In this document: positions 1 through 64,000 of the stretch, in pieces
How the letters are laid out: every line of letters begins with the position of its first letter
Numbering within the stretch: position 1 is the stretch's first letter
DNA from: Pelodictyon luteolum DSM 273
Lineage (GTDB): Bacteria; Bacteroidota; Chlorobiia; Chlorobiales; Chlorobiaceae
Direction: 5' to 3'
Assembly: GCF_000012485.1 (NCBI RefSeq)
Contig: NC_007512.1
Coordinates: forward strand, 807,001-871,000
Length of the DNA: 64,000 bases
Made by a program: the position numbers and the translations under genes
The notes under the pieces: model-generated
The model's input: only the letters and a program-made list of their open reading frames with translations
What the model was told of the DNA's origin: nothing
The model's database searches: none

Positions 1-21
1 CTGACCGCAAAGGCTGCGTAA
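1..21 (+). CDS. gvpA: 3' end of an upstream gvpA copy (partial)
   Basis: The first 21 bases are identical to the last 21 bases of the complete gvpA at 84-290, including the TAA stop, and encode the same C-terminal residues LTAKAA. The identity stops just after the stop codon. This shows that at least two gvpA copies lie in tandem and that the window opens inside the upstream one. GvpA is the main structural protein of the gas-vesicle wall. The rest of the gene is outside the window. Confidence 0.85.
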   Translation: MTAKAA

Positions 22-33
22 GCCAGCAATGAG

Positions 34-49
34 CAGGCCGAAAGGTCTG
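34..49 (+). terminator. Small hairpin between tandem gvpA genes
   Basis: A 6-bp stem (CAGGCC paired with GGTCTG, one G-U pair) closes a GAAA tetraloop and is followed by TGTTTT. It lies between the two gvpA copies. The GNRA loop and short T run suggest a weak attenuator or an mRNA-stabilising hairpin that could set relative expression. The T run is too short for a confident terminator. Confidence 0.35.
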
Positions 50-83
50 TGTTTTCAAACAACAACAAACAAAGGAGATCATC

Positions 84-290
84 ATGGCAGTAGAAAAAAC
101 CATCGGTTCATCGAGCCTCGTTGAGGTCATCGACCGTATCCTCGACAAGGGTGTCGTCGTTGACGCATGGGTTCGCGTGTCGCTTGTCGGCATCGAGCTC
201 CTCGCCATCGAGGCAAGGGTCGTGGTCGCATCGGTCGAGACCTACCTGAAGTATGCAGAGGCTATCGGACTGACCGCAAAGGCTGCGTAA
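84..290 (+). CDS. gvpA: GvpA, major gas-vesicle shell protein
   Basis: This 68-residue protein matches the GvpA family in length and sequence: an N-terminal [15 protein letters not shown] segment, the conserved central [17 protein letters not shown] strand region, and a helical end. GvpA polymerises into the low-pitch ribbed helix that forms the hollow, gas-permeable vesicle wall. A strong ribosome site (AAAGGAG) lies 8 bases before the ATG, as expected for a very abundant protein. The gene is the second of a tandem pair and opens the accessory gene cluster. The identification is very secure. Confidence 0.97.
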
Positions 291-436
291 GCTCGTTCCG
301 CTGAAGCAGATTGCTCCTGCTAAAGCATCCTTCCCGGGAAGTATGGCCGGGCAGCATGATTTACCAGGAACATTTTTTTACAGGCAATGAGCCGGGCTCG
401 AAGCGGTCCGGAAAACCTGATTGGTTGAGCGCTTTA

Positions 437-465
437 TTGACTCGTATACCATAGAGTAGTACATA
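437..465 (+). promoter_or_regulatory. Possible promoter before the accessory gvp genes
   Basis: TTGACT (437-442) is separated by 17 bases from TACATA (460-465). The first matches the -35 consensus well, the second matches the -10 only weakly. A start near 472 would give a transcript with almost no leader before the ATG at 477, which lacks a clear ribosome site. Offered as a weak candidate only. Confidence 0.25.
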
Positions 466-476
466 TCCCCCCGTCG

Positions 477-1082
477 ATGAATAATTATCCTGATACCGTT
501 ATGACGCCGCCTACACCAGAGGCCGCGAAAATTGCGGAAATTCAGTTCGCTTATGAGTGCGCTGAGGAGATCAATGATTCCTGCCGCAACCTTTTTGAAG
601 CCATCCGGAATTCACTCGACCAGCTGAAAGAGAAGCGGACGGCTGCCAATGAGAGTCTTTGCGATGTGCTGGCCAAAAAGGGTTCCCTGAGGAAAAAAGA
701 TTATGAAAGAATGATGGACGAGATCCATGCAATTCTTGACGAAAAGGAACAGGATGCCCGCGATGAGCTCTCGTCATTTCTCCGCGACCAGAGGGAGTTT
801 GCCTTGATGCTCAAAGACCTCATCATCAATGCGATTGATTTTTCATCCCCTGATCTCGCCCGCAGAAGCAGGCAGCTGAGGGAAGAGCTTGCAGCGATCG
901 CATCGGGACAGGAAGAGAGGAAGGCGGCTGTGGTGAAACGGCTGACTGATTTTCAGTCGGCACACTCCAAAATTGTTGCCCATCTGGAATCTCTTCTGCA
1001 TAAAAGGGAAGGAATAGGGGCTAAAGATATAAAGGACGTAAAGCATCTTGTCGATCGTGAATGGGGAATCAAATCAAATTAA
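477..1082 (+). CDS. Coiled-coil protein of the gas-vesicle cluster, function unknown
   Basis: This 201-residue, charged, almost entirely helical protein has no signal peptide or membrane segment. Heptad-like stretches rich in E, K, R and L run from about residue 20 to 180. I do not recognise a family. Its position between gvpA and the GvpC-like gene, on the same strand and 18 bases before the next gene, ties it to gas vesicles, perhaps as a shell-binding or assembly protein. The start at 477 has little ribosome-site support, and the ATG at residue 9 is an alternative. Confidence 0.7.
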   Translation: MNNYPDTVMTPPTPEAAKIAEIQFAYECAEEINDSCRNLFEAIRNSLDQLKEKRTAANESLCDVLAKKGSLRKKDYERMMDEIHAILDEKEQDARDELSSFLRDQREFALMLKDLIINAIDFSSPDLARRSRQLREELAAIASGQEERKAAVVKRLTDFQSAHSKIVAHLESLLHKREGIGAKDIKDVKHLVDREWGIKSN

Positions 1083-1100
1083 GAAGGGAGGATTCTAACA

Positions 1101-2264
1101 ATGGCATCAAAACAGGACATGAATACTATGCGAGAAGAAGCAATGAATTCGTTCAGGCGTCGTGACAAGGCCAACAGGGACCTTGTTGAAGAGGTCAACG
1201 CCATGATTCACCGGTTCCGCGAGGAGCACCGTGAGATGGCTGCGCGGCTGGCGTCGAACGCCGAACGCCTGCATGCATCCCTTTCAGTGGACGAGCAGGA
1301 CCGGATGAAAGACTACAGTGCGATGATGGGCAACATCCAGAAGGAACTGCATGCAGTCAGGGATACCGTCAGCTCATACCGCACGGAGGCTGCCTCCATG
1401 ATGCAGGGCTTTGCCGGCGATCGCTCGGCGATGAGCACGGAGCTGCATGCCATGCTCGACGATGCCACAGCATCGCGCATGGACAGTGAGCAGATTCGTC
1501 TCGGGGAGTTCGGCGAGATGATGGCCGGCATCAGGGAGTATAACAAAAGCCTGCAGATGGATGTGGTGGACATCTTCGCTTCAACCAATGCCATGCTCGA
1601 GCGCTTTGCCGGTGAGCACGAGCAGATGGCCGAGGAACTGAAGGACGGTCTTGAGAAGACGAGGCATGAGGGCTCCGAGTACACCAAAGAGCTGCTTGCC
1701 GGAATCCGGAAGCGGATGCTTGAAATCAGCAATGAGAACCTTGAGGCCGCCGAAGCGGTGCGGAAGGGGCTGGCCGGCAGCGAAGCTGTCAGGATGGATG
1801 AGTACAACAGCCTGTTCAGCAGGATTTCTTCCGAAGTCGAGGCGCTGAGGCAGTCGACATCTGCCATGCTGAAGCGATTCTCTGAAGAAAGGGCTGCGGA
1901 TTCGGCAGGATGGCCTGAACTTGAGGGTGTTGCAGTCTCCCCTCAGGAAGAGGTGGCTGCGGTTGCAGAGGTATTCCAGGATGCAGCTCCTCTGCAGGAA
2001 CCCGCCCCGGTTGCTGAACCTGAAGCCGCTGTCAACGAGGAACCCGAAGTGCAGGAAGAGGCAGTAGTGGCTCAGGTGGCCGGCGACAGCCTTGAAGAGA
2101 GGGTCCTGGCTTACATCAACTCCAGTACGGAAGGCGTACGGGTGTCGGACATGGAAAAGCCCCTTGGTGAAACGAGGATGAAGATCGGCGTTGCCGCCCG
2201 GAACCTCCTCGATGAGGGGAAGGTGTCAAAGGTCGAGAACTTCTACCATCCGCTTGGCCACTGA
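1101..2264 (+). CDS. Repeat-containing GvpC-like protein with C-terminal winged-helix-like domain
   Basis: This 387-residue helical protein contains repeats. An AM(I/L)xRF(x)xEHxxMAxxL-type motif starts near residues 34, 99, 164 and 255, and an RM(x)(D/E)Y-type motif near 68, 132 and 230, giving a period of about 65 residues. GvpC proteins are repeat-built helical proteins that bind the outside of the vesicle and stiffen it, so a GvpC-like role is likely but rests on architecture and context. An acidic Ala/Pro/Glu linker (about 272-330) leads to a compact tail (331-387) resembling a winged-helix domain, which is unusual for GvpC. The gene has a good GGGAGG ribosome site. Confidence 0.65.
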   Translation: MASKQDMNTMREEAMNSFRRRDKANRDLVEEVNAMIHRFREEHREMAARLASNAERLHASLSVDEQDRMKDYSAMMGNIQKELHAVRDTVSSYRTEAASMMQGFAGDRSAMSTELHAMLDDATASRMDSEQIRLGEFGEMMAGIREYNKSLQMDVVDIFASTNAMLERFAGEHEQMAEELKDGLEKTRHEGSEYTKELLAGIRKRMLEISNENLEAAEAVRKGLAGSEAVRMDEYNSLFSRISSEVEALRQSTSAMLKRFSEERAADSAGWPELEGVAVSPQEEVAAVAEVFQDAAPLQEPAPVAEPEAAVNEEPEVQEEAVVAQVAGDSLEERVLAYINSSTEGVRVSDMEKPLGETRMKIGVAARNLLDEGKVSKVENFYHPLGH

Positions 2265-2344
2265 CTTGTCGAAACTCCACCGGGCCGGCTGGCCGTTAAG
2301 CCGCTGCCGGCCCGTAACCCGGAACAAACCCTAACCAGCTGATT

Positions 2345-3271
2345 ATGCGTGCTGCAGTGAATGACAATGAAATGAATACGGTACTGGCACCACGGCCGAT
2401 GGCGAATTTCGTGGAAACCGAGTACATCCGGGACATCACCGAGCGTGGACTTACCTACCTGAAGGCCGGCTTCCCTGTCCATTTCCGGGGCCCCTCGGGT
2501 ACCGGCAAGACAACGGTCGCCATGCACCTTGCCGGCAAGATCGGACGACCCGTCGTGGTCATCCACGGAGACTCCGAATACAAGACCTCCGACCTCATCG
2601 GAAGCGAGCAGGGATACAAGTTCAGGCGCCTGAACGACAACTTCATCCATTCAGTCCATAAGTATGAAGAGGACATGAGCAAGCAGTGGGTGAACAACCG
2701 GCTGTCGATTGCCATCAAGAAGGGCTTCACCCTGGTCTACGATGAATTCACCCGTTCGCGTCCCGAGGCCAACAACATCCTTCTGCCGATTCTGCAGGAG
2801 AAGATGCTGAGCACATCAGCCTCGAATGAAGAGGACTACTACATGAAGGTCCACCCTGAGTTCAGGGCGATATTTACCTCGAACCCCGAGGAATATGCCG
2901 GCGTCAACAGGACACAGGATGCTCTGCGCGACCGGATGGTGACCATGGACCTGGATTATTTCGATTATGAGACCGAGCTGCGGGTGACGCACGCTAAGTC
3001 GGAACTGACGCTCGAGGATTCAGAGAAAATCGTGCAGGTCGTAAGGGGACTTCGCGAATCCGGCAAAACCGAGTTTGACCCGACCGTCCGCGGTTCGATC
3101 ATGATAGCACGGACGCTGCATATCATGCAGGTCAGGCCCGAAAAAACGAACGATGCCGTCAGGAAGGTGTTCCAGGACATCCTGACATCGGAAACCAGCA
3201 GGGTGGGATCGAAGACCAACCAGGAAAAGGTCCGCGCCATCGTCAACGACCTGATCGAAGCATATCTGTAA
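2345..3271 (+). CDS. gvpN: GvpN, MoxR-type AAA+ ATPase for gas-vesicle assembly
   Basis: This 308-residue protein has a Walker A motif GPSGTGKT (residues 49-56), a Walker B region around LVYDEFTRSRPE, and further AAA+ motifs including the conserved FTSNPEEYAG stretch (sensor 1 region). GvpN belongs to the MoxR/CbbQ ATPase branch, and in other organisms it is needed for normal vesicle growth, with GvpC as a functional partner. It lies 80 bases after the GvpC-like gene, matching the usual gvpC-gvpN order. Other ATGs at residues 10 and 19 make the exact start uncertain. Confidence 0.95.
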   Translation: MRAAVNDNEMNTVLAPRPMANFVETEYIRDITERGLTYLKAGFPVHFRGPSGTGKTTVAMHLAGKIGRPVVVIHGDSEYKTSDLIGSEQGYKFRRLNDNFIHSVHKYEEDMSKQWVNNRLSIAIKKGFTLVYDEFTRSRPEANNILLPILQEKMLSTSASNEEDYYMKVHPEFRAIFTSNPEEYAGVNRTQDALRDRMVTMDLDYFDYETELRVTHAKSELTLEDSEKIVQVVRGLRESGKTEFDPTVRGSIMIARTLHIMQVRPEKTNDAVRKVFQDILTSETSRVGSKTNQEKVRAIVNDLIEAYL

Positions 3272-3308
3272 CAGCGCAGCGCACACTATCAATCACGGGG
3301 GAAAAGCC

Positions 3309-3626
3309 ATGGCAGAAAGGAACAGCATGCTCAAGGGCATCAACGACATCAAGACCGTCCACACCATCAAGAAGGCGGCTGCCCGGCAGAAGGGGAGCAA
3401 CGACTTTCTTCGCCTGTACATGCTTGAAATGGAGCGGACCCGTCTCATCAGCGAAAAGAACAAGCTGATTCAGCGTCTTGAGGTCATCGACGGACGGCTC
3501 AGTGCCATCCAGGAGGTCTATGCCGAAAGTCTCGAGGGGTTCGAGGCATTCCGCTCCTATAATGGAAACCGCTATGTGGATGATGTCACGGTTCCGGGAT
3601 TCAAGACCATGCCCTTCGATTACTAA
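3309..3626 (+). CDS. Small helical protein of the gas-vesicle cluster, function unknown
   Basis: This 105-residue basic protein has a central coiled coil (about residues 35-70, with regular L, I and E/K spacing) and a Gly/Asp/Pro-rich tail. I cannot place it in a named Gvp family. It lies between gvpN and a GvpA/J-type gene in the same direction with short gaps, so it is probably co-transcribed and takes part in vesicle assembly. Its ribosome site is good (GGGGGAAA before the ATG). Confidence 0.7.
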   Translation: MAERNSMLKGINDIKTVHTIKKAAARQKGSNDFLRLYMLEMERTRLISEKNKLIQRLEVIDGRLSAIQEVYAESLEGFEAFRSYNGNRYVDDVTVPGFKTMPFDY

Positions 3627-3647
3627 ATACCAACATCTCAATCAACA

Positions 3648-3941
3648 ATGCCTGAACTCAAACATGCGGTCAATGCTACCGGTCTTGCCGATATCCTCGA
3701 AAGGGTTCTCGACAAAGGCATTGTCATAGCGGGAGACATCAAGATACAGATCGCCGATATCGATCTGTTGACCATCAAGATCCGGCTGATGGTCGCCTCG
3801 GTCGATAAGGCCATCGAAATGGGCATCAACTGGTGGCAGGAAGATCCTTACCTGTCAACCGGTGCAAAAACATCCGAACAGACACGGCTTCTGGGCGAAA
3901 TAAACCAGCGGATCGAAAAGCTGGAATCAATCAACAGATAA
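3648..3941 (+). CDS. gvpJ: GvpA/GvpJ-family minor gas-vesicle protein
   Basis: This 97-residue protein carries the GvpA-type core (LADILERVLDKGIVIAGDIK and the following strand and helix) plus a hydrophilic C-terminal extension of about 35 residues that GvpA lacks. That layout fits the GvpJ/GvpM/GvpS group, minor proteins thought to act at the nucleating cone tip. Assignment to J rather than M or S is not certain from sequence alone. It is followed 18 bases later by the Hsp20-like gene. Confidence 0.85.
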   Translation: MPELKHAVNATGLADILERVLDKGIVIAGDIKIQIADIDLLTIKIRLMVASVDKAIEMGINWWQEDPYLSTGAKTSEQTRLLGEINQRIEKLESINR

Positions 3942-3959
3942 GTCAAAACAGGGGTGAGG

Positions 3960-4511
3960 ATGGATAGGGATAGGGAGAGGGAAAAAAGGGAAAACGAAGA
4001 GTCTGATTTCGACCTGTCGGGACTTGGTGCTCTCGGTCAGGGCCTTGGCGGGTTGTTCAAGGGGATAGAGCGGCTGGTTGATCTTGCCTCCAAACTTGAA
4101 TCTTCAGGCGGCACCTCAGGCAGCGGGGAAGTGAACCTTGAGCATCTCAGGAAGGGCATGAAGGGTGTGTACGGATTCACCATCAAATCGGCCGGCGGTG
4201 GCGGCGGTTCACCGAAAGTCGAGACGTTCGGCAACATCCGCAAAAGCGCGGAAGGACCCAAAGTTGATGAAGAGCGTGAACCCATCACCGACCTGTTCGA
4301 TGAAGATGATCGTATTGTGGTGATTGTGGAGATGCCGGGCTTGGAGGCTGAAGACATCATTCTCGACCTGAATGGTGACATCCTCTCCATCACTACGAAG
4401 GGGAGCGGAAAACGGTACAGGAAAGAACTGCTGCTGCCGATGGCGGTTGCAGGACAGGAGCTGCAACGGAAGTATACGAACGGGATACTCGAGATCACCA
4501 TAAGCAAATGA
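3960..4511 (+). CDS. Hsp20-like (GvpH-type) protein of the gas-vesicle cluster
   Basis: The C-terminal part (about residues 100-183) has an alpha-crystallin/Hsp20 fold pattern: a DDRIVVIVEMPG strand, an LEAEDIILDLNGDILSI segment and the final NGILEITISK strand. The N-terminal part is Gly/Ser-rich and disordered. Hsp20-like GvpH proteins occur in haloarchaeal gas-vesicle clusters, so a chaperone role is plausible. The ATG at 3960 has AGGGG five bases upstream and is preferred; a GTG at 3954 would add two residues. The last four bases (ATGA) overlap the next gene, implying translational coupling. Confidence 0.85.
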   Translation: MDRDREREKRENEESDFDLSGLGALGQGLGGLFKGIERLVDLASKLESSGGTSGSGEVNLEHLRKGMKGVYGFTIKSAGGGGGSPKVETFGNIRKSAEGPKVDEEREPITDLFDEDDRIVVIVEMPGLEAEDIILDLNGDILSITTKGSGKRYRKELLLPMAVAGQELQRKYTNGILEITISK

Positions 4512-5452
4512 CCTCCATGCCGTTGAGTGGTCTGGACCGTAAAACACTGGAAATGGTGATTTTCGGGGGCAAGGGGGGCGTCGGCAAGACCAGCTGTGCG
4601 CTTGCAGCCGCCCTGTGGCTGTCGGAGCGCTACCGGACCATCGTCATTTCAACCGATCCCGCCCATTCGCTCGGCGACAGCCTTGGCCAGCCGGTCGGCC
4701 CGATACCCGTTGAAGTTGCCGGGGCTCCGGGGCTGGCCGCTCTCGAAGTTTCAGCAGATCAGGCGTTCCGGAAGTTCAAGAAGGATCATGAAGCCGAGCT
4801 CGTGAAGCTGTTTGAGACCTCTTCGGAACTTGATGCTGAAGACATCCGGGAGATGATGAGCCTGTCGATACCCGGCATCGATGAAATGATGAGCCTGAAG
4901 GCCGTCATCGACCTGGTCTCGGAGGGGGCGTATGAGCGGTATGTCGTCGATACTGCTCCCACCGGTCACGCCCTCCGCCTCATCAGCTCTCCTGAACTGC
5001 TTGACGGATGGGTCAGGATGGCTTCGAAAATGAGGTGGAAATACCGCTATATGGTGGAGTCTTTTTCCGGCGGCTATACCGCTGACGAGGCGGACAACAT
5101 GCTGCTGGACCTGAAAAGGACGGTCAAGCGGATTGAAGCCCTCCTGTCCAGTTCCGCCCGGTGTGAGTTTATTCCCGTATGCATCCCCGAAGACATGGCC
5201 GTCAGGGAGACGGCCAGGCTCCTCAGCGAACTTGCCGAACACCGGATATCGGCACGCCAGCTCGTCATGAACAACGTCATGGAGCCGGATGGCTCCGAAT
5301 TCTGCCGCAGGCGAAGGCAGTCCCAGGATAGGTATCTGGCCCTTACCGGCGAGCTGTTTCCGGGAATCCCGGTGACCGTGGTGCCGCAGTTCCCCGAGGA
5401 AATCAGGGGTCTCGATGGCCTGAAGAAACTGAAGAACGCCCTTTTTACCTAA
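4508..5452 (+). CDS. ArsA/Get3-like P-loop ATPase
   Basis: This 314-residue protein begins with a deviant Walker A motif GGKGGVGKTS (about residues 19-28) and the STDPAHSLGDSLG switch region, both typical of ArsA/Get3/TRC40 ATPases. It is a single-domain type, like Get3, not a fused double ArsA. Arsenic genes are absent nearby, and it overlaps the Hsp20-like gene by four bases, so a gas-vesicle role is likelier than arsenite export. Get3 proteins shield hydrophobic helices; a role with GvpA-type subunits is inference. Confidence 0.9.
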   Translation: MTSMPLSGLDRKTLEMVIFGGKGGVGKTSCALAAALWLSERYRTIVISTDPAHSLGDSLGQPVGPIPVEVAGAPGLAALEVSADQAFRKFKKDHEAELVKLFETSSELDAEDIREMMSLSIPGIDEMMSLKAVIDLVSEGAYERYVVDTAPTGHALRLISSPELLDGWVRMASKMRWKYRYMVESFSGGYTADEADNMLLDLKRTVKRIEALLSSSARCEFIPVCIPEDMAVRETARLLSELAEHRISARQLVMNNVMEPDGSEFCRRRRQSQDRYLALTGELFPGIPVTVVPQFPEEIRGLDGLKKLKNALFT

Positions 5453-5475
5453 CGTTCGCAATGATATGCTGAAAG

Positions 5476-7632
5476 ATGAGCCAGATCGAACGGATCTTCA
5501 AAGTCAAGGAATCTCTGCTCAAGGACGTCGGACGCGCCATAGCGCGAATCGACCCGAAAGATATGGCTGAGGCCGGAATCGGCGTCGGAGACATCGTGCT
5601 TGCTGAAGGAAAACGTGCCACGCCGGTAAAGGTGCTGCCCTGCTACCCCGAGGACAGGGGCAAGGGCATCATCCAGATCGACGGGATTACGCGGGAGAAC
5701 GCCCAGACGGGCATCGATGAAAAGGTCAAGGTTACGGCGATTGCTTCGAAGAAGGCGGCAAAGGTCGTGCTCAAGCCGGTCGACGGCGGTGCGTCCTCGA
5801 TACGCGGAGATGATGCGAAGTACATCGGCTCCCTTATCAGCGGCCTTCCCGTCATGAAGGGTGACAGGGTGAAGGCCACGCTTTTCGGCTCCCGCTCAGT
5901 CCATTATACGGTGAACGCCACCGCGCCCGCCGGCGTTGTTTTGATCCATCCCGATACCTCGATAGCACTGGAGCTCCCCAAAAAGAGCGAAGGCGGCGTG
6001 AACCTCGTAACCTATGAAGACATAGGCGGGCTCGGCACCCAGGTACAGCGGATCAGGGAAATGATAGAGCTTCCGCTCAAGTACCCGGAAATCTTCGACC
6101 GCCTTGGCGTTGAGCCGCCGAAGGGGGTGTTCCTTTACGGCCCCCCCGGCACCGGCAAGACCCTTATTGTCAGGGCTGTGGCAAGGGAGACCGATGCGTA
6201 TTTCATCAATATTTCCGGCCCGGAAATAATGGGGAAATTCTACGGGGAAAGCGAAGCCAGGATCCGCAACATCTTTGCCGAGGCCGAGGCCCATGCCCCG
6301 TCGATCATCTTCATCGACGAGATCGACGCCATTGCGCCCCGCCGTGAGGACATGGGGGGCGAGAAGCAGGTCGAAAAGCGTGTCGTCGCCCAGCTCCTTT
6401 CCCTGATGGACGGCCTCAAGTCCCGCGGCAAGGTCATCGTCATCGGCGCTACCAACATTCCCAATGCAATCGATCCGGCACTTCGCCGCCCGGGTCGTTT
6501 TGATCGTGAAATCAGCGTGTCCGTCCCGGACCGCAACGGCCGGCTGGAAATCATCCATATCCATACACGGGGAATCCCCCTCAGCGACGATGTCGATCTT
6601 GGGCGGATTGCCGACATCACGCACGGATTCGTCGGTGCAGACCTGGAAGCCCTTGCCCGCGAAGCCGCCATGACGGCCTTGCGCCGGATACTGCCGAAAA
6701 TCGATTTCGAGCTTTCCGAAATTCCCTATGAGCTCTTGACGCAGCTTGAGGTGACGATGGAGAACTTCCTTGATGCGATGAAAGAGGTCGAGCCGTCGGC
6801 AATCAGGGAGTTTTTCGTCGAAGTGCCCAATGTCCGCTGGGAGGATGTCGGCGGCCATGAAGAGGTCAAGCAGGCGCTGAGGGAAGCTGTCGAGTGGCCG
6901 GTCAGGTATCGGGAACTGTTCCGCAAGACCGGTACAATTCCTCCGAAAGGTGTCATCCTGTACGGTAAGCCGGGGACGGGCAAGACATGGCTTGCCAAGG
7001 CCCTTGCGACCGAGAGCGGGGTCAACTTCATTTCCGTCAAAGGGCCCGAGATCATCAGCCGTTTCATCGGGGAATCTGAAAAGGCGGTCCGGGAGCTGTT
7101 CCGGCTGGCAAAGCAGTCAGCCCCGACCATAATCTTTCTTGACGAGATCGACAGCCTCGCTCCGGCCAGGGGGGCGGGGGGATCGGAATCGAGCGTCACC
7201 CAGCGTGTCATCAGCCAGTTTTTGACTGAAATGGATGGCATCGAAGAGCTGAAAGGAGTATTCGTGCTCGCGGCGACCAACCGTATCGACCTGCTTGACC
7301 CGGCCCTGATCCGCCCGGGGCGTTTCGATCTTCTCTACGAGGTGCCGCCGCCTGATGTCCTGGCGCGTGTGAGGATTTTCGAGATCCATACGAAATCGAT
7401 GACCCTGGATGATGACGTCAGCATCAGTGCGCTTGCCGAAAGTACGGAGGGGATGAGCGGGGCCGACATAGAGTTCATCTGCCGAAAGGCCAGTATGGGG
7501 GCCATCAGCGCCTGCATCGCCCTGGAGGCCGGGGGCATCGATCCCCTGCATGTGGAGCTGAGGGTCAGGGACAGTCATTTCCAGGAGGCTGTGCGGCTCT
7601 TGTCCTCCCGTTACAGGGACAATGGAGAATAA
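5476..7632 (+). CDS. CDC48/VCP-like ATPase with two AAA domains
   Basis: This 718-residue protein has the CDC48/VAT layout: an N-terminal double-psi-barrel region (about 1-180), AAA domain D1 with GPPGTGKT near 222 and Walker B FIDEID near 280, and D2 with GKPGTGKT near 493 and FLDEIDSLAP near 555. Both arginine-finger regions (RRPGRFD, IRPGRFD) are present. CDC48 proteins unfold or remodel protein complexes. It is 24 bases after the ArsA-like gene and 22 bases before the GvpF/L-J fusion gene, so it probably remodels Gvp assemblies. Confidence 0.93.
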   Translation: MSQIERIFKVKESLLKDVGRAIARIDPKDMAEAGIGVGDIVLAEGKRATPVKVLPCYPEDRGKGIIQIDGITRENAQTGIDEKVKVTAIASKKAAKVVLKPVDGGASSIRGDDAKYIGSLISGLPVMKGDRVKATLFGSRSVHYTVNATAPAGVVLIHPDTSIALELPKKSEGGVNLVTYEDIGGLGTQVQRIREMIELPLKYPEIFDRLGVEPPKGVFLYGPPGTGKTLIVRAVARETDAYFINISGPEIMGKFYGESEARIRNIFAEAEAHAPSIIFIDEIDAIAPRREDMGGEKQVEKRVVAQLLSLMDGLKSRGKVIVIGATNIPNAIDPALRRPGRFDREISVSVPDRNGRLEIIHIHTRGIPLSDDVDLGRIADITHGFVGADLEALAREAAMTALRRILPKIDFELSEIPYELLTQLEVTMENFLDAMKEVEPSAIREFFVEVPNVRWEDVGGHEEVKQALREAVEWPVRYRELFRKTGTIPPKGVILYGKPGTGKTWLAKALATESGVNFISVKGPEIISRFIGESEKAVRELFRLAKQSAPTIIFLDEIDSLAPARGAGGSESSVTQRVISQFLTEMDGIEELKGVFVLAATNRIDLLDPALIRPGRFDLLYEVPPPDVLARVRIFEIHTKSMTLDDDVSISALAESTEGMSGADIEFICRKASMGAISACIALEAGGIDPLHVELRVRDSHFQEAVRLLSSRYRDNGE

Positions 7633-7653
7633 CGATAACCTTCAACCGAACGT

Positions 7654-8685
7654 ATGAATCAGAGCATATACATCTACGGCATCGTAAACGAACCCGCTTT
7701 GGCGGCATCATTCGTCGAAACAGACCCTGACATCTACGCCGTTGCCTCGATGGGCTGTTCGGCCATCGTCGAAAACCGGCCTGCCATCGATCTGGGTGAA
7801 CTTGACCGTGAGTCACTCGCCCGGATGCTGCTTCAGCACCAGCAGACCCTCGAGCGGCTTATGGAAAGCGGCATGCAGCTTATTCCGCTCAAACTCGGAA
7901 CGTTCGTTTCCTCAGCAGCAGATGCGGCGTGCATCATTGAGGACGGCTACAACCTGATCGAGCGCATATTCCGGGAAACGGAAGATGCGCATGAACTCGA
8001 AGTGGTCGTGAAATGGAGCAGTTTTGCCGATCTCCTGCAGGAGGTGGTTTCAGAGGGCGACGTGCAGGAACTCAAACGCGAGGTCGAGGCCCGTCAATCC
8101 TCCTCCACTGAAGATGCCATCGCTGTCGGCAGGTTGATCAAGGAAAAGATCGATCGGCGCAATGCAGCCCTCAGTGCCTCGGTACTCAGGCAGCTCGGTG
8201 AGCGGGCATCACAATCGAAGCGGCACGAAACAATGGACGACGAAATGGTCCTCAACGCTGCATTCCTCGTCAACCGCGGCGACGTCGATGCATTTGTCGC
8301 GACCGTTGAAGCCCTGGACAGCCAGTACCTGAACGCCCTGCATTTCAGGATCGTCGGTCCCCTGCCATGTTACAGCTTCTATACTCTTGAAGTCACAGCG
8401 CTTTTTGAAGAGTTCATTGCTGAGAAACGAGCCGTGCTGGGTCTTGATGCCCGGTCCTGTGAGGCAGATGTCAAAAAGGCCTATCATGCCAAAGCGAAGG
8501 TGGCGCATCCGGACGTACATGTGCCTGCAGGGGCGAATAATGGTGCTGATTTTACGGTCCTCAACGAGGCATATATGACACTGCACGACTATTATAGCGC
8601 GCTCAGGAATTCGGCGTCCTCACGCCATGGCCATGAAGGGCAGGATTCCAGTAGTGTGGTTTTTTCAGTTAAAATACTCAATTGA
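7654..8685 (+). CDS. GvpF/L-family protein fused to a C-terminal J domain
   Basis: Residues 1 to about 250 form a GvpF/GvpL domain, with the opening IYIYGIV, the central LIPLKLGTFV and the VLNAAFLVNR segment. Residues about 258-318 resemble a DnaJ domain: a first helix, a KKAYHAKAKVAHPD helix with the catalytic HPD at about 285-287, and a closing NEAYMTLHDYY helix. J domains stimulate DnaK-type Hsp70s, so this subunit may recruit Hsp70 to the assembling vesicle. The fusion is read through with no frame break. It is the first of five GvpF/L genes and overlaps the next. Confidence 0.88.
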   Translation: MNQSIYIYGIVNEPALAASFVETDPDIYAVASMGCSAIVENRPAIDLGELDRESLARMLLQHQQTLERLMESGMQLIPLKLGTFVSSAADAACIIEDGYNLIERIFRETEDAHELEVVVKWSSFADLLQEVVSEGDVQELKREVEARQSSSTEDAIAVGRLIKEKIDRRNAALSASVLRQLGERASQSKRHETMDDEMVLNAAFLVNRGDVDAFVATVEALDSQYLNALHFRIVGPLPCYSFYTLEVTALFEEFIAEKRAVLGLDARSCEADVKKAYHAKAKVAHPDVHVPAGANNGADFTVLNEAYMTLHDYYSALRNSASSRHGHEGQDSSSVVFSVKILN

Positions 8686-8687
8686 CG

Positions 8688-9470
8688 ATGGAGCGGGACG
8701 GCAAATACATCTACTGCATCATCGGCGCCGACTGTGAATGCGACTTCGGGCCGATCGGGATCGGTGGCAGGGGAGACCTTGTTTCCACTATAGGGTTCGA
8801 GGGGATCAGCATGGTCGTCAGCGACCATCCCCTCAACCGTTTCGTGGTCGATCCCGACGGGATCCTGGCGCACCAGCGGGTCATCGAGGCGGTCATGAAG
8901 GAACACGAGAGTGTCATTCCAGTCAGATTCGGCACCGTTGCCGCCACTCCCGACGAAATCCGCAACCTCCTTGACCGCCGGTACGGCGAGCTGTCCGAAC
9001 TGCTCTTAAGGCTTCGCAACAAGGTTGAGTTCAATGTAACGGGTCGCTGGCATGATATGGCCGCGATATACAAGGAAGTAGAACGGACGCATCCGGAGAT
9101 CAAGGAGCAGCGGGCCAGAATCGAGTCGATGCGGGACGGTGACGGGGAGGCTCTGAAGCAGTCGCTCATCCTCGATACCGGCCACCAGATCGAGGCGGCC
9201 CTTGAGGTAATGAAGGAGGAGAAATTCGATGCAGTGGCCTCGTTGTTCCGCAAAACGGCAATGGCCTCAAAGATGAACCGGACCACTTCGCCCGACATGT
9301 TCATGAACGCAGCATTCCTCATCGACAGGGGGCGGGAGGTTGAATTCGACGGGATCATGGAAATCCTCGGCCAGAAAGACGCAGATCGTTGTGATTACCG
9401 CTACAGCGGGCCTCTGGCAATCTTCAATTTCGTCGACTTGAGGATCCTTCCTGAAAAATGGGAACTATAA
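8688..9470 (+). CDS. gvpF/L: GvpF/L-family gas-vesicle protein (second paralogue)
   Basis: This protein of about 260 residues has the GvpF/L pattern: KYIYCII at the start, VIPVRFGTVAATPDEI in the middle, and the MNAAFLIDRGREVEFD and YSGPLAIFNFVDL segments at the end. GvpF and GvpL are accessory proteins; GvpF-type proteins bind GvpA and are thought to keep it from aggregating. The ATG at 8688 follows the previous stop closely. A TTG at 8682 overlapping that stop would add two residues. Confidence 0.93.
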   Translation: MERDGKYIYCIIGADCECDFGPIGIGGRGDLVSTIGFEGISMVVSDHPLNRFVVDPDGILAHQRVIEAVMKEHESVIPVRFGTVAATPDEIRNLLDRRYGELSELLLRLRNKVEFNVTGRWHDMAAIYKEVERTHPEIKEQRARIESMRDGDGEALKQSLILDTGHQIEAALEVMKEEKFDAVASLFRKTAMASKMNRTTSPDMFMNAAFLIDRGREVEFDGIMEILGQKDADRCDYRYSGPLAIFNFVDLRILPEKWEL

Positions 9471-9486
9471 ACAGGGTAGAGAAGCA

Positions 9487-10266
9487 ATGGCACATGAGGC
9501 GGCAGAACAGGATGGACTGTATATCTACGGAATCATCAACAACAGCGGGGAGCTGGATTTCGGACCCATCGGCATCGGCGGACGGGAGGAGAGGGTCTAT
9601 GCGGTGATCCATAATGACATCGCGGCCGTCGTCAGCCGTACCGTGGTAAAGGAGTTCGAGCCGAGACGGGCGAACATGATCGCCCACCAGAAAGTGCTGG
9701 AAGCCGTAATGGTATCCCACGCGGTGCTTCCGGTCCGCTTTTCGACCGTCTCTCCCGGTCACGATGACATGAAAGTGGAAAAGATACTGGAAGAGGACTA
9801 TCTGAGGCTGAAGAAGCTGCTTGTGAAGATGGAGGGAAAGAAGGAGATGGGGCTGAAGGTGATGGCCAACGAAGAGAAAGTGTATGAGAGCATCATCACG
9901 GGATACGACAACATCCGTTACCTTCGCGACAAGCTCATCAACCTCCCGCCCGAGAAAACCCATTACCAGCGGGTAAAGATCGGCGAACTGGTTGCTGCTG
10001 CACTCGAAAAGGAAGTCGGCACTTACAAGGATGCCGTTCTTGACGCGTTGAGCCCCATTGCCGAGGAGGTCAAAGTCAATGACAGCTACGGCAGCATGAT
10101 GGTTCTGAACGCCGCGTTTTTGATCAGGACGGCCCGTGAGGAGGAGTTCGACCGGGCGGTCAACGCTCTTGACGACCGGTACCATGACATGATGACCTTC
10201 AAATATGTCGGGACCCTGCCGCCGTATAATTTTGTAAACATATCGATAAACATCAAGGGGCGCTGA
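9487..10266 (+). CDS. gvpF/L: GvpF/L-family gas-vesicle protein (third paralogue)
   Basis: This 259-residue protein opens with LYIYGIINNSG, contains VLPVRFSTVSPG, and ends with VLNAAFLIRTAREEEFD and the GTLPPYNFVNI segment, all typical of GvpF/L. Its N-terminal half resembles the preceding paralogue closely (shared FGPIGIGGR), which suggests a local duplication. A ribosome site (GGGTAGAGAAG) precedes the ATG. Its last codons carry the ribosome site used by gvpG. Confidence 0.94.
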   Translation: MAHEAAEQDGLYIYGIINNSGELDFGPIGIGGREERVYAVIHNDIAAVVSRTVVKEFEPRRANMIAHQKVLEAVMVSHAVLPVRFSTVSPGHDDMKVEKILEEDYLRLKKLLVKMEGKKEMGLKVMANEEKVYESIITGYDNIRYLRDKLINLPPEKTHYQRVKIGELVAAALEKEVGTYKDAVLDALSPIAEEVKVNDSYGSMMVLNAAFLIRTAREEEFDRAVNALDDRYHDMMTFKYVGTLPPYNFVNISINIKGR

Positions 10267-10267
10267 C

Positions 10268-10504
10268 ATCTTCATCCTCGACGACATACTGCTTGCACCG
10301 CTCAGCGGCATGGTTTTCCTCGGCAGGAAGATCAATGAGATCGTACAGAATGAAATGTCGGACGAAGGCGCAGTCAAGGAACAGCTGATGAAGCTGCAGT
10401 TCCGCTTTGAGATGGATGAGCTCAGCGAGGAGGAGTATGACCGGCTTGAGGATGAGCTTCTCTCCACCCTTGCCGAGATAAGGGCACAGAAAGAAAACCG
10501 GTGA
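10268..10504 (+). CDS. gvpG: GvpG, small gas-vesicle accessory protein with an apparent ATC start
   Basis: GvpG is a short helical protein of about 80 residues that starts close to an FILDDILLAPL motif. Here that motif is encoded at 10271-10303, but no ATG, GTG or TTG lies before it in frame; the frame is open only from 10250. ATC at 10268 has AAGGGG seven bases upstream and gives a normal 78-residue protein. The first ATG, at 10310, would remove the conserved motif and leave 64 residues. An ATC start is therefore inferred. The rest (FEMDELSEEEYDRLEDELL) is typical GvpG. It lies just after a GvpF/L gene. Confidence 0.82.
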   Translation: MFILDDILLAPLSGMVFLGRKINEIVQNEMSDEGAVKEQLMKLQFRFEMDELSEEEYDRLEDELLSTLAEIRAQKENR

Positions 10505-10553
10505 ACGGATTGCGTTTTCACCGTTTCAACCATAAACAACATGAGAGGCAGTT

Positions 10554-10826
10554 ATGGGCAGTTTGATCGAAGCAAAGAACGTCATCACCGCTTTCCTGAA
10601 GGAAACCACATCAAGCAGTGATGTTACCGTCATACGGCTTGACCGTGACCCCGATGGCTGGAAAGCCGTTGGCGAGGTCTATGAAGACGATTCGTTCCTG
10701 AAATCAATGAACCTTCCCCCGAAGAAAGCGCGGCGCTTTTATGCCGTGTCGGTTGACGGTGACCTGGAAGTCACTTCGTACAGCAGGCTTGCTTCCTACA
10801 GCGAAGGGGATTCAGGGGAGGACTGA
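10554..10826 (+). CDS. gvpO: GvpO-family gas-vesicle protein
   Basis: This 90-residue protein matches the small GvpO family in size and in the GWKAVGEVYEDDSF and FYAVSVDGDLEVTSYSRL segments. In haloarchaea GvpO is essential for vesicle formation and affects transcript levels; its biochemical role is unclear. GAGAGGCAG lies just before the ATG. It stands between gvpG and the fourth GvpF/L gene in one apparent operon. Confidence 0.9.
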   Translation: MGSLIEAKNVITAFLKETTSSSDVTVIRLDRDPDGWKAVGEVYEDDSFLKSMNLPPKKARRFYAVSVDGDLEVTSYSRLASYSEGDSGED

Positions 10827-10830
10827 ACGT

Positions 10831-11619
10831 ATGGCGCAGAACATACTGTATGTCTACTGCATTGTCCGGCAGCTCCCGGGTGCCGATATCGTCGCCCGCT
10901 ACCCCGATCTCGTTTTCATAGAGGCCGGGAGTGCATACGTTGCGGCAAAATATGTGTCGCCGCTCGAGTATTCCGACGCCAGCATGAAACTGAAGCTGGC
11001 GGACGAAGAGTGGCTTGACAGGAACGCCCGTGAACATCTGTCGGTGAATGTGATGATCATGGCACAGCAGACCATCATTCCGTTCAACTTCGGTACCATT
11101 TTCAAGTCCAGGGAATCTCTATCCGGCTTCCTCGGCGATTACGGCAGGAAACTTGATGAGAGTTTCGATGCCCTTGAGGGCAGGGAGGAGTGGGCCGTGA
11201 AAGCATACTGCAACGAATCCTTCCTCCTGAAGAATCTTCATCTCGAAAGCCCGGCCATTGCCGCCATCGAACAGGAAATCCAGGCGGCATCCCCCGGAAA
11301 GGCCTATCTGCTCAAGAAGAAAAAAGAGGCGATGTCGGCCTCGGCGCTTGAGGGCGTGCACCAGGGGCATGCCAAGGCTGTATGGGGTGAGCTTGCAGCG
11401 CTTTCAAAGGAGCATGTACTGAACAGGCTCATTCCAGAAGATGTTTCAGGGGTGGATGGCCGCATGATTGTGAACGGGGTGTTCCTCATCGCCAATACGG
11501 ACGTCGGCGCATTCATCAGGACCACTGAAGACCTGGGAGAACGGTATCGTGATGCCGGCGTGTTCCTTGACGTCACCGGCCCCTGGCCGCCCTATGATTT
11601 TGTCGACATCCCCTATTGA
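10831..11619 (+). CDS. gvpF/L: GvpF/L-family gas-vesicle protein (fourth paralogue)
   Basis: Starting at the ATG at 10831, this 262-residue protein opens with ILYVYCIV, contains IIPFNFGTIFKS and ends with MIVNGVFLIANTDV and GPWPPYDFVDIPY, the GvpF/L signatures. An open frame continues upstream through gvpO, but the start at 10831, four bases after the gvpO stop, fits the family. It shares the WPPY ending with the fifth paralogue. Its TGA overlaps a TTG that could start the next gene. Confidence 0.93.
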   Translation: MAQNILYVYCIVRQLPGADIVARYPDLVFIEAGSAYVAAKYVSPLEYSDASMKLKLADEEWLDRNAREHLSVNVMIMAQQTIIPFNFGTIFKSRESLSGFLGDYGRKLDESFDALEGREEWAVKAYCNESFLLKNLHLESPAIAAIEQEIQAASPGKAYLLKKKKEAMSASALEGVHQGHAKAVWGELAALSKEHVLNRLIPEDVSGVDGRMIVNGVFLIANTDVGAFIRTTEDLGERYRDAGVFLDVTGPWPPYDFVDIPY

Positions 11620-11627
11620 ATTATCCT

Positions 11628-11837
11628 ATGCAGGAAGACCTTTACACCGCGAACCGGCAGGTGACCCTTCTCGATATCCTCGACCGGGTGCTGAACAAGG
11701 GCGTCGTCATCAGCGGCGACATCATCATTTCCGTGGCGGGCATCGACCTCGTCTATGTGGGCCTCCGGGTTCTCTTGAGCTCGGTTGAGACCATGGAGCG
11801 CCTGGATGCTGCGAGGGCGGAAGGTCTGCAGCAATAA
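11628..11837 (+). CDS. GvpA/GvpJ-family minor gas-vesicle protein (second)
   Basis: From the ATG at 11628 this 69-residue protein holds the GvpA-type core (LLDILDRVLNKGVVISGDI, then the VYVGLRVLLSSVETM helix). It is as short as GvpA but diverged, which fits the GvpM/GvpS/GvpJ minor proteins; I cannot choose among them. A TTG at 11616 overlapping the previous stop would add four residues. It sits between two GvpF/L genes, which suggests a nucleation or assembly role. Confidence 0.85.
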   Translation: MQEDLYTANRQVTLLDILDRVLNKGVVISGDIIISVAGIDLVYVGLRVLLSSVETMERLDAARAEGLQQ

Positions 11838-11858
11838 AATAAATCATCCCGCAATCTG

Positions 11859-12596
11859 ATGCCGCTTCTCATTCATGCGCTCATCCTCCGGCCGGAAGCT
11901 CTGGGCGGTCTTTCTTCCGCCCTTCAGCATATCGGCGACGTGACCGGTGCCGGCCCATTGGAGCTTGTGGCAGTAAAGGACGCCGGTGCTGTTGCAGTTC
12001 CTCTTGAGAAGGTGCCGTCTCCCCCCTCACAGGAAGAACTGCTCCGGTATGCGGACGCCGTAGAGCAGCTTGCCGCACTGGCGACCATCCTGCCCATGCG
12101 CTTCGGTTCGACTGCCGCATCGCCCGAAGAGCTGCTCCGGATGCTTTCGGCCAATCGGGATCCTATCCTTGCCGCTCTTGAGAGGGTTGAGGGACGGGTT
12201 GAATACTCCCTCAGGATTCTGGCTCCCGGCGACGACGGGGCCCACCCCCGGGACCTTGAGGGCTCCGTTCCCGACGCGCTTTCCGGCGGCGGTATCCAGA
12301 GAGAATATCTGCGCCGGAAATATCAGGCCCATCGCCAGGCGGAGCAGCTGAGCCGGGAGGCGACGGAACTGAGGGAGGAGCTGAAGCTGAAGCTATCGGC
12401 ACTCGACCCGTCGATGCAGTTTGTCCTGTCGGATGCTTCCGCATTCCTCGTTGACCTCTCCATTCTCATCCGCCGCCCGGCCGCAGCAGGGCTCGGGCCT
12501 GTATTCGACCTGTTTGGCAAGGAGCATCCCGAACGGCCGCTCATGGTTACCGGACCATGGCCACCCTACACTTTTTCCAGTCTTACTATTCAATGA
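11859..12596 (+). CDS. gvpF/L: GvpF/L-family gas-vesicle protein (fifth paralogue)
   Basis: This 245-residue protein has a hydrophobic start, LATILPMRFGSTAASPEELL in the middle, a charged helical section (about 150-185), and VTGPWPPYTFSSL at the end. It is the most diverged of the five paralogues, lacking the YIYGI opening. Its stop overlaps the ATG of gvpK (ATGA), implying coupled translation. Confidence 0.9.
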   Translation: MPLLIHALILRPEALGGLSSALQHIGDVTGAGPLELVAVKDAGAVAVPLEKVPSPPSQEELLRYADAVEQLAALATILPMRFGSTAASPEELLRMLSANRDPILAALERVEGRVEYSLRILAPGDDGAHPRDLEGSVPDALSGGGIQREYLRRKYQAHRQAEQLSREATELREELKLKLSALDPSMQFVLSDASAFLVDLSILIRRPAAAGLGPVFDLFGKEHPERPLMVTGPWPPYTFSSLTIQ

Positions 12597-12943
12597 GCAT
12601 GCATGAAGACAAGGTACAGTTCCAGGCTTCCTCGGTAGAGGAGGCGCTCCGGCAGCTTGAGGGGATGAAGCAGGGGAAGGAGTCGCGCATCGAGGCCAAC
12701 CCCGACAATGTGGAATCCGGCCTTGCCCGGCTGGTGCTGACCCTCATCGAACTGCTCAGGAAGCTTATGGAGAAGCAGGCCATGCGACGCATCGACGGGG
12801 GGTCACTTGACGAGGCGCAGATTGACGAGCTTGGCGAGACCCTCATGAAGCTCGAAATGAAGATGGATGAGCTCAAGAAGACCTTCAACCTCACCGACAG
12901 CGACCTCAACCTGAACCTCGGCCCGCTCGGGGACCTCATGTGA
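12593..12943 (+). CDS. gvpK: GvpK gas-vesicle protein
   Basis: The 116-residue protein from the ATG at 12593 matches GvpK: ESRIEANPDNVESGLARLVLTLIELLRKLMEKQAMRRID is the family core, followed by a helical hairpin and the LNLGPLGDL tail (quoted here only to name its parts: NPDNVESGLARLVL, LIELLRKLMEKQA). An open frame reaches 36 bases further upstream into the preceding gene, but the ATG overlapping that stop is preferred. GvpK is essential for vesicle formation in several systems. It closes the cluster. Confidence 0.95.
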   Translation: MSMHEDKVQFQASSVEEALRQLEGMKQGKESRIEANPDNVESGLARLVLTLIELLRKLMEKQAMRRIDGGSLDEAQIDELGETLMKLEMKMDELKKTFNLTDSDLNLNLGPLGDLM

Positions 12944-12963
12944 GGGGAACTCCCATTCCGGAT

Positions 12964-12995
12964 TTTGTGCGGTAGCGCTCCATAGCGTATATTGG
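12964..12995 (+). promoter_or_regulatory. Promoter of TTTG-N20-TATATTGG type
   Basis: TTTG at 12964-12967 is followed after 20 bases by TATATTGG at 12988-12995. This matches the -33 TTTG / -7 TAnnTTTG promoter known in Bacteroidetes, except for G in place of T at the seventh position. It lies after gvpK and before the Nudix gene, with an expected start near 13003. Confidence 0.55.
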
Positions 12996-13127
12996 CGCAC
13001 GTCACTCTGTGCGCATTTCTCCCGACGGCGGACCCGTACATGGCAGTAAACAATTGTTTTCAGGAAATCTTGACGGGTGCAGCCTGCCCTATGGCCGCTT
13101 CCCGGCATCTGAACGGCAGTGAGCAGT

Positions 13128-13532
13128 ATGGCAGAAAGGGTGAAGAAACTATTCCGCCAGTCCGGGGTCATCCCCGTCCTCGACGAGAGAGTGGTGCTCA
13201 TCACGGCCCGGCGCTCTGAGCGCTGGATCATTCCGAAGGGTTATGTCGCCAAAGGGCTTTCGGCGCCGGATTCGGCAGCCAAGGAGGCTCTTGAGGAGGC
13301 CGGTCTTCTCGGAAGGGTCGGTGCAGAGTCGGCAGGGGAGTACCGGTACCGGAAGTTCGGCAGGCAGTTTTCTGTGGAGGTCTATCCTTTTTTCATTGAA
13401 TCGATGCTCGACGAGTGGGATGAAATGCACCAGCGCCGCCGCAGAATCGTCTCTCCCGGCGAGGCACTCGACCTGCTTTTCCACGACAACCTGAAAGCCA
13501 TTGTTGCCGGGTACTTCGGCATGCTTCCCTGA
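13128..13532 (+). CDS. Nudix hydrolase
   Basis: The protein of about 134 residues has RRSERWIIPKGYV near its start and a Nudix helix with KEALEEAGL matching the REUXEEXGU core. The first Glu of the 23-residue Nudix box is replaced by Leu and the Arg by Lys, while the catalytic EE pair remains. The WIIPKG signature is common in Nudix enzymes cleaving diphosphoinositol or dinucleoside polyphosphates; the substrate is not known here. The ATG at 13128 is preferred; a GTG at 13119 adds three residues. Confidence 0.88.
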   Translation: MAERVKKLFRQSGVIPVLDERVVLITARRSERWIIPKGYVAKGLSAPDSAAKEALEEAGLLGRVGAESAGEYRYRKFGRQFSVEVYPFFIESMLDEWDEMHQRRRRIVSPGEALDLLFHDNLKAIVAGYFGMLP

Positions 13533-13582
13533 GGCCGGGCTCCGGAACGAACGGCCCCATTCTGCATCATACCATTACAGTC

Positions 13583-14728
13583 ATGCGTCCTAAACGGTTC
13601 CCCTCCATCCTTGCGGCCCTCGCAGTCCTCCTTATCGGGTTTGCCATCGCGGCTTTTCTTTCACGAAAGCAGACTCCCCCGGAAAAACCCGCAATGAAGC
13701 CGGCAGCATTCCAGCCGGTTCCGCTCGATACCGTCGCCAACGGCCGGGTACTCCTTCCTCTTGAGATGAGCGGCCCCATCGAGGCGCTCCGGAAAATCGA
13801 GATTTATGCTGAAGTCCCGGGTATATTCCGCGATGCCTCCAACCCGTTCAGGGAGGGCAGCCATTTCCGGAAAGGGGAGACCCTCCTTCTGCTTGATGAT
13901 GCCGTCTACCGCAACAGTGTCCTTGCCGAGAAAAGCCGGCTCCTCAGCCAGCTTACCCTCGTCCTTCCCGACCTCATCATCGATTTCCCCGAAGAAGCTG
14001 AAAAGTGGAAGGCCCATGTAGGAGCGTTCCGCATCGATTCCCCGCTTTCAATGCTGCCCGCTGCCTCTTCAGACCGCGAACGCAACTACCTTGCCGCGCG
14101 GGGGATATACGACCGGTTCTATGCGGTCAGGAGCATGGAGGAGACGCTCGAGCGCTACCGCATAACGGCACCCTTTGACGGTCAGGTCACCCTCTCCGCC
14201 CTCAACCCCGGGACCCTTGTGCGCACCGGCCAGAAGATCGGAGAGTTTTCGGCTTCCGGTATCTATGAACTTGAAGCCTCCGTAGGCCTGCGTGATGCCG
14301 GTTTCCTTGAAGCTGACAGTCCCGTCACCCTCTCTTCAGAAGATATCGACGGGACATTCAGCGGTGTGGTCCGGCGCGTCAACAGGGCTATTTCGCCCTC
14401 AACCCAGACCGTATCGGTCTATATCGAGGTGGCCGATCCCCGCCTGCGCGATGGCATGTTCCTTACCGCCCGCCAGGAGATTTCGCTCGATTCAGCTTTT
14501 GCCGTTCCCCGCCGGCTGCTGCGGGAGGGGGACCGGCTTTTCGTGATAGAGGATTCTCTTGTGGCGTTGAGGACGGTGCGGGTGGCTGCGGCTTCGGGTG
14601 ACCGGGCGGCGGTGCGCGGCCTGCCGGACGGGAGCATGATCGTGCTTGACCCTCCTGGCGGCATGCGTGAGGGGATGGATGCGACCCCTCTTCTTCGGCG
14701 CACTTCATCGGGTGAAAAGAGAAAGTGA
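13583..14728 (+). CDS. RND efflux periplasmic adaptor (membrane fusion protein)
   Basis: This 381-residue protein has an N-terminal membrane anchor (about 9-28), a barrel-sandwich half (GPIEALRKIEIYAEVPG), a short helical hairpin, the returning lipoyl half (YRITAPFDGQVTLSALNPG, about 190-210) and beta-barrel domains. Such HlyD/AcrA-type adaptors link an RND pump to an outer-membrane channel. Its stop overlaps the GTG start of the pump gene, and an outer-membrane channel follows, making a complete three-part efflux operon. Confidence 0.93.
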   Translation: MRPKRFPSILAALAVLLIGFAIAAFLSRKQTPPEKPAMKPAAFQPVPLDTVANGRVLLPLEMSGPIEALRKIEIYAEVPGIFRDASNPFREGSHFRKGETLLLLDDAVYRNSVLAEKSRLLSQLTLVLPDLIIDFPEEAEKWKAHVGAFRIDSPLSMLPAASSDRERNYLAARGIYDRFYAVRSMEETLERYRITAPFDGQVTLSALNPGTLVRTGQKIGEFSASGIYELEASVGLRDAGFLEADSPVTLSSEDIDGTFSGVVRRVNRAISPSTQTVSVYIEVADPRLRDGMFLTARQEISLDSAFAVPRRLLREGDRLFVIEDSLVALRTVRVAAASGDRAAVRGLPDGSMIVLDPPGGMREGMDATPLLRRTSSGEKRK

Positions 14729-17700
14729 AAGCCCTCATCCGTCATTTCGTCCGCTACCCGGTGCTCGGCAATGTGCTGTTCCTTGCCGTCATCCTGTTCG
14801 GTCTGGTGTCGTTCACCCAGATCAAGACCACCTTCTTTCCCGACATCCCTCCCAATTTCATCTATGTCAGCGCACTCTATCCCGGCGCTTCGCCCGAGGA
14901 GATAGAGGAGGCCGTTACCTTGAAGATCGAAGACCGGCTGAAAGGCGTGAACGGCATCGACCGGGTGACCTCCGTATCGACGGAAAACAGCATGACGGTG
15001 ACCGTTGAGCTCAAGAAGGGGTTCGATGCCAACGACCTTCTGCAGGAGGTGACCAATTCGGTGAACCAGATCAGCTCGTTTCCTGCCGAACTCGAGCAGC
15101 TGAGGATATACAAGCAGGAACGGATGGACTTTGTCATCGCCTACTCCCTGTATGGCGACGTCGATCTCAGGACCCTGAAGGGATACGCCCGGAGCCTTGA
15201 GCGCGAGCTCCGCAACAGCGGTGCGGCGACCCGCATCACCCTCAGCGGATTTCCTCTGGAGGAGATCGAGGTCGGCCTTCGTGAAAACGACATGCGGGCC
15301 TACGGGATAACGTTCAGCGACGTGGCGGCCGCTGTCAGCCGTGCCAACGTCAAAATCACCGGCGGCACCATCCGGGGCTCCCGCGAGGAACTGCTCATCC
15401 GGGCTGACAGCAAGGGCTATCAGGCCTCTGACCTCAAGAGCATCGTGGTCCGCTCCGGCGCAAACGGTGCTGTGGTGCGCCTCGGCGACCTGGCCGATGT
15501 CCGCGACCGCTGGTCGGATGATCCCGACAGGAGCTGGTTCAACGGCAAGCCGGCAGTCATCCTGGACATCGAGCGGAGCGCAGACCAGGACATGTTTGAA
15601 ATCGTCGGGAAGGCACAAACGGTCGTCGAGGCTTTTGACCGGCGCCATGCGGACATCCAGGTCGACATTCTCCGTAACGGTTCGGCCATCGTGAAGGAGC
15701 GGGCCGACATCCTCAGCAGCAACGGGTTTGTCGGCATGGTGCTTGTTGTCCTGTTTCTGGCTTTTTCTCTCAACCCCCGCCTCGCACTCTGGGTTGCGGC
15801 CGGCATCCCGTTCTCGTTCGCCGGCATGTTCATGCTCGGTTCACTCTACGGTCTGTCGATCAACGTAGTCTCGCTGCTGGCAATGATTCTGGTGGTCGGC
15901 ATCATTGTCGACGACGGCATCGTGATTGCCGAGAGCATCTACCAGCGTTACGAAAAAGGCGAGAAGCCCCTTGAGGCTGCACTGAACGGCACGATGGAGG
16001 TCATTCCCTCCGTTACGGCGGCGGTGCTCACCTCCGTAGTCCTCTTCTTCCTGTTCCTGTTCCTCGACGGGGACCTTGGCCAGCGGGTCAAGGACATCGC
16101 TTTCGTCGCCTCTACGACCCTCCTGGTGTCGCTTCTCGAAAGCATCTTCATCCTTCCGGCCCACATTGCCCACTCAAAGTCGCTGCACGGCCGCCCGGAG
16201 GCAAAGAGCTGGCTGCTCCGCAAGTCGGAGGAGTTCCTCCATTTCCAGCGCGATGTGCTCTATGCTCCGATCCTGCGTTTCAGCATCGCCAACCCGCTCA
16301 TTACGGCGGCAGTGCCGGTGGCTCTTCTCATCATCACCTTCGGCGCCATGCGGGGCGGCTTCATCAAGGCGACGTTCTTTCCGGTCATCGAGCACGACAA
16401 CGTCCAGATCACCCTGGAAATGCCAACCGGCACACCGGGCGGCGTGACGGCCGGGGCGCTTGCCCGGATGGAGCAGCGGATCAGGGATGTCGATGATGCT
16501 TACCGGCAGAGCGAGGGTGGCGAGAACGGGCTTGTGGCGGCGATTGCCCGCGACATCGGACCCGAGGGCCACCAGGGCGGACTGCGGGTCACCCTTGTCG
16601 ACAGCCGGCTCCGCTCGATCGGCAGCCTCGAGACGGGCAACCGGTTCCGTGATGCCATCGGACCCGTTCCCGGGGCGAGCAAGCTCCTGGTCGGCGGCGG
16701 GGGATTCTGGGGCATGCCGGTTTCCATCGCGCTGAAAAGCGACAACCTCGCCCAGCTCGACGGCGCCCGGCGTATGCTCGAGGAGGAGCTGAAGGGGATG
16801 GAGCAGCTTAAGGATGTCGCCGACAACGACCCACCGGGTCTCCAGGAGGTGCGGGTACGGCTGAAGGAGAAGGCCTACGCGCTCGGGTTGACGACCGGTG
16901 AGGTCATGAACAGGGTGCGCAGTGCGTTTTTCGGCCAGGAAGCCCAGCGTCTGGTGCGCGGCATTGATGAAGTGAAGGTATGGGTCCGATACGGCGAGGA
17001 TGAGCGTTCAACAATCGGTGCGCTCGAGACGATGTTCATCCGGCTCGACGACGGACGTTCCATTCCGCTCAGGGAGATTGCAGATCTTTCCGTCAGCCGT
17101 GGAATTTCCTCCATCAAGCATATCGACGCACAGCGTGTCGTAAAGATCGAAGCTGATATCGCCGATCCCAAAACATCGGTGCCGCAGCTGCTCGACGTTG
17201 TCAGCCGGAACATCATGCCCCCCATACTTGCCGCCTATCCCGACGTCAGCTTCAATTTCGAGGGGCAGAGCCGCGAGAGCGGCAAGACCACCGGCTCGAT
17301 GCGCATCGCCTTTCCTGCGCTGCTCTTCATCATGTACCTCATCATCGTCATCACCTTCCGCTCGTTCAGTCAGGCTCTCCTCGTGATGCTGCTTCTGCCC
17401 CTCGCCCTCATCGGTGTCGCCTGGGGCCATTTCATCCAGGGCTACATCCTCAGCATCCTGTCGCTGTTCGGGGTCATCGCCCTCATCGGCATCGTTGTCA
17501 ACGATTCCCTTGTCTTCATCAGCAGCTTCAACAGCCGCATCAAGGAGGGCGTGCCGTTCCAGGACGCTTTGTATGAGGTCGGACTCAGCCGGTTCCGCCC
17601 CATCATCCTCACGACCATCACCACCGTAGCCGGGCTCGGTCCGCTCATCTTCGAGCAGAGCCGCCAGGCGCAGTTCCTCTCACCGATGGCCATATCGGTG

Positions 17701-17871
17701 GCTTACGGGCTGCTGTTCGGCACAACCCTGACACTCATCATCATCCCTGCGCTGCTTGTGCTGCATAACGCGGCCCGACGCAGGATCCATTCATTCATCG
17801 CCCGTCGCCCCGTGACGCCCGAAGAGGCCGAGCCGGCATGGCGGGAGGAGGTTTTCAGCCGTGAACAATAG
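14725..17871 (+). CDS. RND-family efflux pump (AcrB/MdtC-like inner-membrane transporter)
   Basis: The protein is 1048 residues, the usual RND length. It has an N-terminal TM (LFLAVILFGLVSF), a first porter domain, a TM block with the conserved GIIVDDGIVIAE segment (TM4, paired acidic residues), a second porter domain and a final TM block with VNDSLVFISS. It begins at GTG overlapping the adaptor stop. The substrate (drug, lipid or metabolite) cannot be read from sequence. RND pumps are trimers driven by the proton gradient. Confidence 0.95.
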   Translation: MKALIRHFVRYPVLGNVLFLAVILFGLVSFTQIKTTFFPDIPPNFIYVSALYPGASPEEIEEAVTLKIEDRLKGVNGIDRVTSVSTENSMTVTVELKKGFDANDLLQEVTNSVNQISSFPAELEQLRIYKQERMDFVIAYSLYGDVDLRTLKGYARSLERELRNSGAATRITLSGFPLEEIEVGLRENDMRAYGITFSDVAAAVSRANVKITGGTIRGSREELLIRADSKGYQASDLKSIVVRSGANGAVVRLGDLADVRDRWSDDPDRSWFNGKPAVILDIERSADQDMFEIVGKAQTVVEAFDRRHADIQVDILRNGSAIVKERADILSSNGFVGMVLVVLFLAFSLNPRLALWVAAGIPFSFAGMFMLGSLYGLSINVVSLLAMILVVGIIVDDGIVIAESIYQRYEKGEKPLEAALNGTMEVIPSVTAAVLTSVVLFFLFLFLDGDLGQRVKDIAFVASTTLLVSLLESIFILPAHIAHSKSLHGRPEAKSWLLRKSEEFLHFQRDVLYAPILRFSIANPLITAAVPVALLIITFGAMRGGFIKATFFPVIEHDNVQITLEMPTGTPGGVTAGALARMEQRIRDVDDAYRQSEGGENGLVAAIARDIGPEGHQGGLRVTLVDSRLRSIGSLETGNRFRDAIGPVPGASKLLVGGGGFWGMPVSIALKSDNLAQLDGARRMLEEELKGMEQLKDVADNDPPGLQEVRVRLKEKAYALGLTTGEVMNRVRSAFFGQEAQRLVRGIDEVKVWVRYGEDERSTIGALETMFIRLDDGRSIPLREIADLSVSRGISSIKHIDAQRVVKIEADIADPKTSVPQLLDVVSRNIMPPILAAYPDVSFNFEGQSRESGKTTGSMRIAFPALLFIMYLIIVITFRSFSQALLVMLLLPLALIGVAWGHFIQGYILSILSLFGVIALIGIVVNDSLVFISSFNSRIKEGVPFQDALYEVGLSRFRPIILTTITTVAGLGPLIFEQSRQAQFLSPMAISVAYGLLFGTTLTLIIIPALLVLHNAARRRIHSFIARRPVTPEEAEPAWREEVFSREQ

Positions 17872-19240
17872 CCATCGACGGGCCGGGCGGGCATTCTCTG
17901 GAATGGTCCCGTTCGTTCTCTGCATCTTTTTCGCACTGGCTCCGGTTGCGTCGAGAGCGGCCGGTTCAGGTGACTTCGCAACGAGCGATTCCACGGCAAT
18001 CGAGCGCCTCACACTCGAAGATGCCCTCATTCGGGCCCTCGGGCACAATACCGACATTCAGGTCGCCAGAGGGGAAGAGGAGATCGCCCGTAACGGGGTC
18101 CACATCGGCAATGCCGGCCTTCTGCCGAAACTCTCGGCCGTTTCGTCCGTCTCATGGCATGACCCCGGAAAGGGAGCGCCGGCGTCGTCTGTCGAGTCAA
18201 CCACCACGGCGGCGGAGCTGCAGGCGAGCTACACCCTCTTCGACGGTTTCGGCAGCATCCGGACCTTCACCAGACTCAAGAACAGCGGCAGGCTCGGCAC
18301 CCTGAAGGCCCGGGAACGTATCGAGATCGTTGTCATGGATGTCGCCAGAGCCTATTACGGTGCGGCCAACTCACTCGAAGAGCTGCATGCATCAATGCAG
18401 GCTGTGGAGATATCCGATGAGCGCCTCCGACGGGCGAAGCTGCGGAGGGATTACGGACAGGCAAACACCCAGGAGGTGCTCTCCGCCGAAGTGGACGCCA
18501 ACAATGACCAGGTGACGCTCCTGAATGCCCGTCTCGGACGGGAAACCGCAATGCGCAGGCTGAACGTCCTGCTCGGCCATCGGGTCGGCCATCACTATGC
18601 GATAGCTGACTCCGTCGTGTTTTCCGCTCTTCCGCCCCTCGACTCGCTCCGGGTGAGTGCCCTCGGAACCAATGCCGGTTATCTGGCAAGCGGCGGGGAG
18701 GTGCTCGATCAGCGCCTCCTTATGCTCATCGCCCGTTCGGAACAGTACCCCGAAGTTTCCCTTCAGGCCGGATGGGGCCTCAGCCGCTACGCCGCGGGCC
18801 GGGACATAGGCTTGAATGGCACGACGCCGGGCGCGTCCGGAGGGGTGGTGGTGAACTGGCCGATTTTCAACGGTCGCCAGACCGCCATAAAGACTGAAAA
18901 CGCCCGGATTGCTTGGCTTAACAGCCGTCTGCGCCACGACCGGGCTCTCCAGCAGCTCCTGCAGGAGCTCCGGGACGGGTGGGACGCATGGTCCATAAGC
19001 CGTGATGTGCTCCGGTTCGAGGAACGGAACATCGAGTCGGCGCGGCTCAATTTCCAGCGCACCCGTGAACTCTATGTGCTCGGCCAATCGACAGGAACCA
19101 CGTTCCGTGAAGCACAGCTGAACCTGATCCGGGCTGAAAAAAGCAGGGCCGGTGCCCGCTATGACAGAAAGCTCCGCGAGCTTGAGCTGCTGCGCCTCGG
19201 CGGAAGGCTGCTCACCCCGTTCGGGACGGCTGGTCGTTGA
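17861..19240 (+). CDS. TolC-like outer-membrane channel of the RND operon
   Basis: This 459-residue protein has a signal peptide (about 1-35, FSGMVPFVLCIFFALAPVAS) and two OEP-type repeats of long helices and strands (ERLTLEDALIRALGHNTDI at the start; the second repeat from about 270). It starts at GTG 11 bases inside the pump gene, so it is translationally coupled. It forms the outer-membrane exit duct of the preceding adaptor and pump. Confidence 0.92.
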   Translation: MNNSHRRAGRAFSGMVPFVLCIFFALAPVASRAAGSGDFATSDSTAIERLTLEDALIRALGHNTDIQVARGEEEIARNGVHIGNAGLLPKLSAVSSVSWHDPGKGAPASSVESTTTAAELQASYTLFDGFGSIRTFTRLKNSGRLGTLKARERIEIVVMDVARAYYGAANSLEELHASMQAVEISDERLRRAKLRRDYGQANTQEVLSAEVDANNDQVTLLNARLGRETAMRRLNVLLGHRVGHHYAIADSVVFSALPPLDSLRVSALGTNAGYLASGGEVLDQRLLMLIARSEQYPEVSLQAGWGLSRYAAGRDIGLNGTTPGASGGVVVNWPIFNGRQTAIKTENARIAWLNSRLRHDRALQQLLQELRDGWDAWSISRDVLRFEERNIESARLNFQRTRELYVLGQSTGTTFREAQLNLIRAEKSRAGARYDRKLRELELLRLGGRLLTPFGTAGR

Positions 19241-19274
19241 ATCGTCACTTTTTTTGTTACGCGCTTTATTTTTC

Positions 19275-19305
19275 TTTGATTCTTCTGGACGGGATGGTAT
19301 ATTTG
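19275..19305 (+). promoter_or_regulatory. Promoter TTTG-N19-TATATTTG for the tRNA cluster
   Basis: TTTG at 19275-19278, a 19-base spacer and TATATTTG at 19298-19305 exactly match the Bacteroidetes consensus TTTG-N19-TAnnTTTG. The predicted start, about seven bases downstream, is some 12 bases before the first tRNA gene. It lies in an otherwise AT-rich gap after the efflux operon. Confidence 0.7.
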
Positions 19306-19323
19306 GAGCCTTCCGTTAAGAAA

Positions 19324-19396
19324 CGGGGCATGGCGCAGCTGGTAGCGTGCCTGCTTTGGGAGCAGGAGGTCCCGAGTTCGAGTCTCGGTGCCCCGA
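19324..19396 (+). tRNA. tRNA-Pro (TGG)
   Basis: Acceptor stem CGGGGCA pairs with TGCCCCG, the anticodon loop TTTGGGA gives anticodon TGG, and the T loop is TTCGAGT. The 3' CCA is not encoded. First gene of a four-tRNA cluster behind the promoter at 19275-19305. Confidence 0.95.
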
Positions 19397-19421
19397 CTGA
19401 TGAGGTTCCGGGAGTGACGAC

Positions 19422-19497
<76 letters not shown>

Positions 19498-19527
19498 TTG
19501 GAAGTCCGGGAGTTTAAGGTTTTCTAT

Positions 19528-19602
19528 GGTGATTGTAGCTCAGTTGGTTAGAGCGCCAGGTTGTGGCCCTGGAGGTCGGGGGTTCGAGTCCCCTCATTCA
19601 CC
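19528..19602 (+). tRNA. tRNA-His (GTG)
   Basis: The anticodon loop TTGTGGC gives GTG. An extra G (19528) before position 1 faces discriminator C, the mark of tRNA-His. The acceptor arms GTGATTG and CATTCAC pair except for a T-T mismatch at position 5-68. CCA is not encoded. Confidence 0.93.
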
Positions 19603-19612
19603 CATGTTTTTT

Positions 19613-19684
19613 GGCCCCATCGACTAGCGGTTAGGTCACCACCCTTTCAAGGTGGCGGGACGGGTTCGAATCCCGTTGGGGTCA
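19613..19684 (+). tRNA. tRNA-Glu (TTC)
   Basis: Acceptor GGCCCCA pairs with TGGGGTC (one G-T pair), the anticodon loop CTTTCAA gives TTC, and the T loop is TTCGAAT. CCA is not encoded. Last of the four clustered tRNAs, 67 bases before pheT. tRNA-Glu also feeds tetrapyrrole synthesis in organisms of this kind. Confidence 0.95.
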
Positions 19685-19751
19685 CACTTCAAAGCTCTGT
19701 CCTTTGCCGGTACAGGGCTTTTTTTATTCATGAACGCAGATTTTCTCTTCT

Positions 19752-22166
19752 ATGAAAATATCTGTCAACTGGCTCAAAGATTTCCTTCCGTCCTTTTCCC
19801 CGGATATCACCTCCCTTGTCGAAAAGCTCACCTTCCTCGGCCTCGAGGTTGAGGATGTGGAGTCGACTCCCTTGCCTGACCTGCGGGTTGTGGTCGGGCG
19901 GGTGCAGTCCGTCGCTCTGCATCCTGATGCCGACCGCCTCCGGATCTGCATGGTCGACACCGGACTTGAAGAGCCGCTGCAGATCGTCTGCGGTGCTCCG
20001 AACGTGGCCGAGGGGATGCTGGTTCCTGTTGCGACCGAGGGTTCCCGCCTCACCATGCAGGACGGAACCTCTTTCGTCATCAAGCCTTCAAAGATCCGCG
20101 GCCAGCGTTCGTTCGGCATGATATGCGCAGCCGATGAGCTCGGCCTGTCGGCCGACCACTCAGGAGTCATGGAGCTCGACTCCTCCTATGCCGTCGGAGA
20201 GCCGTTTGCCCGTTACCTTGACTCGGACACCGTGCTCGACATAGCCGTCACCCCCAACCGCCCCGACGTGCTCTCGCATCTCGGCATAGCCCGGGAGCTC
20301 GGTTCCGCGCCGGACGCCATCCTTTTCCCCGAAGAGGCCCCCCTCGAGTTTTCCGCTGACTCTCCCCTGGTGCAGGTTATGGACAGCGGGGCTTGCCCGC
20401 TCTATGTCGGCGTCATCATCCGGGGCGTTACCGTAGGTCCTTCCCCCCGCTGGCTTTCGGCCCGGCTCGAGTCCATCGGACTGCGTCCGAAGAACAACAT
20501 CGTCGACATCACGAACTTCATCCTCCACGCACTCGGCCAGCCGCTCCACGCCTTCGACCTCCAGAAGCTTAAGGGCGGGCGCGTCATCGTGCGCAGCGAC
20601 TTCAGCGGCTCATTTACGACGCTTGGCGCAGAGCAGTGCACCGTGGAACCGGGCATGCCGGTAATCTGCGACACCCAAATGCCTGTGGCCCTTGCCGGCG
20701 TCATGGGCGGGCTGGACTCTGCGGTCGGAGAGGGAACCGTGGACATCCTTCTCGAGGCGGCCTGTTTTGCGCCGTCGGCCGTCCGCCGTTCGGCCAGGAA
20801 AGCCGGGATTTCATCTGACTCCTCATACCGGTTCGAGCGTGGCATTGATATCCGCAATGTCTTACCCGCAGCCCGTGCCGCCGTGGCCCTGATCCTCGAA
20901 ACGGCCGGCGGAACAGTCGGTGAGGCCACGCTGCAGGGTGATCCCTCTCCGGCGCTCCTTGTTCTCCCGTTCCGGCCCCGGAGGGCAAACGAGCTGCTCG
21001 GCACCGCAATCGAGACCGATGCGATGCAGGCGATGCTGGCCCGGATTGGGTTCCGGACCCTTGCTCTGGATGAGGGCGTGATGCAGGTGGAGGTCCCCTC
21101 CTGCCGCATCGACGTATTGCAGGAGATCGACCTCATTGAAGAGGTGGCGCGCCTTCATGGTTACGACAACATCGAGGCCTCAGGGCGCCTGGCGGCGACG
21201 TATCCCGCATCGCGGACCAGACCTGGATATTTTCCCGACTTTCTTCGTGGAGTCGCAGTCGGTCTTGATTTCAGGGAGGTGCTCACCAACCCGCTCATCC
21301 GGCGGGAGGAGGCGGCTCCCTTCGGTGATGGGCTCGTGAGTGTCCTGAACCCCATCAGCGAGGGCCTTGAGGTCCTTCGGCCGGGGCTCGTGCCCGGCAT
21401 GCTGAAGGTCATCGCCCACAACATCCGGCACGGGAACCGTGATATGCGCCTGTTCGAAGTGGCTCACGGCTTCAGTGTGGCCGATCCGTCAGGAGCGGCG
21501 GAGCAGGGCCCGCTCGGCGCCTACTGCGAGAAAGAGTGGCTGGTTCTGGCCCTCACCGGCAACCGCTATCCCCGGAGCTGGAACCAGCCCCCTGACAGGG
21601 TAGACTTCTATGATGCCGTCGGAGCGGCCGAGATGCTGCTCGGGAAACTGAATTTGCTTGATAAATCAGCAGTTAATATTTATAATGAAAATACTGTCAG
21701 TATTGATTTGGAGCTGACGGAAGGGAAGAAAAAACGGTCACAGCGTGCGGGCCGGGCCATGAGGCTGGATTCCGCTCTGCTTTCACAGTTCGGCATAGAG
21801 CAGGATGTCTTCACCGTCGAGCTTGATGTTTCGGTGCTCGAAATGCTCTACAGCCCTGATGTTGTCTACGACCCGCCTTCAAAATTCCCCGCCGTCCAGA
21901 GGGATCTTTCATTCATCCTGCCAGGCACGGTTCCCGTACAGTCGCTCGTCGGCCTTGTCCGTTCCAGCGACCCGCTCATCAGGGATGTTTCCGTTTTCGA
22001 CGTGTTCGAACGGGGCTCCGGCGGTGGCGGAGAGAGGAGTGTAGGGCTGTCGATTTCGATAGCCGACCATTCCGGAACCCTGCAGGAAGGGCGGATCAGT
22101 GAAATTCTTCGTACAGTTGGAGTCAATGCTGAAAGTAAGCTTGGTGCGGTAATTAGACAGGTCTGA
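19752..22166 (+). CDS. pheT: Phenylalanine-tRNA ligase beta subunit
   Basis: This 804-residue protein has the full bacterial PheT layout: an N-terminal MKISVNWLKDFLP start, the tRNA-binding OB domain (about 40-150, ADRLRICMVDTG), the B3/B4 editing domain, B5 domain, the catalytic-like core (DIDLIEEVARLHGYD-type motif, here LIEEVARLHGYDNIE), and the anticodon-binding FDX-ACB domain at the end (KFPAVQRDLSFI). It joins PheS to charge tRNA-Phe. pheS is not in the window. Confidence 0.97.
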   Translation: MKISVNWLKDFLPSFSPDITSLVEKLTFLGLEVEDVESTPLPDLRVVVGRVQSVALHPDADRLRICMVDTGLEEPLQIVCGAPNVAEGMLVPVATEGSRLTMQDGTSFVIKPSKIRGQRSFGMICAADELGLSADHSGVMELDSSYAVGEPFARYLDSDTVLDIAVTPNRPDVLSHLGIARELGSAPDAILFPEEAPLEFSADSPLVQVMDSGACPLYVGVIIRGVTVGPSPRWLSARLESIGLRPKNNIVDITNFILHALGQPLHAFDLQKLKGGRVIVRSDFSGSFTTLGAEQCTVEPGMPVICDTQMPVALAGVMGGLDSAVGEGTVDILLEAACFAPSAVRRSARKAGISSDSSYRFERGIDIRNVLPAARAAVALILETAGGTVGEATLQGDPSPALLVLPFRPRRANELLGTAIETDAMQAMLARIGFRTLALDEGVMQVEVPSCRIDVLQEIDLIEEVARLHGYDNIEASGRLAATYPASRTRPGYFPDFLRGVAVGLDFREVLTNPLIRREEAAPFGDGLVSVLNPISEGLEVLRPGLVPGMLKVIAHNIRHGNRDMRLFEVAHGFSVADPSGAAEQGPLGAYCEKEWLVLALTGNRYPRSWNQPPDRVDFYDAVGAAEMLLGKLNLLDKSAVNIYNENTVSIDLELTEGKKKRSQRAGRAMRLDSALLSQFGIEQDVFTVELDVSVLEMLYSPDVVYDPPSKFPAVQRDLSFILPGTVPVQSLVGLVRSSDPLIRDVSVFDVFERGSGGGGERSVGLSISIADHSGTLQEGRISEILRTVGVNAESKLGAVIRQV

Positions 22167-22180
22167 CATTACTTGGTTCC

Positions 22181-22486
22181 ATGCCTGAACGGAAAGGAGA
22201 GGACATACTTGCCGGTATCGGCACCCTCGAGGGCAATACCCGTCTGCTTGTCAACCGGCTCGATGCATTCCGCAAAGAGAACGAGGCGCTGAAGTCGGAA
22301 CTGGCGAGTCTGCAGGAGGTGCTCCGCTCGATGAAACTCCCCGGCGGCACAACGCCGTCTCATGGAGGAGCGGTAAAGGAAATGACAGGAACAGTCCCCT
22401 ACGCTGAAAAGCTGCAGGTGAAGCAGAAACTGGTCCTGATCCTGCAGAAGATCGAGATGGAACTCAGGAACGGTCATACCTTGTAG
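22181..22486 (+). CDS. Small coiled-coil protein between pheT and zapA, function unknown
   Basis: This 101-residue soluble protein has a coiled coil at about residues 15-50 (LLVNRLDAFRKENEALKSEL) and a helical tail. It begins 15 bases after pheT and ends eight bases before zapA, so it is probably co-transcribed. The position suggests a ZapB-like or other division-linked coiled-coil protein, but this is context only. Confidence 0.75.
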   Translation: MPERKGEDILAGIGTLEGNTRLLVNRLDAFRKENEALKSELASLQEVLRSMKLPGGTTPSHGGAVKEMTGTVPYAEKLQVKQKLVLILQKIEMELRNGHTL

Positions 22487-22494
22487 AATCTGCC

Positions 22495-22758
22495 ATGGAA
22501 AAGTTTGATGTAAATGTTTACGGTGATACCTACCCGCTTCGTGCCGATACCCGGGAAGCAGTTGAGAATGCTGCCGGTGAGGTCGACAGGAGGATGCGCC
22601 GTTTTGCTGTGCAGGCACCCTCATTCGAGCCGTTGAGGCTTGCTGTACTCGCTGCCGTCGAGCTTGCCGAGGAGAAGCTTCAGCTTGAAGAGACGATGGC
22701 CGGGCTGCAGGAGAGAATCGGGAAGCTCAACGCTTTTGTCGGGGACAATCTCCAGTAA
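22495..22758 (+). CDS. zapA: ZapA-type cell-division protein
   Basis: This 87-residue protein has the ZapA pattern: a VNVYGDTYPLRAD opening strand, the middle helix, LAVLAAVELAEEKL, and a C-terminal coiled coil. ZapA binds FtsZ and helps bundle its filaments at mid-cell. It is followed by the probable 6S RNA, a neighbour combination also known from Proteobacteria. Confidence 0.88.
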   Translation: MEKFDVNVYGDTYPLRADTREAVENAAGEVDRRMRRFAVQAPSFEPLRLAVLAAVELAEEKLQLEETMAGLQERIGKLNAFVGDNLQ

Positions 22759-22783
22759 ACAGTTACATTGAAAGTAGGAAAAT

Positions 22784-23008
22784 ATCCGCACCAGAAGATC
22801 GGGGTGTTTGTAAGTAAAAGAACTAACATCAAAGAATAGGGAGCCAGACTCTTCTTTTTGATTGCAGGCCTTGCCGGATTCCGGACCTGTCCGGATTGCC
22901 GGGTGCAGCGTTCGCGCCGCACCGATGGAAGCAAAAAACCAGAAGGAGGCACCCACCGTGTCACACGGGTTCTTGAATCTTACACATCTCGCCATGGTGC
23001 GGATTTTT
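22784..23008 (+). ncRNA. ssrS: Probable 6S RNA (ssrS)
   Basis: The 9-base segment ATCCGCACC (22784-22792) is perfectly complementary to GGTGCGGAT (22996-23004), which is followed by a T run. Inside, GTAAG and GGTGT on the left pair with CTTAC and ACATC on the right, and the centre folds into GC-rich hairpins. This long rod with internal loops, the size (about 220 nt) and the place just after zapA fit 6S RNA, which binds housekeeping RNA polymerase. No convincing protein is encoded here. A covariance search was not possible. Confidence 0.6.
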
Positions 23009-23063
23009 TTGTTTAAAATGGTGCTTCAGTCAGTGAATGGGGCACAAAAAGGAGGTAATTTTA

Positions 23064-24638
23064 ATGGGAATTGTCATAAACCTGTTTTTGATCATTTTTG
23101 CTTCGGTTGTGTTTTTTGCGGCAGGTTTTTTCCTCGGGCGTTTCTTCCTCGAGCGTCTCGGTACGACGAAGGTCCTCGAAGCTGAAGAGCGTGCGGTGCA
23201 GATCGTGCAGGAGGCCCAGAAGGAGGCAAACGAGTACAAAGAGCTGAAGGTCACCGAAGTCAATCAGGAGTGGAAGAAAAAGCGCCGGGAGTTCGATCAG
23301 GAGGTGGTGATCAAGAACAATAAGTTCAACCAGCTCCAGAAGCAGGTGCAGCAGCGTGAAGCGCAGCTGAAGAAGCAGTTGCAGGATGTCCGCGACACCG
23401 AGCGCAAGCTGCAGGACCAGCAGAAGGAACTCGACCAGGCGATGGAGACCGTCGGCATCCGTGCGACTGAACTCGAACGCATCATCACCGAGCAGAACCA
23501 GCGCCTTGAGAGCATCAGCAACCTGCAGGCAGATGAGGCCCGCCAGATGCTCGTCGACAACATGATTACCAAGGCCCGCGAAGAGGCTACCGAGACCATC
23601 CACAAGATCCACGAGGAGGCTGAGGAAAATGCCGGCCGCCTGGCTGAGAAGACCCTTCTTACCGCCATCCAGCGCATCTCCTTCGAGCAGGCAACTGAAA
23701 ACGCCCTTTCCGTGGTGCACATCCAGAGCGACGAACTCAAGGGCCGCATCATCGGCCGTGAGGGGCGCAACATCAAGGCGTTCGAGAATGCCACCGGCGT
23801 GGACATCATCGTTGACGACACCCCCGAGGTGGTCATCCTTTCCTGCTTCGACCCGCTTCGCCGCGAGCATGCCAAACTCACCCTGAAGAAGCTGCTTGCC
23901 GACGGGGTCATCCATCCGGTGGCCATCGAGAAGGCTTATCTGGATGCAGGCAAGGAGATGGCTGATGTCATCATGAGTGCCGGCGAAGAGGCGCTTGCCT
24001 CTCTCCAGATCCCCGACATGCCGGCAGAAATCGTCAGGCTCATCGGTACCATGAAGTTCCATAGCGTGTACGGCCAGAACCTTCTGCAGCACAGCCGTGA
24101 AGTGGCCATGCTTGCCGGCATCATGGCGACCGAGCTCAAGCTTGATCCGCGCCTGGCGAAGCGGGCGGGCCTGCTGCACGACATCGGCCTCGTGCTTCCC
24201 GACACCGACCAGCCGCACGCCCTTGCCGCCAGCGAATTCCTGCGCAAGTTCAAGGAGTCCGCTGTCGTACTCAACGCCATTGCCGCCCACCACGGCGAGG
24301 CTGAAAAGGAGTCTCCCATCGCCGAACTGGTCGATGCCGCCAACGTGATTTCACTGGCACGGCCCGGAGCGCGCGGCGCCGTCACTGCAGACGGCAACGT
24401 CAAACGCCTGGAAAGCCTTGAAGAGATTGCCAAGGGGTTCCCCGGCGTACTCAAGACCTATGCCCTGCAGGCAGGCCGTGAGATCCGCGTCATCGTAGAG
24501 GGTGATAATGTGAGCGACTCGCAGGCCGACGTGCTTGCGCATGACATCGCCCACAAGATCGAATCGGAAGCCCAGTACCCCGGACAGATCAAGGTATCGA
24601 TCGTCAGGGAGCGCCGCTCCGTCGCCTACGCCAAGTAA
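23064..24638 (+). CDS. rny: Ribonuclease Y
   Basis: From the ATG at 23064 (GGAGG eight bases before it) the protein has 524 residues: an N-terminal TM (about 4-25), a long coiled coil (to about 200), a KH domain with GRIIGREGRNIKAFE, and an HD domain with HSREVAMLAG and LLHDIGLV, where HD are metal ligands. RNase Y is a membrane-anchored endonuclease that starts mRNA decay. An ATG nine codons upstream is open but has no ribosome site. Confidence 0.96.
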   Translation: MGIVINLFLIIFASVVFFAAGFFLGRFFLERLGTTKVLEAEERAVQIVQEAQKEANEYKELKVTEVNQEWKKKRREFDQEVVIKNNKFNQLQKQVQQREAQLKKQLQDVRDTERKLQDQQKELDQAMETVGIRATELERIITEQNQRLESISNLQADEARQMLVDNMITKAREEATETIHKIHEEAEENAGRLAEKTLLTAIQRISFEQATENALSVVHIQSDELKGRIIGREGRNIKAFENATGVDIIVDDTPEVVILSCFDPLRREHAKLTLKKLLADGVIHPVAIEKAYLDAGKEMADVIMSAGEEALASLQIPDMPAEIVRLIGTMKFHSVYGQNLLQHSREVAMLAGIMATELKLDPRLAKRAGLLHDIGLVLPDTDQPHALAASEFLRKFKESAVVLNAIAAHHGEAEKESPIAELVDAANVISLARPGARGAVTADGNVKRLESLEEIAKGFPGVLKTYALQAGREIRVIVEGDNVSDSQADVLAHDIAHKIESEAQYPGQIKVSIVRERRSVAYAK

Positions 24639-24673
24639 GGCCCATCGACAGAAGCCGGGCCGAAGGGCCCGGA

Positions 24674-24726
24674 GGACAATAAAAAGGCTGCACCTTTCAG
24701 GAAGGATGCAGCCTTTTTTATTGTCC
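24674..24726 (+). terminator. Strong bidirectional terminator after rny
   Basis: GGACAATAAAAAGGCTGCA at the left is complementary to TGCAGCCTTTTTTATTGTCC at the right (A and T runs differ by one base), with further CCTT/AAGG pairing inside. A T run follows the GC stem and an A run precedes it, so it can act on both strands. A second GC-rich inverted repeat (CCGGGC/GGCCCGG) lies just before it. Confidence 0.85.
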
Positions 24727-24762
24727 TGCCCTTGTCGCGTTCATGAGCTTGATGTGCATAGA

Positions 24763-24915
24763 GCAGGGTTGCCGGTAAGTCCGGCCGTGAGGCGATTGCT
24801 ACAGCACCCCTTTGGTAGAGGGGATGCCGCCACCCTCGATACAAACGGCGTCTTTCATCGCCAGTGCGAACGCCTTGAACATGGCTTCGATCATGTGGTG
24901 CGTGTTGTGGCCGTC
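24763..24915. repeat. Left copy of a 153-bp direct repeat (hisB 3' end)
   Basis: These 153 bases match 26510-26662 with only two differences. They cover the last 39 or so codons of hisB and about 36 bases beyond its stop. The two copies are in the same orientation and flank the AbiE gene pair, so the segment between them (about 1.6 kb) looks inserted. Confidence 0.92.
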
Positions 24916-24987
24916 ATGGCCGTCATGGCCGTCATGGCTCTCATGACCCTCAAGCAAGGCGATCTGGATGTGCTGGCCTGCAGCCAT
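24799..24987 (-). pseudogene. hisB 3' remnant
   Basis: Read on the minus strand this gives a C-terminal HisB fragment ending [18 protein letters not shown] and STKGVL, the same as the intact hisB end. Beyond the 153-bp repeat it diverges: [11 protein letters not shown] replaces the [11 protein letters not shown] of hisB, followed by an extra [12 protein letters not shown] stretch made by a 9-base repeat. There is no upstream dehydratase domain, so it cannot be functional. It marks the left edge of the AbiE insertion. Confidence 0.85.
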
Positions 24988-25160
24988 GAGTAATACGGCA
25001 GGCGCATTGCCGCCAGCCGATAGCCGGTGAAAGCAGAAAGGGCAGGTGATAGGGATCCGCGCACATGGACGAAAGCCCGGGCAATGGGACCTTCAATGGG
25101 GGAATGGTTTGTGTTTGTTTAGACCTAACTGATTTATTTACATGTTGTTTTGGTATGCAA

Positions 25161-25180
25161 TATGTCGTAAAATGACAATA
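25161..25180 (+). promoter_or_regulatory. Possible AbiEi autoregulatory operator
   Basis: An imperfect inverted repeat (TATGTCGTAAAATGACAATA) ends at the first base of the AbiEi ATG. AbiEi proteins of known systems bind inverted repeats in their own promoter and repress the operon. No experimental support here, and the repeat is short. Confidence 0.35.
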
Positions 25181-25596
25181 TGAAAAGCTTTCGAACAACA
25201 CTACTCTCCCAAGTTCGCTCGCGCATTGATCGCAAGCGCAATGCTGTCGTGCTGCGTCAGGACTTTCGGGATCTCGGCCAGTACGATCAGGTTGGCCGCT
25301 GCTTGCTTCGTCTCGTCAAAGAGGGGCGGCTTATCAAAATAGGTCAAGGGATTTATGTCCGCGCTGCTGTATCGCCGCTTGATGAACAGCCAGCCCTTCC
25401 CAAAAGCCTCAATAGTCTGGCCGTTGAGGCGATGCAAAAAATGGGCATCCCCACAGGTCCTACGGCAGCGGAACGCGATTACAACGAGGGCAAAAGCACG
25501 CAAGTTCCAACGGGACGCACTATCGGCGTTTGCAAGCGTGTTCGTCGCCACATTGGATACAACGGGTACACGATGAAGTTTGAGCATGTCACGTAA
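25180..25596 (+). CDS. AbiEi-like antitoxin / transcriptional regulator (DUF6088 type)
   Basis: This 138-residue basic protein resembles the DUF6088 AbiEi group: an N-terminal winged-helix region (to about residue 55, including LLRLVKEGRLIKIGQGIYVRA) and a C-terminal part ending GYTMKFEHVT. AbiEi is the antitoxin and repressor of type IV AbiE systems. The next gene overlaps its end by 11 bases, the standard arrangement. Base composition is more AT-rich than the surroundings, consistent with transfer. Confidence 0.85.
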   Translation: MKSFRTTLLSQVRSRIDRKRNAVVLRQDFRDLGQYDQVGRCLLRLVKEGRLIKIGQGIYVRAAVSPLDEQPALPKSLNSLAVEAMQKMGIPTGPTAAERDYNEGKSTQVPTGRTIGVCKRVRRHIGYNGYTMKFEHVT

Positions 25597-26485
25597 TCAA
25601 CTGCTGCCAAAAAAATCAGCCATTGAGCGTGCTGCCGGCCTACTCGTCACGACTGATGAAGCCTTCATTGAAAAAGATTGGCATGTCGTTCGAGCGCTTC
25701 GATTGCTGAATGGCCTGCAAAGTCCAGGATTGCAGCTGGCTTTTGGTGGGGGGACATCATTGGCCAAAGCAGGTCTGATCAAGCGGTTTTCCGAGGATGT
25801 GGATTTCAAAGCCACAATACAACCGGCAGGGCGCACACAGTATCGAGCAACGCGTAAAACAATAATTGAGACTCTGCTCGATGAAGGATTTTCGCTTCTC
25901 GCGGAACCAATGGTGCGCGATGAGAGTAGATTTTTTTCGTTGGAACTTGATTATGGGGCAACATTCTCGACCAGCCGTCGCTTACGAAAACACATCCGGG
26001 TAGAGGTTCGCTTTGTCCCGCCCAAAATACCCGTTGTGTTTCAACCGGTTCAATCTCTTCTGGGGCTTACTGAACAACAGCCCGCCGAAATCGGCTCAAT
26101 GCCGTATGTCCATCCGGTCGAAATAGCTGCCGATAAACTCAGTGCGCTATCATGGAGGCTGCTTGATGACGATGAAAGCCAGGATAAAACCCTCATACGG
26201 CATGTTCATGACATGGCGGCACTGGAACCCATGATTACTTCGAACGGGGCATTTCAAAACCTTGTTCGACAAGCCATGACGGATGATTTGAATCGCAGTC
26301 ATATTCCTTTAGTGCAACGGCTTCGTCGGGTTATGACAGCGCTCAAGACAGCTGTTTGGAAAAAAGCCTATCAATCGTTCGTGCAGGATATGTCATTCGC
26401 TCGTGAGGATGAAATCATTGCTTACGAAACGGCACTGAATGCCTGTGAGCGATTGATTGATCTGGTTGAGCGCAAACGGACATAA
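25586..26485 (+). CDS. AbiEii-type nucleotidyltransferase toxin
   Basis: The protein of about 299 residues has the AbiEii/MenT nucleotidyltransferase signature FGGGTSLAKAGLIKRFSEDVDFK (parts GGTSLAK and SEDVD), where the acidic pair binds metal and the Lys and Ser help bind nucleotide. Known AbiEii proteins block growth; several transfer nucleotides to tRNA. The target here is unknown. The ATG at 25586 lies within the end of abiEi; a TTG at 25580 is an alternative. The pair probably acts as a type IV toxin-antitoxin or phage-abortive system. Confidence 0.88.
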   Translation: MSRNQLLPKKSAIERAAGLLVTTDEAFIEKDWHVVRALRLLNGLQSPGLQLAFGGGTSLAKAGLIKRFSEDVDFKATIQPAGRTQYRATRKTIIETLLDEGFSLLAEPMVRDESRFFSLELDYGATFSTSRRLRKHIRVEVRFVPPKIPVVFQPVQSLLGLTEQQPAEIGSMPYVHPVEIAADKLSALSWRLLDDDESQDKTLIRHVHDMAALEPMITSNGAFQNLVRQAMTDDLNRSHIPLVQRLRRVMTALKTAVWKKAYQSFVQDMSFAREDEIIAYETALNACERLIDLVERKRT

Positions 26486-26509
26486 AAACTCTCTGAGCTG
26501 TAATGCTCA

Positions 26510-26662
26510 GCAGGGTTGCCGCTAAGTCCGGCCGTGAGGCGATTGCTATAGCACCCCTTTGGTAGAGGGGATGCCGCCACCCTCGATACAAACGGCGTCT
26601 TTCATCGCCAGTGCGAACGCCTTGAACATGGCTTCGATCATGTGGTGCGTGTTGTGGCCGTC
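26510..26662. repeat. Right copy of the 153-bp direct repeat (hisB 3' end)
   Basis: This copy matches 24763-24915 with two mismatches and is part of the intact hisB gene plus its downstream flank. Homology ends abruptly on both sides. Confidence 0.92.
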
Positions 26663-27148
26663 GAGGACTGCAATGTGGATGTTGGCCTTCAGGCCCGAGG
26701 CGATCGAGGTGAAAAAATGCCCGACCATTTCAGTAGACATGCCCTGGATGACAGGGCGACCGAATTCAGCCTTGACGACAGCGAAGCTGCGTCCTCCGAG
26801 GTCGACTGCCGCACGGGCGAGCGATTCGTCCATCGGCACCAGTGCCGAACCAAAGCGCCTTATGCCTGCACGCGAACCCAGAGCCTGCAGGATGGCGCTG
26901 CCGATAACGATGGCGACATCTTCCACCGAGTGGTGGTCGTCCACCTCAAGGTCTCCCTTGCAGATGACGGCAAGGTCGATGCGGGAGTGGCGGCTGAAGG
27001 AGGTAAGCATGTGGTCTAGAAACCCGACGCCGGTCTGGATGGAGCTCGTGCCGGTACCATCAAGAGAGAGGGTTGCGCTGATGTCTGTCTCGCTTGTTTT
27101 TCTCGTCACGGTGGCCTGTCTGGGGGCGCTGGTGGATGCTTCGGGCAT
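26546..27148 (-). CDS. hisB: Imidazoleglycerol-phosphate dehydratase
   Basis: This 200-residue enzyme performs the sixth step of histidine synthesis. It has the manganese-binding [15 protein letters not shown] and [15 protein letters not shown] segments in the first half and the mirrored TSIASGL and [13 protein letters not shown] segments in the second. It is monofunctional, without the phosphatase domain of enteric HisB. It starts eight bases after the DUF2905 gene. Its 3' end is duplicated about 1.7 kb away, but the gene is intact. Confidence 0.96.
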
Positions 27149-27156
27149 GGCGGGTA

Positions 27157-27408
27157 TCAGTGGTTGAATTTGTTGATGAGATAGATGATGAGGGAGAAGA
27201 GGGCAGAGAGGATGAGGGATGTTCCGAGCGGGAAGTAGAGCCGGAAATGCTCCCGCTCAATCCGTATGTCGAGAGGCATCCTTCCTATCCATCCGAACAG
27301 GTCCGTATGGCCTGTCCTTGCAAGTATCAGGAGAAAAAGACCGCATAGAACAGCCGCTGAGCCGGCAAAGACAAGGAATTTGCCTGCATCTGAAAACACG
27401 GCTTGCAT
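27157..27408 (-). CDS. DUF2905 membrane protein
   Basis: The 83-residue protein has two TM segments (about 10-30 and 60-80) joined by a loop with [10 protein letters not shown] and [10 protein letters not shown], which are hallmarks of DUF2905. Function is unknown. It is followed eight bases later by hisB and is divergent from secG. Confidence 0.85.
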
Positions 27409-27486
27409 TTTTTTTAAAAGTTTCTAAATTTAGGTCCTGTTCAGTTGAAAGATACGATATTTGCGAATTAATTAAAGCGGCCGGCA

Positions 27487-27831
27487 ATGCATGTCTTTAT
27501 CGTGATTATGGCTCTGCTTGCATCGCTTATGCTCATCGGGGTCATCATGCTGCAGAACCCGAAAAGCGGCAGTGGCCTGACCGGCGGCATCGCAAGTCTC
27601 GGCACTGTTCAGACGCTCGGCGTCCGTCGTACCGGTGATTTTCTCGGCAGGGTGACGGCAGTGCTCGCAGGTGTGGTCATGGTTTTCTGCTTCATCGCGG
27701 AATTTACCCTGCCCCAGCGGAGCGGAACGGCTGAGGGACGCAAAAGCATTCTGCAGGAAGAGGCCCCGGCCCTTCCACAGCAGCAGCCGGCAGGCACTGT
27801 ACCGGTGCTTCCCCAGATGCCTGCAAAATAA
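27487..27831 (+). CDS. secG: Protein translocase subunit SecG
   Basis: This 114-residue protein has two TM helices (about 3-22 and 55-75) flanking the conserved cytoplasmic [13 protein letters not shown] loop, which identifies SecG. A Pro/Gln-rich tail of about 35 residues follows. SecG is an auxiliary subunit of the SecYEG channel. It lies directly before tRNA-Lys. Confidence 0.93.
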
Positions 27832-27839
27832 GGTTTCAT

Positions 27840-27914
27840 GCACTCGTGGCTCAATGGTAGAGCAACTGACTCTTAATCAGTGGGTTGTAGGTTCGAGTCC
27901 TACCGAGTGCACCA
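27840..27914 (+). tRNA. tRNA-Lys (CTT)
   Basis: Acceptor GCACTCG pairs with CGAGTGC, the anticodon loop CTCTTAA gives CTT, the T loop is TTCGAGT and the 3' CCA is encoded. A terminator follows eight bases later. Confidence 0.95.
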
Positions 27915-27922
27915 TATAAGAT

Positions 27923-27956
27923 AAGGGTTTACGGGTTTTCCTGTAAACCCTTTCTT
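27923..27956 (+). terminator. Terminator after secG and tRNA-Lys
   Basis: AAGGGTTTAC and GTAAACCCTT form a perfect 10-bp stem around a 10-base loop, followed by TCTTC. It closes the secG-tRNA unit. Confidence 0.8.
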
Positions 27957-28149
27957 CATTTCTGACCGATTGAACGGTGCTTTCAGCGCCTTGCTTCTTC
28001 GTGTCATGCTGCACCCCTGAATCCATATCGCTTTATTACAGTGAAAATCGTGTGGGTTCTCACCGCTCTATCGTGTATCGTCCAGATGAATTCACGGTGG
28101 CGTTATATCGGTGCGATGTTATTCGAATTATCCGCAAAATCTCAAAGCG

Positions 28150-29544
28150 ATGACCCCGGAATCCCTGAAAAAGCATATCAGTACGGGCGAAGACAGTTGT
28201 CGTCAGTTCAAGGCAGATGTGAAAAATGCCGAGTCGCTAGCTTCTGAAATCGCTGCATTTGCCAATACCAATGGGGGCCTCATTCTCATCGGGGTAGCCG
28301 ACGATGGGTCTGTTCCCGGGTTGTTGCCCCGGGATGTTTCGCGGATCAATCAGCTTATCAGCAATTCGTCAAGTCAACTCGTTCGAAGCGCAGTGATGGT
28401 TCAGACGGAAAATGTTGCATGCGAAGACGGCCGTATTGTGATTGTTCTTTCCGTTCCCAAGGGAATCGACAAGCCTTATTTCGACAAGAACGGCGTGATA
28501 TGGCTCAAGGCAGGCTCCGACAAACGCAGAGTGAATTCCAAGGAGGAACTGCGTCGCCTATTCCAGTTCACCAACCAGTTTCATGCAGATGAACTTCCAA
28601 CGAGAGCCGGGATCAACAGGCTGGACCATTTACGCTTTCGAGACTTCCTTCGCGATGTGTATAAGCAGGATTATCCGGACTCCCCGGCGGTTTTGGCTAA
28701 ACTGTTGCAGAATATGAACCTTGCCAATGAGGATCAGAACCTCAACCTGGCAGGCGTACTGATGTTTGCCGAGAGACCGTAATGGATTGCGCCACAGTTT
28801 ATCGTGAAGGCAATTCGCTACCCCGGCAACAAAGTCCACGTTTCCCTGTATCTCGATACCGAGGACTTTTCCGGGCCGCTTCAGAAAATCTTTGATGACG
28901 CTCTGGCTTTTATCATGCGCAATCTGCACAAACAGCAGGGCGGGAGGGGTGTGAATGCGCCAGGCATCCCGGAGATCCCTGAAGCGGCATTTGAGGAACT
29001 TCTTGTCAATGCGCTGGTGCACCGTGATTATCTTGTCAGCGCACCGATCCGGCTGTTTATTTTCGACGATCGTATCGAGATTATCAGCCCCGGCCATTTG
29101 CCCAACAACCTGACTGTTGAGAAGATCAGGGCAGGGAATTCAAATATCCGCAACCCGATTCTGGTCTCTTTTGTGGCGAAGGGGCTTCTCCCTTATCACG
29201 GTCTTGGTTCCGGCATTACAAGGGCACTTGACGTGTGGCCGGATATCGACTTTACTGATGACCACGAGGCCTGCCTTTTTTCGGCAACGGTTCACCGCAA
29301 ACCAGTGCATGAACTTCAACTCAGGGACGATGCCATAAAAACGCCGGTGAAAACGCCGGTGAAAACTCCTGAGCAGATAATGACTGTGCTGAAAGATGAC
29401 CCTTATCTGACTTTGGGTGAGGTGGCAGAAGCAATCGGGAAATCGTTACGTGCTGTTGAGCGGGCTACTGCCAAACTGGTAAAGTCGGGTCAGATGAAAT
29501 ATATCGGTCCGCAAAAAGGGGGGCATTGGGAGTTGCGTGTGTGA
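28150..29544 (+). pseudogene. AlbA_2/Schlafen-type DNA-binding protein broken by a stop codon
   Basis: Two open segments in the same frame, 28150-28782 and 28783-29544, are split only by TAA at 28780. The first (from MTPESLKKHI) is an AlbA_2/Schlafen domain (SLASEIAAFANTNGG, ILIGVADDG). The second holds a GHKL-like C-terminal domain (ELLVNALVHRDYL, DDRIEIISPGHLP), a KTPVKTPVKTPEQ repeat and a final winged helix. Family members read through this point, so a CAA or CAG codon probably became TAA. Together they make about 465 residues. The second half could start at GTG 28804 but is unlikely to work alone. Confidence 0.8.
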
Positions 29545-29985
29545 ATGTGATGAACCGGTTGAACGGAACGGATCTAAAGTTACTGTTCAGCGCTTTGTAG
29601 GCTCAGCTCTTATCGGGTGCTTGCCTTCTCCATTTTTTTTCCCGACGGGCCTGTTACAAGGAGGCCTCCCCCCCTATGCAGTTATCCTTGCAAGGGGGGA
29701 GAATCGTGAGGCGGCCCGATCAGCATCCGCGCCCTCATTCATACGTGGAATCAGTCCCCGCTGACGATCGGGGCGATGTTTAAAAAAGCGGCGATACCTC
29801 CCTTGAAAAGGAGCCGGATCTGCTGAACCCGGCGACCCCTGTCTCTCTCAGTTTGCGCAATCGTCACATGAGCGGCCTTGCTAAATCAGCACCCCTTCAA
29901 TAATATGGATGGTGCGTATTGCTTCTTGCAGTACGCATAATGCTGATACCGTTCGTAACGATGGCTAAATCAAAAATACACTACA
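29545..29985. other. Gap of about 440 bp with two hairpins
   Basis: I see no convincing gene. It contains a C-run/G-run inverted repeat near 29667-29702 and a TGCGTA/TACGCA hairpin near 29912-29938. Either could be a terminator or remnant of a mobile element. The composition differs little from the flanks. Confidence 0.5.
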
Positions 29986-30144
29986 ATGTCAGATGAAACG
30001 TTTGAGAGGGCTGCTGAAACGCAGGAAGAGCGGGAAGAGCGGATTCGGCTTGCGGCTTATTTTCTCTGGAAAGAAAGCGGTGAACCCGAAGGCGCTGATC
30101 TGGATCACTGGCTGAATGCAGAAGAGTACGGCGAGGAGGGATGA
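29986..30144 (+). CDS. Small DUF2934-family protein
   Basis: This 52-residue frame encodes a charged N-terminal half, then IRLAAYFLWKESGEPEGADL and DHWLNAEEY, which match the DUF2934 pattern (I-R-x-A-Y-x-LWE-x-x-G-x-P-x-G-x-x-x-HW-x-x-AE). Such small proteins are common and of unknown function. The gene ends 34 bases before a strong terminator. Confidence 0.75.
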   Translation: MSDETFERAAETQEEREERIRLAAYFLWKESGEPEGADLDHWLNAEEYGEEG

Positions 30145-30177
30145 ACGGACTTTCGGGTTGAGTGCACCGATTTGCAT

Positions 30178-30216
30178 AAAGGACTTACGGCGGCCACCTG
30201 TAAGTCCTTTTTTTTA
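30178..30216 (+). terminator. Terminator after the DUF2934 gene
   Basis: AAAGGACTTAC and GTAAGTCCTTT form a perfect 11-bp stem around an 11-base loop, followed by a run of T. Confidence 0.88.
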
Positions 30217-30302
30217 TTCGATCCGAACCTGAGGGCCGGGGGATCCCGGGGTCCCTTGCGGTTTGTTTTTTGTGTATATTCCCCCAAACAGGAACCCCGC
30301 AT

Positions 30303-31631
30303 ATGAAAATCATCGACCGCTATATACTCAAGTCCCTCGTCGGTCCGTTTTTCCTTGCCTTCCTGACCATCATGTTTGTCCTCATCCTCCAGTTCTTCGC
30401 GAATTTCGCAGACCGCTTCATCGGCCGGGGGATCGACTTTATGTCGCTCATTGAACTGCTTGCGCTGCAGTCCGCCTGGATGGTGGGGCTTGCAGCTCCC
30501 ATGGCTGTGCTCATCGGTGTTGTCATGGCGTTCGGCTCCCTGACGACCACCTCGGAAATGACTGTCTTCCGGGCTTCGGGCCTTTCGCTCTACCGGCTGA
30601 TGCTGCCTGTGGTCATTGTCGGGTTCCTGCTCTCTCTTCTTGTTGAACGCTTCAACAACGTGGTTCAGCCTCAGGTCAAATACAAGGCGCGGTCGCTGAT
30701 GAGCGACATCGCCAAGGCAAAACCCACATTCGGCATCACTGAAAACGCCTTTTCACCGCTCGTCGACGGATACTCCATCCTGGTGCAGCATGCCGATGAA
30801 AAAACCGGCAGTATCGGCGACATCATCATCTATGATGCGACCCGGAAGGATTACCGGAGTGTCATCACCGCAAAGGACGGCGTCATCGATTTTTCCGCTG
30901 ACGGGCGCTACCTTGTCATGATGCTCTCCGATGGCCAGATCCATGAGGTGCAGGTTCCCGGGCACCGGCTTTACAGGAAGATGGAGTTTGACCGGCACCG
31001 GTTTGTGTTTGAATCGACCGGATTCGGGTTTTCCAGAAGTTCAGAGAACCGGGCCCGTTCGGGAGGCCATGAGCTGTCAGCTCGCGAACTGCTCTCGGTT
31101 GCCGAGGAGTACCGTCAGCAGGTCGAGGTGGCCGAACGCAAAATCAGCATGCCGATCGACATGTTCGAGCAGGCCATTTCGTTGGTCGCGCCATCCAACG
31201 CCGTCAACTATCCGGAAGTCAGGGGCGGAAGCAATGTCAGGGCTGTTACGGCTGTTGCCGGATACATCGACCGGCAGCTCGGTCTGGTTGAGAGCGAGCT
31301 GAAGGTCATTGACATGAACCAGATGCTCTACAACCGGTATATGGCCGAATACCACAAGAAATATGCCCTTGCGTTTGCCTGCTTCGTGTTCGTGCTGATC
31401 GGCGCCCCGCTCGGCGTTCTTGCCCGCAGGGGTGGTTTCGGGATCGGCGCAGTGCTCTCCCTTCTCTTTTTCGTGCTCTACTGGGTGCTGATGATCACCG
31501 GCGAGAACATGGCCGAGTGGGGCGTGCTTCCACCTGCCGTGGCTATATGGATGGCTGATGTCGTCATTGCCGTTATCGGCAGTACCCTTACCGTCAGCCT
31601 GACCACCGCCGTTTTCCGGTCAAGCCGCTAA
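30303..31631 (+). CDS. LptF/LptG-family permease
   Basis: From the ATG at 30303 this 442-residue protein has an N-terminal block of three TM helices (MKIIDRYILKSLVGPFFLAF is the family opening), a large periplasmic jelly-roll domain (about 120-330) and three C-terminal TM helices (APLGVLARRGGFGIG). This is the layout of LptF and LptG, which with LptB form the ABC transporter that pulls lipopolysaccharide from the inner membrane. F or G cannot be decided. TATATT near 30275 may be its promoter -7 box. Confidence 0.88.
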   Translation: MKIIDRYILKSLVGPFFLAFLTIMFVLILQFFANFADRFIGRGIDFMSLIELLALQSAWMVGLAAPMAVLIGVVMAFGSLTTTSEMTVFRASGLSLYRLMLPVVIVGFLLSLLVERFNNVVQPQVKYKARSLMSDIAKAKPTFGITENAFSPLVDGYSILVQHADEKTGSIGDIIIYDATRKDYRSVITAKDGVIDFSADGRYLVMMLSDGQIHEVQVPGHRLYRKMEFDRHRFVFESTGFGFSRSSENRARSGGHELSARELLSVAEEYRQQVEVAERKISMPIDMFEQAISLVAPSNAVNYPEVRGGSNVRAVTAVAGYIDRQLGLVESELKVIDMNQMLYNRYMAEYHKKYALAFACFVFVLIGAPLGVLARRGGFGIGAVLSLLFFVLYWVLMITGENMAEWGVLPPAVAIWMADVVIAVIGSTLTVSLTTAVFRSSR

Positions 31632-31665
31632 AGGTCTGTCTGCAGTACCGTGTCGTGGCAGAGAA

Positions 31666-32022
31666 CTAACACGGTATCGGCGTTTTACTGCCCTCTTCGT
31701 CAACCGCGACGAAGGTGATGTTGGTGCTGAAGGCCATGACCCGCTCACGATTCTCTATTTTTTCAGTGAAGACCTGCACGGTGTACTCCACCGAAGTGCG
31801 TCCGACGCGCTTCTTCGTGGTTTCGAAGCGGAGGATGGTGCCGCCGCGGATGCTTTTGCGGAACTCGACCCGGTCCATTGCTACCGTGACGAAGTTGCAG
31901 CCGGGGAAGTCGAGGGTCACGGCGATGTAGCTGACCTCGTCGATCCATTTCAGGAGGTTGCCGCCGAAGAGGAATCCGTAGTGGTTGAGGTGTTCGGGGA
32001 GAACGAGCTTGAAGTTTTCCAT
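31666..32022 (-). CDS. Acyl-CoA thioesterase, hotdog fold
   Basis: This 118-residue protein has the YciA/BACH-type hotdog pattern: [20 protein letters not shown] (with Asn and Asp), a [11 protein letters not shown] strand, and [12 protein letters not shown]. Such enzymes hydrolyse acyl-CoA; the substrate is not known. It is convergent with the LptF/G-like gene and is in the same direction as the NFACT gene, 46 bases away. Confidence 0.85.
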
Positions 32023-32067
32023 ATGTTTTCTGACTGGTGTCGTTTGGGGGTGGAAGGGGGGCTGTGG

Positions 32068-33711
32068 TTAGGGGTTTTGCTGGCTGCCGTCTTTCGATGG
32101 GCGCACAAAGAACACTCGTTCGCTCTCCACAACAACCTGGCCGGCGGGAAGATTCCTGCCCCGGCGGACATGTTTTTTCAGGGTCTGGATGACCGGGACC
32201 AGGCTGGAATGTTTGGCCGATGAATGCCATGCGGCGATGGAGGCTGCCTTGAGGATCTCATCGGTATGGTCCGGCCCCGACCCTCTCAGCACGCAGTGCG
32301 ATCCGGAGGCTCCCCGGGCGTGGAGCCAGATGTCGTCCGGCTTTGCATGCTTGAAGGTCAACAGGTCGTTGTTCAGGGCGTTTCTGCCGATGAAGAGGGT
32401 CGCCGTGTCGGAGATCCTGATGGTTCTGAAGGGTGTTGCGCTGTTTTTATTGCCCTTTCCCGACTGGAGGACTGATGCCCAGGGCTGTTGCTCCAGCTCC
32501 CTTTTGAACCGTGCGGCTTCGTGCGGGTTCCCGGGTTCCATGGAGCGCAGGAGTTCCTTCCCGATCGTTGCCTCCTGCCGCTCCAGCTCGGCTCTCCGTG
32601 TTTCCATGCCCTCCATGCTGCTCCTCGCTTTGGCTGCTTTTCTGAAGTAACGGGCCGCGTTCTGCTGCAGGCTGAGTTCCGGCTGCAGCGGGATGGTGAG
32701 GGAGGGGGTGCCCTCCCGGAAGATGTTTCCGACGGTTATCGACGAGGGGTCGGTGCGCTCCCGGTACAGCGAGGCGATGAGGAGGTGGCCGAAGGTTTCA
32801 TGCGTTGCGCCAAGTTCCTCCAGAGCCTTGGGGTCCATTGCTTCGAGCTCCGTCCTGATTTTTTTCAGGCGGGTTTCAATGGCGCCCTGCACCTCCTTCA
32901 TTTTTCCCTCGGTGTTCATCCTTCTGAGGGTTGCGGTGCTGTATGCCCTGAGCCCTTCAAGGACGCTCTCTGCCGCTTGCCCTCCAGCAACCGGGCAGGC
33001 GAGGATGCTGAACTTCGGCGTTCCCGATGCTGAAACAGGGAGATGCGGCGTAGGGTTCAGGAGCTCAAGGGCAAGGGCGCTGAACTGCAGGAAGAGGTTC
33101 TCTATCGAGATGTCGCCCCCGGCTCGCCGGAGGAGTTCCCGCCCGAGCGCCCGGTCGAATCCCGGCAGGCCCGCACCGGGATCCCTGCCGCTTTCTGCAT
33201 TCCGCTGGATGTGCCGGTAAAACAGTTCCGGTGACCCGGCCAGCTGCTGGAGCCCGACTGCGATGGAGGGCTTGTCTTCTCCCGGGATGTCCGGGTGTGG
33301 CGGCACGGTTTCTTTTCCGAACGTTCTCTGGACCCGGCCGTCGGGGGAGAGGAGGAGGACTGCTGTTTTGGCTGCGAACACCTGGATGGCGAGAGTGTGG
33401 CCATCGCCAAGGCTGATGCAGAGCTCCCTGTCCCGGGGGTGCATTGCTACTGCCCTGATTTTCATCTCCGCAACCTCATTCCAGAGGGTCGCGCTGTTGC
33501 TTTTTTTCCGGTGGTGCCCGTGCCGGGTGAAGAGGGAGACCTGCGGGCTGCGGGTGAAGATGACGAGCTCAATGGGTTCGCCGCCGGCGGTCGTGCAGCT
33601 GAGGGTCATTTCTCCCTCTGCCTGTGAATGGATGCCTTCGAGAATGCCGCCCTCCAGCGCCCGCTGGAGCTCGCCCTGTGCGTGAAGGAGTGTAAAGTAA
33701 TTGCGGTGCAT
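32068..33711 (-). CDS. RqcH/NFACT-family ribosome quality control protein
   Basis: This 547-residue protein has an N-terminal NFACT-N domain, a central helical coiled coil (about 260-420) and a C-terminal NFACT-R domain with [14 protein letters not shown] near 457. In bacteria RqcH binds stalled 50S-peptidyl-tRNA and adds alanine tails. The Fpg-like DR motif was not checked residue by residue. It is divergent from the dCMP deaminase gene. Confidence 0.87.
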
Positions 33712-33802
33712 CGGAGGCGAAAGGTTGCGTGTCGACGATCTTTTTCTCTATTTTAGAAAAAATGTCGGGTTTCTTTCACGAATGCTTGAAAATAAAAGGG
33801 TT

Positions 33803-34345
33803 ATGGCCGAAGAGACAACTGCCGGCTGCTGTTGCGGCAATGACGCGGGCGAAGGGAGCCGGGGGACTGAAAAACGGCTGGGATGGCATGAATATTTCAT
33901 GAGCGTCGCTCATCTGATTTCCCGCAGGGCAACCTGCACGAGGGGCCATATCGGCGCGGTCATCGTGCGCGACCACAGCATCCTCTCTACAGGATACAAC
34001 GGAGCGCCCTCCGGCCTGCCGCACTGCAACGAGACCAACTGCAGGATCTACCGCAGCACGCATCCCGACGGGACGGTGGAGGAGAACTGCGTGAACACCA
34101 TCCATGCTGAAATCAATGCCATCGCTCAGGCGGCCAAGCACGGGGTCTCCATCAGCGACTCCGACATATACATCACGGCAAGCCCCTGCATCCACTGTTT
34201 GAAGGTGCTCATCAACGTGGGCATCAAGACCATCTATTACGACAAGCCCTACAAGATCGAGCATATCGCCGAACTCCTGCGCCTTTCGGGCATCAGACTG
34301 GTGCAGGTGCATGTTGAAGAGGGCGATAAAGGCTGCACATGCTGA
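33803..34345 (+). CDS. dCMP deaminase / ComEB-family zinc deaminase
   Basis: The protein of about 180 residues has zinc motifs [11 protein letters not shown] and [11 protein letters not shown] (HAE and PCxxC) and the [14 protein letters not shown] segment characteristic of deoxycytidylate deaminases. It makes dUMP for thymidylate synthesis. The N-terminus is Cys-rich and the tail ends CTC. A start at 33782 is also possible, and neither has a well-spaced ribosome site. The end overlaps ribD by seven bases. Confidence 0.88.
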
Positions 34346-35439
34346 CAGAGGCTGACGCCTGCCATATGGCCCGATGCATCGAGCTGGCACTCCAGGGCGC
34401 CGGCTCCGTCAGCCCGAACCCCATGGTCGGTTCCCTCATCGTGTGTGATGGCTCGGTCATCGGGGAAGGGTATCATATGCAGTGCGGCGGACCGCACGCC
34501 GAAGTGAACGCCATTGCCGCAGTTTCTGACCCGTCACTCCTTTCACGCAGCACCCTCTACGTCAACCTTGAGCCCTGTTCCCATTTCGGGCGAACGCCGC
34601 CCTGTTCCGATCTCATCATAGAGAAAATGATACCCCGGGTCGTCGTCGGGTGCCGCGACCCGAATCCGAAGGTTGCCGGCAGGGGGATTATGCGCCTCCG
34701 GGACAGCGGGGTCGATGTGTATGAAGGGGTGCTGGAAGCTGAGTGCCTGCGCCTGAACGAGGCGTTCATCACGAGTCATACGAAAGGCCGCCCGTTCGTG
34801 GCCCTGAAGATCGCCGAAACCCTTGACGGACGGATTGCAACTGCTGATGGCGCATCGAAATGGATTACCGGCAGCGAAGCCCGCAGGGAGGTCCACCGCC
34901 TCCGGAGCACGTATGATGCCGTGCTCGCCGGTGCGGCGACCGTGCTTCTGGACCGCGCGCAGCTGACTGTCCGCGACGTGGAGGGGCGGAATCCTCTCCG
35001 GGTGGTGCTGGACTCCGGGCTCCGGGTTCCGTTCGACGCTCCCGTCTTCAGCAGCGACGCCCCGACCCTGGTCTTTGCCGCCGGCAGGATGCAGGGCACC
35101 ACGGAGGCCTCGGCAGCCGAAAAGAAGGGGATTGAAGTGGTGTTCGTCCGTGAGGTCCCGGGAGGGCTCGATCTTTCTCAGGTGCTCCGGGAGCTGCACC
35201 GGCGCGACGTGCTTTCTCTCCTTGTCGAGTCGGGGAGCCGGCTTTCAGCCGCATTTGTCCGTGCCGGCCTTGCCGACAAGCTGCTGATGTTCATCGCCCC
35301 GAAACTCTTCGGCGCTGACGCCCTCCCCTCATTCGCACCCCTCGCAGTCGAGGCTCCCTCCGGGGCCGTCCAGCTCGAGTTCGGGCAATCGAAGGCGTTT
35401 GGCCGGGACATCCTGCTTGAAGCCTATTTCCAACCATAA
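34339..35439 (+). CDS. ribD: Bifunctional riboflavin deaminase/reductase RibD
   Basis: The 366-residue protein has an N-terminal deaminase domain ([25 protein letters not shown] zinc motifs; up to about 145) and a C-terminal reductase domain ([20 protein letters not shown]). It catalyses two successive steps of riboflavin synthesis after GTP cyclohydrolase II. The start overlaps the previous deaminase gene. ribE lies 2 kb downstream in the same direction. Confidence 0.95.
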
Positions 35440-35458
35440 TCAACCGGGAGACTTTCCG

Positions 35459-35875
35459 ATGCTTGAGCGATTCGTCAACAACAGCGACTTGGGTAAACTC
35501 CTGCTGCGCATCTCTGTCGGCGGCCTGATGCTGTTCCATGGGGTGCATAAACTCCAGCACGGCTACGCTTTCCTTGCCGGGATGCTGGAAAAGGCCGACC
35601 TGCCGGCCTATCTCTCCCACGGCATCCTCGTTGGTGAGATCCTGGCTCCGCTCTTCATCGTCCTCGGCCTCTATACCCGTCTTGCCGCCCTTACCGAGGC
35701 ATTCGTCATGGTGATGGCCGTCTATCTGGCACACATGAAGGACCTTACCTCTTTTTCCGAGCACGGCGGCTACGTCCTTGAGCTTCAAGCGCTTTTCCTT
35801 TTCGGCTCCCTCGCCATCTTTTTTCTCGGGGCGGGCAGGTTCGCATTTTCTAAAGGCAGCGGCCTCTGGAAATAG
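35459..35875 (+). CDS. DoxX-family membrane protein
   Basis: The 138-residue protein has four TM helices and the DoxX signature [19 protein letters not shown] near the N-terminus and [19 protein letters not shown] in the middle. DoxX proteins are linked to oxidative or sulfur metabolism; the role here is unknown. The start has GGGAG before ATG. Confidence 0.87.
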
Positions 35876-35881
35876 GGGAGC

Positions 35882-36673
35882 GTGGTGAAGGAACTCTCCA
35901 TCGACATCCGCAGCGTCACCGCATACCGCGGCGGAAGACGGGTACTGTCCGGTTTTTCTTTCCAGCAGGAGGCCGGGGTGCATACGGCAATCCTCGGTCC
36001 GAACGGATCGGGGAAGAGCACGCTCCTGCAGCTTGCAGCCTGCGAGCTCTACCCGGTCGATATGGCGGAGAGCTCCCTTGAGGTCTTCGGCCGCCGGAAC
36101 TGGGATGTCAACCTGCTTCGCCGGCGCCAGGGCATCATCTCCCATGACCTGCAGTCGCACTACCTCCCGGGAACGAGGGGTCTCGATGTGGTGCTTTCAG
36201 GGGCCAGGGCGAGCATCGGTACCTGGGCGCATCAGGAGTTCAGCGCCGACGAGATGAGCCGGGCGGAAGTACTCATGAACGAACTCGGCCTCAGCGGCCT
36301 TCGGGAGCGCAGGTTTGGTGACCTCTCGACCGGTGAGCAGCGTCGCTTCATCCTCGCCCGTGCGCTCTTTCTGGACCCCGAACTGCTGCTGTTCGATGAG
36401 CCGACCTCCGGACTTGACCTCAGTGCCGCATTCCACTACCTCAAGACACTTCGCCGGCTGATGCAGCGGGAGAAAACGGTGCTTCTCGTGACCCATCATG
36501 TCCATGAGATACCTCCCGAAATCGGCCGGGTGGTGCATATGAAGGAGGGGCGCATTGTCGCCGACGGTCCGAAAGAGACCATGCTCACCGCGCCGCTTCT
36601 TTCTGAACTGTTCGATGTCCCGTTGCGGGTTGCCGCCGTGGAGGGCTGGTATCAGGTTTTTCCGGGGGACTGA
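35882..36673 (+). CDS. ABC transporter ATP-binding protein
   Basis: The 263-residue protein has Walker A GPNGSGKS (38-45), signature LSTGEQRR (about 147), Walker B LLLFDEPTSGLD and switch His in LLVTHHVHEI. It most resembles ModF/PhT-type or iron-type importers' ATPases. No permease is adjacent, so the partner is unknown. Starts at GTG. Confidence 0.88.
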   Translation: MVKELSIDIRSVTAYRGGRRVLSGFSFQQEAGVHTAILGPNGSGKSTLLQLAACELYPVDMAESSLEVFGRRNWDVNLLRRRQGIISHDLQSHYLPGTRGLDVVLSGARASIGTWAHQEFSADEMSRAEVLMNELGLSGLRERRFGDLSTGEQRRFILARALFLDPELLLFDEPTSGLDLSAAFHYLKTLRRLMQREKTVLLVTHHVHEIPPEIGRVVHMKEGRIVADGPKETMLTAPLLSELFDVPLRVAAVEGWYQVFPGD

Positions 36674-36751
36674 GGGGAACTCTCTGCGTTGACAGACGGT
36701 TCGTTTCTCCTCGGAGTCTTTTTTTTTTTCAAACCAATCAATGATTTGTTT

Positions 36752-37252
36752 ATGGCCACCATCACCCTCAAGGGCAACCCTGTACACACCTCCGGAACCC
36801 TTCCGGCCGTCGGCACTGAAGCTCCTTTTTTCTGCCTCGTGAAAACCGATCTCAGTGAAGCCGGTCCTGCTGATTTTGCCGGACGCCGTATGGTGCTCAA
36901 CATTTTTCCGAGTCTGGATACAGCAGTCTGCGCTGCTTCCGTCAGGCGCTTCAACCAGGAAGCCGCAGCACTCGACAACACGGTCGTGCTCTGTATTTCA
37001 GCAGATCTTCCCTTCGCCCACAACCGGTTCTGCGAGCTTGAGGGGCTGACGGATGTCATTGCGCTTTCCGTGTTCCGTTCCCCCGAGTTCGGCCGCGATT
37101 ATGGCGTGACCCTCACCGACGGACCGCTGAAGGGCCTGCTTTCACGAGCCGTGGTCGTAGTCGACGCAGACGGACGTGTGGCATACAGCGAGCAGGTGCC
37201 CGAAATCGTGCAGGAACCCGACTACGCAGCAGCCCTCAAGGCACTGCAGTGA
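36752..37252 (+). CDS. tpx: Thiol peroxidase (Tpx)
   Basis: This 166-residue atypical two-Cys peroxiredoxin has its peroxidatic Cys at 60 (SLDTAVCAASVRRF) and resolving Cys at 94 (NRFCELEG). It reduces peroxides with thioredoxin. Family length is about 165. The ATG at 36752 is preferred; an open frame runs 63 bases upstream. A T-rich stretch with a pure T run precedes the gene. Confidence 0.95.
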   Translation: MATITLKGNPVHTSGTLPAVGTEAPFFCLVKTDLSEAGPADFAGRRMVLNIFPSLDTAVCAASVRRFNQEAAALDNTVVLCISADLPFAHNRFCELEGLTDVIALSVFRSPEFGRDYGVTLTDGPLKGLLSRAVVVVDADGRVAYSEQVPEIVQEPDYAAALKALQ

Positions 37253-37329
37253 GCTGAGGTTCTGTTTTTATCCAGAGAGAGAGAGAGAGAGGTGCCGGCC
37301 GTGAAGCCGGCACTCTTTCGTTGTGCGGC

Positions 37330-37360
37330 TTTGCCGGCAACGGGCGGGGCGATATATTGG
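37330..37360 (+). promoter_or_regulatory. Promoter TTTG-N19-TATATTGG before ribE
   Basis: TTTG at 37330-37333 and TATATTGG at 37353-37360 are separated by exactly 19 bases, as at 19275-19305. The ATG of ribE follows at 37388. A (GA)n run at about 37275-37292 lies just upstream. Confidence 0.65.
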
Positions 37361-37387
37361 GGAAAACTGCAAACAGGAAGGAAAGCA

Positions 37388-38041
37388 ATGTTCACCGGAA
37401 TAATCAAGGATGTCGGCCGCGTTCAGGGGCTTTCCCGTCAAAAGGGGGGCCTCCGGCTCCGTGTCCGTCACAGCGGAGCAGAGAGCCTTGAAGGCCTCTC
37501 GGTCGATGAAAGTGTCAGCATCAACGGTGCCTGCCAGACCGTCGTCCGGGTTGAGGCGCACTCGTTCGAGGTCGATACCGTCGAGGAGACGCTGAAGAAA
37601 ACGAGCCTCGGAGACCTCCATGAGGGCTCGCTGGTGAACCTTGAGCGCGCGCTCCGCCCCATCGACCGGCTCGGCGGGCATTTTGTCCTCGGCCATGTCG
37701 ACTGCACCGCTCCGGTATCCTCGGTACGTGATCTCGGAAGCAGCCGCGAGATCTCGGTCACCTTCCCCGAAGCGTTCTCCCCCCTGATCGTTTCTGCCGG
37801 TTCCATCACCATCGACGGAGTCAGCCTCACGGTTGCGCGTCTCGATGGGCTCCGTTTCACCGTCGCCCTCATTCCCTATACTTTCGCCCATACTACCCTT
37901 AACGCCCTCGTGGCGGGGAGCCGGGTCAACCTGGAGTTCGACATCCTTGGCAAATATGTGGCGCGCCAAACCGGTTCGGGCGTTTCACAGGCCGACGGAT
38001 CAGTAATCAGCGAGGCATGGCTGCAGGAGAGGGGGTTCTAG
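37388..38041 (+). CDS. ribE: Riboflavin synthase alpha chain
   Basis: This 217-residue protein starts MFTGIIKDVGRV and has two similar lumazine-binding repeats, with SINGACQTVV in the first and TIDGVSLTV in the second. It converts two molecules of dimethylribityllumazine to riboflavin and one pyrimidine. GGAAGGAAAG lies before the ATG. It is followed directly by rarA, whose GTG is adjacent to its stop. Confidence 0.95.
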   Translation: MFTGIIKDVGRVQGLSRQKGGLRLRVRHSGAESLEGLSVDESVSINGACQTVVRVEAHSFEVDTVEETLKKTSLGDLHEGSLVNLERALRPIDRLGGHFVLGHVDCTAPVSSVRDLGSSREISVTFPEAFSPLIVSAGSITIDGVSLTVARLDGLRFTVALIPYTFAHTTLNALVAGSRVNLEFDILGKYVARQTGSGVSQADGSVISEAWLQERGF

Positions 38042-39415
38042 GTGGCAGCTCCGAAGGACAGCCAGCCGGACCTTTTCGGCTCACCTCCGCCCTCTTCGGG
38101 TGCCGGCGCGTTCCAGCCGCTTGCCGAGCGGGTTCGGCCCCAAAGCATCGATGAGATGGCCGGCCAGGAGCACCTTGTCGGCCCCATGGGGCCGCTGCGG
38201 CGCTTTCTCGGCGGGGGGCAGCTGCCCTCCATGATCTTCTGGGGGCCTCCCGGATCGGGCAAGACCACCCTTGCGGAAATCTGCGCCTCGGCGCTCGACT
38301 TCCGCTTCGAGCAGCTTTCCGCCATCGAGTCCGGTGTGAAGGACGTGCGCAGGGTGCTTGAAAACGCTGCATCCTCAAGGGCAAGGGGGATCCGCACCCT
38401 GCTTTTCATCGACGAGATCCACCGATTCAACAAGTCGCAGCAGGATACGCTCCTGCACGCCATTGAACAGGGTGTGGTTGTGCTGATCGGCGCGACTACG
38501 GAAAACCCCTCGTTCGAAATCAACGCCGCCCTGCTCAGCAGGATGCAGGTCTATACCCTTAAATCCCTCGGCCCTGAAGACATCCGCCTGGTCGTTACCC
38601 GGGCCCTTTCAGTCGATCCGCTGTTCCGGGACCGCCATGTGCAGGTGGAGGACATGGAGTTCCTCCTCCGGTTTTCTGGAGGTGACGCCCGAAAGGCACT
38701 CAACGCCCTTGAGGCTGCGTTTCTGCTTATTGCGGAGGATGAGGATCCGGCGCTTATCGGCAGAGATCTCTTGGAGCGCGCGCTCCAGCACCGTGCACCG
38801 ATTTATGACCATGGCGGGGAGGCGCATTACAATACTGTCTCTGCCTTCATCAAGTCCATGCGGGGTTCCGACCCCGATGCCGCATTGTTCTGGCTTGCCC
38901 GCATGATTGAAGGGGGAGAGGATCCCCGCTTCATTGCCCGGCGCCTTGTCATATTCGCCAGCGAGGATATCGGCAACGCCGATCCCTACGCCATAACCCT
39001 CGCCGTATCTGTTTTTCAGGCGGTTACATTGATCGGCATGCCGGAAGCCCGCATCAACCTTGCCCAGGGGGTGACCTATCTGGCCTCGTGCCCGAAGTCG
39101 AACGCATCATACATTGCCGTCAACCAGGCCCTTGCGGAGTCTGCCTCGCTGCAGGACCTTGCGGTGCCGAAGCACCTCTGCAATGCCCCGACGAAGTTCA
39201 TGAAGCAGGAGGGCTATGGGGCCGGTTACCGCTACCCGCACGATTTTCCGAACCATTTTGTCCGTGAACGGTATTTCCCGGACGGTATGGAACCAAAACC
39301 CTACTACCGCCCCGTCGAAGAGGGGAGGGAGAAGTACCTCGCCGAACGCCTCCGCTCGCTCTGGGACGACCGGTACGGTGCCCCGGACACCGAGAACGCA
39401 ACCACAAATTCCTGA
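38042..39415 (+). CDS. rarA: Replication-associated recombination ATPase RarA/MgsA
   Basis: The 457-residue AAA+ protein has Walker [10 protein letters not shown] (about 63-71), Walker [13 protein letters not shown] and the C-terminal MgsA domain ([35 protein letters not shown]). RarA acts at stalled replication forks. The start is GTG with no gap to ribE. Confidence 0.94.
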
Positions 39416-39421
39416 ACGCCG

Positions 39422-40813
39422 ATGTTCCGCCTTTCCACCCTTACGGTTCTTCTCTGCGCCCTGCTCATGCCTCTCGTTGCCCATGCAGCGCCGGGTTCCC
39501 CCGATACCCCGCAGGCCCCCCTCCGGGTGTCGGTCGCCGATGCCGTCCGTATAGGAATGGAGAAGAGCCGCCGGCTGGAGATCGCCCGGCTTGAATGCGA
39601 CATGAGCGCGGCAAAAGTCCGCGAGGCATGGTCGCCGGTCCTTCCGCAGCTGAGCTCCGGGTTCACCTACACCCGCTCGCTGAAGTCTTCGGTGCTTTTT
39701 TTTCCCTCATCATTTGGAGCCCTCGAGGGTAATCAGTCGGGATTCACGCCGATCAACATCAGTGCCGACAACTCCGGCAAGGCTACCCTGGACCTCCAGC
39801 AGTCCCTTTTCAACGGTACGGCGTTTGCCGGCATCCGGGGTGCCGGGATCGTGAAGAAAATCAGTGCCGAGGCATACCGCGATGCGGAGGCCGCCGTAGT
39901 GTCGGATATCAGGATGGCCTACTTCGACGCCCTCATATCGCGCGATCAGCTGCAGCTTGTCCAGGACAGCATCGAGCGCTGGGAAGAGGCCAGGAAGGAT
40001 ACCGGGGCGATGTTCCGTCAGGGCGTGGCAGCCGACATCGATACCCTGAAAGCCTATCTCTCGGTCGAAAACCTCCGCCCCGACCTCATCCAGGCAGAAA
40101 ACAGGGTCCTGAACACCATGACCCGCCTGAAGAACGCAATGGGCCTTGATCCCGCCGTTCCGCTCGCGCTGAGTGACTCTCTCTCGGTTCCGGTGGCGAC
40201 CTATCCCGCCGATGCCGCCATTGCCTGGCGTGAAGCACTCCGGGCAAGGCCGGACGTCCGCCAGCTCGAACTGCAGGTCGAGGCCGAGCGCGAAAAAATC
40301 AGTGCGGCCCGGGCCGAACGGCTCCCTACCCTGACAGCATTCGGCGAACTTGCTTCCCAGTCCGCCTTCAACGATGACACCGACATCCAGGACTCCGCCT
40401 GGCCGGTCTCCTCGTCGGTCGGTCTGCAGGTCAGCCTGCCGATATTCACCGGGTACCGGATCAGTTCGAGGGTGGAGCAGGCAAAGATTGCCAGGTTTCA
40501 GTCCATGGCGCGGCTCGAGGACCTGAAGGCCAACGTGCTGGCTGAGCTGGAGGTGCGACTTTCGAATATGCGGGAGGCCCGCAAACGCATTGATGTGCAG
40601 TCGAAGACCATCGGGATGGCGGAGCGGAGTTACCGGATCTCGCTCTTGCGGTTCCGTGAAGGGGTTGGTTCACGCCTTGAACTGACGGACGCCGAACTGC
40701 AGCTGAACAAAGCCCGTACCAACTACCTGCAGGCGGTCTACGACTGCCTGTCGGCAGATGTTGCGCTTGATCGTTCGCTCGGCCGCACGCCATCTCCTGC
40801 CGGAGAGAACTGA
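39422..40813 (+). CDS. TolC-like outer-membrane efflux protein
   Basis: This 463-residue protein has a signal peptide (about 1-22) and two OEP domain repeats (VSVADAVRIGMEKSRRLEIA start; second from about 245). Unlike the one at 17861, it has no adaptor or pump gene next to it, so its partners lie elsewhere. Its 3' end overlaps the opposite methyltransferase gene by 76 bases. Confidence 0.88.
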   Translation: MFRLSTLTVLLCALLMPLVAHAAPGSPDTPQAPLRVSVADAVRIGMEKSRRLEIARLECDMSAAKVREAWSPVLPQLSSGFTYTRSLKSSVLFFPSSFGALEGNQSGFTPINISADNSGKATLDLQQSLFNGTAFAGIRGAGIVKKISAEAYRDAEAAVVSDIRMAYFDALISRDQLQLVQDSIERWEEARKDTGAMFRQGVAADIDTLKAYLSVENLRPDLIQAENRVLNTMTRLKNAMGLDPAVPLALSDSLSVPVATYPADAAIAWREALRARPDVRQLELQVEAEREKISAARAERLPTLTAFGELASQSAFNDDTDIQDSAWPVSSSVGLQVSLPIFTGYRISSRVEQAKIARFQSMARLEDLKANVLAELEVRLSNMREARKRIDVQSKTIGMAERSYRISLLRFREGVGSRLELTDAELQLNKARTNYLQAVYDCLSADVALDRSLGRTPSPAGEN

Positions 40814-41730
40814 ACGCCGGGAGCTTCTTTTCCTCTCCGGAACTCCCGGACGATGCCCGCCCCGTCCTCCGTTTTCAGCATGCCCCGAAGGGCGAAGAGT
40901 CCACCCTTCAGAAGCGCCAGCGCTTTTCTTCCCGCATGCATTCCTTGTTTTCCTCTCCTGCACCGCAGTTCCTCGCTCATGTAGGCATTGAAGAGGGCAT
41001 CGGGCGCCCACGCCTTGAATGTCATCCGCCTCAGTCCGTATGTTTCTGCCAGCCGTTCCAGCGTCCCCGACGGGAAATGCCACAGGTGGCGCGGGGCATC
41101 CCACGCCACCCAGTCTGGACCGTAATGGGCTGCGTCAAGTCCGGATGGGTTGGGGAGGGCGATAAGGAGACGGCCTTCGGGGGCGAGGAGCCGGGAGAGC
41201 TGTTCGAGGGCGGCATCAAGCTCAGGGAGATGTTCGAGCGCATGCCAGAGCACGATCCGCTGGAACGGCCCGGAAAGCGGAGGAAGGTCGCTGAGTGAAG
41301 GGTAGAGGGTGAGTTTGAAGCGCTCACGGGCGAACGATGCCGAGGCGGGGTCCGGCTCGATGCCGATCATATTGCTGCGGCTGAACCCGTGATGGAGGGC
41401 CAGGTGTTCCAGCAGGGTGCCGCGGGCGCAGCCGATTTCAAGCACACGGGCTTTTCCAGGATCGGTTATGCCTTTTGCCACGAGCCGGGCCCTTCGGTGG
41501 AGGAGCAGGGCTGATGCCGCAAGGTACAGTCTGTCAGGAATGCTCTCGGCCTTTTGCAGATGGGGTGAGTAGGCGTTGTGGCGGTAGTGGGCGGCCATCT
41601 CAAGCGGACCCGGTGGATCCAGAAGGCTGATGATGCCGGTTTCGGGGTCAAGGGCGAGCGGCCAGCAGTCGCCCTTTTCCGGGGTAAACCGGTCGGGGAC
41701 GGTGAGGAACGGGACAGGATCAATCGGCAC
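40738..41730 (-). CDS. SAM-dependent methyltransferase
   Basis: This 330-residue protein has a class I methyltransferase core: motif I VLEIGCARGTLLEHL near 94-108, IVLWHALEHLPE (motif post II) and a LLIALPNPSG strand. The fold resembles small-molecule or polysaccharide methyltransferases with an N-terminal extension; the substrate is unknown. The C-terminal tail overlaps the opposite TolC-like gene. It begins five bases before the HIT gene's end. Confidence 0.82.
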   Translation of the reverse strand: MPIDPVPFLTVPDRFTPEKGDCWPLALDPETGIISLLDPPGPLEMAAHYRHNAYSPHLQKAESIPDRLYLAASALLLHRRARLVAKGITDPGKARVLEIGCARGTLLEHLALHHGFSRSNMIGIEPDPASASFARERFKLTLYPSLSDLPPLSGPFQRIVLWHALEHLPELDAALEQLSRLLAPEGRLLIALPNPSGLDAAHYGPDWVAWDAPRHLWHFPSGTLERLAETYGLRRMTFKAWAPDALFNAYMSEELRCRRGKQGMHAGRKALALLKGGLFALRGMLKTEDGAGIVREFRRGKEAPGVQFSPAGDGVRPSERSSATSADRQS

Positions 41731-41735
41731 GGTCT

Positions 41736-42254
41736 CTAGTCGGCGGATTCTTCGAGCAGGTCCCCGATTGCCTGTTTCAGGTTCCGGTAGAGGGCATGCA
41801 TGTCGTTGCTCAGCACCTTGGCGTCTGCCAGTACCGGCATGAAGTTGGTGTCGCCCTCCCAGCGGGGAACGATGTGGAAGTGGATATGGGTGTCGACGCT
41901 GCCGCCGGCCACGCGGCCGAGGTTGGCGCCGAAGTTGATGCCCTGGGGACGGAGGGTGCGCTCTAAAGCCTTGATGGCGAGGTCGGTGAGTTCCATGACC
42001 TCGAGTTTCGTTGCCGCGTCAAGCCCCGAGAACTCTGCGGTCTGCAGGTAGGGGATCACCATGAGGTGCCCGCAGTTGTAGGGGTAGAGGTTCATGATGA
42101 TGAAGCAGTGCTCTGCGCGGTGAAGCACGAAGCGCTCCTCGTCCTCTTCCGGGGGAATGTCGGCGAACACCGAGCGCGAGGGGTCCGTCGGTGTTTTTTC
42201 GTCCTTGAAGGACTGCATGTAGGTTTCGCGCCACGGGGAGTACATTCTCTGCAT
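41736..42254 (-). CDS. HIT-family nucleotide hydrolase/phosphorylase
   Basis: This 172-residue protein has the histidine triad THIHFHIVPRW near residue 121-130 and a preceding LYPYNCGHLMVIPYLQ segment typical of AP4A-phosphorylase-like HIT proteins. The middle His is catalytic. An alternative start lies three codons later. It is the last conserved gene before the island. Confidence 0.92.
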   Translation of the reverse strand: MQRMYSPWRETYMQSFKDEKTPTDPSRSVFADIPPEEDEERFVLHRAEHCFIIMNLYPYNCGHLMVIPYLQTAEFSGLDAATKLEVMELTDLAIKALERTLRPQGINFGANLGRVAGGSVDTHIHFHIVPRWEGDTNFMPVLADAKVLSNDMHALYRNLKQAIGDLLEESAD

Positions 42255-42285
42255 CGTTACGAGGATCTTCGAATGGTGGTTAGTT

Positions 42286-42308
42286 GTACCAACGGTGGGA
42301 ATCGAAAC
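42286..42308 (+). repeat. Degenerate copy of the tRNA-Leu 3' end (candidate attachment-site remnant)
   Basis: The 23 bases match 45976-45998, which is the 3' end of the tRNA-Leu(CAA) gene, at 20 positions and in the same orientation. The T-arm core (GGTGGGA.TCGAA) is preserved. The two copies bracket a 3.7-kb region of decayed accessory genes, as in tRNA-targeted integration. Confidence 0.65.
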
Positions 42309-42776
42309 ATCAATGGGGGGGTAAGGCTTTTATGCTGTGCAGTTCTTTTTGTACCCCTGAAAATGCCCCTCAATACACACCTCGTTCAATCAATTCAAAA
42401 TATATCTAAAAGCTGGTAGAATCCCTCCTGATGATTCCGGGGGTCATGCTACCCTGATTCGCCCGCAGCCCGGTACCCGGTTCAGTCAACCCATGCGGGG
42501 GGGGTGCCAGCTATTCAATTGAGATCCGAGCATTGAGGCACCGAGGCGCAAGGACCTCTCTGTCGGAGCTGGCGCAGGCTATCAGGAACAGCAACCACAG
42601 CTCGCTTGTGAAGAATGCGGATGATGATGCAGGCGGGAGAGCGGGCAGGGTGGTGATCATGGCGGACAGTACGGATCCCTGGCAAGAAGCCGTATCTGCT
42701 GCAGCCGATGCTGTTCCAGCTGGAGGGGCTGCTCAAGGCGATTGAGAAGACGGAGGCGCTGGAATTCCTTGATGCG
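42309..42776. other. Left part of the island, no intact gene
   Basis: I see no intact gene. A stretch near 42351-42370 (GTACCCCTGAAAATGCCCCT) resembles 45841-45860 near the right edge (15 of 20 positions), and the two lie at like distances from the tRNA-end repeats. The right part (about 42650-42776) carries the decayed C-terminal half of the KilA-N gene, with RIKEFQRL readable on the minus strand. Confidence 0.5.
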
Positions 42777-43229
42777 CTAGAGCTTGAACTCGACCGAGAT
42801 CCACGCGGCGAACTCCAGGGCGATGTCGAAGTGGGCATAGGTGCCCCCATAACGTCCGGCCCTGGACTGGATGGCGATGGCACCGGTGCGCTCAATCCAT
42901 TGCTTCGGCGTGAGCGTGAAGCTGTTGAGCCCTGCCTGCATTCTAAACCGATCGAATTCGACGGGATTAAACCCGGGATTGTTGATCTGTTTCCAGAGTC
43001 CGAGGAACTCGAGAGTGTTGCCGTTGCGCAGCCGGTTGCCGATCAGGTCGTCAGTCGGGATGATTTCTCTGTAGCGGGCGATGTCGGCAAGGCAGACATA
43101 ATCCTGATCGTTGAGGCCGGTGAGGCTGATTTTACCTCGGCTTTCGGGTATCCGCGCTGATCGTTCGGTTGGTTCCTCTTTTGATTTCTGCTTTCCTTTT
43201 TTGTCGTGTATATTGGGGTATAATTCCAA
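42777..43229 (-). pseudogene. Truncated KilA-N domain protein
   Basis: On the minus strand, KISLTGLNDQDYVCLADIARY opens a KilA-N DNA-binding domain, continuing through NTLEFLGLWKQINNPGFNPVEF and ALEFAAWISVEFKL. The frame then meets TAG, but RIKEFQRL continues in frame after it, as in intact homologues (FKL-Y-LIKEFQRL), before decaying. No ATG start exists; only TTG at 43229. KilA-N proteins are mostly phage-borne. The gene is broken at both ends. Confidence 0.8.
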
Positions 43230-43237
43230 TATACACG
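43205..43237 (+). promoter_or_regulatory. Perfect inverted repeat over a TATAAT box between divergent genes
   Basis: CGTGTATATTGG and CCAATATACACG are perfect 12-bp arms around a 9-base spacer. TATAAT (43219-43224) lies inside, so the palindrome covers the likely -10 of the ATPase gene, and the KilA-N gene is read away from the other side. It looks like an operator for a self-regulated pair. Confidence 0.6.
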
Positions 43238-43241
43238 AATC

Positions 43242-44471
43242 ATGTACGAAAGGACATTACAGAAAGCGGTTCACCGGGTCAGCGAGAGTTTCCCTGTGCT
43301 TCTGCTGACCGGGCCCCGGCAGGTCGGCAAGACAACCCTGCTTGAGTTGTGCGCAGGGGACCATGCCTCCGCAGGGCGCCGGTATGTCACGCTCGATGAT
43401 CTGGACGCCCGCAGCCTTGCCTGCGAGGATCCGGCGCTTTTCCTCCAGAGATGGCCGCCTCCGCTGATCATCGACGAGATTCAGTACGCTCCCCAGCTTT
43501 TCAGTGCCATCAAGGTTATCGTCGATCGGGAGAAGCGCAACGGGATGTTCTGGATGACGGGCTCTCAGAAGTTCCACTTGATGCGCGGCATTACCGAAAG
43601 CCTTGCCGGGCGGGTGGCCGTCCTGGATCTTCTTGGTCTTTCCCGGGCCGAACTCGCCGGACGTTCGGCAGCGTCGCTACCGTTCGTTCCGACTGCCGAC
43701 TGGATAGCCCGCTCGCGTGAAGCCGGGACGGTGCCGCTGATGGATCTGTACCGGGAGATCTGGATCGGTTCGTTTCCTCGTGTGCACGAGCATGGCCCCG
43801 ATGTGCGGGACCTGTTCTATCGATCGTACATCCAGACCTATATCCAGCGCGATGTACAGGATCTGCTGCGCATTTCGGACCAGATGGCCTTCCATCGGTT
43901 CCTGGTGTCCGTTGCCGCCCGTACGGGCCAGCTCCTGAACTATGCGGCACTTTCGCGGGATACGGGCATCGACAACAAGACGGCCAGGGCCTGGCTGTCT
44001 GTGCTGGAGGCGTCGGGGCTGGTATACCTTTTGCAGCCTTATCATACCAATCTGACGAAACGGCTCGTAAGGGCCCCGAAGCTGTATTTCCTTGATACGG
44101 GGCTTGCCTCCTACCTGACCCGCTGGCCCGACCCGGCCTCCCTTGAGGCCGGAAACATGTCGGGAGCGATACTGGAAACCTGGGTCGTCGCCGAGGTCAT
44201 CAAGAGCTATTGGCACCAGGGCCTGGAATGCGGCATCTATTTCTATCGTGACGATGACCAGAACGAAATCGATTTGCTCATCGAGTCGGGCGACACCTTC
44301 TTCCCTGTTGAAATCAAAAAGACCGCATCGCCGAGGAAGACGGTCCGTACACAGTTTGGCGTACTGGACAGGCTCGGCCGCCCTGTCGGCCCGGGGGCGG
44401 TTCTGTGCATGGTTGAACGGGATGTTCCTCTCACCTCGACCGTTACGGCCATCCCCGTCGGGTATTTGTGA
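43242..44471 (+). CDS. DUF4143 AAA ATPase
   Basis: The 409-residue protein has Walker A TGPRQVGKTT (about 23-32), Walker B PLIIDEIQYAP, a DUF4143 C-terminal domain (YFLDTGLASYLTRW) and an EIDLLIE...PVEIKK stretch resembling a PD-(D/E)xK nuclease motif. Such ATPases are common in mobile regions and of unclear function. It is the only intact gene of the island, behind the palindrome at 43205-43237. Confidence 0.9.
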   Translation: MYERTLQKAVHRVSESFPVLLLTGPRQVGKTTLLELCAGDHASAGRRYVTLDDLDARSLACEDPALFLQRWPPPLIIDEIQYAPQLFSAIKVIVDREKRNGMFWMTGSQKFHLMRGITESLAGRVAVLDLLGLSRAELAGRSAASLPFVPTADWIARSREAGTVPLMDLYREIWIGSFPRVHEHGPDVRDLFYRSYIQTYIQRDVQDLLRISDQMAFHRFLVSVAARTGQLLNYAALSRDTGIDNKTARAWLSVLEASGLVYLLQPYHTNLTKRLVRAPKLYFLDTGLASYLTRWPDPASLEAGNMSGAILETWVVAEVIKSYWHQGLECGIYFYRDDDQNEIDLLIESGDTFFPVEIKKTASPRKTVRTQFGVLDRLGRPVGPGAVLCMVERDVPLTSTVTAIPVGYL

Positions 44472-44620
44472 GAGCCGGTTTCGCCGAACGGAGGGTTATG
44501 GCCGCCGGTTCGTTTCCTGCGGCCTGAACGTCTTTTTTTTGCTGTGACAGCCGTTGTCCGATCTCCGGCGGTATGCTATGGGGGTTAAGCATGTACTGAA
44601 CCCACTGACGCCGCCAGCAT

Positions 44621-45074
44621 ATGAAGAAGATCCTCTACCTTGACATGGACAACACCCTCGTCGATTTCCGTTCGGGCATCGACGCCCTGAAACCCGACGA
44701 CCTCAGGCGTTACGAGGGGCGCTACGATGACGCGCCCGGCATTTTCCGCCTGATGGTGGAGCCGATGGAGGGCGCTCTCGAGGCGTTCAGGGAGCCTCCC
44801 TGCTCTTTGATACCTACATCCTCTCCACCGCCCCTTGGGAGAACCCCTCGGCCTGGAGCGACAAGCTGCGCCGGGTGAGGAAGCATCTCGGCAACGCCGC
44901 GCGCAAGCGGCTCGTCCTCTCCCACCACAAGCACCTCAATATCGGCGACTTCCTCGTCGACGACCGCCACGACGCCAACGGGTCGGACCGGTTCCAGGGC
45001 GAGCTGATACATTTCGGGGCATAGGGTTCCCCGACTGGGGGGGCGTTACAGAGTACCTGGCGGGCAGGGCGTGA
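44621..45074 (+). pseudogene. HAD-type 5'-nucleotidase broken by two frameshifts
   Basis: The start, MKKILYLDMDNTLVDFRSGI, holds the HAD motif DMDNT. Near 44795 the frame changes: FDTYILSTAPWENPSAWSDKL and FLVDDRHDANGSDRF continue 1 base out of register. Near 45020 it changes again, after GELIHFG, and IGFPDWGGVTEYLAGRA ends at 45074. Each change fits loss of one base. With both repaired, the protein would be a normal 5'(3')-deoxyribonucleotidase. Function is lost unless the sequence has errors. Confidence 0.85.
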
Positions 45075-45517
45075 GTCGGGCGTTCCATGCGGATGTTCAT
45101 TTTTCGCCGGTGTCCGTTATTTTTGAACAGTGCGCTTTTGTGAACGGCGGGCGGTGCCCTCACGGCCGTGCCGGTAAAATCGGGGAGGCAGACGATGCGG
45201 ACGGAGAAAAAGATCGGGCGGCCATAGTCGTGCATATTGGAACAAGAGTCCATATCGCACGACTCATGATTGCTTCATGGTTGCTTCATGGTATGCGGCC
45301 CCTTACGGCAACGCAAACAATCAGCAGGGAGGATCGGCCAATGCCCTGGTGAAGAACGACAGGAGCCCCTTGATCTTATTCGTCAGGAAGCATTGATACC
45401 CCATGGAGACAAACTGCGCGAACTGCCGTCCCCGCAAGTTGTCGGGATACCATGTGCGTGGCCTTGCTCCTGTGTTAAGCTGCTCCGCGGTTGTGGTCAT
45501 TCAGTTGGCGGCAGCAT
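45075..45517. other. Decayed interior of the island, about 440 bp
   Basis: Several short frames exist on both strands, none of which I can assign. The upstream (higher coordinate) neighbour is a LuxR remnant; this region may hold further remnants beyond recognition. Confidence 0.4.
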
Positions 45518-45710
45518 TCAACTCCAGCCCTGCTTCAGCGCATGGGTGGCTAATGACGTACGTGAAGGGACCAGCCATTGCCGGAGCATGTTTGAGACAT
45601 GGACCCTGACCGTAAAGCAGGAGATGTCGAGCGCTGCGGCTACTTCCTTGTTCGGTGAAGCCCCGGGCAATCAATCGCAATACGTCCCGTTGGCGTCGGC
45701 ATGAACCCTC
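45518..45710 (-). pseudogene. LuxR-type HTH remnant with a frameshift
   Basis: On the minus strand RQRDVLRLIARGFT (45709 downwards) begins a GerE/LuxR helix-turn-helix. One extra base near 45654 shifts the frame, after which NKEVAAALDISCFTVRVHVSN and LRQWLVPSRTSLATHALKQGW complete the domain to a TGA at 45518-45520. The upstream regulatory part is missing or unrecognisable. Probably a dead transcriptional regulator. Confidence 0.78.
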
Positions 45711-45915
45711 CGGCTCGATGAGAGCGCCCCATGTGGCTTCGGAGATGGGGCGGTGTTTCAGGTGCGCCTGGCGTAGAGTGGGGCGGTTAGGGGTGGTATT
45801 GTAGGGGTATTTTGGCTCGTGAGTAAAAACGAATCCAGAATGTGCCCCTAAAAGACACCCTGTAATGCTGATGATTCAAGCCGGTGATGGCAGAATCAGC
45901 CGAAGGGGAAAAAGA

Positions 45916-45942
45916 GAAACCCCTTATTTATAAAGGGGTTTC
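45916..45942 (-). terminator. Terminator for the tRNA-Leu pair
   Basis: GAAACCCCTT and AAGGGGTTTC form a perfect 10-bp stem with a short loop. Read on the minus strand it is followed by TCTCTTTTT, so it would end the tRNA-Leu transcript. Confidence 0.8.
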
Positions 45943-45973
45943 GGGATTCCTTCCTCGGTGTGCATATGTCTTG

Positions 45974-46060
45974 TGGTACCAAAGGTGGGACTCGAACCCA
46001 CACGGGGATTAGCCCACTGGATTTTGAGTCCAGCGCGTCTACCAGTTTCGCCACTTTGGC
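45974..46060 (-). tRNA. tRNA-Leu (CAA)
   Basis: The anticodon loop CTCAAAA gives CAA, and a long variable arm is present as in tRNA-Leu. Acceptor GCCAAAG pairs with CTTTGGT, and CCA is encoded. Its 3' end faces the decayed island at 42286-45974, which appears to have inserted there. Confidence 0.94.
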
Positions 46061-46073
46061 ATGCAGGCAAGGG

Positions 46074-46155
46074 TGCGAGAGAAGGGACTCGAACCCTTAC
46101 GCCTCACGGCACTAGTTCCTAAGACTAGCGTGTATACCAATTTCACCACTCTCGC
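46074..46155 (-). tRNA. tRNA-Leu (TAG)
   Basis: The anticodon loop CTTAGGA gives TAG, and a long variable arm is present. The acceptor arms GCGAGAG and CTCTCGC pair perfectly. CCA is not encoded. It lies 13 bases before the other tRNA-Leu on the same strand. Confidence 0.94.
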
Positions 46156-46254
46156 AGGATTGAGAATATATAAATGGATTTTAACTTATTAAAAATTATC
46201 TTTCCAAATAGTTTTCAGGGCGTAATACGCTGAAATTCATTGAGTTAATCCGCT

Positions 46255-46854
46255 GTGCCCGTGCAGTTTGACCAGCATCGTCTAGCAACCTTCGTTTCAT
46301 GGGTGATCAGCCCCGTGGTCGTCGCTCCGGCGGCCTATCTGGCCGTCATCCTTCTCGGCCTCAGAGCAGACCCTGAACGCTTCAGCTACCTCACAATCCT
46401 CTTTTCAGCCAGCACCTTCGCCCCGATGGCCCTCATCTACGGCCTGAAGAAGACCGGCCGGGTGTCGGACTACAACATCTCGTTCCGGGAGCAGCGCTTC
46501 CTTCCCCTTCTGGTGCTGGTGGTGGTCAACGCCATCGGCTATGAGTTCATGCAGCAGATGCATGCCCCGCGGCTGCTCAGCGGCATCCTCCTCTTCAATG
46601 CGGTGAACACCGTACTCATTCTCCTCGTCACCCTCCAGTGGAAGATCAGCATCCACCTGTTCACCTACACCTCTTCGGTCGCCCTGCTGTTCCTGCAGTT
46701 CGGACCGGGCGCCCTCTGGGCACTTCCGGCCGTGCCGCTGCTCATGTGGTCAAGGATGGTCCTCAAGGCCCACAACTTCATGCAGACTCTCGTCGGCGCC
46801 CTCATCGGGTTCGCGGTCATGTATGTGGAACTGAGGTGGTGGACGGGACTGTGA
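46255..46854 (+). CDS. PAP2-like multi-TM membrane protein
   Basis: The 199-residue protein has about six TM helices. SRMVLKAHNFMQTLVGALIGF near the C-terminus resembles the final PAP2 motif, where the His is catalytic, but the earlier lysine and arginine motifs are weak, so phosphatase activity is uncertain. It begins at GTG 46255; its last bases overlap the next gene (GTGA). Confidence 0.65.
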   Translation: MPVQFDQHRLATFVSWVISPVVVAPAAYLAVILLGLRADPERFSYLTILFSASTFAPMALIYGLKKTGRVSDYNISFREQRFLPLLVLVVVNAIGYEFMQQMHAPRLLSGILLFNAVNTVLILLVTLQWKISIHLFTYTSSVALLFLQFGPGALWALPAVPLLMWSRMVLKAHNFMQTLVGALIGFAVMYVELRWWTGL

Positions 46855-47900
46855 GGAGGAAGCGCTACGCGGTCGTCGTGGTCACATACGGGGAGGTGGA
46901 GAAGCTTACCCTCCGCAACCTCTGGCCGAGCTCCCGACGCATCCTCAAGGTGATCACAAGCCAGATCGTCAAGGTTCCCCGTTTTCTGGTCTACCTTATT
47001 GCAGACTACCGCTCAATCAAGCACTTCATCAACTGGCGTCTCAGCGGTTACCGTTCGTCCCTTCAGGCCATAAACCGCAGGCAGACTGCCCAGCTCCGCC
47101 AGAGTCTCAGCACACAGGCGCCGGAGCTGCCGGAAGATGTGGATATAGACGTGCTCGATGCATACTATTTCGTGCCGCCCTACCTTGAAGATATGCTCGC
47201 CGGACTGAAGCGGGAGTATGATGGAATCGTGGTGGTGCCGATGATCCCCGTCGAGTCGGCGTTTTCCTGCGGTGTTGCATGCCGGATGGTCGAGGATGCC
47301 TACGGCGACACCCGCTACGGAAAGGTCCGGCTCATGAACCGGTTCTGGTCGGATGACGCCCTGCACCGGATCTATGTGGACCACCTTTTCAGCAAGCTGG
47401 AGGGAAGCTCGTTCATGGAGTCCCGAAAGAAGCTCGGTCTTGTGCTCGTGATTCACGGAACCCTTGTCCGCGACCGCGCGGGCAACCCCCCGAAGGTGTT
47501 TACCGGCCTCGATGAAACCGGCCGTTTCTTCGAAATGATGAAGCGCCGCATCATGGAGGACCCCCGGAACGTCTTCACGGACATCCGCCAGGGCTGCATG
47601 AACCACACGGCAGGAGGGGAGTGGACCTCCGAGACCGTCGAAAAGGCGCTGGAAGAGTTCCGGCGGGAGGGGTGCCGGGGCGTGGTGATGTTCCCGTACG
47701 GCTTTTTTGCCGACAACAGTGAAACCGAGTATCAGGCCCGTGAACTTCTGGAGTCAGCCGGCTTCCCACTGTCGCGTTATGTGCCCTGCATCAACGACTC
47801 GCCCGCATTTGCCGGGTGGTTGGCCGGAAAGGTGCTCCGTGAACTCAACCAGCTCAGCAGTATCCAGAAGGCCTATGAAAGCCTTGAACCGAAACCCTGA
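46851..47900 (+). CDS. Ferrochelatase-family protein
   Basis: The 349-residue protein from GTG 46851 resembles the HemH family: YAVVVVTYGEVEK at the start, VVVPMIPVESAFSCG in the middle, LVLVIHGTLV (candidate catalytic His at about 195), and GVVMFPYGFFADNSETEY near the end. Ferrochelatases insert iron into protoporphyrin, though homologues may handle other metals; the substrate was not determined. The start overlaps the previous stop. Confidence 0.78.
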   Translation: MRRKRYAVVVVTYGEVEKLTLRNLWPSSRRILKVITSQIVKVPRFLVYLIADYRSIKHFINWRLSGYRSSLQAINRRQTAQLRQSLSTQAPELPEDVDIDVLDAYYFVPPYLEDMLAGLKREYDGIVVVPMIPVESAFSCGVACRMVEDAYGDTRYGKVRLMNRFWSDDALHRIYVDHLFSKLEGSSFMESRKKLGLVLVIHGTLVRDRAGNPPKVFTGLDETGRFFEMMKRRIMEDPRNVFTDIRQGCMNHTAGGEWTSETVEKALEEFRREGCRGVVMFPYGFFADNSETEYQARELLESAGFPLSRYVPCINDSPAFAGWLAGKVLRELNQLSSIQKAYESLEPKP

Positions 47901-47906
47901 CCAGCC

Positions 47907-48482
47907 ATGTCCGATTCTGCCTTGAACCCTTCCGGCCCGGCCCTGTACGCCGAGGCACTCCGGTGCATGGAGCAGCAGGAGAACGAGCGTGCCCGGGTCC
48001 TGCTCGACCAGCTGCTGCTTGAAGATTATCGCGATCCGAAGGTCCGCTACGCCAGTGCCATGGCTCATATCGCTCTTGCGGCATACCGCAAAGCGGGCTG
48101 CGAACTGCTCCGCTCGATCGTGCTCGACCGGAGCTTCGTTCCGGCATGGCGCCACCTCGGGTTCGTGCAGCTGACGCTCGGCAAGGAGGAGGAGGCCCTG
48201 AAGACGCTCCGCCACGCACTCGAACTTGATCCTGCCTACGCTGAAACCTGGTGCGTGCTCGGTGATGTGCATCTCGACCTCGGGGAGTATGACGAGGCCC
48301 GAGTGGCATTTGACCATGCGCTTGAGCTTGAGCCCGACAACCCCGAGCCGCACCGCAAGCTCGCCATGTTCCATGTGTCGCGCGGCGACATGAAATCGCT
48401 CCGGGCGGAATACGAACTGCTGAAGACGCTGGATGCCGACATGGCTGCCCAGATCGGAAGCCTATTCTTCGATGAACAATGA
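47907..48482 (+). CDS. TPR-repeat protein
   Basis: The 191-residue soluble protein has about four tetratricopeptide repeats, for example LGKEEEALKTLRHALELDPAY and LGEYDEARVAFDHALELEPDN. TPRs mediate protein contacts. It starts six bases after the ferrochelatase-like gene and is probably in the same operon. Confidence 0.87.
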   Translation: MSDSALNPSGPALYAEALRCMEQQENERARVLLDQLLLEDYRDPKVRYASAMAHIALAAYRKAGCELLRSIVLDRSFVPAWRHLGFVQLTLGKEEEALKTLRHALELDPAYAETWCVLGDVHLDLGEYDEARVAFDHALELEPDNPEPHRKLAMFHVSRGDMKSLRAEYELLKTLDADMAAQIGSLFFDEQ

Positions 48483-48493
48483 GTAGAATGAAT

Positions 48494-48550
48494 AACAGCA
48501 GAATGAAAACAGCAGCATGAAAACAGCAGCATGAAAACAGGCAGAATGAA
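48494..48550 (+). repeat. Four copies of a 14-base repeat
   Basis: Units AACAGCAGAATGAA, AACAGCAGCATGAA (twice) and AACAGGCAGAATGAA follow one another directly. Each contains an ATG. The last two units include the likely start codons of the next small gene, so repeat number could alter its translation. Confidence 0.85.
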
Positions 48551-48758
48551 AACGGGCCTTCTCGTCCTCTTCGCCCTTGTCTGGGCTCCCATCGTCTGGC
48601 TCGCACTCGGCTCAATGCTCGCGCCGCCCGTTTTCGCCCTGACCGGTTCGCATGCGGCTGCCGGAGCGGCCTCGGTGATCTCGACGGGAGGCATCGTGTA
48701 TATGTTCGTAAGGCTGCTGGGACAGTTCAGCCGGAAAATCGGAGGCGGGGAGGCTTGA
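48531..48758 (+). CDS. Small two-helix membrane protein, function unknown
   Basis: The 75-residue protein has two TM segments (about 8-27 and 38-60) and a charged tail. I do not recognise a family. The ATG at 48546 is an alternative start. It lies downstream of the TPR gene, after the repeat array. Confidence 0.6.
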   Translation: MKTGRMKTGLLVLFALVWAPIVWLALGSMLAPPVFALTGSHAAAGAASVISTGGIVYMFVRLLGQFSRKIGGGEA

Positions 48759-48875
48759 GCTCCTGATTTTTTTCTTCTTCTTGTCTTTCCCTGAAGTTTA
48801 AAATTGTTAACTTCAGACCTTTCTGCTCCCGATCTCCCGGACCCTATGTACAGCATCATCCTGCGCTGATTTTTT

Positions 48876-48906
48876 CTGGGCTGGAAGAGAATTTTTTTTA
48901 TATTTG
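48876..48906 (+). promoter_or_regulatory. Candidate nuo operon promoter
   Basis: TATATTTG at 48899-48906 exactly matches the -7 box seen before the tRNA cluster. At the N19 distance the -33 box is CTGG, a poor match to TTTG. It lies 39 bases before the nuoA ATG, within a T-rich tract. The -7 box is the only strong part. Confidence 0.45.
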
Positions 48907-48944
48907 CGCACCCGCTTTAAGGGTGCAACACAAAACCGAACAGC

Positions 48945-49376
48945 ATGGACCAGACACTGAGTGATTTTGGCAATGTTTTCGTCTTTCTTCTCCTCGGTGT
49001 CGTTTTCGTCGCCGGAGGATACCTCACCGCCCGTATGCTGCGCCCCAGCCGCCCCAACCCCGTCAAAAACTCGACCTACGAGTGCGGCGAAGAAGCTGTC
49101 GGCTCCTCATGGGTCAAGTTCAATATCCGTTTTTACGTCGTCGCCCTCATCTTCATCATTTTCGATGTGGAGGTCGTCTTCCTGTTCCCCTGGGCCACCG
49201 TGTTCCGCCAGCTCGGCAGTTTTGCGCTCATCGAGGCGCTCGTGTTCGCCGGCATCCTGATTCTCGGCCTTGTGTATGCATGGGTGAAAGGGGATCTCGA
49301 CTGGGTACGGCCGACCCCTTCCGTTCCGAAGATGCCGGAGATGCCTTCCCCGAGACAGTCCGCCGGGCGCGATTGA
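48945..49376 (+). CDS. nuoA: NADH-quinone oxidoreductase subunit A
   Basis: The 143-residue protein has three TM helices and the conserved [13 protein letters not shown] segment and [15 protein letters not shown] motif of NuoA/ND3. It is the first of an 11-gene complex I operon (A, B, C, D, H, I, J, K, L, M, N). A Pro-rich tail of about 30 residues exceeds the usual family length (about 120). Confidence 0.96.
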
Positions 49377-49403
49377 TTCCTAACCACCTATTTCCTCGCT
49401 ACC

Positions 49404-49973
49404 ATGGGTTTACTTGATGCAGGTTTTTCCAGGGACAATGTGCTGGTGGCACCCGTTGACGCCGTACTCAACTGGGCCCGCCTCTCGTCGCTCTGGCCGA
49501 TGGGCTTCGGTCTTGCCTGCTGCGCCATCGAGATGATGGCCACCAACGCCTCCAACTACGACCTTGAGCGCTTCGGGATATTCCCCCGCTCCTCCCCACG
49601 TCAGTCCGACCTCATGATCGTCGCCGGCACGGTCTCCATGAAAATGGCCGAGCGGGTCGTACGACTCTACGAACAGATGCCCGAGCCGCGCTACGTGCTT
49701 TCCATGGGAAGCTGCTCCAACTGCGGCGGCCCTTACTGGGAGCACGGCTACCATGTCCTCAAGGGCGTCGACAGGGTCATTCCTGTCGATGTCTATGTCC
49801 CCGGCTGCCCTCCGCGCCCCGAGGCGCTCATCGGCGGCCTCATGAAGGTGCAGGAACTCATCCGCATGGAACAGATCGGCATGTCGCGACAGGAAGCCCT
49901 GAAGAAACTTGCCGAAACCGGCGTCGAACCCCGCCCGTTCATCGAGCGGGAGCGGAGTTCGGCAGGCGCGTAA
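49404..49973 (+). CDS. nuoB: NADH-quinone oxidoreductase subunit B
   Basis: The 189-residue subunit has the N2 cluster ligands in [19 protein letters not shown] and [11 protein letters not shown]. It carries the last iron-sulfur cluster before quinone. It is 27 bases after nuoA. Confidence 0.97.
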
Positions 49974-49999
49974 CTTTCAATTGAAGAGAGACCACTACG

Positions 50000-50518
50000 A
50001 TGGAAGAAGGAACGATAGACTCGAAGCAGGTGCAGCAGAGCGAAGCGGCATACAGCGTCATTCATGAGAAGTTCGGCGAGGCCATTTCGGCATTCGACAG
50101 GAACCCCACCATGCCCTTTTTCGAGGTGCAGGATACGGCCCTCTGGACCGATATCGCCCTCTTTATGAGGGATCACCCGAAGCTCAAGTTCAACTACATG
50201 GCGTGCCTGTCGGGCGTCGACTACCCTCTGGAGGAAAAGCTCGGCATCGTCTGCAACTTTGAGTCGATCGGCGTCTATCCGCACCGCATCGCCGTAAAGG
50301 TCAAATGCCCGCGAGAGGGCGGCTCGATACCGAGCGTGGCCTGTGTGTGGCATACCGCCAACTGGCATGAGCGGGAGGCATACGATATGCTGGGCATTCT
50401 CTTCACAGGCCATCCCGACATGCGCAGGATCCTCTGCCCTGATGACTGGGAAGGGTGGCCGCTGCGCAAGGATTACCGGGTCCAGGAGAGCTACCACGGC
50501 ATCAAGGTGCCCTACTAG
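50000..50518 (+). CDS. nuoC: NADH-quinone oxidoreductase subunit C
   Basis: The 172-residue protein has the 30-kDa subunit motif AYDMLGILFTGHPDMRRILCPDDW and the LKFNYMACLSGVDYP segment. It is separate from nuoD, unlike in E. coli, and lies between nuoB and nuoD. Confidence 0.95.
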   Translation: MEEGTIDSKQVQQSEAAYSVIHEKFGEAISAFDRNPTMPFFEVQDTALWTDIALFMRDHPKLKFNYMACLSGVDYPLEEKLGIVCNFESIGVYPHRIAVKVKCPREGGSIPSVACVWHTANWHEREAYDMLGILFTGHPDMRRILCPDDWEGWPLRKDYRVQESYHGIKVPY

Positions 50519-50551
50519 AAAAGGTTAACACCATCAAATCCGCTTAAGACT

Positions 50552-51754
50552 ATGCAGGAATTGGAAATGGCCGGACAGGGTTCGGTGAGACTGACCCGGA
50601 AAAGCGACAACGTGGTCATCATCGAAAAGGACCTTGCCACCGAGGAGATGGTCCTCAGCATGGGCCCCCAGCACCCGTCCACCCATGGGGTGCTCCGCCT
50701 CGAGTGCCGGACCGACGGAGAGGTTGTGACGGAGGCTGAACCCTACCTCGGCTACCTTCACCGCTGTTTCGAGAAGTACTGCGAGAATGTCGATTACCCG
50801 GCCATCGTCCCCTATACCGACCGTATGGACTACCTTGCCGGCATGAACAGCGAAATGGCCTATGCCATCGCCGTCGAGAAGCTGCTGGACATTGAAATCC
50901 CCCGCCGCGTCGAGTTCATCAGGGTGATTGTCAGCGAACTGAACCGCATCGCCTCGCACCTCGTCGCCATCGGCACCTACGCCATCGATCTCGGCGCCTT
51001 CACGCCGTTTCTCTTCTGCTTCCGTGACCGCGAACACATCCTCAACATGCTTGAGTGGGCGTCGGGCGCAAGGATGCTCTACAATTATATATGGATCGGA
51101 GGCCTGGCCTACGATGTCCCGGCAGATTTCCAGAAGCGGGTAGGGGAGTTCGTCGACTACTTCCGCCCGAAAGCGCTTGAGCTCTCCCGTCTTCTCACCG
51201 AAAACGAGATCTTCGTCAAGCGCACGAAAGGCATCGGCATCATGCCGGCCGACGTGGCCATCAACTACGGATGGTCGGGTCCCATGCTGCGCGGTTCGGG
51301 TGTGCAGTGGGATCTTCGCCGCAATGACCCGTATTCGATCTATCCTGAACTCGACTTTGCCGTTCCTGTTCCCGACGGCAAGTTTTCCGATGTCGGCGAC
51401 TGCCTTTCCCGTCACCTTGTGCGCGCACTTGAAATAGAGGAGAGCCTCAAGATCATCGAGCAGTGCATCGAGAAAATGCCTTCAGCCGAAGGGTTCGACC
51501 CGAGAGCCGCTGTGCCGAAGCGCATCCGCCCGAAAGCAGGTGAGGTGTATGCACGCGCCGAAAATCCCCGCGGCGAGCTTGGCTTCTACATCCTTTCCGA
51601 CGGAAAGTCGACGAGTCCTGTTCGCTGCAAGGCCCGTTCATCCTGCTTCGTCAACCTTTCTGCCATGAAGGACCTCTCGAAAGGACAGCTGATACCCGAT
51701 CTCGTCGCCATCATCGGCAGCATCGACATCGTACTCGGGGAGGTTGACCGATGA
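50552..51754 (+). CDS. nuoD: NADH-quinone oxidoreductase subunit D
   Basis: The 400-residue 49-kDa-type subunit has [13 protein letters not shown] and [16 protein letters not shown], quinone-site residues, and the [12 protein letters not shown] helix. It forms the quinone cavity with NuoB. The last bases overlap nuoH (ATGA). Confidence 0.97.
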
Positions 51755-52869
51755 GCTTCAACGCATTACCGCAATCCAGCATGCCACTTCTTATGGGTAA
51801 CAGCCTCAATGCCTGGTCGGACGCCCTTACGGGCTTCGCACCGATGGGCCTGCCTCTCGGTCTTCTTGTCATTGCCGCCATTCCGCTTGTCTTCATAGCC
51901 CTTTACGCCCTTACCTACGGCGTATACGGTGAACGGAAGATCTCGGCGTTCATGCAGGACCGGCTCGGTCCGATGGAGGTCGGAAAATGGGGCATCCTGC
52001 AGACCCTTGCCGACATCCTCAAACTCCTCCAGAAAGAGGACATCGTGCCGACTTCTGCCGACAAGTTCCTGTTCGTCATCGGCCCCGGCGTGCTTTTCGT
52101 CGGATCCTTCCTGGCCTTTGCCGTCCTGCCCTTCGGTCCCGCATTCATCGGCGCCAACCTGAACGTGGGACTTTTCTACGCCATCGGCATCGTCGCCCTC
52201 GAGGTCGTCGGAATACTCGCCGCAGGATGGGGCTCGAACAACAAGTGGGCGCTGTACGGCGCCGTGCGCAGCGTGGCGCAGATCGTCAGCTACGAAATCC
52301 CAGCAGCCATTGCCCTGCTCTGCGGTGCCATGATGGCCGGTACGCTCGACATGCAGGAGATCAACGTGCTCCAGTCCGGTCCCTGGGGGTTCGCTCACTT
52401 CTTCCTTTTCCAGAGCCCTATCGCATGGCTTCCGTTCCTCATCTACTTCATCGCTTCGCTGGCAGAGACCAACCGCGCACCGTTCGACATTCCCGAGGCT
52501 GAGTCGGAGCTCGTCGCCGGCTACTTCACCGAATATTCCGGCATGAAGTTCGCCGTCATCTTCCTTGCCGAGTACGGCAGCATGTTCATGGTGTCGGCCA
52601 TCATCGCCATCGTCTTCCTCGGCGGCTGGAACTCGCCGCTTCCCAACATCGGGTCCCTCGCCCTCAACGACTTGACCACCGGGCCGGTCTGGGGAGCTTT
52701 CTGGATCATCATGAAAGGCTTTTTCTTCATCTTCGTGCAGATGTGGCTGCGCTGGACCCTTCCCCGTCTCAGGGTCGACCAGCTCATGTACCTCTGCTGG
52801 AAGGTGCTCACCCCGTTCGCATTCGTCAGCTTCGTTCTGACGGCGATCTGGATGATATACGTACCATGA
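51751..52869 (+). CDS. nuoH: NADH-quinone oxidoreductase subunit H
   Basis: The 372-residue membrane subunit has about eight TM helices and the conserved [21 protein letters not shown] and [21 protein letters not shown] loops, which contact quinone. Its ATG overlaps the nuoD stop. Confidence 0.97.
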
Positions 52870-52882
52870 CCGTTACCTGTTA

Positions 52883-53530
52883 ATGACAGAACACACTATG
52901 AGCGAGTATTTCAAGAATATTGCAACCGGCGCCACCACCATCGCCACCGGCATGGGAATCACCCTGAAGCATTTCTTCAATGCCGTCAAGCGAAAGGGAG
53001 ACGCCGGCATTGACGATGTGGACTACTTCGGCCAGGTTGACGGCCTGGTGACCCTGCAGTACCCCCGCGAAGCGGTCCCCACCCCGTCAAACGGACGCTA
53101 CCGCCTCCATAACGACATCGACGACTGCATCGGCTGCGGCCAGTGCGTCAGGGCATGTCCTGTCAGCTGCATCGAGATGGAGACCATCAAGGTGATGCCG
53201 GAAGACCTCGCGGCCTGCGGCAAGACGTCCGGCGGGCAGCAGAAGAAGTTCTGGGTCCCCGTTTTCGACATCGACACGGCAAAATGCATGACCTGCGGCA
53301 TCTGCACCACCGTCTGCCCGACGGAGTGCCTCCGCCATACTCCGGTAGCTGATTTTTCCGATTTCGACCGCTGGAACCTTGTCTATCATTTCGGCAACCT
53401 CACCCGCCACGAGGCCGAGGCCAAGAAGAGGAAGGTTGAGGAGGCGCAGGCGAAGGCCCAGGCAGAAAAAGAGCGGAAAGCCGCCGAAGCAGCAGCGGCC
53501 CCCGCTGAACCCGGCGAGACGAACCCTTAA
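52883..53530 (+). CDS. nuoI: NADH-quinone oxidoreductase subunit I
   Basis: The 215-residue protein has two 4Fe-4S motifs, CIGCGQCVRACP and CMTCGICTTVCP. An Ala/Glu/Lys-rich C-terminal tail (about 175-215) is longer than in most NuoI. The ATG at 52898 is a possible start. In complexes without NuoEFG this subunit is near the presumed ferredoxin docking side. Confidence 0.95.
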   Translation: MTEHTMSEYFKNIATGATTIATGMGITLKHFFNAVKRKGDAGIDDVDYFGQVDGLVTLQYPREAVPTPSNGRYRLHNDIDDCIGCGQCVRACPVSCIEMETIKVMPEDLAACGKTSGGQQKKFWVPVFDIDTAKCMTCGICTTVCPTECLRHTPVADFSDFDRWNLVYHFGNLTRHEAEAKKRKVEEAQAKAQAEKERKAAEAAAAPAEPGETNP

Positions 53531-53552
53531 CAGCAGAACTGAAAGAGAGACC

Positions 53553-54086
53553 ATGACGAACCCAACCTATACGGCCATCTTCTACCTCTTTGCCGCCATC
53601 ACGGTGCTGTCCGCGGCGTTCGTGGTGTTTTCGCGCAACATCATCTATTCGGCGTTCTCGCTGCTCTTCACCTTTTTCGGTGTCGCGGCCCTCTATGTAT
53701 TCCTCTCGGCAGACTTCATCGCCGTCACCCAGGTCGTGGTCTATGTCGGCGGCATCCTCGTCCTCCTGCTCTTCGGCGTGATGTTCACCAACAAGGTGAT
53801 GACCACAGACCTGAAAGCCGACGTCCTGAACGTCGTGCCCGGTGCGCTGCTTTTTCTCGGCACCCTTGCCGGGCTGCTCTATACCTTCTACACCACCAAC
53901 GGTTGGATGCCTTCGGAAACCATGCTCGAGGGCAGCGTGGTCGAGCGGATCGGCTTTGAAACCATGTCGCGCTTTGTCCTGCCGTTTGAAATGGCCTCCA
54001 TCCTGCTGCTTGCCGCACTGATCGGAGCAGCCTTCCTCGCCCGCTATGATGCAAAGGGCGCCCGCGGCAACAGCGAACAGCCATAA
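53553..54086 (+). CDS. nuoJ: NADH-quinone oxidoreductase subunit J
   Basis: The 177-residue protein from ATG 53553 has five TM helices including the RNIIYSAFSLLFTFFGVAAL segment and the conserved QVVVYVGGILVLLLFGVM helix. It follows nuoI by 22 bases. Confidence 0.95.
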   Translation: MTNPTYTAIFYLFAAITVLSAAFVVFSRNIIYSAFSLLFTFFGVAALYVFLSADFIAVTQVVVYVGGILVLLLFGVMFTNKVMTTDLKADVLNVVPGALLFLGTLAGLLYTFYTTNGWMPSETMLEGSVVERIGFETMSRFVLPFEMASILLLAALIGAAFLARYDAKGARGNSEQP

Positions 54087-54125
54087 CGAAAGCAATAACG
54101 AACCTATACAGAGAGAGTCCACCAT

Positions 54126-54443
54126 ATGGAACAGCTGGCAGCAATCGGAATCAACCATTTCCTGACCGTTTCGGCGATCCTTTTCGCCCTTGGTCTTTTT
54201 GCCGTGATGACGCGCCGCAACGCCATCGTCATCCTGATGGGCGTCGAGCTCATCCTGAACGCCGCAAACATCAATTTCCTGGCCTTTTCGAAGTGGAACG
54301 GCGGCATGGAAGGGGTGATGTTCAGCCTCTTTGTCATCGTGCTCGCAGCAGCCGAGGCGGCCGTGGCGCTTGCCATCATCATCAATATCTACAAGATCTT
54401 CAACACGGTCGATGTCTCATCCATCGACTCCATGAAAGAGTGA
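54126..54443 (+). CDS. nuoK: NADH-quinone oxidoreductase subunit K
   Basis: The 105-residue protein has three TM helices with the conserved VILMGVELILNAANINF (membrane Glu) and VIVLAAAEAAVALAI (second Glu) segments of NuoK. Confidence 0.96.
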   Translation: MEQLAAIGINHFLTVSAILFALGLFAVMTRRNAIVILMGVELILNAANINFLAFSKWNGGMEGVMFSLFVIVLAAAEAAVALAIIINIYKIFNTVDVSSIDSMKE

Positions 54444-54477
54444 TCACAGGGGTACAACCGAATAATCATTTAGGACC

Positions 54478-56784
54478 ATGCACAGTTTAATCCAGTTGTC
54501 AATAGCCGTACTGCTACTGCCGCTGCTCTCGTTCGTCATCCTGATATTCTTCAACCGCCGCCTGCCGCGGAGGGGGGATTTCATCGGGGTCGGCATTCTC
54601 GGCACAACCTTCGCCCTCTCGGCCTATATATTCTGGACGGTCATCGTCGAGCACTACGATCCGGCGTTCCGTGTCGCATGGGACTTCACCTGGCTTGATT
54701 TCGGCAATGTCCCCGGCGTCGGTCCGCTCCAGGTCAAGATGGGCATCGTCATCGACAACCTGACGGCCATCATGCTCGCCATGGTCACCCTGATCAGTTT
54801 CCTCGTGCATCTCTACTCCACGGGGTACATGAAGGGCGACAAGCACTACGGCCGGTTCTTTGCCTATCTCGGCATTTTCACCTTCTCGATGCTCGGCATC
54901 GTGCTGAGCGACAACCTCTTCTCCATCTACATTTTCTGGGAGCTCGTCGGACTTTCTTCCTATCTGCTCATCGGCTTCTTCTTCGAAAAGGAGAGCGCTG
55001 CCGATGCACAGAAAAAAGCGTTCCTCGCCAACCGTGTCGGCGACATCGGCATGTGGCTCGGCATCCTGATCCTCTACTCGCAGTTCCATACCTTCGGATA
55101 CCAGGAGATTTTCCAGAAACTTTCAGCAGGTGAGTTCGGCCTGTCGCACGCCTGGCTGACCGCGGCCGGCATCCTCCTCTTCATGGGCTGCGTCGGCAAG
55201 TCGGCCCAGTTCCCGCTCCATGTCTGGCTTCCTGACGCCATGGAGGGCCCGACTCCGGTCTCGGCCCTCATCCACGCCGCCACCATGGTCGCCGCCGGCG
55301 TCTACTTCGTGGCCCGCATTTTCGTGCTCCTCACGCCCGAGGCGCTGCACCTCATCGCATTCATCGGCGCCTTCACCGCCTTCATGGCGGCCACCATCGC
55401 CATCACCCAGCAGGACATCAAACGGGTCCTTGCCTACTCGACCGTCTCGCAGCTCGGCTACATGGTGCTTGGTCTGGGTGTCGGCGCCTACTCGGCAGCC
55501 CTCTTCCACCTCGTCACGCACGCATTCTTCAAGGCATGCCTGTTCCTCGGTTCCGGCGCCATCATCCACGCCATGCACCACGAGCAGGACATGCGCTGGA
55601 TGGGAGGGCTCCGCAGGAACATGCCCTGGACATTCGCCACCTTCATCATCGCCACCTTCGCCCTTGCCGGTCTTCCGCTCACCAGCGGGTTCATGAGCAA
55701 GGACGCCATTCTGGCCGGTGCTCTCGGTTTTGCACAGACTGAAGGCACCTGGTACTACTATCTGGTTCCGCTTCTCGGTTTCTTCTCCGCGCTTCTGACA
55801 GCGTTCTACATGGGCCGTCAGATCTGGCTCGTCTTCTTCGGCGAAAGCCGCACGCACCTCAAGCCCGCCGACCCGCACGACCACCATGCGGCACATGCCC
55901 ATGATGGTCATGATGAAGAGCACGGCCATCATCCGGTCCATGAGGTCGCATGGAACATGCGCCTTCCGCTGGTCGTTCTGGCAGCCCTCTCGATTTTCAT
56001 CGTCTATTCTCCCGATCCGCTCGATGGCGGCAAAGGCTGGTTCATGAAGATGATCCCGACACCCGCAACGGTGGTTGGAGGAGAGCAGCACGGTATTTCA
56101 GAAGCCTCCATGGCCATGTCCGCAGAGGAACACGGAACTGCAGCCGCACCCGAAGCGGTGCAGGCCGAAGCGCCAGCGACTGAGGATATGCATGCCCTGG
56201 CAGCAGTGCCTGTTGAACCGGGAGGCGAAACCCATGCCCCCGCCGCATCTGGCGAGCACGCTACTGGTAACACATTCGCCGATCCCCGTCAGGCCGAAAT
56301 CGCGCACCTGACCCACGCGGCCCATAACCGCGCAATCCAGATCTCTACCGTCATGGTGATCCTCGGCATCGGCTTCTCCCTCACCGTCTACGCCTTCAAG
56401 GTCATCGATCCGGACCGTACCGCACAGGCCATCCGCCCCCTCTACCTCATGTCCTACAACAAATGGTACTGGGACGAGATCTACCAGGCGACCTTCATCC
56501 GGGGCTCCATGCTGATTGCCGCCATGTTCTCCTGGTTCGACCGCAACATCATTGACGGCCTGGTCAACGGCATTGCCACCATGACCAGGAAATTCGCGTT
56601 CCTCAACGGCAGCTTCGACAGATATGCCGTTGACGGAATGGTGAACTTTACCGCATTTTTCGTTAACACATCCGGCGGAGTGCTGAAAAAGCTCCAGACC
56701 GGGAAGGTGCAGACCTATGTTGTCATGGTGATGCTGGCCGTCTTCGGCTATTTCGTCTACTACTTTGCACAACTGGTCTCCTGA
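54478..56784 (+). CDS. nuoL: NADH-quinone oxidoreductase subunit L
   Basis: The 768-residue antiporter-like subunit has FWELVGLSSYLLIGFFFEKE and the ALIHAATMVAAGVYFVAR helix. It is longer than the usual 610-660 residues: a His-rich loop lies at about 464-487 and a hydrophilic Ala/Glu/His-rich stretch at about 530-615, between TM helices. The C-terminal lateral helix region remains. Confidence 0.96.
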   Translation: MHSLIQLSIAVLLLPLLSFVILIFFNRRLPRRGDFIGVGILGTTFALSAYIFWTVIVEHYDPAFRVAWDFTWLDFGNVPGVGPLQVKMGIVIDNLTAIMLAMVTLISFLVHLYSTGYMKGDKHYGRFFAYLGIFTFSMLGIVLSDNLFSIYIFWELVGLSSYLLIGFFFEKESAADAQKKAFLANRVGDIGMWLGILILYSQFHTFGYQEIFQKLSAGEFGLSHAWLTAAGILLFMGCVGKSAQFPLHVWLPDAMEGPTPVSALIHAATMVAAGVYFVARIFVLLTPEALHLIAFIGAFTAFMAATIAITQQDIKRVLAYSTVSQLGYMVLGLGVGAYSAALFHLVTHAFFKACLFLGSGAIIHAMHHEQDMRWMGGLRRNMPWTFATFIIATFALAGLPLTSGFMSKDAILAGALGFAQTEGTWYYYLVPLLGFFSALLTAFYMGRQIWLVFFGESRTHLKPADPHDHHAAHAHDGHDEEHGHHPVHEVAWNMRLPLVVLAALSIFIVYSPDPLDGGKGWFMKMIPTPATVVGGEQHGISEASMAMSAEEHGTAAAPEAVQAEAPATEDMHALAAVPVEPGGETHAPAASGEHATGNTFADPRQAEIAHLTHAAHNRAIQISTVMVILGIGFSLTVYAFKVIDPDRTAQAIRPLYLMSYNKWYWDEIYQATFIRGSMLIAAMFSWFDRNIIDGLVNGIATMTRKFAFLNGSFDRYAVDGMVNFTAFFVNTSGGVLKKLQTGKVQTYVVMVMLAVFGYFVYYFAQLVS

Positions 56785-56824
56785 GAGGATTTACTTTTCA
56801 ATTGCTAACATACCGATAGGGAAC

Positions 56825-58462
56825 ATGCTGAGTTTAATTGTCTTTCTGCCCATTATCGCCGGCCTGGTAATCCTTGCCGTGCCCTCCTCCCAGAAGCAGA
56901 TCATCCGGATGGTATCGCTGCTTGCTGCAGTGGTCCAGATGGTGCTTGCCGTCATGATCTGGCAGGGATACGACCCTTCGCTCGCGGGCATCACGGCCGT
57001 GGCGGGAGGCTCGCCCGAAGGCTCGTTCCAGTTCATCGAGCGTTTGCCGTGGATCAGCCTGGACCTCGGCTCGATGGGCAGCATGAACATCGAGTACTTT
57101 CTCGGTGTCGACGGTCTCTCCATCACCATGGTGATCCTCACCGCACTTGTTTCGACTATCGGCGTGCTCTCAAGCTGGACCATCCAGAAGCAGGTCAAAG
57201 GCTACTTCCTGCTCTACAACCTCCTGGCCACAGCCATGATGGGCTGTTTCGTCGCGCTCGACTTTTTCCTCTTCTACGTGTTCTGGGAACTCATGCTGCT
57301 TCCGATGTACTTCCTCATCGGCATGTGGGGCGGTCCGAACCGTGAATATGCAGCCATCAAGTTCTTCCTCTACACCCTGTTCGGTTCCGTCTTCATGCTG
57401 CTCGTCATGATCGCCCTCTACTTCAGCGTCATCGATCCGCTTACCGGCAACCACACCTTCAGCCTGGTTGCCATGGCAAGCCAGGAGAACTATATTCATG
57501 ACGCCATCCTCGGTCCCGACAACGCCATGTGGCGCACCGTGGCCTTCATCGTGCTCTTCATCGGCTTTGCCATCAAGGTCCCGATGTTCCCGTTCCATAC
57601 CTGGCTCCCCGACGCACACGTCGAGGCTCCGACCCCGATTTCCGTCATCCTGGCCGGCGTGCTTCTGAAGCTCGGCACCTACGGCATGATGCGCATCAAC
57701 TTCCCGCTCTTCCCTGAAGTGTTCCAGGCCTCGATGTACGTGATCGGGGTGTTCGGCGCCATCAACATCATCTACGGTGCTTTCTGCGCCCTCGCCCAGA
57801 AGGATCTGAAGAAAATGGTGGCATACTCCTCCATCAGCCACATGGGCTACGTGCTGCTCGGCCTTGCGGCCGGCAACAGCGAGGGCATGACCGGCGCGCT
57901 CTACCAGATGTTCAACCACGGCACCATCACCGCCATGCTCTTCCTGCTCGTCGGCGTGATCTACGACCGTGCCCATACCCGCCAGATCGAGAAGTTCGGC
58001 GGCCTGGCAACCTACATGCCGGTCTACTTCGGTGTCGTGATGATCGCATGGTTTGCCTCCCTCGGCCTTCCGGGACTCAGCGGGTTCATCAGTGAAGCGT
58101 TCGTCTTCGTCGGTGCCTTCAGCGCCGAAGTCACCCGGCCCATCGCCATCGTCTCGGTGCTCGGCATTGTTTTCGGTGCAGCCTACCTGCTCTGGTCGCT
58201 GCAGCGGATGTTCCTCGGCAAACGTCGTGAAGATGCTGCCTACGATGTTGAAATCGGTGCCGACGGCCACGAGCACATCCACTTCCACGACTGGAAGGGC
58301 AAGCTCGATCTCGACGCACGTGAACTGGCCATGCTGGTGCCGCTTGCCGTCATCATCATTTTCCTCGGTATCTACCCGATGCCGATCATGGGCCTCATGA
58401 CAACCAGCATCAACAAGCTCGTCCAGGTGCTTGCACCCGTGGCCATGGCCGCCCTTAACTGA
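56825..58462 (+). CDS. nuoM: NADH-quinone oxidoreductase subunit M
   Basis: From ATG 56825 (MLSLIVFLPIIAG) this 545-residue antiporter-like subunit has FYVFWELMLLPMYFLIGMWGG, the VPMFPFHTWLPDAHVEAPT loop and the KKMVAYSSISHMGYV segment. An open frame reaches back to 56765 but lacks the normal N-terminus. Confidence 0.95.
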   Translation: MLSLIVFLPIIAGLVILAVPSSQKQIIRMVSLLAAVVQMVLAVMIWQGYDPSLAGITAVAGGSPEGSFQFIERLPWISLDLGSMGSMNIEYFLGVDGLSITMVILTALVSTIGVLSSWTIQKQVKGYFLLYNLLATAMMGCFVALDFFLFYVFWELMLLPMYFLIGMWGGPNREYAAIKFFLYTLFGSVFMLLVMIALYFSVIDPLTGNHTFSLVAMASQENYIHDAILGPDNAMWRTVAFIVLFIGFAIKVPMFPFHTWLPDAHVEAPTPISVILAGVLLKLGTYGMMRINFPLFPEVFQASMYVIGVFGAINIIYGAFCALAQKDLKKMVAYSSISHMGYVLLGLAAGNSEGMTGALYQMFNHGTITAMLFLLVGVIYDRAHTRQIEKFGGLATYMPVYFGVVMIAWFASLGLPGLSGFISEAFVFVGAFSAEVTRPIAIVSVLGIVFGAAYLLWSLQRMFLGKRREDAAYDVEIGADGHEHIHFHDWKGKLDLDARELAMLVPLAVIIIFLGIYPMPIMGLMTTSINKLVQVLAPVAMAALN

Positions 58463-58503
58463 GCGGATGTACTGACCGAAACCAGAATAAACGAAGAGAA
58501 ATC

Positions 58504-60039
58504 ATGTTCGAGCTCCCATCAGGTGCTGAAATACAGAATATCATCGCCAGCCTGAAAGCTGGTGCGGGGTCATTCATTCCGGAAATCTATCTCTCCATCC
58601 TCTTCATGGCGCTTATCCTCCTGGATCTTGCCACGAAGGGGAGGAAGGCGAACCTGCTCGGCTGGATGACCCTCGCCGGTCTTGCAGGAAGCATGTTCTT
58701 CATCTACCAGCAGCATGCGATGGAGGCTGGAGAACTGTTTTTCGGGATGTACGTGCTCGACGAGTTCGCCATCTTCTTCAAGTACTTCTTCGTTGTCTCG
58801 GGGATGCTGGCCGTTGTGCTGACGATGTCGGACCGGCGGTTCGATACGGAGGTGACGAGCATCGGCGAATACTATGCACTCGTCGTCGCCATGGTGATCG
58901 GCATGGTCATGATGGCTGCGGCCTCCGACCTCCTCATGGTGTTTCTCTCGATGGAACTGGTCAGTCTCACGGCCTACGTCCTTTCGGGCTACTTCAAGCG
59001 CGACGGCCGCTCTTCTGAGGCCGCCCTGAAATACCTTGTCTACGGCGCCGTCTCCTCAGGTCTCATGATCTACGGCTTCTCCCTCATTTACGGCCTTACC
59101 GCCCAGACCAACCTGCTCCTCATCAGCGCCGAACTTGCCGTACATGGCTACGACCCGCTGGTGATGATGCTCTCCACCCTCCTCATCCTTGCCGGCTTCG
59201 GCTACAAGATCGGTGCGGTTCCCTTCCACTTCTGGAGCCCCGACGTGTACGAGGGTGCACCGACCCCGGTCACCGCATATCTCTCGGTCGCTTCGAAAGC
59301 AGCAGGGTTCGCGCTCCTTCTGAGGTTCTTCTATATCGCCATTCCGCACGGCATGAGCCCCTATGAGGATATTGCCGGAAGGGACTGGCTCGGCCTGCTT
59401 GCCATCATCTCCGTCGCCTCCATGATCTACGGTAACGTGGTCGCCATATGGCAGAAGAACGTCAAGCGCCTCCTTGCCTACTCCTCCATCGCACACGCAG
59501 GCTACCTGCTCCTCGGCGTCATTGTCATGGACTCTATCGGTACCCAGGCAGTCCTCTTCTACCTGCTCTCCTACCTGCTGATGAACTACGGGGCGTTCTA
59601 TGTCATCACCCTCATCGCCAACCGGACCGGCAGCGAGAACCTCGATGACTACCGCGGTCTCGGCCGCAAGATGCCGCTTGCCGGCGCCGCCCTTACCGTG
59701 TTTCTCATCTCCCTTGTCGGCCTGCCGCCGACGGTCGGATTCATCGGCAAGCTGTTCATCTTCTCGGCCCTGCTTTCCAAGGGTTCTCTCTATGTGGGCC
59801 TCGCCCTTGTCGGCATCATGACGAGCGTCATTTCGCTCTACTACTACATGCTCATTCCTCTGAACATGTTCCTCCGAGAATCCCTCGAGCCTAACGAACG
59901 TGCCCAGAACCCCGGCATGCTCGCCAATGTACTGATGGCTGTCCTCATGGTGCTCACCATCTGGTTCGGTCTCTTCTTTGAGCCGCTTTCACAGTTTGCA
60001 CACTACTCGTCGGCCATGTTCGGCCTCTCGCTCTATTAA
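58504..60039 (+). CDS. nuoN: NADH-quinone oxidoreductase subunit N
   Basis: The 511-residue subunit has MELVSLTAYVLSGYFKRD, AVPFHFWSPDVYEGAPTPVTA and KRLLAYSSIAHAGYLL, typical of NuoN. It is the last gene of the operon, followed by a terminator. Confidence 0.96.
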   Translation: MFELPSGAEIQNIIASLKAGAGSFIPEIYLSILFMALILLDLATKGRKANLLGWMTLAGLAGSMFFIYQQHAMEAGELFFGMYVLDEFAIFFKYFFVVSGMLAVVLTMSDRRFDTEVTSIGEYYALVVAMVIGMVMMAAASDLLMVFLSMELVSLTAYVLSGYFKRDGRSSEAALKYLVYGAVSSGLMIYGFSLIYGLTAQTNLLLISAELAVHGYDPLVMMLSTLLILAGFGYKIGAVPFHFWSPDVYEGAPTPVTAYLSVASKAAGFALLLRFFYIAIPHGMSPYEDIAGRDWLGLLAIISVASMIYGNVVAIWQKNVKRLLAYSSIAHAGYLLLGVIVMDSIGTQAVLFYLLSYLLMNYGAFYVITLIANRTGSENLDDYRGLGRKMPLAGAALTVFLISLVGLPPTVGFIGKLFIFSALLSKGSLYVGLALVGIMTSVISLYYYMLIPLNMFLRESLEPNERAQNPGMLANVLMAVLMVLTIWFGLFFEPLSQFAHYSSAMFGLSLY

Positions 60040-60073
60040 AGAGAACGGGCGCAGCGCCGCACCGCGACAATAA

Positions 60074-60112
60074 GAAACCCCGCCCTGCATCTGCTGCATG
60101 GCGGGGTTTTCT
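60074..60112 (+). terminator. Terminator after nuoN
   Basis: AAACCCCGCC and GGCGGGGTTT form a 10-bp stem with TGCA/TGCA inner pairing, followed by TTCTGTTTT. It also precedes the converging folE end. Confidence 0.88.
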
Positions 60113-60142
60113 GTTTTCAGCGTAGCCTTCGGGGGTGAGCGG

Positions 60143-60793
60143 CTACTGGCGGATCAGGCGGAGGAACTCTCCGCGGGTGGACTCTGAGGTGATGAACTGG
60201 CCCGACATGGCCGAGGTTGTTGTGACGGAGTTGAGTTTCTCGACTCCTCGCATCACCATGCACATGTGCTTCGCTTCGATGACGACGCCGACCCCCTTCG
60301 GGTTCAGGACATCCTGTATCGCGTCCCGGATCTGCTGGGTGAGGCGTTCCTGCACCTGCAGGCGGCGGGCGAACACTTCAACCACGCGCGCGAGCTTCGA
60401 GAGTCCGACGATCTTTCCATCGGGGATGTAGGCTACATGGGCCTTGCCGAAGAAGGGGAGCATGTGGTGTTCGCACATCGAGAAAATGTCGATGTCGCGA
60501 ACGAGCACCATCTCGTCGTACGACTCCGTGAATACGGCTTTCTTCAGCATCTCCTCCGGGTCCTGGCGGTAGCCACGGGTAAGGAACGCAAGCGAGCGGG
60601 CGACCCGTTCGGGGGTTTTCAGGAGGCCTTCGCGCATAGGATCCTCGCCGACAGACTCCAGCATGGTGGAGACGGATGCGGAAAGTGCGGCATGCGCTTC
60701 CGGACAGAGTTCCTGCGGGTCGAGGGGGTACTCGTCGTCGTCGCAGCAGGTGCCCCTGCCGGTGAAGAGGGGGGTCTTTATCGGGGTATGCAT
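60143..60793 (-). CDS. folE: GTP cyclohydrolase I
   Basis: From the ATG at 60793 (CGGAG nine bases before it) this 216-residue enzyme has [19 protein letters not shown] and the QERLTQQI and [14 protein letters not shown] segments, with zinc ligands Cys, His and Cys. It makes dihydroneopterin triphosphate. It follows queD by four bases. Confidence 0.95.
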
Positions 60794-60797
60794 AGGG

Positions 60798-61301
60798 TTA
60801 TTCTCCGAGGTAGCTGACGCTGTTTTTTCCTGTTTCATGTAATTTGACTGCTTGGAGGGAGATCTCCCGGTTGTCGATGGCTGCAATGCGTTCTTCGAGT
60901 ATGTCCCAGATGAGGACGGCAAGTGTCTCGGTCGTCGGTACCAGCCCTTCGAGTTCCGGGACGTCGTGGTTCAGGTGGCGGTGGTCGAAGCGCGCCGTCA
61001 CCTCCTCTTCGAGGATCTTTTTCAGCTCCTTCAGGTCGAACAGGTACCCGGTTTCAGGGTCCACGGTGCCGCCGAGGGTGATCTCAAGCTGGTAGTTGTG
61101 GCCGTGGCCGTACTTGTTTGCACACTTTCCGTACACCCGGGTGTTCATCTCTTCGCTGAACTTCGGGTTGAAGAGCCGGTGGGCTGCGTTGAACTCGATG
61201 GTGCGGGTTACATAGACCTTGCGCGGTTGCCCGGCTGGGGGAGGGGCCGCGGGAGGAGAGGATAACGGGGTCTTTTTCTGTTTCATTTCTGTAGGGTGCA
61301 A
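60798..61301 (-). CDS. queD: 6-pyruvoyl-tetrahydropterin synthase/QueD-type protein
   Basis: The 167-residue protein has [24 protein letters not shown] (zinc His ligands and the catalytic Cys) and [10 protein letters not shown]. With folE it makes pterin precursors for queuosine or for tetrahydropterins. The Pro-rich start (about 1-28) is unusual for the family. Confidence 0.92.
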
Positions 61302-61510
61302 TGCTGTTCAGAGGGGTACAATGTACTCAATAAAGCTGATTATATTGGAATGGCGTATTTTACTGTTACCGTCTGATTCAACGGGCTGCGGCAGCAATAA
61401 GTTTCAGTGCCGGCAACTGAACATGCCGTGCGGGGGAACCCCGGCGGCACCAGTTTCGTTTACACCTTCAGTGCTTGCAAAGAACCCCCTGACACCCGAC
61501 AGTTACGATT

Positions 61511-61816
61511 ATGGCAACCTCGCTCGAAGATCTCATAAGGACTAGCACCACCCCTGTATTCGTCGACTTCTGGGCCGCCTGGTGCGGGCCCTGCAAAATG
61601 GTGGCTCCCTCCGTCAGGAAACTCGCCGCGGAGTTCAAGGGGCGGCTGAGGGTGGTGAAGGTCAACGTCGATGAACAGCCGGCAGCAGCCTCGCGCTTTC
61701 ATGTGCAGGGCATTCCCGCACTCATGCTCTTCAAGGACGGAGAGAAGAAATGGAGCACCGCTGGAGCTGTCCCGTATCCCCAGCTCAAGGCCGAAGTGGA
61801 GAAGGTGCTCGGCTAG
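61511..61816 (+). CDS. Thioredoxin
   Basis: The 101-residue protein has the active site WCGPCK at 24-29, VDFWAAW before it and GIPALMLFKDGEK after it. It reduces protein disulfides. It ends four bases inside the opposite CPBP gene. TATATTGG at 61341-61348 may be its promoter -7 box, without a TTTG at N19. Confidence 0.95.
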   Translation: MATSLEDLIRTSTTPVFVDFWAAWCGPCKMVAPSVRKLAAEFKGRLRVVKVNVDEQPAAASRFHVQGIPALMLFKDGEKKWSTAGAVPYPQLKAEVEKVLG

Positions 61817-62436
61817 ATCTTCCTTGCAATGCCCGACATGATGGCCATGATGCCGATTATCGCGTGCGACAGAGAGACTCCGGCAAGGTTGGGTATGCGT
61901 TGGTAAATGATGCTCCACATGATGCCGGCGGCAAAGCTCAGCAGGCCGGTCAGCGGATCAAGGTAGACGGCGTGCAGGAAGGCAAACAGAACCGCTGAAA
62001 TCATCACCTGGAGGAGCGGGCTCCCGATGCCGCACCGTTGCATCTCGGCAAAGAGGAATGAGCGGAACAGGAACTCCTGGACAGGGCTTGAGATGAGGAT
62101 GTAGAAGAAAAAAAACGCCACGGCAGGCGTCTTGAGGCTTTGTTCCGGCATGCCGGGGATCGGAAGCAGGATGACCAGTCCCGCACCCGCGATGCCTGCC
62201 AGAATGTTTACGCCGATGGCTTTCGGCAGGTTCGAGGTCCGGAGCCCCAGCTCTCCTGCTGTGTGCCCATGCCGGTGGGAGTACATGAGGGCGAACGCAA
62301 ACATCAGCAGCAGCATCGCCGAGCGCAGTGAAAACGGCACCACCCCTCCAAGCACAGCCAGCACCGGCAACAGGTAAAGCAGCGTAACCAGCAGGATGAA
62401 GTGGCGCAGGCTATGGTGTTGTGTCTGATGCTTCAC
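61813..62436 (-). CDS. CPBP-family intramembrane protease
   Basis: The 207-residue protein has about six to seven TM helices. VQEFLFRSFLFAEMQR is motif 1 (EExxxR in the family, here Q in place of the first E), and FAFLHAVYLDP and LSHAIIG hold the conserved His residues. The Q substitution may affect activity. Starts at GTG 62436. Confidence 0.85.
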   Translation of the reverse strand: MKHQTQHHSLRHFILLVTLLYLLPVLAVLGGVVPFSLRSAMLLLMFAFALMYSHRHGHTAGELGLRTSNLPKAIGVNILAGIAGAGLVILLPIPGMPEQSLKTPAVAFFFFYILISSPVQEFLFRSFLFAEMQRCGIGSPLLQVMISAVLFAFLHAVYLDPLTGLLSFAAGIMWSIIYQRIPNLAGVSLSHAIIGIMAIMSGIARKI

Positions 62437-62461
62437 TCGTCTTTTTCTTGCAGTGCATTCA

Positions 62462-62516
62462 GAGAGAGCGAGAGACAGAGCTCGCTATTGTCTGCGTCTC
62501 TCTCTCTCGCTCTCTC
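62462..62516. repeat. 14-bp perfect inverted repeat before the CPBP gene
   Basis: GAGAGAGCGAGAGA (62462-62475) is complementary to TCTCTCGCTCTCTC (62503-62516) and lies 26 bases upstream of the CPBP start. It could form a stable hairpin in the leader. Confidence 0.7.
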
Positions 62517-62538
62517 GGCGGTAATGTGGTTTTAAACA

Positions 62539-62572
62539 GAAAAAGGCCGGTAAGCATTCCGGCCTTTTTCAT
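62539..62572. terminator. Terminator between the CPBP gene and the next minus-strand gene
   Basis: GAAAAAGGCCGG and CCGGCCTTTTTC form a perfect 12-bp stem with an 8-base loop and flanking A and T runs. It follows the stop of the gene at 62601-63329 on the minus strand. Confidence 0.85.
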
Positions 62573-62600
62573 GTTCTCTGCTGTTACTGGTTTTTCGGTC

Positions 62601-63329
62601 TCATTCGGACGGTTTTTCCTTCTCGGCCTCGAATTTTTTCCTGTTGTTGCCGTTTTCTTCGCCTTCGGCGGTCTGTGGAGCGTTGACCCTGTAGTTCCCG
62701 CTGATATTAACGGTTCTGCTTTTTTCACTGTCGATCAGCACCAGGAATGTTCCCCCGATGGTTGCCGTTGGAACGGTGATGCCTCCGCTTTTTGATACTC
62801 CGCTTGCCGCACCGGCCAGAACGCCTGCCGGCCCGTTCACGAATCCCGATACGAAAGGCGAGAGGGCAAAGCCTGTTGCCCGGGTATCGACGCCCAGTGA
62901 ATAGGTCAATGCTTCCGTAAGGCTGAGGAGGGTGATGTTGTATCCCTTCAGCTCTTTAACGTTTTCGATATAATTTGCGGCGTCATGTATAAGGGTCGGA
63001 AAGTCGACTTCATCGGCTTTGTTCTTTTTGCTCTGGATCGTTATTGAGCCGACAATCTCTCCCTCGGACAGGCCATAGAAGTTGAATGAGATTTGCCGCT
63101 CTTTCACTCCTTTCCGTTTCCTGACGTCAGCTCCGTTATAAATGATCTTCGTTCCTCTGCTGCGCCCGATGGCCACGTCATGGTTCTTTGTGGAAAAAAA
63201 GTTTTTTGTGAGCATGGGAAATCCCTTCACCTGCATAGGAAGGCCCTTTCTTATTCCTGCCCGGGCGACTCGCAGGCATGTCTGTTTCATGAGATTCTCC
63301 ATCATATTTCCTGCCTCAACATCCTTCAT
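62601..63329 (-). CDS. Unrecognised protein of 242 residues
   Basis: I cannot place it in a family. An N-terminal basic segment, a middle soluble part with mixed strands (FNFYGLSEGEIVGSI), and a Gly/Ala-rich hydrophobic stretch (about 155-205, FVSGFVNGPAGVLAGAASG) are seen, with a charged tail. Several internal ATGs (for instance residue 14) make the start unsure. The first ATG lies within the 17-base tandem repeat. Confidence 0.55.
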   Translation of the reverse strand: MKDVEAGNMMENLMKQTCLRVARAGIRKGLPMQVKGFPMLTKNFFSTKNHDVAIGRSRGTKIIYNGADVRKRKGVKERQISFNFYGLSEGEIVGSITIQSKKNKADEVDFPTLIHDAANYIENVKELKGYNITLLSLTEALTYSLGVDTRATGFALSPFVSGFVNGPAGVLAGAASGVSKSGGITVPTATIGGTFLVLIDSEKSRTVNISGNYRVNAPQTAEGEENGNNRKKFEAEKEKPSE

Positions 63330-63347
63330 TCCTCAACATCCTTCATT
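63314..63347. repeat. Tandem 17-base repeat at a gene start
   Basis: CCTCAACATCCTTCATT occurs twice in a row. On the minus strand each copy holds AATGAAGGATGTTGAGG, so both a start codon and a GAGG ribosome-like motif are duplicated around the start of the preceding gene. Confidence 0.85.
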
Positions 63348-63711
63348 CCAATCCTTCTGTATATCCGGCCTCCGGTGTTATCTCATAGCGAAACGCTATC
63401 CGTTCCTTTCTTGAGACAGGGTTGATATGTATTGAGACATGTTCCGGCGGTTCGGCTGGGCTCTCTATCGGGCATTGTCAATAAGTGATTATGATATTGT
63501 TTGTTATGAACCATGCTTTGTGTTGGCACGAGATATGTATGAGTTGTACTTGATGGACTTAATCCAGCATGGTTTCTCTTCCCTATGCCAGGCTCCGCTT
63601 TATGAAGCTGGAGATGGAGCGGATTTTGAGGTACTCGGCCGGATTTAGTGTTGCATCAACGACAACAACATCATCACAGTCAAATCAAACATCAATCAAC
63701 AGGAGATTATT
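63348..63711. other. Gap of about 360 bp before a secreted-protein gene
   Basis: No convincing gene is present. A frame at 63439-63648 encodes 69 residues without family similarity or ribosome site and is probably chance. AAC/CAA-rich sequence lies just before the next gene. Confidence 0.45.
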
Positions 63712-64000
63712 ATGAAAAAGACAATTGCAGCTGTTGCTTTTGCCGCCGCAATGGCGCTGGGTACTTCCACCTCGTTTGCAGGTGAGCTTGCACAGATTTC
63801 ATCTGTCGGTCTGAACTCCAACGGGTTCGCAGCCGCAAGTGGAATTGCAGGGAACTTTGCAAATGTGAACAACAGTGCATTTCAGATTGTCAGCATGAAT
63901 GAGTCTACCAATGGTGGATGGTTCAACCCCGGAAGCAGTTCATCGGCTTTCAGTCTGACTGATCTGAATACCAGCGTGAACGCCATTTCTGGTGCTCAGG
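63712..64000 (+). CDS. Secreted protein, N-terminal part (runs off the window)
   Basis: MKKTIAAVAFAAAMALGTSTSFAGE is a clear signal peptide (cleavage after SFA, about residue 23; only parts are quoted). The mature part is rich in Gly, Asn, Ser and Ala (LNSNGFAAASGIAGNF). The AGGAG site lies 6 bases before the ATG. No family is recognised from the first 96 residues; the 3' end is outside the window. Confidence 0.7.
   Translation, partial: MKKTIAAVAFAAAMALGTSTSFAGELAQISSVGLNSNGFAAASGIAGNFANVNNSAFQIVSMNESTNGGWFNPGSSSSAFSLTDLNTSVNAISGAQ

Follow-up and report, generated by a model that had tools for sequence, protein, structure and literature searches.

A probable long target duplication, persistent and gene-converted, around an AbiE module at the 3' end of hisB in Pelodictyon luteolum

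How does a toxin-antitoxin module come to lie between two copies of the end of hisB, with one hisB gene still whole and no integrase between the copies, and what keeps it there? The question is raised by a stretch of 64,000 nucleotides, hereafter the window, which covers positions 807001-871000 of the single-contig, 2,364,842-bp genome of Pelodictyon luteolum DSM 273. A first-pass annotation of this sequence had offered two origins, an element that enters the 3' end of a gene and rebuilds it with its own copy, or recombination with the hisB locus of a related strain, and had read the near-identity of the copies as the sign of a recent event. The reading that we favour with moderate confidence, and which takes entry, homogenisation and maintenance by addiction together, is that the repeats go back to a long duplication of the target around an AbiE addiction module, and that this duplication has persisted and undergone gene conversion.

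The repeats at hisB and the module between them

A direct-repeat search of the 22-30 kb region of the window found a single long direct-repeat family, consisting of two 154-nt copies (24762-24915 and 26509-26662) that are spaced by 1747 and mismatched at two of 154 positions. The chance expectation for a 154-bp pair is E = 2e-72, and across the 64-kb window no other pair of 60 bp or more has its copies separated by a gap of 500-3000. As the first-pass annotation had stated, each copy holds the final 39 codons of hisB, here with the stop codon (left 24799-24915, right 26546-26662), and flank; its count of two mismatches also holds, and its length of 153 bp is one short. The right copy is contained in a complete hisB and the left copy is a fragment. 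The features of the locus, in window coordinates, are as follows.

23037-24638, plus strand: rny-like gene from the open reading frame (ORF) list, which we take from its sequence to be rny (RNase Y); the left flanking host gene, convergent with hisB
24762-24915: left copy, a non-functional 154-bp duplicate of the 3' end of hisB with its flank (direct-repeat search and mismatch count)
24916-25028: continuation of the left copy without match to native hisB; it opens with a tandem of 9 bp and then reads as weakly hisB-like
25029-26464, plus strand: module core common to Chlorobium sp. N1, where the site is unrelated (sequence comparison; ends approximate)
25180-25596, plus strand: abiEi antitoxin of the DUF6088 type, 138 aa (PF19570, E 6.7e-8; PADLOC AbiEi, E 2e-44)
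25580-26485, plus strand: abiEii nucleotidyltransferase toxin, 301 aa, TTG start (PF08843, E 5.9e-25; PADLOC AbiEii, E 9.8e-79)
26509-26662: right copy, where the complete hisB ends (3' end plus flank; direct-repeat search)
26546-27148, minus strand: complete hisB, imidazoleglycerol-phosphate dehydratase, 200 aa (PF00475, E 3.4e-61)

The abiEi and abiEii reading frames overlap and, judged by sequence, would make up a type IV toxin-antitoxin pair of the AbiE kind. AbiEii scores 89 bits against PF08843 (cut-off 22.5) and 262.9 bits in PADLOC; AbiEi lies above the cut-off for DUF6088 and below that for Pfam AbiEi_4 (21.6 versus 25 bits). The overlapping pair with its family-level matches is thus typical of AbiE systems, from which it differs in its short, 138-aa AbiEi of the DUF6088 type. 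Neither the ORF list nor Pfam nor PADLOC recognised any other gene between the repeats, and the absence of an integrase, already remarked in the first-pass annotation, is borne out for both integrases and recombinases by the ORF list and Pfam, no remaining ORF being long enough to encode one. The same annotation had called the pair AT-rich; the pair is intact, and its AT-richness is mild. In 500-base windows the GC content is 48-53% in the module, 58-63% to the left and 60% just to the right, and since it is again 50-55% from 27000 on, composition does not set the module apart. AbiE is described as able to stabilise plasmids (PMC3985639) and, jointly with a second system, an integrative and conjugative element (ICE; PMC11062541).

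Past 24915 the left copy departs from native hisB, first through the 9-bp tandem and then through sequence that is either diverged or foreign, a feature absent from the first-pass annotation. The unit of the tandem, at 24916-24945, is ggccgtcat.

Empty sites, a second luteolum genome and the same module at kfrA

We detected hisB in 78 of 86 Chlorobiaceae genomes, and a second, partial copy in two of the 78, this genome and that of Pelodictyon luteolum isolate CIII (G025). Besides this genome, 77 have hisB; among the 29 best matches to them, rny and hisB share a locus in 28, and the gap between them is roughly 30-340 bases, without insertion, in 27 of the 29 loci, the exceptions being isolate CIII and one locus from another genus (L017). 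This comparison, which the first-pass annotation had proposed, yields the empty site. The view that insertion took place at the 3' end of hisB and left the gene whole, as the complete 200-aa hisB on the right, is upheld. In L017 the gap holds, at about 2100-3090, a 116-bp tandem repeat and an ORF, which presumably resembles a REP-associated tyrosine transposase.

Isolate CIII carries the same two copies around the same AbiE module, on a contig that starts some 50 bases ahead of the left copy, with rny outside its sequence. Between DSM 273 and CIII the longer segments, namely both copies, the left outer piece, the module and the remainder of hisB, are 95.5-98.4% identical; a pair of short flanking pieces agree at 39 of 42 and 23 of 23 positions, and the stretch at 24916-25028 is kept at 97.3%. 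A related strain with the same two copies at normal divergence was what the first-pass annotation had named as counting against its account, and CIII largely provides it. We have accordingly dropped the idea of a young event, given this shared layout with its ordinary divergence and the evidence for gene conversion that follows.

The two copies differ at two of 154 positions within DSM 273 and at four of 154 within CIII, and orthologous copies differ at seven. Compared crosswise, the pairs show five and nine differences, the left copy of DSM 273 being closer to the right copy of CIII (five) than either copy is to its ortholog. Ten columns of the 154 vary: those at 24832, 24838, 24843 and 24844 are the same within each genome and different between genomes, the remaining six are single differences, and no column groups the copies by position. 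The simplest reading of these alignments is that gene conversion between the copies occurred after the two luteolum lineages split; the four homogenised columns span 13 bases and may represent one event, and this, like the close crosswise pair, is a point against our account. The states in DSM 273 include an Arg-to-Cys change close to the C-terminus of HisB, and as Arg is also found at this site in Chlorobium sp. N1, it is probably ancestral. Agreement within each genome at the four sites suggests that gene conversion, and not youth, lies behind much of the near-identity of the copies, and this, with the conservation of 24916-25028 in both genomes, would make the duplication older than the near-identity implies.

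Chlorobium sp. N1 (G029) has the next closest hisB (83%), and its hisB-rny site is uninterrupted. An AbiEii that is 95% identical is encoded elsewhere in that genome, beside a CRISPR-like array, in a module bracketed by a kfrA-like gene (PF11740, E 6.2e-18), which is whole on the right and of which a second 3' end lies on the left. Over the 1.1 kb from 25200 to 26299, 100-base windows of the two module cores are 98-100% identical, and the end windows 62-83%, a profile that points to recent exchange of the module centre. An unfilled kfrA site is present on the same contig of N1, and outside kfrA the left copy is nearly identical to it; within kfrA that copy represents a diverged allele, into which 24 bp have been inserted. 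That one module is bracketed by hisB in one genome and kfrA in another indicates that the duplicated DNA belongs to the target, without a fixed attachment (att) site. At 2796-8004 of the N1 locus (L064), kfrA and the CRISPR-like repeats occur twice, once filled and once unfilled, which could reflect a genuine tandem duplication or be produced by assembly where the contig ends.

The left copies, by the module, thus differ from the native gene at both hisB and kfrA, so that a fragment of a gene end may have been present on the DNA before it came in. This is the core of the strongest alternative, in which donor DNA that already had abiE beside the 3' part of a foreign hisB was integrated by a Campbell-type event or a double crossover, and the repeats are donor and recipient alleles that were later homogenised. 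The first-pass suggestion of recombination with a related hisB allele is plausible in this sense, and we regard the alternative as a real contender, if on the whole rather doubtful. It would account for 24916-25028 being unlike native hisB and, by eye, weakly hisB-like, and for a left end in N1 that is a diverged kfrA allele with an insertion although the adjoining DNA resembles the unfilled site. However, a hisB profile search over 24916-25028 gave an alignment confined to the 38 C-terminal residues, which falls short of establishing a foreign hisB, and the scheme leaves unexplained how the module was first joined to hisB and kfrA fragments in the donors.

Entry and persistence of the module

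Under our preferred reading, a persistent target duplication around an addiction module, an ancestor of the two C. luteolum genomes would have acquired the AbiE module in the short interval at the 3' end of hisB, through recombination that placed some 150-250 bp of target DNA on each side. One copy would complete hisB and the other stay a fragment, with later exchange between them by gene conversion. As to the joining itself, incoming DNA probably recombined through homology at one end, and a plausible route to such joints is homologous capture of this one-sided kind while DNA is being taken up. A crossover between the copies ought to remove the module and bring back the empty site; AbiE, through addiction, would select against such deletants, and this presumed penalty may be why the bracket persists between repeats that can recombine. 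Whether chromosomal toxin-antitoxin systems are true addiction modules is a matter of long-running dispute. A module set between direct repeats of 100-300 bp comes with a built-in deletion assay, in which it should vanish if it exacts no penalty.

Insertion with long target duplication has been described for restriction-modification systems (Nobusato et al., 2000; Furuta et al., 2010, via PMC3874152). As outlined there, those insertions are alike in involving no known mobile element, in the long and variable duplications (of the order of 100 bp) and in the differing targets; here too host DNA is doubled that is single in relatives, and the repeat differs between two sites of one module. What differs is the cargo, which is AbiE (and, less strongly, type II toxin-antitoxin modules), and the age of the duplication, which is old enough for gene conversion. 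The class of long target duplications is extended here to AbiE, and probably to other toxin-antitoxin modules. Among the matches listed from the open-licence literature, in the portions available, neither AbiE nor any other toxin-antitoxin module was reported with a long target duplication, which is weak evidence that no such report exists; one account of a mycoplasma toxin-antitoxin region mentions two direct repeats (PMC8562856). Incoming DNA can also give rise to chromosomal duplications in transformation-induced merodiploids, one of which, of 107.4 kb, was unstable (PMC3784515), but those duplications are mostly far larger (one is 3.3 kb) and the description, as far as it was available, includes no toxin-antitoxin module. 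The spread of qacC between rolling-circle plasmids is similar in being mobility without insertion sequences and in leaving a truncated copy beside an intact one; the portion of the account at hand explains it by plasmid replication origins (PMC5037232).

Direct repeats around other modules

The frequency of such brackets was scored strictly as direct repeats of at least 60 bp and at least 80% identity, with a gap of at most 3 kb, on either side of the matched gene, and was compared with random placement of the match within the same loci.

AbiE, close Chlorobiaceae: 9 of 30 bracketed, 2.93 expected, 0 of 2000 simulations as high
AbiE, other Chlorobiaceae: 9 of 40, 2.95 expected, p 0.001
AbiE, outside Chlorobiaceae: 4 of 60, 1.09 expected, p 0.0125
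AbiE, wider Bacteroidota sample: 2 of 26, 1.48 expected, p 0.49 (no excess)
ParE: 5 of 43, 2.42 expected, p 0.054
DNA methyltransferases: 1 of 25, 0.55 expected, p 0.51
Acetyltransferases (GNAT): 0 of 46
hisB: 0 of 21

The excess of brackets is clear for Chlorobiaceae AbiE, modest outside the family, borderline for ParE, and not seen in either the phylum or the methyltransferase set. In the standard-flank sets the counts cover loci of at least 3100 bases (ParE 43 of 50, methyltransferases 25 of 30, GNAT 46 of 50, hisB 21 of 27, phylum AbiE 26 of 30), a cut that removed three loci of bracketed appearance (L190, L259 and L270); in these sets, and in the second ParE and GNAT batches, match positions were derived from flank length and not row by row. 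The loci from GTDB genomes overlap the close Chlorobiaceae set, and the 60 outside Chlorobiaceae exclude this overlap. The 70 Chlorobiaceae rows represent 67 distinct loci, as L304, L305 and L310 duplicate L059, L060 and L055, none of them bracketed. Brackets surround 18 of the 67, or 15 when cases of a dispersed repeat are discounted, and with those cases scored as unbracketed the comparison with the two control families, GNAT and hisB (0 of 67), gives p 2.5e-5 by Fisher's test. The pairs L033/L034 and L046/L047 are each counted as one insertion, and with these and the dispersed cases taken out the count is 13 of 65 (p 5e-5), in statistics that ignore shared ancestry.

Looser scoring gave, for a first batch with pairs read by eye, 10 of 30 for AbiE, 3 of 30 for ParE, 2 of 30 for methyltransferases, 0 of 30 for GNAT and 0 of 27 for hisB; for a second batch, 10 of 41 matches (40 loci) for AbiE, 3 of 20 for ParE and 0 of 20 for GNAT; and for the phylum AbiE sample, about 6 of 30, again by eye. 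Also under looser scoring, 15 of 75 were bracketed versus 1 of 44 shifted controls. Bracketed AbiE modules farther afield include one at the 3' end of an integrase gene in an alphaproteobacterial metagenome-assembled genome (L074; 124 bp, 100%) and others in Asaia (L077, 81%) and Runella (L094, 75%). When one repeat copy was taken from each of 35 bracketed loci, the copies fell into 30 unrelated sequence families. Among 20 brackets checked for ORFs, targets hit at the 3' end include hisB, kfrA, an integrase gene, an EcoEI_R gene, an aminotransferase gene and a NifH-like gene; one target, an HTH gene, is hit at its 5' end, and several targets have no ORF.

Could the brackets be an ordinary by-product of the repeat-rich, hypervariable islands that house AbiE, ParE and restriction genes? 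Among 80 AbiE loci from GTDB genomes, 13 have bracketing pairs, and 11 have a total of 17 further pairs that do not bracket, so that repeat-rich surroundings do account for part of the signal. Four brackets (L263, L271, L299 and L306, three of them in the Chlorobiaceae count) stem from a common dispersed repeat and were rejected as target duplications, and three of the sets (phylum, ParE, methyltransferases) fail to rise clearly above random placement. As a general explanation we nevertheless think it unlikely, since the two Chlorobiaceae AbiE sets are bracketed about three times as often as random intervals in the same loci, the hisB-rny site is a conserved core site, and 1.2 Mb of background (60 stretches from three genomes, those of G034 all from one contig) contained only nine comparable pairs.

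A site-specific integrative element with the hisB 3' end as its attachment site, the first origin proposed in the first-pass annotation, would suit the gene 3' end, the whole gene and the direct repeats, but is so improbable that we set it aside, because an integrase is missing, the same module is flanked in N1 by a different gene, the kfrA-like one, so that no attachment site is constant, and other AbiE modules sit at a 5' end or in intergenic DNA. Integrative elements that restore gene 3' ends do exist, among them SGI1-like elements at trmE and dusA, and share the gene 3' end and the direct repeats with this locus, which differs from them in having neither a recombinase nor a fixed target; 154 bp is also long for an att core.

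The bracketing of many AbiE modules, and of some type II toxin-antitoxin and restriction-modification modules, in unrelated targets suggests a common history of addiction modules. A bolder proposal, which we offer only tentatively and think less likely to be right than wrong, is that long brackets are a fossil record of addiction: one-sided entrants would generally be deleted through their repeats, those modules that punish deletants would stay, and the bracketing frequency of a family would measure its addictive strength. If bracketing should prove general to addiction modules, it would provide a readout of addiction from sequence alone and show how such modules settle without integrases or transposases.

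Of the other brackets, those near the sampled loci were picked by eye from loci centred on toxins or methyltransferases, and the list of their contents therefore gives no rate. They enclose a PIN gene with FitA, SmaI-type and EcoO109I-type systems, ParDE, a second AbiE and a DUF559 gene. The content scans of the background pairs, which covered those other than L359, L366 and L407, found a YoeB toxin (PF06769, E 1.8e-19) within two pairs in L369, a ParE toxin (E 2.4e-5) in L389 of G034, a DUF4143 protein in L409, and in L399 a repeat within one ORF. The YoeB gene in L369 (2140001-2160000 of this genome) lies at 4906-6322 between direct repeats of 189 and 111 bp with 92-93% identity. In L319, at 3671-6236, a D12 methyltransferase and a NotI-type enzyme lie between 277-bp repeats (93%), apparently within another methyltransferase gene, as judged by a motif only. 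A PIN/FitA pair lies between repeats of 79 to 83 bp (89-90%) both in this genome (L272) and in G028 (L296). The second AbiE of DSM 273 (L271, 592000-606000 of the genome) lies at 3214-7629 between 855-bp repeats that are 99.9% identical and is followed by a partial AbiEii copy, an arrangement that appears to be a tandem rearrangement and not a simple target duplication.
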